Shown one piece after another: positions 1 to 27,451 of a stretch of 27,451 bases of DNA; position 1 is the first letter of the stretch; each line of letters opens with the position of its first letter. Location of the stretch: the IMG/VR virus record IMGVR_UViG_3300042549_003177, positions 1-27,451 of that record. One strand, 5' to 3'. The notes under the pieces were generated by a model. The model saw nothing but the letters and a program-made list of their open reading frames with translations. It had not been told where the DNA came from and searched no databases. The stretch is from a virus. A program made the translations under genes and the position numbers.

Positions 1-1
1 A

Positions 2-142
2 AGAAAAAGACAAATCATCCTAGATGAGATTGCATCACAAAAAGAGATGTTAGACTTTTGGTGTCATCTGCCTGAAACCTCAAAGAACATCCAATTGAGG
101 ATTTCCGAACTAGAGAAATCACTAGAAAACTTAAATAAATAA
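2..142 (+). CDS. C-terminal end of an unknown protein (5' end outside the window)
   Basis: An open plus-strand frame runs from the left edge to a TAA stop at 140-142 and encodes 46 residues. The start lies outside the window. The visible part is charged, with a short amphipathic stretch (ISELEKSLENL) near the end that could be a coiled coil. It is followed after 24 bases by another plus-strand gene, so the two are probably co-transcribed. They run opposite to the virion genes and may belong to a different expression module. I do not recognise the family and infer no function. Confidence 0.5.
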   Translation, partial: RKRQIILDEIASQKEMLDFWCHLPETSKNIQLRISELEKSLENLNK

Positions 143-166
143 TTAAACCCTTAAACACAAACAGTT

Positions 167-487
167 ATGAACAAAGAATTAGCATTTCAACTAGCAAATC
201 AAATTACTGAACAATCATCAGTACAAGTAAAAGTAAGAGAATTTACCATTATCAACAGATACGATGAAGATGGTGAATGTGTTAAAAATGGTACTTATCT
301 ATCTTATAGAGGAACATCAAAGAATAGTAAGTATTATATTGAAATTGAACATCATATTAATAATGGAACTGGCTATGAAAATTTTTTTCCAAAATACACA
401 AAATTGAATGGAGGAAGAACTAATAATTTAGATAGTACCATCACCATATCAGATTTGATAAATCAATTAAATACAGAATTAAAATAA
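167..487 (+). CDS. Hypothetical protein, 106 aa
   Basis: This small soluble protein begins at ATG behind an A-rich leader (AAACACAAACAGTTATG) without a Shine-Dalgarno sequence. It has no signal peptide, membrane segment or cysteine cluster; the single Cys is near residue 37. The central part (about 20-80) alternates polar and aromatic residues (TYLSYRG, KYYIEIEHH) and looks like a small beta-rich fold. The C-terminal 20 residues look helical. It is the last plus-strand gene before a hairpin terminator that separates it from the convergent late genes. I do not recognise the family. It may be a small accessory or early protein, but nothing in the sequence proves this. Confidence 0.65.
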   Translation: MNKELAFQLANQITEQSSVQVKVREFTIINRYDEDGECVKNGTYLSYRGTSKNSKYYIEIEHHINNGTGYENFFPKYTKLNGGRTNNLDSTITISDLINQLNTELK

Positions 488-509
488 TTAAATAGTCTTT
501 GCATATACT

Positions 510-544
510 AAAAAAGGTAGCTGTTTTACGGCTACCCTTTTTTT
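510..544. terminator. Bidirectional hairpin terminator between convergent genes
   Basis: Stem GGTAGC (516-521) pairs with GCTACC (531-536) around an unpaired loop. It is flanked by six A on the left (510-515) and seven T on the right (538-544), so either transcript would end in a U-tract. It sits between the stop of the plus-strand gene at 487 and the end of the minus-strand gene at 543, as expected for a shared terminator at a convergent junction. Confidence 0.8.
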
Positions 545-668
545 ATCCCTGACCTCTATACTTCTTTGGTTTCTCTTCGTACTTTGAGTATGATTTTTTA
601 GCTACTCCTGTTCTTTTCTTTCCAAAGGATATTTTGTTATTCCCTTTAGAGTCCTTTGATTTTGCCAT
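543..668 (-). CDS. Small basic protein, 41 aa
   Basis: A short minus-strand frame starts at ATG (668-666) and stops at TAA (545-543). It encodes 41 residues that are very rich in Lys, Ser and Gly (MAKSKDSKGNNKISFGKK at the start, KKYRGQG at the end). It overlaps the end of the preceding membrane-protein gene by 23 bases, an arrangement often seen for tightly packed phage genes, and its stop lies in the shared terminator. The composition suggests a nucleic-acid-binding or virion-associated peptide, but this is inference and the family is unknown. It is the last gene of the late operon in this window. Confidence 0.55.
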   Translation of the reverse strand: MAKSKDSKGNNKISFGKKRTGVAKKSYSKYEEKPKKYRGQG

Positions 669-927
669 TTTCCATTAGGTATTTTACTTCACTTTCTAAT
701 CTTGCAACTTGAGCTGTAAGATGTAATATAGTTTCTCTCATCTCATCCTTTTCATCAGAACTCTTTTGTAATAGGATTTCTAATTTGGAAATACGAGATT
801 GACAATCTTGACGAATAAATCTATCATCCTCATCTTTCTTTTTTGCTCTCTTCTCATAGTATGTCCAAGCACCTGTACCAGTTAATACCGTTATAGCAGT
901 GATGATTACTGAATATATATTTTCCAT
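646..927 (-). CDS. Membrane-anchored coiled-coil protein, possible holin or spanin
   Basis: A 93-residue protein with one hydrophobic segment at residues 4-22 (IYSVIITAITVLTGTGAW), then a highly charged stretch (KRAKKKDEDD) and a predicted coiled coil at about 45-85 (heptad-like ISKLEILLQ, LTAQVARLESEV). This N-anchored, charged coiled-coil shape is common among phage lysis accessory proteins such as inner-membrane spanins and some holins. However, no endolysin or outer spanin is visible next to it, so lysis is only a guess. It could also be a membrane-associated assembly factor. Its start overlaps the previous stop in a TAATG junction, which indicates translational coupling. Confidence 0.75.
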   Translation of the reverse strand: MENIYSVIITAITVLTGTGAWTYYEKRAKKKDEDDRFIRQDCQSRISKLEILLQKSSDEKDEMRETILHLTAQVARLESEVKYLMENGKIKGL

Positions 928-1334
928 TACTTATCTGTTATAGGACCCCCTACTACCCATGCATCACATGTCCTAGCAGCTGCACATTTGAAATCAAATG
1001 CTTCACAATATCCTAATTCACCTGCTTCGATTGAATCCCAAGCATCTTCACCACCAATTCCTTCAGCAATACAACTTAATATCTTTGGTGTAATATCAAA
1101 AAATACACAATTACCACAAAGTGATTTCTTTGCTGCTGCTATATCACCTGAATGAAACTTATCAGATTTTGCTTTCCAATAATCTTCATTTGGTTCATTT
1201 GGATTTAGTGGACCATAGTTTGCAACATCAATTGCATTCTGTCTATTCTCTAAATTGATAGCAATATTTTGAGTTGCATCAGGACAACCTGCTTGAAATT
1301 TTATAATATTTTTACTTACTTTATTTGCTGACAT
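927..1334 (-). CDS. Cysteine-rich small protein, candidate metal or Fe-S binder
   Basis: A 135-residue soluble protein. Its C-terminal half holds an ordered cysteine set: C73-x2-C76-x11-C88-x21-C110-x6-C117-x5-C123, in the contexts CGNCVFF, GYCEAF, FKCAAARTCDAW and GGPITD. C-x2-C followed by aromatic residues and a downstream Gly-Tyr-Cys recalls HiPIP-like or zinc-ribbon-like small domains. I have an impression of similar proteins in marine and cyanobacterial phages but cannot verify it. The N-terminal 60 residues are polar and probably flexible. It lies four bases after the preceding gene and is coupled to the membrane protein downstream. Function is unknown; a bound metal cluster or a disulfide-stabilised virion component are both possible. 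Confidence 0.75.
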   Translation of the reverse strand: MSANKVSKNIIKFQAGCPDATQNIAINLENRQNAIDVANYGPLNPNEPNEDYWKAKSDKFHSGDIAAAKKSLCGNCVFFDITPKILSCIAEGIGGEDAWDSIEAGELGYCEAFDFKCAAARTCDAWVVGGPITDK

Positions 1335-1338
1335 TATA

Positions 1339-1674
1339 TTATTCTTTTACAGGTATACAATTTGGAACTTCTCTACCATCAAGGATTTTTGTTCCGTATT
1401 GCTCATATCCTTCCCAACAAGGCTCTTCGAACTCATACGAACCATCAGGTAGAATCTGTCCTAAATTAATACCTCTGTATTTAGTATCGTAAGCTACTCT
1501 AGCCATTACTTTAGATGTAGTATCTTTTACCTTACTCATCTTATCCTTATCGTAATATGAATTACAAATAGCAGCTGCTTGCTCTACTGGCTTTCCTGCT
1601 TCTACCTCAATTGGTATACAATAGTTTAAGTAGTTATCTCTGCTTTCTCCTGCTTTTGGTTTATCTACTGGCAT
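1339..1674 (-). CDS. Hypothetical phage protein with PKAGES and GYEQ/VPNC motifs
   Basis: I place the start at the ATG at 1674, giving 111 residues and beginning eight bases after the preceding stop. A longer frame from 1758 would overlap the spike-like gene by 77 bases and add a low-complexity Gln/His leader. Two motif blocks stand out. Residues 5-45 (PKAGESRDNYLNYCIP, then AAAICNSYYD) resemble a small helical module often seen in phage proteins near head proteases. Residues 84-109 (CWEGYEQ, then GREVPNCIP) resemble a short beta-hairpin motif from similar proteins. Cysteines are at 19, 37, 86 and 106. Biochemical function is unknown. Confidence 0.7.
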   Translation of the reverse strand: MPVDKPKAGESRDNYLNYCIPIEVEAGKPVEQAAAICNSYYDKDKMSKVKDTTSKVMARVAYDTKYRGINLGQILPDGSYEFEEPCWEGYEQYGTKILDGREVPNCIPVKE

Positions 1675-1681
1675 ATCTTCT

Positions 1682-3022
1682 TTATTTTGATGGTGTTGTT
1701 TCGTAAATACAATTGTACTGTGCTTGTAATGCTGCAGTTCCTGCTGTTCCATATCCAAATCCTCTTATAATACCTTCACCATTTAATGTTAGAGTATATC
1801 CAAAGTTCCATGGACTTCCATCTACACTTGGAGGATTACTAGCAACCGTACTACCTGATACAACCACACCAATTGCAGTCTTTTGTGATGATGGGAAATA
1901 TCCACCAATGCCGATTCCAACTAAAGCATTTTTAGTAGTTGCATTATCTATTTGATAATTAACTGCGTTAATACTACCTGTGTTTTCATATCGAACAGTC
2001 AAACCCCACCCTGCGTCAAAAGGCCTAGCTTTGTTAACACCAGATACAGAGAATGACCCTGTTACAATTGAAAGATAAACTTGTGAATATGAACCACTAC
2101 CAATATCCAATATCATTGACCCACTAAATTGAATTGCATTATATCTACAATCTCCACTTAAAACATTTGTTCTAGTTGCACTACCTGTTATTGATGCAGA
2201 TGGATATGTACCAGTTGTATCAGGTACTCCGTATTCATTTGCATGATACCATACACCAGTTGATTGGTCAAATGAGTTTACTGTATATCCTAAATCTGCG
2301 TAGTTAGATGCGGTACAACTATTTTCAGGTCTATGATTGATTGATGCAGTTACATCGTAGAATAAATGTGGAGTTACTTTCCAGCTATCCAAAAATATAC
2401 TACCTGATTGTAAGCAAGATGATGTAGTGAATGATTCACCACTACCTGTTACAATTAAACTCATTGAAGTTGAACCTGTTAATGGGAATTCAGTTGCAAA
2501 TAAACTTGCAGTCATAAATGATGCAGAAGGTATTTCCCAAAATGTTCCACTAACAGATGAACTTGCATTTACTAATGTGATTGCATTTTGATTTAATCTA
2601 AATACACCATTTCCTCCACCTTGCTCTTCAAACTTATAGTTTACAATGCCATAAGGTACAAAGAATATCTCATTTGAGTAATCAGATTTTTGTGGGTCAA
2701 ATGGTTGGTCAACTGCCGAGCAAGATGTAAATACTCTATAATATGCTGATTGAGAAGGTTGTGGTACTAAATTGGTAGGAGAACAGTTTCCAGGATTAAT
2801 AATAGTCCAATTAGAACCACTATCTTCTGAAACTTCTATATACCCACCAACGCAACTTTTACAATTAACTAAATAAGTTCCAAATGTGGAATCAATAGTT
2901 AATTGAGTTAAAGATGCAGTAGTTACTGAATTCAAAGTAGGAGTACAACATAGATTTGTAATACCTCTTTGAATATCTTTACCCAAACTTTGTTGCTGAT
3001 TAGTATTTCTTAAATACAACAT
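1682..3022 (-). CDS. Candidate spike or receptor-binding structural protein
   Basis: A 446-residue Ser/Thr/Gly-rich, beta-strand-rich protein with no membrane segment. Residues 25-125 hold several Cys (CC at 25-26, C54, C57, C80, C101) and look like an Fn3-type beta-sandwich. Residues 128-228 match, with nearly identical motif spacing, a domain in the baseplate protein at 7459-8391 (NAITL, TASL, TGS-MS-VTG, YDVT). The C-terminal 200 residues are beta-rich and Gly-rich, as in appendage tips. It follows the spike-base-like gene by 11 bases, so I infer that the two form one appendage. A tail-tip or side-fibre protein is an alternative; I recognise no named family. Confidence 0.7.
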   Translation of the reverse strand: MLYLRNTNQQQSLGKDIQRGITNLCCTPTLNSVTTASLTQLTIDSTFGTYLVNCKSCVGGYIEVSEDSGSNWTIINPGNCSPTNLVPQPSQSAYYRVFTSCSAVDQPFDPQKSDYSNEIFFVPYGIVNYKFEEQGGGNGVFRLNQNAITLVNASSSVSGTFWEIPSASFMTASLFATEFPLTGSTSMSLIVTGSGESFTTSSCLQSGSIFLDSWKVTPHLFYDVTASINHRPENSCTASNYADLGYTVNSFDQSTGVWYHANEYGVPDTTGTYPSASITGSATRTNVLSGDCRYNAIQFSGSMILDIGSGSYSQVYLSIVTGSFSVSGVNKARPFDAGWGLTVRYENTGSINAVNYQIDNATTKNALVGIGIGGYFPSSQKTAIGVVVSGSTVASNPPSVDGSPWNFGYTLTLNGEGIIRGFGYGTAGTAALQAQYNCIYETTPSK

Positions 3023-3033
3023 ATTTTTTTATT

Positions 3034-3291
3034 TTATTTTAATGCTATAATAGCACCTGCAGTTGTTGATGAAGATACGGCAGTAAAAATACCTGGAATG
3101 AATCCTGATGCGGATACAAATGTTAATACTGAACCATCTACAGTTTGTGCAATTAAATTACCTGTTTGTCCGATGTATAAACCACCAGCTACAAATGGTA
3201 ATGCTCCGATTGGGTCAGAACCTGTAACAGCTAATCCACCTGCGAATTGTCCATTTTCAATGTATCCTTTTTGATTTGAAATTGAGCTCAT
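3034..3291 (-). CDS. Spike-base-like protein (RCAP_Rcc01079-type)
   Basis: An 85-residue protein whose C-terminal part (about 37-84) has the pattern LYIGQTGNL, then a Val-Leu-Thr-Phe strand, then SGFIPG, then a Thr-Thr-Ala run ending in IIALK. I recognise this as like the small spike base protein first named from the Rhodobacter capsulatus gene transfer agent (Rcc01079). That protein sits on capsid vertices and carries the head spike. The match is from memory of the family pattern, without a search. Placement directly before a large beta-rich candidate spike gene fits this role. It could otherwise be a generic small decoration protein. Confidence 0.6.
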   Translation of the reverse strand: MSSISNQKGYIENGQFAGGLAVTGSDPIGALPFVAGGLYIGQTGNLIAQTVDGSVLTFVSASGFIPGIFTAVSSSTTAGAIIALK

Positions 3292-3310
3292 AATATTTTT
3301 TTTAAATTGT

Positions 3311-3640
3311 TTATTTTACTTTAAATGTTTGTCCGTTAAATCTACATTTTGAAACGGTTTTATAATCTATTGTTCTCCAGCTTCCATCTGCTAAATCTAA
3401 ACATTGTAGATTCACCATACCGTTTGCTGCTTTAGTAGCACTACCACCTGCAGAACCACCAACGTAAGCTGCAGAATCCCAATATGCAAAGTAATATCTA
3501 TTATTACCTTCTTCAGTAGTCCATCCTATACGGATTGGATTACTTTGTGTAGATTCCCTTAACATAAGTGTAAAAGTTCTAAAAGAAATTTCACTTAAAG
3601 CAAAGTTAACTAACTTATTGTATACTGCGTTACTATTCAT
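3311..3640 (-). CDS. Small hypothetical protein, weak resemblance to WYL_2-type SH3 folds
   Basis: A 109-residue soluble protein. Residues 75-108 read MVNLQCLDLADGSWRTIDYK and then a Val-Ser-Lys-Cys-Arg-Phe strand, a layout like the small Sm/SH3-type WYL_2 (DUF2693) phage proteins, in which a WR-[ST] motif follows a short strand. The resemblance is weak. The middle holds a Gly/Ser/Ala loop (VGGSAGGSATK at about 60-70). It begins after a leader AAAGTAAAATGAA like that of the capsid gene and lies one base after the prohead protease gene, so co-expression is likely. Function is unknown. Confidence 0.65.
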   Translation of the reverse strand: MNSNAVYNKLVNFALSEISFRTFTLMLRESTQSNPIRIGWTTEEGNNRYYFAYWDSAAYVGGSAGGSATKAANGMVNLQCLDLADGSWRTIDYKTVSKCRFNGQTFKVK

Positions 3641-3641
3641 T

Positions 3642-4667
3642 TTACTTTATTAATGCAGGTGCTACACTTCCACTTGCTACCTCACCTGGATAAGATGATG
3701 TAACAGATGGTTGTGCTTCTAATTCTAATTCACCTAATTCTCTTAATTTGTTTCTACTCCAACTTAATCCTGCTTTACCACCCCATAGAAGATAGGAAAT
3801 ATTCCCACAATCATTTGGTGATTCAGCATTATCGTAATAGGTTTCAGCTCTACTCAAATAGGAATACATGCGCTTTATCGTTTCAACTGAAATGGGTTCA
3901 CCATTTGCTAACTGCTGTGCACGAATTTTACCTGTTTGGGTTGCACACTTATTACCATTCTTCTCATTTAATTCTATTCCTCTTTTAGCATTATTAGAGA
4001 TTCCACTACCATAATCAGAGTAAGATTCGAACTCTATTCTTTCTTTTGATTTAAACCTATTATCCTTACGAATAAGAGCTTTAATCTGTCCAAGTAGTAT
4101 AGTTGCTTCATTTTCGTTTAACTCCTCTATATGCTTACTTAAAATGATTTCTGAAGCGTTTATCAATTTGTGTTCAAATAGACCTTCAATTGAGAATCCT
4201 TTTACCTTTCCAGTCTTAACATAATCATTCCAAATCTTATCATCAGTAATCTTAAACATACCAACCCAAGTTCCTTCAGCTAGATTCAAACCATAGTTAT
4301 TGGATTTATCTAACTTTCCACTTTTTACCCAACTCTCTACTAAATTAACACCTTTAATTGATTTATCATGCTCTAAAGTTGCTTTATCATTATACTTCTT
4401 CATTAGATAGTTTTGAGCAATCTTCTTAACTGTATCTTTTGTAAAGAACACATGATAAGGTTGACCTTGTCCATCAACTCTTAATATGCGTTTTTCAGGT
4501 ATAAGAATTGGACCTAATAGGATTCTTTCTTCATTATCTACTTTTGCAAATTGAATTTCTTCTTTATCAAAGTAAATAAAATCAGATTCTATTGCAGGAG
4601 ATTCTACTAACGAAATAGCAAATACTTCATCCTGCTCATCCTCTATTTTAAGTTCGTATAATTTCAT
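3642..4667 (-). CDS. XkdF-like prohead serine protease with extra C-terminal domain
   Basis: This 341-residue protein has an N-terminal region (about 50-165) matching the XkdF-like putative phage serine protease family, which is thought to mature procapsids. Visible motifs are EHD with H100, VES with S112, GTWVGMFKI at 132-140 and GFSIEG at 157-162. H100 and S112 are the most plausible catalytic residues, though I cannot assign them with certainty. A second domain (217-308) resembles a small module often fused to phage head proteases (NNAKRG, then IRAQQLANGEPIS, then LLWGG, then LSWSRNKL). The last 20 residues resemble the N-terminus of this phage's capsid protein. The gene lies after the tape measure, far from the capsid genes. 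Confidence 0.8.
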   Translation of the reverse strand: MKLYELKIEDEQDEVFAISLVESPAIESDFIYFDKEEIQFAKVDNEERILLGPILIPEKRILRVDGQGQPYHVFFTKDTVKKIAQNYLMKKYNDKATLEHDKSIKGVNLVESWVKSGKLDKSNNYGLNLAEGTWVGMFKITDDKIWNDYVKTGKVKGFSIEGLFEHKLINASEIILSKHIEELNENEATILLGQIKALIRKDNRFKSKERIEFESYSDYGSGISNNAKRGIELNEKNGNKCATQTGKIRAQQLANGEPISVETIKRMYSYLSRAETYYDNAESPNDCGNISYLLWGGKAGLSWSRNKLRELGELELEAQPSVTSSYPGEVASGSVAPALIK

Positions 4668-4698
4668 ATCTTAATAACATTCAAAATCCTAAAAATCA

Positions 4699-7209
4699 TC
4701 ACCCACCAGTAAATGTTGCAGCTCTACTCGTTCTTCTATCTAATGCCTGTTGTGATGAAACATCACCACTAACTACATAAGCACGAACAGGTTTTTGTGC
4801 TGCACCTAGGGTTTCACCTATTTGTTGTGTAGGATTCATACCACCAGTTGTATTTATTTGGGGTGCTGCTGCTCCTGCAACTCTTGGTGCAGATATTTGA
4901 GCACCTCCACCTCCAGCACTACCTGCATTTGATGCGGGAGCTCCTGGTTGTGAATTGATTTGTTGTACGGATTTAGCTGCTGCAGCAATTGTAGATGCAA
5001 TACTTAATCCTGCTGATATAGTATTGATTGCAACAAATGGCATACCTCCAACTAATGGAAGTGCTGCTACTGCTTTTGCATTTGCTATTGCAGTATTTGC
5101 AATGATTTGTCCGATTGCAGCTGCCTGTTGAATGATAATACCACTAATTGCAAGTGCTTTATTCTTACCTGCTATCTGTCCTAACAAACTACCGAATTGT
5201 TCAAACAAACCTAAATAAGCAAGATTGATTTCCTGTTTAGCCATCATTGCTGCTCTTTCAGTAGCAACTTCTTCATCAGTTATAGCTTTTCTAGCATCTG
5301 CGTATTTTTTAGTAATTTCAGTTTTTTGAAATTCAGTAAGTTCCGTATTTTGTAATTCAATCGCTTCTTGCTCTGCAAGTATAGTTCTTTGTTCTGCTAA
5401 TCGTTCTAAATCTTGCTGAAAATCAAAGTCAGATAATTGGTTTTCTCTATCTAAATCTTCTAATCTTTGTTGTAAGGATGTAAGTGCAATACTTCTTTCT
5501 TCTTCAGCATTTAACTTCTTTTGTTCAATTGAGAATTTTTCTAATTCTATTTGAGCTGAAATAAACTCTTTATTCTTTTGTAATGCAGCAACTTCTATTT
5601 CATTTTTCTTATTAGTATAATCTTCTAATGTTAATAAACCACTAGAATACTTATCACTTAAATCTTTCTGTTCTTTTTGTAAAGTTTGATTAGTAAGTAA
5701 TTCATTTTGTATTGCAGCATTCTTACGAATCTCAAATAATTTATTCTGAAATTCCTTCTCACCTATCTCACCTTTTACAAGTCTTAAATTTAGAAATTGT
5801 TCTTCTAATGATAACGAATCGTCTATTACTCTTTTTCTTGCCTCTAATAATTCCTTTGCATCTTTTTCAGCATTATCTTTCTGTTGTTTTGCAAATTTAC
5901 TTACAATTTCAGAGTTTTCTTTTTCTCGTGATTGTTCTAATAATGTAGTATCTTGTTTGTATTTTTTAGCCGAAGCTATTAACTTATCGTATTTTATTTT
6001 TACTTGCTCTAATTCTCTTGCTTCATCACCTAAAAGGGATAATCTAGCTTCTTCTTGTGCTTTTTTAATTTCATCTAATGCTGCAGCAACTGCTTTTGTA
6101 GTATCTTCAAAGTTAGGTGGTGTTTCTAATCCTTTCTTTAATTTCTTATCATTCTCAATTGCCAGTTGAGTTAGTTTATCACCTTCTTTAGCAAATACAT
6201 CTACATTTTTATTTGTTTCTTGTAAATTTTTAACATAAGTTTCAGTTTGTCTATTATAAAATTGTAATAATTGTCCTCCTGATTGAATATAATCACCAAC
6301 ACTTTGCCAGAATGTAGGTTCAACACCTTCACCACTTACTGCTTTTGCTGCAGCTTCTGCAGATTTCGCGTAGAATACATTTGCTTGAGTTCGTAGTTTA
6401 ATACCCTCTACAACTACTGCAGTATTCTCTGCTAACAATTGTTCTGCCTCTTCTAATGAACCTGCAAATCCAACCGTTTTACCTAATGTATCGTTATATA
6501 ATTTAAGAGCATCCTTTTTAGAAATAGTTCCTGTTCTCGCTGCTTCAAATGAGTTTTCAACCTCAATCAATTTTTTATTGAAATCAGTTAACCCTTCTGT
6601 TACTTTAGATTGTGCTTCTTCGTATGTTTTAGATTCAGCAGTTGCGCCTTTGATAGCATCAACTACTTTATCCCAATTGGCAATCAATAATCCTAAACCA
6701 ACTACTAATGCACCAATACCAGTTGCAGTTAGAGCTGCTGCAAATGCTTTAGCACCTGCTGCTGCGGCAGTTTCACCTATACCAACTGCAACGAATGATT
6801 TTGCTAAAGCAGTATTAAGAACGGTATATACTTTTGTAATACCCGTTAAATTAAAGAATCCTTTTGCAATATCAGTTAAATCATTACCTAATTCTACAAA
6901 AGATGCCTGAATATTAGTAAATTGTACTGCAGAGAATTGTTTTAAAGTAGATAAAGTACCTCCTAACTGCCCACCGATAGCACCGATAGGACCAGGTAAT
7001 GCACCCAATACATCTGCAAAGTTACCAGCACCTGCTCTTGCAGCAACTAATGAATCCTGAACATCATCAATCTGTCTTTGGAGTGCAATGAACTCTTCAG
7101 AACCAGCTGCTGTTTCTTTTAATTGTTTTTTAAGAGCACGAAGAGCAGCTAATGATGGTTCTACATCAGTTTCAACATCAACTTTTACTTTTACTGTTTT
7201 ATCTGCCAT
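4699..7209 (-). CDS. Tape measure protein
   Basis: At 836 residues this is the only protein in the window with the tape measure layout. The N-terminus has a short strand and helix (VKVKVDVETDVEPSL). A first Ala/Gly-rich hydrophobic region lies at about 135-185 (GIGALVVGLGLLIANW). Long charged coiled coils follow from about 370 to 650. A second hydrophobic region is at about 655-745 (ISGIIIQQAAAIGQIIANTA), and the C-terminus is flexible and Gly/Ala/Ser-rich. Tape measures set tail length and help DNA entry. By the usual relation of about 1.5 Å per residue, the tail would be near 125 nm. The start overlaps the upstream small gene by 19 bases. Confidence 0.88.
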   Translation of the reverse strand: MADKTVKVKVDVETDVEPSLAALRALKKQLKETAAGSEEFIALQRQIDDVQDSLVAARAGAGNFADVLGALPGPIGAIGGQLGGTLSTLKQFSAVQFTNIQASFVELGNDLTDIAKGFFNLTGITKVYTVLNTALAKSFVAVGIGETAAAAGAKAFAAALTATGIGALVVGLGLLIANWDKVVDAIKGATAESKTYEEAQSKVTEGLTDFNKKLIEVENSFEAARTGTISKKDALKLYNDTLGKTVGFAGSLEEAEQLLAENTAVVVEGIKLRTQANVFYAKSAEAAAKAVSGEGVEPTFWQSVGDYIQSGGQLLQFYNRQTETYVKNLQETNKNVDVFAKEGDKLTQLAIENDKKLKKGLETPPNFEDTTKAVAAALDEIKKAQEEARLSLLGDEARELEQVKIKYDKLIASAKKYKQDTTLLEQSREKENSEIVSKFAKQQKDNAEKDAKELLEARKRVIDDSLSLEEQFLNLRLVKGEIGEKEFQNKLFEIRKNAAIQNELLTNQTLQKEQKDLSDKYSSGLLTLEDYTNKKNEIEVAALQKNKEFISAQIELEKFSIEQKKLNAEEERSIALTSLQQRLEDLDRENQLSDFDFQQDLERLAEQRTILAEQEAIELQNTELTEFQKTEITKKYADARKAITDEEVATERAAMMAKQEINLAYLGLFEQFGSLLGQIAGKNKALAISGIIIQQAAAIGQIIANTAIANAKAVAALPLVGGMPFVAINTISAGLSIASTIAAAAKSVQQINSQPGAPASNAGSAGGGGAQISAPRVAGAAAPQINTTGGMNPTQQIGETLGAAQKPVRAYVVSGDVSSQQALDRRTSRAATFTGG

Positions 7210-7403
7210 CGATTGCGTATTAGTTTATTCAATATAATTTTCCAAGTAACTAGCTCCCTTTTGGATTTTCTATGTCTCTTTATTTTATATAAAGAATCTT
7301 TCCAACCATTTGGTAATTCATGTTTACCTTTAGCTATTTCTACATTTTCACTTACACCATAAAAATCATTAGCGTTAAGTAAATCTAATATATTCTGTAT
7401 CAT
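7191..7403 (-). CDS. Small basic hypothetical protein before the tape measure
   Basis: A 70-residue protein with an acidic or neutral first part (ILDLLNANDFYGVSE) and a strongly basic second half (YKIKRHRKSKRELVTWKIILNKLIRNRW). It starts at ATG behind an A/T-only leader and its last 19 bases overlap the tape measure start, so translation is probably coupled. In many siphophages the gene before the tape measure encodes a tail assembly chaperone, but this one is shorter and lacks a visible frameshift site. I do not recognise the family. It could be a small assembly factor, or may be unrelated to the tail. Confidence 0.65.
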   Translation of the reverse strand: MIQNILDLLNANDFYGVSENVEIAKGKHELPNGWKDSLYKIKRHRKSKRELVTWKIILNKLIRNRWQIKQ

Positions 7404-7430
7404 ATTATTATAACAATTTATTTTACTCGT

Positions 7431-7447
7431 ATGATTGATACAATCAT
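7431..7447. repeat. Inverted repeat in the gap before the small basic gene
   Basis: Perfect 7-base arms (ATGATTG and CAATCAT) surround a 3-base loop in the 55-base gap between two minus-strand genes. It could form a weak hairpin that slows transcription or stabilises the upstream message, or be a protein-binding site. No minus-strand U-tract follows, so it is not a clear terminator. Confidence 0.4.
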
Positions 7448-7458
7448 TTTAAAATATT

Positions 7459-8391
7459 TTATACATTTTTCCATAGTTCATTAGCCTCACTCCATTTTTC
7501 AGAATATTCTGCCCAAGTTTTATTAATATATACATCGTTCCATATAATAGTTCCTGTTATATCATAATTCTTATCTGAACCAACTAGGAATGATGCGCTA
7601 ATTGTTGTATTTGTACTTCCTGTTACTAAAAGTGTAGTTCCTCCAGTTACGCTTATACTCATTGTTACACTTCCAGATGATGGATAGCTTACAGGTGCTA
7701 ATGATGCGGTTACATAATGTGATTGTGATATTTCTGCATTACCATTACCATCTGCAGTTAATGTCGCAAGTGTTATAGCATTATCAAATATAGTAAATGT
7801 TCCATTCGTTCTTGTTTCAGTAAATGACCAACTAACTGAAGATGATGCTTGTTGTACGGGACCTGGAATTTGTGGAGTAAACGAATCAGGTATGATTGGA
7901 CCTAATAGTTGTAAAGAACACGTTCCATCTTTTAGAGAGTAATCATTTATAGCACGAAGGTGATAATAATTTCCTCTAAAGTTTACTATATCATTCAATT
8001 CCATTTTAACATAATCCGCTAAAGGAATAATTGCTGAACAATTCAACAAACGAGTTCTTGGATTATAAAGTAATGAAATATAATCTTCCCAATATTCAGT
8101 ATATAACGAGGCAGTTGGTGCTGCACCATACGAAGGTGCTTCGTTATTAAAAAGTAGAGTTCTACTAGTTTCAGTAGGGAATGAACCACTCACTACATTA
8201 TAGTTATCAAAATATGGAAATGCAGTTTGTGCTTGTGAAATACCGTATTGATTCACCGAACCACTTTCTATGTAATATTGTTCACAATCTACTAATCCAT
8301 TATAGAAAAACAAACGAGGTAATACACGACTAGGATTGTAATTCTGGTCTGATATATAAGTTGGAATGTATATAGGAATTATTTGTGACAT
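7459..8391 (-). CDS. Tail tip / baseplate protein with C-terminal beta domain
   Basis: A 310-residue protein. Residues 55-165 have the pattern of a baseplate component I associate with Bacteroidota phages: FPYFDNYN, then a Leu-Leu-Phe strand, SLYTEYWEDYI at 95-105, YNPRTRLL at 109-116, LNDIVNFRGNYYHLRAIND at 132-150. This may be the distal continuation of the preceding baseplate protein, from which one base separates it. Residues 186-282 form an appended beta-rich domain with close motif and spacing similarity to residues 128-228 of the candidate spike at 1682-3022. The C-terminal tail is aromatic and charged (WAEYSEKWSEANELW). Exact baseplate position is inferred. Confidence 0.72.
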   Translation of the reverse strand: MSQIIPIYIPTYISDQNYNPSRVLPRLFFYNGLVDCEQYYIESGSVNQYGISQAQTAFPYFDNYNVVSGSFPTETSRTLLFNNEAPSYGAAPTASLYTEYWEDYISLLYNPRTRLLNCSAIIPLADYVKMELNDIVNFRGNYYHLRAINDYSLKDGTCSLQLLGPIIPDSFTPQIPGPVQQASSSVSWSFTETRTNGTFTIFDNAITLATLTADGNGNAEISQSHYVTASLAPVSYPSSGSVTMSISVTGGTTLLVTGSTNTTISASFLVGSDKNYDITGTIIWNDVYINKTWAEYSEKWSEANELWKNV

Positions 8392-8392
8392 A

Positions 8393-10333
8393 TTATGAAG
8401 AACATGAAGTTATATAAGTGAATGGTTGACCAGTTATAGTACCAATCTTAATACATCCTGCTGAATAGTAGGTATCACCATAATTTATAAATTGTGAACC
8501 GAATGAACCATCACATTTAGTCCAATATGCGTATCCACTATAAGGAGCAGGTCCAATTGCGTAAATTGCGCAAGTTGCTGGTGGTGGATTCAAACCTCCA
8601 ACAGAACCTGATAGACCAGTTCCTGGAATACGAACTAACGGAGTGGATGCAAATGTTGTTTTAACATCAAACTTACCTTGTGAAAAGAAGTTTGTAGTAT
8701 CAGTATAGTAAATCTTACCATATTCTCTATTTGCTGCTTTTGAGAATTGTTGTGATAGATAATCCTGGTCTAATGTATCTGCAAAATTTAATTGATTTAC
8801 TGCAAGGTTGTTTGCAGGTATAACTTCAATCTTCTCATCTAAATTGATGTAATTATTGAAATCCCATCTTCTTCCTGTATTATACCAATTGTTAAATGAT
8901 TCTATAATGAATTCATTTGATTTAGTTTTATTTGGATATATTACTAAATTAAATTTCTTTTGTAATCCTATTATAAAATCTATTTGCTTTATACCATTTG
9001 TTCCAAAAGGCATATTAGATGGTATATCCATCACTAATCCATCAGCTGCCTGATTTACTTGTGTAATTTCTAAATAGGATTTAGTTGTTGCATTTGGGTC
9101 CATAGTCACCGTAGGTAAAGTACCTGTTGGTGAATTTGGAGATTGCATTATTTGAAAATAGTAATCACCAGCTGGGATATCGTACAACTTAAATTGTGTT
9201 TGTAATTCGTATGTAGTATTGATACCACCACTTCTACTTTGTTGTAATTGGTCAAAGAAAAGATTATAAGATTGTAGAGCAGTTAAACCATACGAAACTG
9301 CAGTAGATGTATTATACATTCTTATTTGCCACCTACCATTATTTGAAAATGTGCCTGGCATATTATTGACAGAGCAACTTACATTTATATTAAGATTTAG
9401 AATACCTTCTATATTTGTTATTCTATCTACAGTATATCTATTATTATTATAAAACCCTTGTGGGTCTGATAATACGTTACTCCACGGAAGTGTAGTAAAA
9501 CTACCAGAGGTTAATACAACATCTGTCATATTACTACCTGAAATAGCACCTACTTTTATCTTACCGTATGTTTCTAAATCAATACCTTCAAATTCAGGAT
9601 ATTTTAGAGAATTATTACAAATCATATACACATCATCAAACCAACTTTCGTTTAAGAAAGATGAAGTATATGTATATCCTGCTTCAGCAAAGATTGCATC
9701 TAATACTGCTTTAGCTCTGATTGCAGGTTTGAAGTTTTGTACGGTTAGAGCACCATCAACATCATTTATTCCAAATGTTTGTAAACTACCTGCTGCAAAT
9801 TGATATCCTTTACCATAATCTGCAAGAGGATATACTATATCACCATTAAAGAGGTTACCTCCCCAACTTGCTGATATATTATCATAAGATGCAGTATGGT
9901 TGTATTGTGCAAGAGAAGTTAAATCAGTTAAATAGTTTCTGTTTATATCTCTACCAAATGATGAAAGGGTTCCATATATTGTAACTTCGTATGATTCAAT
10001 GAATTTATTTGCAATAAGATTTACTTTATTTAATTGCAAATAACCATTAGAAAGATAGATTGAATCAAAATCAAAGTATGCAGGAACCTTTATATTTGTG
10101 TTAAATAAGAAAGGTGATTCTATACTAATATCATAAACATGCTCAAAAAAGGCATTGTTTACCTTTGTACCAGGCAGAGTAATCTGTCTAGTAAAATCAG
10201 AAGGTAGAACACCAATATCAAATAGACCCGTTACATTATTAGATAATAGAATATCTTCATCATCAAATGTATCTAATTGTGTACCGTTTGCTACTAATCG
10301 AAAAGTAAATGCCTGTGTACTAATTATACTCAT
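8393..10333 (-). CDS. Baseplate / tail tip structural protein, 646 aa
   Basis: The N-terminal 130 residues follow a pattern common to large tail-tip proteins of Bacteroidota phages: LSNNVTGLFDIGVLPSDFTR at about 29-48, LPGTKVNN at about 53-60, then paired strands ending in YEVTIYG near 115-121. The middle holds INLDEKIEV and a region with Asn-Arg-Glu-Tyr-Gly typical of a hub-like fold. A Cys-containing C-terminal module (CAIYAIG, YWTKCDGS, YSAGCIKIG) looks like a small appended carbohydrate-binding-type or decoration domain. Its ATG overlaps the preceding stop, and the next baseplate gene starts one base after its own stop. A hub or tail-tip role is inferred from family pattern and context. 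Confidence 0.75.
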   Translation of the reverse strand: MSIISTQAFTFRLVANGTQLDTFDDEDILLSNNVTGLFDIGVLPSDFTRQITLPGTKVNNAFFEHVYDISIESPFLFNTNIKVPAYFDFDSIYLSNGYLQLNKVNLIANKFIESYEVTIYGTLSSFGRDINRNYLTDLTSLAQYNHTASYDNISASWGGNLFNGDIVYPLADYGKGYQFAAGSLQTFGINDVDGALTVQNFKPAIRAKAVLDAIFAEAGYTYTSSFLNESWFDDVYMICNNSLKYPEFEGIDLETYGKIKVGAISGSNMTDVVLTSGSFTTLPWSNVLSDPQGFYNNNRYTVDRITNIEGILNLNINVSCSVNNMPGTFSNNGRWQIRMYNTSTAVSYGLTALQSYNLFFDQLQQSRSGGINTTYELQTQFKLYDIPAGDYYFQIMQSPNSPTGTLPTVTMDPNATTKSYLEITQVNQAADGLVMDIPSNMPFGTNGIKQIDFIIGLQKKFNLVIYPNKTKSNEFIIESFNNWYNTGRRWDFNNYINLDEKIEVIPANNLAVNQLNFADTLDQDYLSQQFSKAANREYGKIYYTDTTNFFSQGKFDVKTTFASTPLVRIPGTGLSGSVGGLNPPPATCAIYAIGPAPYSGYAYWTKCDGSFGSQFINYGDTYYSAGCIKIGTITGQPFTYITSCSS

Positions 10334-11496
10334 TACATTATTAGTTTATAAGGTTGTCCAAGTTGGAAATCAAATTGATATTGAATTAACTTATCTACTA
10401 CACCTGTCTTAAATAATATATTTTGAGTTGTAATGGTTAATGGTTTAAGTGCTCCACTTACCTCATCAGTAATCCAATATATTTCATCGGATACTAGGAG
10501 TTGTTTTATAATCTCGTTATAATCTTCAGATAACCAATTTGTATTTACACTCAACATCTGTTTAGAATCTACAATATATGCTTGTGTTGCTGTATCGTAG
10601 TTATTATATGAGAATGTAGAACTTTCCCATGAACCTAATTGTGGTTGATACGTTTTTCTTTCAGTTCCAAATGATTGTCTACTAACCATATTAAAGTTAA
10701 TCCAATCAAATTGTCCGAATCTATTCTTAAATTTAACTCTTACATTAGGGTATTTTTCATTACATACTATATTGTATTTTATTGAAGTACCTAATGCAGA
10801 TGAACCTGAATATGCTTGAATTGTATAGTATTCTAATCCACTACCTGTTATAGGGAATCCAGTCTCTGCTGGTCCAATAGGATACTGATAAATTTGACCT
10901 GTAGAAGCAGTTGAAGAACTTACATTATAGTTCGCAGTTCCTATGTTCGATGTATACACTATTTTTGTGGGTTGTAATCCACCCGCAGTTCCTGTGTATA
11001 CACCACTATACCCTTCGTTAGTTATCAACGCAGATTGAGTAACAGGCCCACTAGTCATCAACGGCCAATGTACGGAAGCAGAAGCAATGTTTTGTCCAAT
11101 CGGTTCTTGGAATACACCATACCCATCTAATGCTTTGTATGTATCAGATTTTAAGTGAGATGATGTAACGAATGTACTACTACTTAAATATTGATAATAA
11201 AAATCAACTGCGTAATATGTTACTGATGAAGTATTTGCCTGTGCTAAATCTGTAAGTGTAGAGTTAATAATTCTATTCAAATCAAATATACCTACATTTG
11301 CAGTGTTCGGAAACTTTACAATTGTATAATCTGAAAGGGATGATGAATTAGTTAAACTACCAGTCCAATAATATAGTTCACCTACATATTGAAATGAAGA
11401 TGATGTATATACAGGTGTATTCTCCGAAATAGTAAATATCATCGGAGATTGTGCCAAAGATACTAACGCAGGTGTTTGTGTTATTGATAGAGACAT
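10333..11496 (-). CDS. Baseplate / tail tip structural protein, 387 aa
   Basis: A beta-rich protein dominated by Ser, Thr, Tyr and Asn, with no signal peptide or membrane segment. The most telling part is residues 245-275, VRVKFKNRFGQFDWINF, a pattern seen in tail-tip proteins of phages with similar neighbours, followed by a C-terminal region (YNEIIKQLLVSDEIYWITD at about 325-343) that looks like a conserved structural motif. The first 200 residues probably form one or two beta-sandwiches. It is translationally coupled to the 646-residue baseplate protein and follows the HK97-gp10-like gene after a 50-base gap. A distal tail or baseplate wedge role is inferred. Confidence 0.72.
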   Translation of the reverse strand: MSLSITQTPALVSLAQSPMIFTISENTPVYTSSSFQYVGELYYWTGSLTNSSSLSDYTIVKFPNTANVGIFDLNRIINSTLTDLAQANTSSVTYYAVDFYYQYLSSSTFVTSSHLKSDTYKALDGYGVFQEPIGQNIASASVHWPLMTSGPVTQSALITNEGYSGVYTGTAGGLQPTKIVYTSNIGTANYNVSSSTASTGQIYQYPIGPAETGFPITGSGLEYYTIQAYSGSSALGTSIKYNIVCNEKYPNVRVKFKNRFGQFDWINFNMVSRQSFGTERKTYQPQLGSWESSTFSYNNYDTATQAYIVDSKQMLSVNTNWLSEDYNEIIKQLLVSDEIYWITDEVSGALKPLTITTQNILFKTGVVDKLIQYQFDFQLGQPYKLIM

Positions 11497-11546
11497 TGTA
11501 TTTGTTTATATATTAATAACCTATCTTTTAATAAAAGTATCGGATA

Positions 11547-11930
11547 CTACTTACCTAAATCATCAATCTGTTTTGAGAGCTGTTCTACTACCTTTTTAGC
11601 AATCTCATCAGAATAATCCTGAATAAGAGAATCTATAATCGGTGAGTTTATTGCCTTACTTGCAAAGTTAATTGCACCTGGTACATTTTTGGTTTTACCT
11701 TTACGGACAGTTTCGGAAACCGTAGGGTCATTCCAATACCTACCATACTCTGCACCAGGTGGAGCATAATCTAATTCAAATGAGAACGAACCCGTTTTCT
11801 TATCTTCTTTAAGTACATTAGCAGGTTTATTAGCTTTTGCTAATTGTCTTTTTAGATTCCCAGTCTTAATAGGAGCCTTAACAACTGCTAATGCACTTAT
11901 TTGTTTTGCTATATCTTTTAAAGTAGGCAT
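11547..11930 (-). CDS. HK97-gp10-like tail completion / head-tail joining protein
   Basis: At 127 residues this matches the usual size of HK97-gp10-type head-tail joining proteins. It has the family-like opening APIKTGNLKRQL at about 19-30, where a small domain starts after an N-terminal helix, then a central YAPPGAEYGRYWNDPT at about 55-70 and a helical C-terminus with alternating charges. Members act at the neck, between connector and tail tube, or as tail-terminator partners. It sits three bases after the giant fibre gene and before the baseplate cluster. The assignment rests on size, motif and position; a different neck component cannot be excluded. Confidence 0.68.
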   Translation of the reverse strand: MPTLKDIAKQISALAVVKAPIKTGNLKRQLAKANKPANVLKEDKKTGSFSFELDYAPPGAEYGRYWNDPTVSETVRKGKTKNVPGAINFASKAINSPIIDSLIQDYSDEIAKKVVEQLSKQIDDLGK

Positions 11931-11933
11931 ATT

Positions 11934-14900
11934 TTAGTAAGGATTTACAATCATATACATTACAGATATATTTCCACCATATCCACCATTTGATAAACTA
12001 AAACTACCATTTGTAATATTTGATACAACTGGAGAATAATTACCAACTGTTGTATCATTTGTTGCAAATATATAAGAATCAGCAGTTACTAAACTATTAC
12101 TAACAATTAACCCACCACTACCAACTGTTACTTTGTTTGTTGGTTTATCAGTTCCTCTGCCCATTTTAATATCATTGGCTGCAGATAAACTACCAGATAC
12201 TACAAAATTGTTTTCAGTTGTCCATGTACTTCCAGAATATTGTAATTCTACATTACCATTACCATCTGAAAGAATGATATTATTATTTAATATCTGTCCT
12301 CCACCACTATATCCACCTATGATTATTGTACCATCTCCATAATGGTCATTACCTGCATTTGGCCCTATGTAAACATTTCTACTGCCTGATACATTTCTGA
12401 ATCCAGCATCATTACCAATTGCGGTATTTAGATTACCAGTTTTATTATTATTTAATGCACCTACACCAATTGCCACATTTTGGTTACCCGTTGTGTTACT
12501 TGCTAATGTTTCTGCTCCAATTGCAAAGTTATTACTACCAGTTGTTATTCCTAATGCATTTGCACCTATGGCGACACATTGTGTTGAGCCACTTGTGTAT
12601 CTCATTGCACCTGCTCCAATTGCAACATTACTTGTAACATTACCTGTTATATTAGTCATTGCATTACTACCTAATATAACATTAGAAGTATTTCCGCTTT
12701 TATTTACAAATGTAGTATCACCTTGTATAGTTACTGAACCTGATACGGTTAAAGAACCTGTGATTACTGCATTTCCTGTGAATGGGAATGTTGAACCACC
12801 GAATGATGATGTTGCAACCGTAGTTGTTCTACCTGATGCGTTACCTACTAATACATGTCCTTGTTGTAAAGAAGCAGTTAAAGTGTTTTGTATCCTTAAG
12901 GAGCCAGAGATTACTGATGTTATACTACTTCTACCAATAGTGATTGAATCAACTGTTGTTACTACTGAAGCAGCAGTGCCTGTTCCACCAATTTCTATAA
13001 TTTGACCACTTAATACTGCTTTTACTTTTTGGTTTCCGTTATCAAAAACTCCTATAACACCTTGTCTAGTTCCACCTGCTGCACTACCTGATGCTACAGC
13101 AAGGAATTGTGCTGTTTCACCATTTACCAAGGCCTCACCACCAAAATTGTAGCCTGAAGAATCCCATGCCTCAATTACAAATGCATTCTTATATGCATCA
13201 CTACCAAAATCATAATTTTGAACTCCAATAGTTTGTTGATTAAATGGAACACCATTTACAGTAGCACCTTTTACAACAACTAAATCAGTTTGGTTTCCAA
13301 GAGTAGGTGCATTAAATGTTTGTTTTGCAGAACCCGATACATCTACTGAACCAGTAATAGTTTGATTTCCTCTAAATGTGTTTGAGCCTGTAATTGCAAA
13401 TCCTAATTCTGTTATTTGTGATGAGCCTGATATTGTTCCAGCAGGTGCTGAACCAGATGCAGCAACTGTCAAATCAAATGTTGAACCATCTCCTTTGGTA
13501 AAGGTTAATACATTTACTGCAACACTACCAGTCACCATAAGTGAGCCAGTATTAACTGAACCTCCACCTCCACCAAATGATGAAGTTGCTACTGTAGTTG
13601 TTCTACCACTCGAATTACCTACCCATACATATCCTTCTTGTAAGGATGAAGTTAGGTTTCCACTAATACCTAATGAGCCAGTAAGTTGCGTTTCACCTAT
13701 TACGGTTAATTCAACTGCGTTTGATGAAGAAAGTATTAAACTACCTGTTATAGTTTGGTTACCTATAACTCGCAATCCATTCGAACCTGATATGATAGTA
13801 GAACCAGTAATCTGATTACTCAAAGATGATAATTGAAGATATGGTAATGCGTTATGTCCAATTAGTATGAAATCAGTAGTTGCTGCTGGTAAGGCACCAA
13901 TGTTGATTATACTTGCATATTGGTTTAAGAATGAACCCGTACCTAATTGTCTCAATTGGCTTATAGCATATCCCTTTCCACCAAATGAATTACCTGAACC
14001 TGATGCTAATAGTTCTGAACCCGTCCTTATACCATTATGGAAAAAACCAGCTCCAAAAGCATATCCTGATGAATAATAATCAAATGCAAATGCATCCTTT
14101 AAGTTATCACCACTCGAAGGATAATCTTGTAATCCAAATGTTACATTAGTATATGATTTGCCATCTATTACCGAACCTGTTACTACAATAATATCCTTTT
14201 GTGATTCAGTTCCAGCTGCTCCTACATTTATTGTTGTTAACCCATTTATGATTTGGTTACCATTGAATGTGTTTGAGCCTGTAGTTGCAAATGAACCTGT
14301 GTTTATTGTACTTCCTGCAAAAGAAGATGTTGCTACAGTTGTAGTTTTACCATTTACATCACCAACCCACACATATCCTTGTTGTAGTGATGATGTAAAT
14401 GTTCCAGTTGTAGATAATGAACCAGTTAATCCCAATCCATTCGAACCTGATATTATTGTATTACCTATAATACTAACTCCAGTTCCTGCTGCTGATAAGT
14501 TTAATCCATTAGATGCATTTATATTTGTTTTACCTCCTGCAATTGAATAATTTATTATATCTAAATCTACGCTTGTAACACCATTAAACGGTGAATGAAT
14601 ATATACATCATTTGGTGTAGTTCCAAATCCAATTTTATTTGCACCCGCTATATTTTGTTGCCCATTAAATGTATTACTACCAGTAGTTGCAAAACTTCCT
14701 GTATTTATAGTGCTTCCACTAACATCTGGTATAATTACACCAAATGTGGTTGCATCTCCCTTTGTAAAAGTTAATGTATTTCCACTAAAAGATGCAGTAG
14801 TTAAACCTAAACTTGCAGATGTAAATAAACTAGCAGTTGCAGAGTTTATATTATTTACTGAAGTATTTAAACTTGCAGTAGTTGATTCTATATTATTTAA

Positions 14901-17705
14901 TCTTACATTAGTCGAAGATGTATATGAATTGAAAGATGCGGTAGATACAAACGATGCAGTAGTTATTTCAGTTGGTTGATTGTTTGCCCCACCTACCCAA
15001 AGTTTTCCACTATCTAAACCTGGTAATTGTGCAGGACCTGGATTTAATACCAATCCTTTTCCACCACTACCACCTTTAGTTACTACTCCTAATAATTGAG
15101 TAACTGAATTACTTCCTGATGGTAAACTAGCTGACCAACCTCCACCTTCTGCTACATATATTGATTGTCCTGCTACATAGCCAGTTAAATCAATTCCTTC
15201 GATTAAACCTAATACGATTGCATTTGTAGTGTTTGCTGCACCAATAGTTTCGTTTGATACAAATGTTACTGGCATCTTATTAGGGTCTGCCGCATCTGCT
15301 TTGAATACTATTGGGTTAGCACCTTGTGAACCACTAATATATAATGGGTCACCTTTTGTTATATTCTCACCTGTATATACTACTTCAAAAATTGTAGTTG
15401 CTGCACTACCTGTATCAACACTTACACTAAATGTAGATGCATTACCTTTTGTAAAAGTAATTGTGTTTCCACTTGCTGATGCAGTTATCAAAGAACTTGC
15501 AGTGATTGCTGAAGTTACATAAGATGAAGTTGCTCCATTTAAAGCGTTTATAGATGTTTGTGCACTTTGTGTGAACGTATTTATATTGTTTACAGATGTG
15601 AACAAACTTGCAGTTGCAGAGTTTACATTTGTAATCGATGTATTAACACTTGCACTGTTTGTATTCAACGCATCAATACTAATCTGTTGAGATGCCGAAC
15701 TTGCATTCAAATTAGTTACCGAAGTATTAAGTGATGCAGTAGTTGTATTTAAATTCGATATAGAGGTGTTTAAGCTCTGCGTCGTGGAGTTTAAATTACT
15801 TATTGATATGTTTACACTCGCAGAATTAGATTCCAATGAATCAACTCTTTGGTTGTTAGATGAAGTATATGCGTTGAAAGATGCAGTAGTTACTAATCCA
15901 CTAATATCAACTGATGATGTTAATACAGGTGTTCCATTAACTGTCAAACTACCTTGCACTTTAACACTACCAGAAAGAGTTTGCACATCACTCAACTCGT
16001 CACCAAACTGATTAGAACCAGAAGAATAGATTACAGATGAACTTTCAAATATCGTTTGTAAGTAAGTAAATGATGCAGAAAATGCAGTTATGTTACCTGT
16101 AATAATTTGGTTACCAATAAAGTTGTTACTACCCGTTGTTGCGTATGAACCAGTTTTATCTTGTAAACTATCTATCTCACCTGCCAATAGTATATTTACA
16201 CCTTCTTGCGATTGTGTAAATGTATTCAATGCATCAATACTAATCTGTTGAGATGCAGAACTTGCATTCAAATTAGTTACTGAAGTATTAAGTGATGCAG
16301 TTGTAGAATTAATATTACTTATAGATACTAATGCTGATGCACTAAAAGTATTTAAGTTATTTATAGAAGTTACTAATGATGCAGTAGATTGTGATGCAGT
16401 AAATGTATTTAATGCACTTATAGATGTATTAACACTAGCACTATTTGTATTTAATGCATTTATACTAATCTGTTGAGAAGCAGAACTTGCATTTAAATTA
16501 GAAATTGATATTAATGTAGATGCACTAAACAATTCTAAATTTTGTGTTTCAATTAATAAACTTGCAGTTGTTGTGTTTAAGTTATTAATTGATATCTGTT
16601 GAGATGCTGAACTTGCATTCAATTGAGATATAGATGAATCCGTAGATGCAGTGAATGCATTGAATGAAGATGTAGTTACAAAGTTACCTGCTGAACCACT
16701 CACATCAGGTATATTAACTGCAAAGGTTGTATTATTACCTTTAGTAAAAGTTAAGTTTCTATTTCCATTATCAAAAGAAGCAGTGATTAAAAACGAACCA
16801 CTCTCTGTTTCAGTTACATAAGATGAAGTTGCTGCATTTAAAGAATTAATACTAACTTGTTGAGATGCTGAACTTGCATTCAAATTAGAAATTGATATTA
16901 ATGCCGATGCACTAAATGTTTCTAAATTTTGTGTTTCAATTAATAAACTTGCAGTAGTACTTTCAATATTAGTTAATCTATTTAATGTAGATGCACTAAA
17001 AGTATTTAAGTTATTTATAGAAGTTACTAATGATGCAGTAGATTGTGAAGCAGTGAATGTATTTAATGCATTTATACTAACTTGTTGAGAAGCAGAACTT
17101 GCATTCAAATTAGAAATAGAAATTAATGCAGATGCACTAAATATTTCTAAATTTTGTGTTTCAATTAATAAACTTGCCGTTGCAGAGTTTATATTTGTAA
17201 TAGATGTATTAACACTAGCACTATTTGTATTTAAATTACTTATTGATACTAATGCTGATGCACTAAAAGTATTTAAGTTATTTATAGAAGTTACTAATGA
17301 TGCAGTAGATTGTGAAGCAGTGAATGTATTTAATGCAGATATAGATGTATTTACGCTAGCACTATTTACTTCTAAAGAACTTACTCTTTGGTTATTAGAT
17401 GAAGTATATGAATTAAACGAAGAAGTTGTTACTAAACTACCTGTATTGATATTAGCCACTAAAGATGATGTTGCAAATGCAGATGTTTTTCCACTTGCAT
17501 TACCTACATAGATGTATCCTTGTTGTAATGATGCAGTTAAACTTCCTGATAAGAATAAATCTCCTGCAGTATTAACTGAAACACCAATAGGATTACCAAA
17601 ACCATCTTCTAATCCAATCAGATTAGCACTAGCTGTATTATCAGTAGCTAAATGAATTATCGATTGAAAACTTCTTGATACATAAAGGTTACTTAAATTA
17701 CCCAT
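11934..17705 (-). CDS. Giant repeat-rich fibre protein with coiled coils and YadA-like repeats
   Basis: A 1923-residue Ser/Thr/Asn-rich protein, the largest gene here. After a short N-terminal region (1-60), residues about 90-600 and 620-750 consist of 14-residue units of the form LNxxSASxxxSIxN, as expected of a trimeric coiled coil. Four modules of the type SLQQGYxxVGxxxGRT with a following ATSSF lie near residues 58-82, 1100, 1350 and 1610. At about 1670-1800 there are roughly eight Asn-Val-Ala-Ile-Gly units of the YadA head beta-roll type. The C-terminus ends in MYMIVNPY, with no S74 chaperone-peptidase visible. It is likely a long tail or side fibre for host attachment. Near-identical internal DNA repeats suggest recombination. 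Confidence 0.85.
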   Translation of the reverse strand: MGNLSNLYVSRSFQSIIHLATDNTASANLIGLEDGFGNPIGVSVNTAGDLFLSGSLTASLQQGYIYVGNASGKTSAFATSSLVANINTGSLVTTSSFNSYTSSNNQRVSSLEVNSASVNTSISALNTFTASQSTASLVTSINNLNTFSASALVSISNLNTNSASVNTSITNINSATASLLIETQNLEIFSASALISISNLNASSASQQVSINALNTFTASQSTASLVTSINNLNTFSASTLNRLTNIESTTASLLIETQNLETFSASALISISNLNASSASQQVSINSLNAATSSYVTETESGSFLITASFDNGNRNLTFTKGNNTTFAVNIPDVSGSAGNFVTTSSFNAFTASTDSSISQLNASSASQQISINNLNTTTASLLIETQNLELFSASTLISISNLNASSASQQISINALNTNSASVNTSISALNTFTASQSTASLVTSINNLNTFSASALVSISNINSTTASLNTSVTNLNASSASQQISIDALNTFTQSQEGVNILLAGEIDSLQDKTGSYATTGSNNFIGNQIITGNITAFSASFTYLQTIFESSSVIYSSGSNQFGDELSDVQTLSGSVKVQGSLTVNGTPVLTSSVDISGLVTTASFNAYTSSNNQRVDSLESNSASVNISISNLNSTTQSLNTSISNLNTTTASLNTSVTNLNASSASQQISIDALNTNSASVNTSITNVNSATASLFTSVNNINTFTQSAQTSINALNGATSSYVTSAITASSLITASASGNTITFTKGNASTFSVSVDTGSAATTIFEVVYTGENITKGDPLYISGSQGANPIVFKADAADPNKMPVTFVSNETIGAANTTNAIVLGLIEGIDLTGYVAGQSIYVAEGGGWSASLPSGSNSVTQLLGVVTKGGSGGKGLVLNPGPAQLPGLDSGKLWVGGANNQPTEITTASFVSTASFNSYTSSTNVRLNNIESTTASLNTSVNNINSATASLFTSASLGLTTASFSGNTLTFTKGDATTFGVIIPDVSGSTINTGSFATTGSNTFNGQQNIAGANKIGFGTTPNDVYIHSPFNGVTSVDLDIINYSIAGGKTNINASNGLNLSAAGTGVSIIGNTIISGSNGLGLTGSLSTTGTFTSSLQQGYVWVGDVNGKTTTVATSSFAGSTINTGSFATTGSNTFNGNQIINGLTTINVGAAGTESQKDIIVVTGSVIDGKSYTNVTFGLQDYPSSGDNLKDAFAFDYYSSGYAFGAGFFHNGIRTGSELLASGSGNSFGGKGYAISQLRQLGTGSFLNQYASIINIGALPAATTDFILIGHNALPYLQLSSLSNQITGSTIISGSNGLRVIGNQTITGSLILSSSNAVELTVIGETQLTGSLGISGNLTSSLQEGYVWVGNSSGRTTTVATSSFGGGGGSVNTGSLMVTGSVAVNVLTFTKGDGSTFDLTVAASGSAPAGTISGSSQITELGFAITGSNTFRGNQTITGSVDVSGSAKQTFNAPTLGNQTDLVVVKGATVNGVPFNQQTIGVQNYDFGSDAYKNAFVIEAWDSSGYNFGGEALVNGETAQFLAVASGSAAGGTRQGVIGVFDNGNQKVKAVLSGQIIEIGGTGTAASVVTTVDSITIGRSSITSVISGSLRIQNTLTASLQQGHVLVGNASGRTTTVATSSFGGSTFPFTGNAVITGSLTVSGSVTIQGDTTFVNKSGNTSNVILGSNAMTNITGNVTSNVAIGAGAMRYTSGSTQCVAIGANALGITTGSNNFAIGAETLASNTTGNQNVAIGVGALNNNKTGNLNTAIGNDAGFRNVSGSRNVYIGPNAGNDHYGDGTIIIGGYSGGGQILNNNIILSDGNGNVELQYSGSTWTTENNFVVSGSLSAANDIKMGRGTDKPTNKVTVGSGGLIVSNSLVTADSYIFATNDTTVGNYSPVVSNITNGSFSLSNGGYGGNISVMYMIVNPY
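15661..15740 (-). repeat. 80-base repeat within the fibre gene, copy 1
   Basis: This segment matches 16222-16301 with three mismatches by hand alignment. Each encodes coiled-coil units containing LNASSASQQISIDALNT. The mismatches appear to be silent third-position changes, which implies selection on the protein. Confidence 0.75.
16222..16301 (-). repeat. 80-base repeat within the fibre gene, copy 2
   Basis: Partner of the repeat at 15661-15740, in the same orientation and codon phase, 561 bases apart. That spacing is a multiple of three, so recombination between the copies would keep the reading frame. Confidence 0.75.
16336..16416 (-). repeat. 81-base repeat within the fibre gene, copy A
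   Basis: This 81-base unit (27 codons, encoding LNTFTASQSTASLVTSINNL and the next seven residues) differs from copies B and C by two bases in my alignment. Copy A and copy C share further similarity on the high-coordinate-free side (lower coordinates), with ATA/ATTGATACTAATGCT just before the unit. Confidence 0.8.
16990..17070 (-). repeat. 81-base repeat within the fibre gene, copy B
   Basis: Identical over all 81 bases to copy C at 17257-17337. It lies 654 bases from copy A and 267 bases from copy C, both multiples of three, so exchange between copies would delete or duplicate coiled-coil length in frame. Confidence 0.82.
17257..17337 (-). repeat. 81-base repeat within the fibre gene, copy C
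   Basis: Identical over all 81 bases to copy B. Absence of even silent changes between B and C suggests a recent duplication or gene conversion inside the fibre gene, unlike the surrounding units, which differ more. Confidence 0.82.
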
Positions 17706-17742
17706 ATTTGTTTATTTTTATATGTTTATCTATTTTTAATTA

Positions 17743-18258
17743 TTATCCCAAATCAAACAAACAACGATTTTTATCATTGTGAGTAGTAAGTGTAAATGTT
17801 GCTACCCATCCTGCTAATCCATTATTATATTCATCTGCAAAAGCAACACAATTAATATCACTATCTATATCAAATCCCTGCACTCCTCTTTGTGTGTATG
17901 ATGTTAAATCATTAATGATTGATAATGTGTTAGCATGGATATCTACGGTATCATCTACACCATAGAATGGTACTATTAATGAGTTTCTATTACCTGATGA
18001 TTCATTATCCTTATTCTTAATTTTATCAGCAACAATCAATTGAATTGTATAATTGGTAACATTTGTACTAAAGTTAGATTCAGTAATCAAAATATTACCC
18101 AATGGATATGCGGGATATTGTTCGGTATCTATCTTTGAAATATCACCTTGTGTTACAACAGCAATAGATGGGTGATTATTCATTATTGTCTTAAAATAGT
18201 TTAGGACATTATAATATAATGAATAATTCGTACCTGTATTATGAATAATTTGACTCAT
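17743..18258 (-). CDS. Putative tail terminator / neck protein
   Basis: A 171-residue protein with the layout of a tail-completion protein from Bacteroidota-type phages. It opens with a helix (YSLYYNVLNYFKTIMNNHP at about 12-31), then IDTEQYPAYPLGNILI at about 43-58, a strand NYTIQLIVADK, and a C-terminal part with GWVATFTLTT followed by CLFDL. The mixed alpha/beta order (helix, strands around a YPL motif, helix at IHANTLSIINDL, last strand) fits the tail-terminator fold that caps the tube before head joining. It lies six bases after the connector candidate and before the giant fibre. The role is inferred from pattern and position. Confidence 0.65.
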   Translation of the reverse strand: MSQIIHNTGTNYSLYYNVLNYFKTIMNNHPSIAVVTQGDISKIDTEQYPAYPLGNILITESNFSTNVTNYTIQLIVADKIKNKDNESSGNRNSLIVPFYGVDDTVDIHANTLSIINDLTSYTQRGVQGFDIDSDINCVAFADEYNNGLAGWVATFTLTTHNDKNRCLFDLG

Positions 18259-18264
18259 AGTTTA

Positions 18265-18783
18265 TTATAGTTGTATACCCCCAAAATATTGATTACTCTG
18301 GTCTGGATATATCTGTGTTTGATTACCAACCGTTTCTAAATATTGTGGAATATTGTTTGAATAAGAAATCAAATAGTTTTGTAATCGAAGGGCGTAATAA
18401 TCTGCATTTGTTTGTGCAATTTGTTTAAGGTAATCTATTTCCGATTTAGTTGGTGCTTCACCTTGCTCACTCTTTTGTTTTACAGCACCATTTGATTTAA
18501 ACTGCACCGAACTGAAAGGAATATACTCCACACATGCATACCATATTAAAGAGTTTTTAATATAATCATCCAATAGTTCTTGGTAATAAATGCTCAAAGT
18601 ACCAACGGTTCCTGCTACGATTTGTGCTTGTAAATAATCAAAAAGGACAGTACCCAATAAGTTCTTTAAGTACTTATCTTGTGATACTCTTACAAATGGT
18701 AATAAAGCATCTGCATCTATTGCACCTTGCAATGGTGTATTCTTTATAATATCGTTTCTTGTAATGAAAAGTGCGTAAGCCAT
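18265..18783 (-). CDS. Putative head-tail connector / adaptor protein
   Basis: A 172-residue, mostly helical protein directly after the portal gene (nine bases), the normal place for a head completion adaptor. It opens with ITRNDIIKNTPLQGAID and then a helix with VSQDKYLKNLLGTVLFDYL (about 32-50), a pattern I associate with adaptor-like proteins of Bacteroidota phages (possibly the DUF6712 type, not verified). A central helix YYQELLDDYIKNSLIWYACV and a charged helix rich in Gln and Lys follow. The tail is Gln/Asn/Tyr-rich and probably flexible. Its leader AAAGATATGGCT equals that of the tail-tube-like gene. Confidence 0.65.
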   Translation of the reverse strand: MAYALFITRNDIIKNTPLQGAIDADALLPFVRVSQDKYLKNLLGTVLFDYLQAQIVAGTVGTLSIYYQELLDDYIKNSLIWYACVEYIPFSSVQFKSNGAVKQKSEQGEAPTKSEIDYLKQIAQTNADYYALRLQNYLISYSNNIPQYLETVGNQTQIYPDQSNQYFGGIQL

Positions 18784-18792
18784 ATCTTTATA

Positions 18793-20100
18793 TTAGTTAT
18801 ATTCTTTTGAGAAAAATGCTGAATTAGTTCCTACTTGTCTAATAAAGTTTACATCACTCATTTCTTCAGCTTTATTTGGTAATGGTTCAAATGAGGTTTC
18901 ATCTTCACTATCTTCAGTAGTAGCAGGATTTTCCATTGAATCATTTACATCATCTTCTACTTCAGATACAGATTGACCCGTTTCTTCAGCAGTTTGTGAA
19001 AGGATTACCAATGGAGTTAATTGTTCAAAATACAATTCCAGCTCATCACCATATCCACCTTCAGTTAATGCTGCATCTAATGAGTTTAGAATTAGATTTT
19101 GGAATGGAGATATTGTCATAGTTTGAAGAATACTAAATGCAGTTTTCATTTCCTCTGATTGAGAACTAAAACCATTAACTTCAGTTCTGATACCAAATAG
19201 TAATGGAGATGTTACTCTGTGTGCAACTAGGATTCTATCTTGTGTATATCTTGCTACATAATCATATTTCTCGTGTAGATTCTCAATAGAGATTACATCA
19301 ATAGTTGGTTTAGTTGCAGGGTCATCATTAAATGATAACATAAATCTACCTGCATTATCCGTACCTGTGAATTTAGCTTGAACTAAATCTTCAATAGTTT
19401 GTCTTTCTTCAGGTGCAGGAACTCCATTATTAAAGTTAATCATTACTGCTGGTAAGAAACCATTTGTAATGTTATTATAATGTAGGTTACTTATCTCACC
19501 TTCAGATATACTAAATTGTAATGCTGCTACATAATCAGGTAGTGAATAGTAATATAGTCCTGGTGAATAGTTTTTAATGTAAAGAATTTCCATCTTTTCA
19601 TTTGATGTTCCAAATGCAGGTATCTTCTTTTTATCTTTAACTTTTCTCTGGTCATTCCAATCTACACAATAGTAATAGTTTTCTATACGAGGATTATTAT
19701 ATATCTTTTCAGCTCTTAACAATTGGACTGGAGTATGATACATTTTGATTATCTTTGTATGTTCATCATTCCAATATACTTGGTATGCTGCATTACCATA
19801 TAATTTCAAATCGAATGTTACTCTTTTAGTTTCTTCTTGTGGAATTATCTTTTGTAAAACGGAATCAAATGCTTCGTTTTTAGAATACAATCCTTTACCA
19901 TATATCAAATCAGCAATACCTTCTATACATGCTGAATTAGTTGTAGATACGTTATAAGCAGAAGTAACTGCATCAAAGAAGTCATCGTGTCCGTAAACAC
20001 CAAAAGGTACGAATGGATACCTTGTCTTTGTATCCTCCGTAATGATTGGAAGTTGATTATTATTTACATTAACGATAGAAAATTTCTGTCCTTGTTTCAT
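18793..20100 (-). CDS. Portal protein
   Basis: A 435-residue portal of the compact HK97/PBSX type. It forms the dodecameric vertex through which DNA is packaged and to which the tail attaches. Supporting features are the early DDFFDAVTSAYNVS, the segment VTFDLKLYGNAAYQVYW at about 93-109, the YHTPVQLLR strand, the middle ISNLHYNNITNGFLPAVMINF at about 205-225, and the helical ILVAHRVTSPLLFGIRTEV at about 290-308 followed by the long stem helix FSILQTMTISPFQNLILN. The C-terminal 75 residues are acidic and disordered (VSEVEDDVNDSMENP, EDSEDETSFEP). It lies after the capsid and tail tube genes rather than before them. The preceding small gene ends two bases upstream. Confidence 0.85.
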   Translation of the reverse strand: MKQGQKFSIVNVNNNQLPIITEDTKTRYPFVPFGVYGHDDFFDAVTSAYNVSTTNSACIEGIADLIYGKGLYSKNEAFDSVLQKIIPQEETKRVTFDLKLYGNAAYQVYWNDEHTKIIKMYHTPVQLLRAEKIYNNPRIENYYYCVDWNDQRKVKDKKKIPAFGTSNEKMEILYIKNYSPGLYYYSLPDYVAALQFSISEGEISNLHYNNITNGFLPAVMINFNNGVPAPEERQTIEDLVQAKFTGTDNAGRFMLSFNDDPATKPTIDVISIENLHEKYDYVARYTQDRILVAHRVTSPLLFGIRTEVNGFSSQSEEMKTAFSILQTMTISPFQNLILNSLDAALTEGGYGDELELYFEQLTPLVILSQTAEETGQSVSEVEDDVNDSMENPATTEDSEDETSFEPLPNKAEEMSDVNFIRQVGTNSAFFSKEYN

Positions 20101-20101
20101 A

Positions 20102-20461
20102 TTAGTCCATTATTATGTAGTGATTTTCACTAACATTAGAGATGTATTGTGTATTTTTATTTTCGTAAACTGCTTTATCAATTGATTGTGATGCATACAC
20201 TTGTATTGAACCATCCCATATTGGTTCAATTGAACCTGAATTAAGTAATGTTGCTCTATATTCTCCTCCAACTATTGCTCCACTAATATCCATAGAGAAT
20301 GATACAAATGATTCGTATGGTTTATAAGTTAATCCACTAATTGATGCAGTAAAATTATATTGAGTAGTCATATCTTGCAGAGCCAGAGCAAATATTGCAC
20401 TACCTGTTGGTTGTGTTCTGAAAGTATATTGATTAGATTGAGATATGTAATATGGTAACAT
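20102..20461 (-). CDS. Hypothetical structural protein before the portal, 119 aa
   Basis: This is the first gene after the strong terminator that ends the capsid and tail-tube block. It is beta-rich (YTFRTQPTGSAIFALALQD, FVSFSMDISGAIVGGEYRATLL) with a Ser/Thr/Tyr-heavy composition like the tail proteins. The C-terminal half contains IEPIWDGSIQVYASQ, a pattern I have met in small proteins next to Bacteroidota phage portals. No membrane segment or catalytic motif is visible. The gap to the portal gene is one base, so it is expressed together with the portal. It may be a decoration or neck protein; function is unknown. Confidence 0.62.
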   Translation of the reverse strand: MLPYYISQSNQYTFRTQPTGSAIFALALQDMTTQYNFTASISGLTYKPYESFVSFSMDISGAIVGGEYRATLLNSGSIEPIWDGSIQVYASQSIDKAVYENKNTQYISNVSENHYIIMD

Positions 20462-20522
20462 TATCTTATAATTAGGTTATCTATATCTAGTAATAACAAC
20501 GAATTAACTACAAATAGTTAAA

Positions 20523-20554
20523 ACAAAAAAAACCCCTACATTTCTGTAAGGGTT
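20523..20554 (-). terminator. Intrinsic terminator after the tail-tube-like gene
   Basis: On the minus strand a ten-pair stem with one mismatch (arms 20531-20540 and 20545-20554, loop 20541-20544) is followed by eight consecutive T, then G and four further T. It lies 22 bases downstream of the stop at 20577, inside the otherwise gene-free 115-base gap. It probably ends or reduces transcription after the capsid and tail tube genes, so the portal and following genes must be reached by read-through or a promoter in the gap. Confidence 0.85.
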
Positions 20555-20576
20555 TAATATTTTATGCTATACTGAA

Positions 20577-21122
20577 TTAGGAGTTAGTTCCGTAAACTAC
20601 TGTGTAGTTATTAGTCAAACCAGCTAATGCATTAGTTGTAGTTGAGCCTGTTAAGAATACTGCTGGCAATTGTTCCTGACCAGTGAACGTAACTGAATAA
20701 CCATAAAGGTCACCCAATGCTGCTCCTGTTTGAATTGTACCTGCGGTAACATCTGCACCTTCTCTTTCACCAACTAATAGTGCATCTCCGTTTTGTGTCC
20801 AAACAATGATTTGAGGTCTACCATAAGCCATAAGCTTCAATTGAGTAGTCATTTCATTTGTTAACTTCTTCAAATTAAGAACTAATTCTTGAGAGAAGAA
20901 AGTTGTTCCGTTTTCACGAGATGAATTTACAGTTTCAGTATACGCACTTGTTCCCTTTAATTCATAGTAGTAAAGAGAAGAGCCGGATGGAACTGCTGTT
21001 AGTTCTCCGTTTCCGTTTTTAGTGAAAGAACCTGTTGTGTAGTTAATGAAGTAAACTCCTTGAAGTCCACCTACACTTTCCTTACATACTTCGTTTCTTC
21101 CAGCTGATAAATTACAAGCCAT
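20577..21122 (-). CDS. Putative tail tube (major tail) protein
   Basis: I choose the ATG at 21122, giving 181 residues; a start 48 bases upstream would run through the hairpin after the capsid gene and lacks the AAAGATATGGCT leader. The N-terminus MACNLSAGRNEVCKESVGG and the C-terminal half (LKLMAYGRPQIIVWTQNGD, then GALGDLYGYSVTFTGQEQLP reading with one intervening residue) match a beta-barrel tube-like pattern from Bacteroidota phages. Its place right after the capsid gene and before a strong terminator suits a highly expressed structural protein. A minor head protein is a less likely alternative. Cysteines at 3 and 13 are noteworthy. Confidence 0.68.
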   Translation of the reverse strand: MACNLSAGRNEVCKESVGGLQGVYFINYTTGSFTKNGNGELTAVPSGSSLYYYELKGTSAYTETVNSSRENGTTFFSQELVLNLKKLTNEMTTQLKLMAYGRPQIIVWTQNGDALLVGEREGADVTAGTIQTGAALGDLYGYSVTFTGQEQLPAVFLTGSTTTNALAGLTNNYTVVYGTNS

Positions 21123-21151
21123 ATCTTTATTATTTAAGTTTGTTTGATAAT

Positions 21152-21174
21152 AGGGGTGAGAATATCCCACCCCT
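21152..21174 (-). terminator. Hairpin after the capsid gene, weak or partial terminator
   Basis: Perfect seven-base arms (AGGGGTG at 21152-21158 and CACCCCT at 21168-21174) surround a nine-base loop, 12 bases after the capsid stop. In minus-strand RNA the hairpin is followed by UAUUAUC rather than a U-run, so it may act as a pause, processing or 3'-end-stabilising element rather than a full terminator. On the plus strand a T-run follows, which could block antisense transcription. Confidence 0.6.
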
Positions 21175-21185
21175 TTAGTTTTTTA

Positions 21186-22160
21186 TTATACTGCTGCTCC
21201 GTAGTATACGATATCAGAACCGATACCGAATTGAGTACCTGCAGTGTATCTCATTACAATTCTGTAGTTTTGAGAACCATCGATGTTAGCCATGTCCAAT
21301 ACTCTTACTTCGTTGTAATCAGATAATAAACCTGTACCGAAGAATAAGTTAGATTTTTGAGCTGCAACTACTTTAGATGCACCCATACCTGGACAATGGA
21401 ACATTTCAATTCCGTTGAAGTTCAATGGTTTCTCACCTATGTTCATTTGGTTGTTGAAACCATTTGCACCTGCTGAACCACCTGCTAATGCCTGCTGATA
21501 AGCCTTAACTACGTTAGTTGGAACATACAATGCCAAATCTTGCTTACCATATACAGTTGTAGGGATACTAGCAACGATATCGTTCAATTTAGATAATACG
21601 TTAGTTGCAGTGATTGAACCAGAGATTACAGTTGAAGTACCTTCTGCTTTAGCTGAAACTACTGCTCCTGCTCCACCAGCTGCAACAGATGCAGATAATG
21701 CAGTTTGGAATCCAGGGAATGAACCATTGGTGTTTGTACCTTGCCAAATAGCAATTTCAGTTGCTTCGGCGATTTGTCCACCAACATAAGAGATTAAGAA
21801 ATCGTTGAAGTTCTTTGGAATTTCATCGAATGCAGAGAATCCCAAGGAAAGAGCTTCCCAAGAATCTACGAACTCTTGCTTACACAATTGTAAGTTAACT
21901 TGTAGTTCTTTTGGAGTCAATACTTGTTCAGAGATTGCTACTGAACCTGATGTTACGAAATCGCAAGAAGCATCTTGTACGATACCAGATACATCTAATT
22001 TTTGGATTACAGATTTGAACTTCACGTTTGGCATGATAGTTACATACTTCTTATCCAAAGTGTTTGCACTTAACAACGCCGCTGCGATGTATCCTGATGC
22101 TGCCTCACCTGCGTAGGTTGTGGTTACAGTAGGAAGTGCGAAATTTTGTTTTGCTTTCAT
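21186..22160 (-). CDS. Major capsid protein (HK97-fold)
   Basis: At 324 residues it has the size and layout of an HK97-fold capsid protein and follows a scaffold-like gene. It starts after a short N-terminal arm with TTTYAGEAASGYIAAALL at 13-30. An extended E-loop-like region VTIMPNVKFKSVIQKLDVSG lies at about 40-59, and CDFVTSGSVAI precedes VLTPKELQVNLQLCKQEFVDSWEALS at 82-107, typical of capsid proteins from these phages. A Gly/Ala-rich insertion is at about 165-190, and the A-domain-like C-terminal part holds ALYVPTNVVKAYQQAL and MRYTAGTQFGIGSDIVYYGA. Its own hairpin and the later terminator suggest a stable, high-level message. Confidence 0.88.
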   Translation of the reverse strand: MKAKQNFALPTVTTTYAGEAASGYIAAALLSANTLDKKYVTIMPNVKFKSVIQKLDVSGIVQDASCDFVTSGSVAISEQVLTPKELQVNLQLCKQEFVDSWEALSLGFSAFDEIPKNFNDFLISYVGGQIAEATEIAIWQGTNTNGSFPGFQTALSASVAAGGAGAVVSAKAEGTSTVISGSITATNVLSKLNDIVASIPTTVYGKQDLALYVPTNVVKAYQQALAGGSAGANGFNNQMNIGEKPLNFNGIEMFHCPGMGASKVVAAQKSNLFFGTGLLSDYNEVRVLDMANIDGSQNYRIVMRYTAGTQFGIGSDIVYYGAAV

Positions 22161-22189
22161 TTTACTTTGTTTTTTAATGAATTAATATT

Positions 22190-22903
22190 TTATTTATAAA
22201 GTTTTGATAAGAAAGAAGATTGTGAATTAACTACCTTCTTACCATAGTTTTTACTGTTTGTTTGAGCTGTGAATTTGATACCATCTTCAACAGGTGCTCC
22301 ATCTAATTTAGGAAGTTCCATCTCTTCGATATCATCTTCTTTTTTGATATCAGCTTCCTTATCTACTACCTCTTCTTTAACCTCTTCCATCTTCATCATT
22401 CTCTTCTCCATCTCTTCGATACGATAGGCTAATTTCTCCATCATCTTTTTCAATTCGATTTCAATTGATGGTGTTTCTTTATCTGTATCTTCTGGTAGTG
22501 CTTCAACTGTATCAGTTTCTTCTTCCATTTTTACAGTACCACTCGTTACTGAACCAGTTTCACCTTTAGCAATTTCTGATTCAGGAACATCACCTGATGC
22601 TTGTGGAATATCTTTAGTTTCTACATCTTCCAACTCAACATTTTCTCTTTCAACGATAACTCCCGCTTCAGTTTTAACTTTGATTAGAGTTTCATTACCT
22701 TCAGTATCTTTCAAAGATAATTCATGTTCTCCATCTGGTGCTTTTGATTTAGTTCCATCTTCTGAAACGATATCTAATGTTTCACCTACATCGAACGTAG
22801 GAGACTCTACGATTGTACCATCGGCCAATTTAGCGTAAGTTAAAGCCACTTCATCTTTTGATAAAAGAGCCATTATCTTACTTAATACAGTTTTTGAATT
22901 CAT
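22190..22903 (-). CDS. Acidic scaffold-like protein before the capsid gene
   Basis: A 237-residue protein, very rich in Glu, Asp and Lys. Residues 20-90 hold small beta-hairpins with Gly turns (LADGTIVESPTFDVGETLDIV). Residues 91-145 are an acidic linker with a Val-Thr-Ser-Gly block. Residues 148-182 form a strong coiled coil (LKKMMEKLAYRIEEMEKRMM), then another acidic stretch and a basic C-terminus (about 218-237, including NYGKKVV and FLSKLYK). A coiled-coil core and basic tail directly before the major capsid gene is how many scaffolding proteins look, where the tail binds the inside of the capsid shell. This role is inferred; the protease at 3642 would be expected to degrade it. Confidence 0.75.
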   Translation of the reverse strand: MNSKTVLSKIMALLSKDEVALTYAKLADGTIVESPTFDVGETLDIVSEDGTKSKAPDGEHELSLKDTEGNETLIKVKTEAGVIVERENVELEDVETKDIPQASGDVPESEIAKGETGSVTSGTVKMEEETDTVEALPEDTDKETPSIEIELKKMMEKLAYRIEEMEKRMMKMEEVKEEVVDKEADIKKEDDIEEMELPKLDGAPVEDGIKFTAQTNSKNYGKKVVNSQSSFLSKLYK

Positions 22904-22919
22904 AATTGTTTAGTTTATA

Positions 22920-22932
22920 TTGTTATTAACAA
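22920..22932. repeat. Short palindrome before the scaffold gene
   Basis: TTGTTATTAACAA has perfect six-base arms around one central base, 17 bases upstream of the scaffold start in the 59-base gap. It could be a protein-binding site, but palindromes of this size arise often in AT-rich DNA, so support is weak. Confidence 0.25.
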
Positions 22933-22962
22933 TTGTTTATTTATTTATAGTTATTTTTTTCT

Positions 22963-23541
22963 TTATGTTCTGTAATCAAAGTATCTTACAGGTCTAAATG
23001 GTAGTCCAGGTCCAGGTGAAGTAGGTCCACAACATCTGAATCCAACACCAATATTACCTGCGTATGGTGATGGTTCATTTGTTCTGAAATCAACAAATTG
23101 AGCAGTATTAAAAGCAGTTGTATGAGATGTCCAATACAAAGTTGTTTGAGTATTTGAATTCGAATTAAATGGAACTGCTAATAATGAATTGTTTGGAAGT
23201 ATAGATGTCAAATCATTTGTTGTAGGTAATACCCAATCAGTTTGTCCACTACCAGTATAATCATTACAAAATTTAGCAGGATATGCGTTTGCATCAAATG
23301 TTAATATAAGAGATGTATTAACTGAACCACTCAATACTGCAGCAGTTGTGCCAGTAATCGTACCATTATTTCCCCATGCATAACTTCCACTAATATCTTC
23401 GTTTGCCACAATAATCCCATATTGATTAGGATAATTACCAAACACTGCTCCTACCGAACCACCACCAAATTGTTGTCCTACTGCAACCAGTCTACCTACT
23501 GATTTGCCTGTTGCATTAAATCCAAATGGTTGTACTAACAT
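22963..23541 (-). CDS. DUF1566/Lcl_C-like adhesin tip protein
   Basis: A 192-residue protein whose middle part matches the DUF1566 (Lcl_C-type) pattern: YGIIVANEDISGSYAWG at 41-57, a Cys at 92, DWVLPTTNDL at 102-111, YWTSH at 136-140 and GFRCC at 167-171. Such domains are found in bacterial and phage surface adhesins and often adopt a C-type-lectin-like arrangement. The N-terminal 35 residues (FGFNATGKSVGRLVAVGQQF) may attach it to a partner. The C-terminus is Pro/Gly-rich then aromatic and basic (FRPVRYFDYRT). It begins one base after the coiled-coil fibre gene, so I infer that it is the tip or attached adhesin of that fibre. Confidence 0.72.
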   Translation of the reverse strand: MLVQPFGFNATGKSVGRLVAVGQQFGGGSVGAVFGNYPNQYGIIVANEDISGSYAWGNNGTITGTTAAVLSGSVNTSLILTFDANAYPAKFCNDYTGSGQTDWVLPTTNDLTSILPNNSLLAVPFNSNSNTQTTLYWTSHTTAFNTAQFVDFRTNEPSPYAGNIGVGFRCCGPTSPGPGLPFRPVRYFDYRT

Positions 23542-23542
23542 A

Positions 23543-24859
23543 TTATTCGTTTATCATAGTTTTAACAGATGCCAAATAAACTTTATTAGAAGCAAATGAA
23601 CTGAAAGTTAATATATCATTTCCCGCTGCGTTAGTAGGTACATAGAATGATGCAGATGGTTGATACACATTTGTTGAGAATGAAGCAGTTGCAGCGGTTC
23701 CTGTTGTTGTTATTTCTAAAAGGGCTGATTGTCCTGCTGAAACATTTTGAACTAATATATGGGTATTTGATGATGTAGGTAATGTAACAGTAAAGAAGTT
23801 TCCTTTACTTAAATCTATTGAAGCAGTTGATGAAACAATACTTGCAGAGATTACATTAGAATATACAGAGCCAGTTAATATGAATGAACCTGAAATACTT
23901 TGATTACCAATTAATGTATTCGAACCCGTAGTTGCATAACTTCCAGTAAATAATGATAAGGTATTTATTCTACCATTCAATGCGTTATTACTAACTGCAT
24001 CACTACTACTAATAGATGATGATAATGAAAGTATTGAACTATCTGTATATGCTTTTGATGAACTAAAATCAGTTGCAACTGATGCACTAAATGAATCAAA
24101 AGAAGATGTATTTAATTTGGTATTAATGTTTGATTGTAATACAGATGCAGTTAATGTTAATTCAGCATCAGTTGCGTATGTTGCATTCAATGATGCAGTG
24201 AATGTATTTAAAGCATCTAATGAATTTATTGTTGATGCTGTAAATGAATTAACATTACTTAACGATACATTTACACTTGCACTATTTGTATTTAATGAAT
24301 CAATTGATATTTTAGCAGATGAAGTAAATTGATTAGTGGAAGCAGTATATGCATTGAATGATGCAGATGGTGTAAATGTTTGGTCTGCTAATATAGTAAT
24401 AGAAGCAATTGGACCATCTACATTTTGTATAATACTAGCAGAAACATACCCATTAAAGAATAATCTTGTTGATGTTCCTATACTTGCACCATTAACTATA
24501 ATTTGATTTATAGAAGAAGTAAATACTTCTAAATTAGCCGTTTCAGTTTCTAATGCAGTTAATCTTCCATTTGCTGATTGAGTATATGTATTAACACCAC
24601 TATTGATTACCAATTGAGATGCAGTAAAAGAATTGAGTGCAGTAAAGGATGGTTGTTGTGATGAAGTGAATGCTTCCAACGCATCTATTTGTTGATTCCA
24701 ACTTGCCGAATCTGTTGTATATACGGTTTGATTGACTGTTGAATCAATCAAATCAATATTAAATCCTCTTAATTCAGATGGAGTAATTGCTCCGTTATTG
24801 TTATTTGGAAACGATTGGTTATTCTCTACTAATAATGCCTGCTTTGATATTTGTGTCAT
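23543..24859 (-). CDS. Coiled-coil fibre protein, candidate head fibre
   Basis: A 438-residue Ser/Thr/Asn/Ala-rich protein. It shares the unit type LNTxSASVNxSLxNVN with the 1923-residue fibre, most clearly at about 180-235, and another coiled-coil part at about 60-110 (LTALETETANLEVF). An insertion near 115-165 (VSASIIQNVDGPIASITIL) resembles a small beta module. The C-terminal 120 residues (YATTGSNTLIGNQSISGSF, then a Ser/Thr-rich beta domain ending in KVYLASVKTMINE) probably form a knob. Its position between terminase and scaffold/capsid genes suggests a capsid-associated fibre rather than a tail fibre, but location in the virion is not shown by sequence. Confidence 0.75.
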   Translation of the reverse strand: MTQISKQALLVENNQSFPNNNNGAITPSELRGFNIDLIDSTVNQTVYTTDSASWNQQIDALEAFTSSQQPSFTALNSFTASQLVINSGVNTYTQSANGRLTALETETANLEVFTSSINQIIVNGASIGTSTRLFFNGYVSASIIQNVDGPIASITILADQTFTPSASFNAYTASTNQFTSSAKISIDSLNTNSASVNVSLSNVNSFTASTINSLDALNTFTASLNATYATDAELTLTASVLQSNINTKLNTSSFDSFSASVATDFSSSKAYTDSSILSLSSSISSSDAVSNNALNGRINTLSLFTGSYATTGSNTLIGNQSISGSFILTGSVYSNVISASIVSSTASIDLSKGNFFTVTLPTSSNTHILVQNVSAGQSALLEITTTGTAATASFSTNVYQPSASFYVPTNAAGNDILTFSSFASNKVYLASVKTMINE

Positions 24860-24873
24860 GTCTATGTTTTTAT

Positions 24874-25149
24874 TTATTCTAATACAGTTTCAAAACCATC
24901 AGAGTATCCATCAGAGAATGCTCCACCACCTGTTCGATTTGGTGATTGTATTACACCTATACCTTGCTCCATTAGGTGTCCTTTGCAACATCTAACATCG
25001 TATGTATCGCTATCTAAACATAAACATGCTCTTCTGCTATTTTTAGGTGAACTTAAACCTAAAGTAGGTCCTAAATAAACTCCTGATTGATTCTCTCTAT
25101 TAACAGAATATCGGAGGTTTCCATTACGTGAATTAGACCATTTCCCCAT
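24874..25149 (-). CDS. Small Cys-rich protein with CLC and CC motifs
   Basis: A 91-residue basic protein. A compact central block has RACLCLDSDTYDVRCC, with C42, C44, C53 and C54, followed by Lys-Gly-His and EQGIGVI. The rest is polar and Gly/Ser/Asn-rich, with aromatic residues at the ends (YSDGFETVL). I recall similar small proteins from phages with comparable late-gene order but know no function. The four cysteines could bind a metal or form disulfides. It lies between the frameshift-type gene pair and the fibre gene, 14 bases upstream of the latter. Its ATG context is A/T-rich. Confidence 0.65.
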   Translation of the reverse strand: MGKWSNSRNGNLRYSVNRENQSGVYLGPTLGLSSPKNSRRACLCLDSDTYDVRCCKGHLMEQGIGVIQSPNRTGGGAFSDGYSDGFETVLE

Positions 25150-25195
25150 TATATGATTTCGTTTTATATAATAACACCAAATAGATTAAAAATGA

Positions 25196-25507
25196 TTACT
25201 TCTTAATTGTTTTAATCATTTCATTATGTACTAGAGTTTCTAATTGTACTTTATCTGCTTTATATGCTAAATATAATAAACACTTCTCCAATGGTTCTTC
25301 TACTACTTTATCGATTTTAAGGATATCCCCTTCTGCCAATTCAATAATGGTTGCATAATTTGACCACTTCTTGCCAAAATTTGCTTGATGTTGAGAGGAA
25401 GCTCCTCCTCCTTCAAAGAGTTCAGGGTAAAATTCAGTAAGTCTATTTGTAAATTTAATAAAAAAAAAAGTGCTCCAAAGTGTACATCCATAGGGACATC
25501 TAACCAC
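25196..25507 (-). CDS. -1 frame extension of a probable frameshift gene pair
   Basis: This frame is open for 103 codons, but its own ATG at 25507 lies inside the preceding gene and the first 16 codons look spurious. From the ten-T run on it reads as genuine protein: IKFTNRLTEFYPELFEGGG, FGKKWSNY, IIELAEGDILKIDKVV, LLYLAYKADKVQLE. My hand count of third positions gives about 12 of 43 G/C here against 22 of 41 in the other frame over the same DNA, and the first value fits an AT-rich genome. I therefore infer expression as the C-terminal 87 residues of a 255-residue fusion made by -1 slippage at 25459-25470. An assembly error in the T-run would look the same. Confidence 0.6.
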   Translation of the reverse strand: MVRCPYGCTLWSTFFFIKFTNRLTEFYPELFEGGGASSQHQANFGKKWSNYATIIELAEGDILKIDKVVEEPLEKCLLYLAYKADKVQLETLVHNEMIKTIKK

Positions 25508-25962
25508 TTTTGGAAATCCACATCTCCTCTGTATGTTTCGATTGAATACATATCACCTTTTTTATGTTTAACTGGTCTATATAAGATATTCATTATCTTT
25601 GCCCAATTATCATCCATCTCTATTGTTTTGAATTTAGTAATATCAGAATACGCACCATAAGTCATATTAGATAAGTTTGGTTCAAACCCGTATTCTATAC
25701 CATCTATAGTTACAAATCGTTTAAGAGGCAAATCTACATTACCTAAAAAGTTATTTAAGTCCTGTGATATTGTATTATATACATCGATAGGTAATGATTT
25801 AAGATACTTAACATCTAATCCACAAAGATGATTTAGCATAACTACACCAACTGCTTCATCATTATCTCTGTAGTTATTTATATCACTTTGTAATGCTAAC
25901 CACTTCCTTAAACTGATATCTCCGTATGAAGTAGGTATTTTAATTTCTATTTCCTTTACCAT
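25303..25962 (-). CDS. Zero-frame partner of the frameshift pair, tail-chaperone-like
   Basis: A 219-residue protein with helices and aromatic-rich turns: EIKIPTSYGDISLRKWLALQ at 5-24, HLCGLDVKYL at about 45-54, VTIDGIEYGFEPNLSNMTYG at about 84-103, KIMNILYRPVKHKKGDMYSI at 121-140, then MDVHFGALFFLLN at the T-run (about 157-169). The last 50 residues, after the T-run, are in a frame with unlike codon use and probably are not the conserved part. Pairs of this kind recall the gpG/gpGT chaperones that load the tape measure, but this pair sits far from the tape measure and matches no G/GT sequence I know. Its start overlaps the upstream small gene by seven bases. Confidence 0.7.
   Translation of the reverse strand: MVKEIEIKIPTSYGDISLRKWLALQSDINNYRDNDEAVGVVMLNHLCGLDVKYLKSLPIDVYNTISQDLNNFLGNVDLPLKRFVTIDGIEYGFEPNLSNMTYGAYSDITKFKTIEMDDNWAKIMNILYRPVKHKKGDMYSIETYRGDVDFQKWLDVPMDVHFGALFFLLNLQIDLLNFTLNSLKEEELPLNIKQILARSGQIMQPLLNWQKGISLKSIK
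25459..25470 (-). promoter_or_regulatory. Candidate -1 ribosomal frameshift slippery site
   Basis: In the zero frame the minus strand reads CTT TTT TTT TTA, giving a ten-T run and the canonical heptamer T TTT TTA. A -1 slip continues with ATT AAA TTT and the conserved-looking downstream frame. No clear hairpin lies within the usual 5-9 bases; a GGAGGAG-rich potential stem appears only about 50 bases on, which weakens the case. Homopolymer runs of this length are also prone to indels and sequencing error. Confidence 0.55.
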
Positions 25963-26150
25963 ATAGTGTTTTGTTTTAATAATAATAATAACTTCTTTAC
26001 TTTAGCTTCTTCGTTATCTAATTTAGCTTGCATTAATATAATACCTGCACGAAGGTCTTCGTTTGTTTGTTGTAACTCTTTTGCATATAAGATTAAATCC
26101 CTAATCTCTTCAGCATTCCATACCTGTTCTTTATCTAAAACTAATGACAT
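25956..26150 (-). CDS. Small coiled-coil protein after the large terminase
   Basis: A 64-residue, almost wholly helical protein. Residues 12-60 are a continuous amphipathic helix with heptad-like leucines (IRDLILYAKELQQTNEDLRA, then a Lys-Leu-Leu run). It overlaps the terminase gene end by 20 bases and the next gene by seven, so all three are translationally linked. A coiled coil of this size could dimerise and act as an assembly factor or terminase accessory. I do not recognise the family and no catalytic motif is visible. Confidence 0.65.
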   Translation of the reverse strand: MSLVLDKEQVWNAEEIRDLILYAKELQQTNEDLRAGIILMQAKLDNEEAKVKKLLLLLKQNTIW

Positions 26151-27285
26151 ATTTTCCTTTGGTTTGTGCCTTTTGTGTTAACTTCATCATTGCAACGTAC
26201 CTAGCAGCATCCAATAAGTGGTCCATCCCACCTTCGGGTGTATCTGTTACATATCCGTACTTATCTGTTGCATATTGATACGCATACATCTCATTAATAA
26301 GATTTTGTGATTTCTTATGTATATGTATCTTATGGTTCTGTAGTACTGATATACCAAACTTAATCGAATCAGGTCCTTTCTTTACAGGCTTTGCATTGAA
26401 TCCCATTCTGTATAATTCTTCTATACTTCTCGGTTCACTACTATCACACCATATCTCTTCTTGCTTTGTAATATCTAATTTGTTTAATCTATCTCCTATA
26501 TCTTTCAGAACTAATCCCTTCTCATATAGTATCTCTTCCAAATAAAGATTATCACCATTCTTATATACTGCTACTACTGCAGTAGGGTCTTGTGAATATC
26601 CCCAGTCCAATCCGAATCCAACAAACTCCGCTTCGTAATCTTCTACTATCTCAAAGTTGTATATTGCTTTATCATTTGGAGCAAACTCACCTTTACCATA
26701 TATCTTCCAATACTTTGGATTCTTTACTTCCAAATCCTCAATTGCGGTTACCATCTCTTTTGGTAGATATGGGTTATCCTTATATGTGGTAACAAACCTA
26801 TCACAATCCTGCATCTGTCTTAACCAATGGTATGGTGATATAGTGGGGTTGTATGCAAGTATAATCTTACCTGATGTTCTGATTGATAATTGGAAATAGG
26901 ATTCTTCATCTAATTCAGATGCTTCATCTACAAATAGTATATCTGATTTTAATCCTCTTAACTTTTCAGGGTCGTCTGAATTTACAAACTGAATAACCGA
27001 ATCACCCAACTTATATATCCTATCAGTAATGTTCCAATTATCTTCTCTCCATATATCTAAACCTTTCAATATATCGGTGAAATCTTTGATTATGGTCCTC
27101 TTTAGTGATGGAATGGTTCTTCGTACCACCGTAATAGTTTGCGTTGATTCTAGCCCCCTTACAATGAGAAATTGGAGTATTCCGTAACTCTTCCCACTAC
27201 GAGTACCACCTATGTGTTGTGAAACTCTTTTAGTAGATTCTAATAAGTGTTCAAAAGTGATTGATGTATTAATCTCTAGATTCAC
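26131..27285 (-). CDS. terL: Terminase large subunit
   Basis: A 384-residue packaging motor with both expected activities. The ATPase domain has the Walker A motif GGTRSGKS at 26-33, the Walker B run ILFVDE at 116-121, and a coupling-type segment LAYNP at 143-147. The RNase H-like nuclease domain has D227 in GLDWGYSQDPTA, D281 in WCDSSEP and D355 in GGMDHLLDAARY, plausible metal ligands. Size and motif order fit the Terminase_3 (PBSX/XtmB-like) group. The start is GTG at 27285, inside the terminal codons of the small terminase gene (17-base overlap), so translation is probably coupled. The protein translocates DNA into procapsids through the portal and cuts the concatemer. Confidence 0.93.
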   Translation of the reverse strand: MNLEINTSITFEHLLESTKRVSQHIGGTRSGKSYGILQFLIVRGLESTQTITVVRRTIPSLKRTIIKDFTDILKGLDIWREDNWNITDRIYKLGDSVIQFVNSDDPEKLRGLKSDILFVDEASELDEESYFQLSIRTSGKIILAYNPTISPYHWLRQMQDCDRFVTTYKDNPYLPKEMVTAIEDLEVKNPKYWKIYGKGEFAPNDKAIYNFEIVEDYEAEFVGFGLDWGYSQDPTAVVAVYKNGDNLYLEEILYEKGLVLKDIGDRLNKLDITKQEEIWCDSSEPRSIEELYRMGFNAKPVKKGPDSIKFGISVLQNHKIHIHKKSQNLINEMYAYQYATDKYGYVTDTPEGGMDHLLDAARYVAMMKLTQKAQTKGKYVISFR

Positions 27286-27451
27286 TACCTGTTTTGTTTA
27301 TGTTAACACTTATCTGTTGTATCTTCTGGTCAATCTCTGCTTTCATTTCCGTTCTACTTAATTTAGGAAGGGTAAATTCCATTAACTTCAGAGCGAGTTC
27401 AATTGCACGTTCGGGGTCTTCTTTACGAATCTTTTCCAAATCAGCCGATAG
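27269..27451 (-). CDS. terS: C-terminal end of the terminase small subunit (partial)
   Basis: An open minus-strand frame runs from the right edge to a TAA at 27271-27269, giving 60 residues without a start in the window. It contains DLEKIRKEDPERAIELALKL and then FTLPKLSRTE, the C-terminal pattern of many phage small terminases that have a predicted N-terminal helix-turn-helix, which here lies outside the window. Small terminases bind the packaging site and recruit the large subunit. The stop lies 17 bases inside the following terL gene. The name rests on the motif and the adjacency to terL. Confidence 0.75.
   Translation of the reverse strand, partial: LSADLEKIRKEDPERAIELALKLMEFTLPKLSRTEMKAEIDQKIQQISVNINKTGSESRD

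Follow-up and report, generated by a model that had tools for sequence, protein, structure and literature searches.

Tail assembly chaperones are needed for the assembly of phage tails, bind the tape measure and tube proteins and are absent from virions, and the frameshifting by which they are made, as in lambda gpG/gpGT, is the standard phage example of recoding by the ribosome. A ribosomal −1 shift requires only an in-frame T TTT TTN heptamer, and its stimulators, a downstream structure or an upstream Shine-Dalgarno-like motif, are common without being universal. Transcriptional slippage at A9 or T9 has been described in bacteria for Shigella mxiE, Thermus dnaX and IS elements (PMC1088944, PMC5009743). 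In many bacteria, selection against slippage becomes apparent once a run reaches nine A or T (PMC1088944), and one-base insertions predominate at homopolymers (PMC5574713). Both elements, the programmed frameshift in tail chaperones and slippage of the polymerase at T9, are already known; we found no paper joining the two in the literature searched, which covered few subscription journals, and in the same literature no report of slippage at T9 by a Flavobacteriia RNA polymerase.

The locus described here lies on the minus strand of the window, i.e. the whole 27,451-base stretch of viral DNA that was analysed (Table 1). Its 219-codon zero-frame ORF contains ten T in the context GCA CTT TTT TTT TTA TTA (the complement of A10), the sole homopolymer of at least nine bases in the window, while the −1 frame opens before this run and continues to its own stop. 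The first-pass annotation had proposed that the two frames overlap at the ten T and that a −1 slip would make a product of 255 residues, and reading of the window bears out both the overlap and the computed length of the fusion. Its hand count of third-position G+C (22/41 in the zero frame and 12/43 in the −1 frame) points in the same direction as our count over the 52-codon overlap (25/52 and 12/52, respectively). Two other features of the window were recorded. A T8 on the coding (minus) strand at 20525–20532 sits in the gap between two ORFs and is possibly part of a terminator, and an ORF of 1923 amino acids at 11934–17705 has a coiled-coil-like stretch (DUF16, 2.2e-13) without an informative phage family match.

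Table 1. Features of the locus in window coordinates (feature; coordinates; strand; supporting match or observation)
Zero-frame ORF, 219 aa (ATG at 25962, stop at 25303): common N-terminal part, which ends near residue 166, followed by the zero-frame tail	25303..25962	−	phrog_32199 at 3e-16
T10, candidate slippage run, CTT TTT TTT TTA in the zero frame	25460..25469	−	T9–T11 in 169/169 distinct sites
−1 frame extension, ~88 codons (stop at 25196), four predicted helices	25196..25459	−	phrog_38404
Putative dual-coded overlap, in which the zero-frame tail and the −1 extension would both be translated	25303..25459	−	zero-frame tail open and conserved above expectation in relatives
Terminase large subunit (terL), upstream neighbour in most relatives	26131..27285	−	PF04466 2e-21
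Probable tape measure protein, ~18 kb downstream of the gene	4699..7209	−	phrog_24676 2.2e-06

Viral contigs were scanned with both halves of the protein and then with divergent relatives, giving a related set of 279 loci and records. Among the first 150 of these loci, 144 had both halves, in every case in the same −1 relation. Counted over all usable loci, 169 distinct sites carried an uninterrupted run of nine (130 sites), ten (38) or eleven T (one) and never a shorter one, with the −1 frame open past the run at every site. Its first T falls on codon position 1 in 62 of these sites, on position 2 in 97 and on position 3 in 10. Four loci yielded no run in this count: three end before the site, and the fourth has an indel earlier in the gene with its T9 still there. 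Every identity cluster (90, 36, 13 and 8 clusters at 90, 60, 50 and 40%, respectively) had a T run of at least nine, and a rapidly built tree of 159 joined proteins, some of whose branches are long, requires at least 12 changes of codon phase and at least 15 of phase or length, with the length never below nine. The arrangement of the window was also seen in three loci of only 27% identity to it.

The relatives include Nonlabens phages P12024S and P12024L. Cellular genomes gave no match to the alignment of the close family; a scan with the distant-family alignment gave five cellular contigs with exactly T9, the sole T run of at least nine in each locus. One of the five is from the isolate Galbibacter pacificus CAA-3, in which the T9 gene (locus NZ_JAQSVC010000002.1, 465636–478271) lies in a large contig, apparently within a prophage. 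The named hosts of the relatives are mostly Flavobacteriia, with one contig binned as Epsilonproteobacteria, and it is from these hosts that we infer the host of the window itself. The base before the run is G or C in 81/81 close relatives and A in several distant ones, and the Leu codon preceding the run in the close family is CTG, TTG or CTC, never TTA, though TTA makes up 51% of Leu codons. The gene for gp10 of Flavobacterium phage 6H (L280, 10352–10927), whose product resembles the zero-frame protein in structure at 12% identity, was searched for a T9 and has none, so that the T9 rule is limited to the present family as far as the data go. This gp10 gene is followed, in a different frame, by an open stretch that has no annotation.

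These comparisons bear on whether the two frames are joined by design. The first-pass annotation had named an indel in the homopolymer as its main alternative, and homopolymers are indeed error-prone and hypermutable (PMC1088944), which speaks for an assembly or sequencing error, a pseudogene or phase variation by replication slippage. However, the −1 relation was the same in all 144 first loci with both halves, the isolate genome agrees, both frames are under selection as described below, and run length was identical within each of the 56 groups of loci that share identical 60-nt flanks (162 loci). The conserved run and relation, together with the constant length at identical flanks, rule out an indel artefact and make phase variation unlikely, leaving this family of explanations scarcely credible. 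Two separate proteins, the downstream one translated from its own start codon, would be suggested by the annotation of the −1 part as a separate 55-aa ORF in Nonlabens phage P12024S and by a GTG at 25507 in the −1 frame of the window. By contrast, in 74 of the 169 sites the stretch between the opening of the −1 frame and 30 codons past the run is free of ATG, GTG and TTG, indicating that no separately started gene exists at those sites; ATG occurs over that stretch in only 38/169, and separate initiation would leave the conserved T run unexplained, making it very improbable. Indel or pseudogene, phase variation and separate initiation were accordingly rejected by the comparison of relatives. 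Neither homologues with one continuous frame nor homologues that lack the run and have separate starts appeared among the 169 distinct sites, all of which have the conserved run. With the −1 relation and at least nine T at every distinct site, the proposal of a programmed joining of two frames is strongly supported, and programmed recoding at the T run is, judged by this comparison, nearly certain.

Selection on the two C-terminal tails was then assessed. Past the run, the zero frame stays open for a mean of 48.5 codons as against the 6.0 expected from the −1 protein and codon usage (p < 0.05 in 78/81), with 16 zero-frame stops seen within the overlap versus ~140 under synonymous shuffling. 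Zero-frame identity within the overlap was 0.478 compared with 0.350 after shuffling, and since identity past the zero-frame stop was also raised (0.389 versus 0.335), part of this excess identity comes from common ancestry. The −1 extension has a mean column identity of 61% in the close family. By these measures both tails are under protein selection, and because the zero-frame tail is far more open and conserved than expected, the 219-aa and 255-aa forms are probably both functional.

Given recoding, the slip could be made by the ribosome or by the RNA polymerase. The first-pass annotation had proposed a ribosomal shift at T TTT TTA, and the longer run would then be kept by Phe or for slip efficiency. 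The heptamer is there: an in-frame T TTT TTN occurs at every examined site, and because either T TTT TTT or T TTT TTN lies in frame within any T9, a ribosomal shift is compatible with every site. Moreover, when synonymous codons were drawn with the amino acids fixed and the heptamer forced, ~70% of draws reached nine T, which makes the length of the run weaker evidence at any single site than it might seem; tail chaperone shifts are also classically ribosomal (PMC5009743). By contrast, the run never falls below nine although seven would suffice, and it occurs in all three phases with at least 12 changes between them. This homopolymer of at least nine irrespective of codon phase is what transcriptional slippage calls for. 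Folding z-scores near zero gave no RNA structure up- or downstream of the run, none of 110 distinct upstream stretches had AGGAG (Shine-Dalgarno-like motifs in 16/110), and no alternative heptamer type was found to accompany the site. Thus, the heptamer itself stood up, but the kept feature is at least nine T in any phase, a known polymerase threshold, without a translational stimulator, and the ribosomal reading fits less well. The lack of structure, Shine-Dalgarno motif or other heptamer at the site likewise favours slippage by the polymerase, whose predominant one-base insertions would reach the −1 frame, as needed here. Ribosomes of Bacteroidia lack recognition of the Shine-Dalgarno sequence (PMC9976891).

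Long A and T runs were also counted in a comparison set of 716 other genes of the related loci. Neither A10 nor T10 occurred, against 15 and 3 expected, respectively; A9 and T9 stood at ~0.25 of expectation and A7 at 0.79. T7 and T8 were depleted as well, which counts against a polymerase-specific reading of this avoidance. In-frame T7 heptamers numbered 27 (0.53 of expectation) and were avoided no more than out-of-frame ones; such tolerance of the in-frame heptamer in other genes argues against a ribosomal shift at the site. One other ORF among the 716 genes (L182:1299–1646) has an uninterrupted T9 (GATTGTTTTTTTTTGATGAT, codon position 1), which may be a second slippage site or a chance run. 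Taken together, these sequence comparisons lead us to rate transcriptional slippage (+1 U), given recoding, as likelier than a ribosomal shift by about 65:35. The slip would then probably be made by the polymerase and not by the ribosome, and programmed ribosomal frameshifting is left as a tentative, less probable explanation.

As to the identity of the protein, Phage_TAC_7 (PF10109; tail assembly chaperones E, 41 or 14) was matched by 13 of 36 joined homologues with a best E of 0.0013, below cut-off (16.2 bits for an example member against a curated cut-off of 25), phrog_166 (tail protein) by 16 of the 36 with a best value of 5e-5, and phrog_3140 (tail assembly chaperone) by three. The distant family gave no match to tail assembly chaperone families, and a search of NCBIfam gave nothing relevant. 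Structures of the zero-frame form and of the extension were predicted separately. The zero-frame model (pLDDT 80.6) matches viral models, one of them annotated as a tail assembly chaperone (E 7e-3), and the extension is modelled as four helices (pLDDT 73.6). Solved structures searched by sequence and by fold gave nothing usable, and matches from VIA were mostly to the C-terminal helices. A BFVD entry of 258 aa (A0A516L611) matches the N-terminal part and, weakly, the extension, and may be either an in-frame fusion or a join made in annotation. In 247 of 275 loci, the same strand has a match to terL upstream, at a median distance of 207 nt; the gene adjoins terL, instead of lying directly upstream of the tape measure gene as tail assembly chaperone genes do, and the odd position remarked on in the first-pass annotation is therefore real and conserved. 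Its comparison with tail chaperones is plausible by the family matches, although these fall below curated cut-offs. A probable tail assembly chaperone is thus the best reading of the weak family matches and models.

We therefore propose the following model. Most transcripts would copy the T run faithfully and yield the 219-aa form. In a fraction of them, the polymerase would slip back on the all rU:dA hybrid within the T9–T10 run, adding one U (or losing two), and normally translating ribosomes would enter the −1 frame of the altered transcript to make the 255-aa form. The two proteins would have their N-terminus in common and differ in their C-termini. We also infer an isoform ratio and a chaperone function, the pair most likely being tail assembly chaperones made in a set ratio in the manner of lambda gpG/gpGT. 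We put the probability that polymerase slippage makes the two-protein output, with the pair likely acting like gpG/gpGT, at roughly 0.6. The wider claim, that a large group of tailed phages of Bacteroidota sets its chaperone isoform ratio by polymerase slippage at a conserved T9–T10, with a selected second frame across the overlap, seems to us about an even bet. If true, phage assembly would be a further case, after dnaX, in which recoding by the polymerase and by the ribosome can stand in for each other, and polymerase slippage would suit hosts in which Shine-Dalgarno sequences are not read by the ribosome. The gene pair can be located and joined in annotation by a rule of at least nine T in the gene next to terL, and the 169 natural sites represent a ready set for learning which homopolymer lengths slip in Flavobacteriia.

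Compared with the programmed −1 ribosomal frameshift of lambda gpG/gpGT, the present locus is alike in its two predicted isoforms, which would begin with the same N-terminal part and of which the longer continues in the −1 frame, and in the weak sequence and structure matches of its protein to tail assembly chaperones. It differs in having an unbroken T9–T10 in place of a varied heptamer, with no stimulators found, in lying beside terL and away from the tape measure gene, and in a conserved zero-frame tail of ~50 codons that overlaps the extension. With slippage in mxiE, dnaX and IS elements it shares a homopolymer of at least nine, two overlapping ORFs and a codon phase and RNA structure that are not needed, and its direction suits a one-base insertion; by contrast, here the gene is a phage structural-assembly gene and slippage is a candidate mechanism. 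A further described counterpart is the orthologous pair adjoining terL in Nonlabens phage P12024S (ORFs 38 and 39) and P12024L, which has T9 at the junction and the same −1 relation, but is annotated as two hypothetical proteins and has a zero-frame tail of only ~25 codons.
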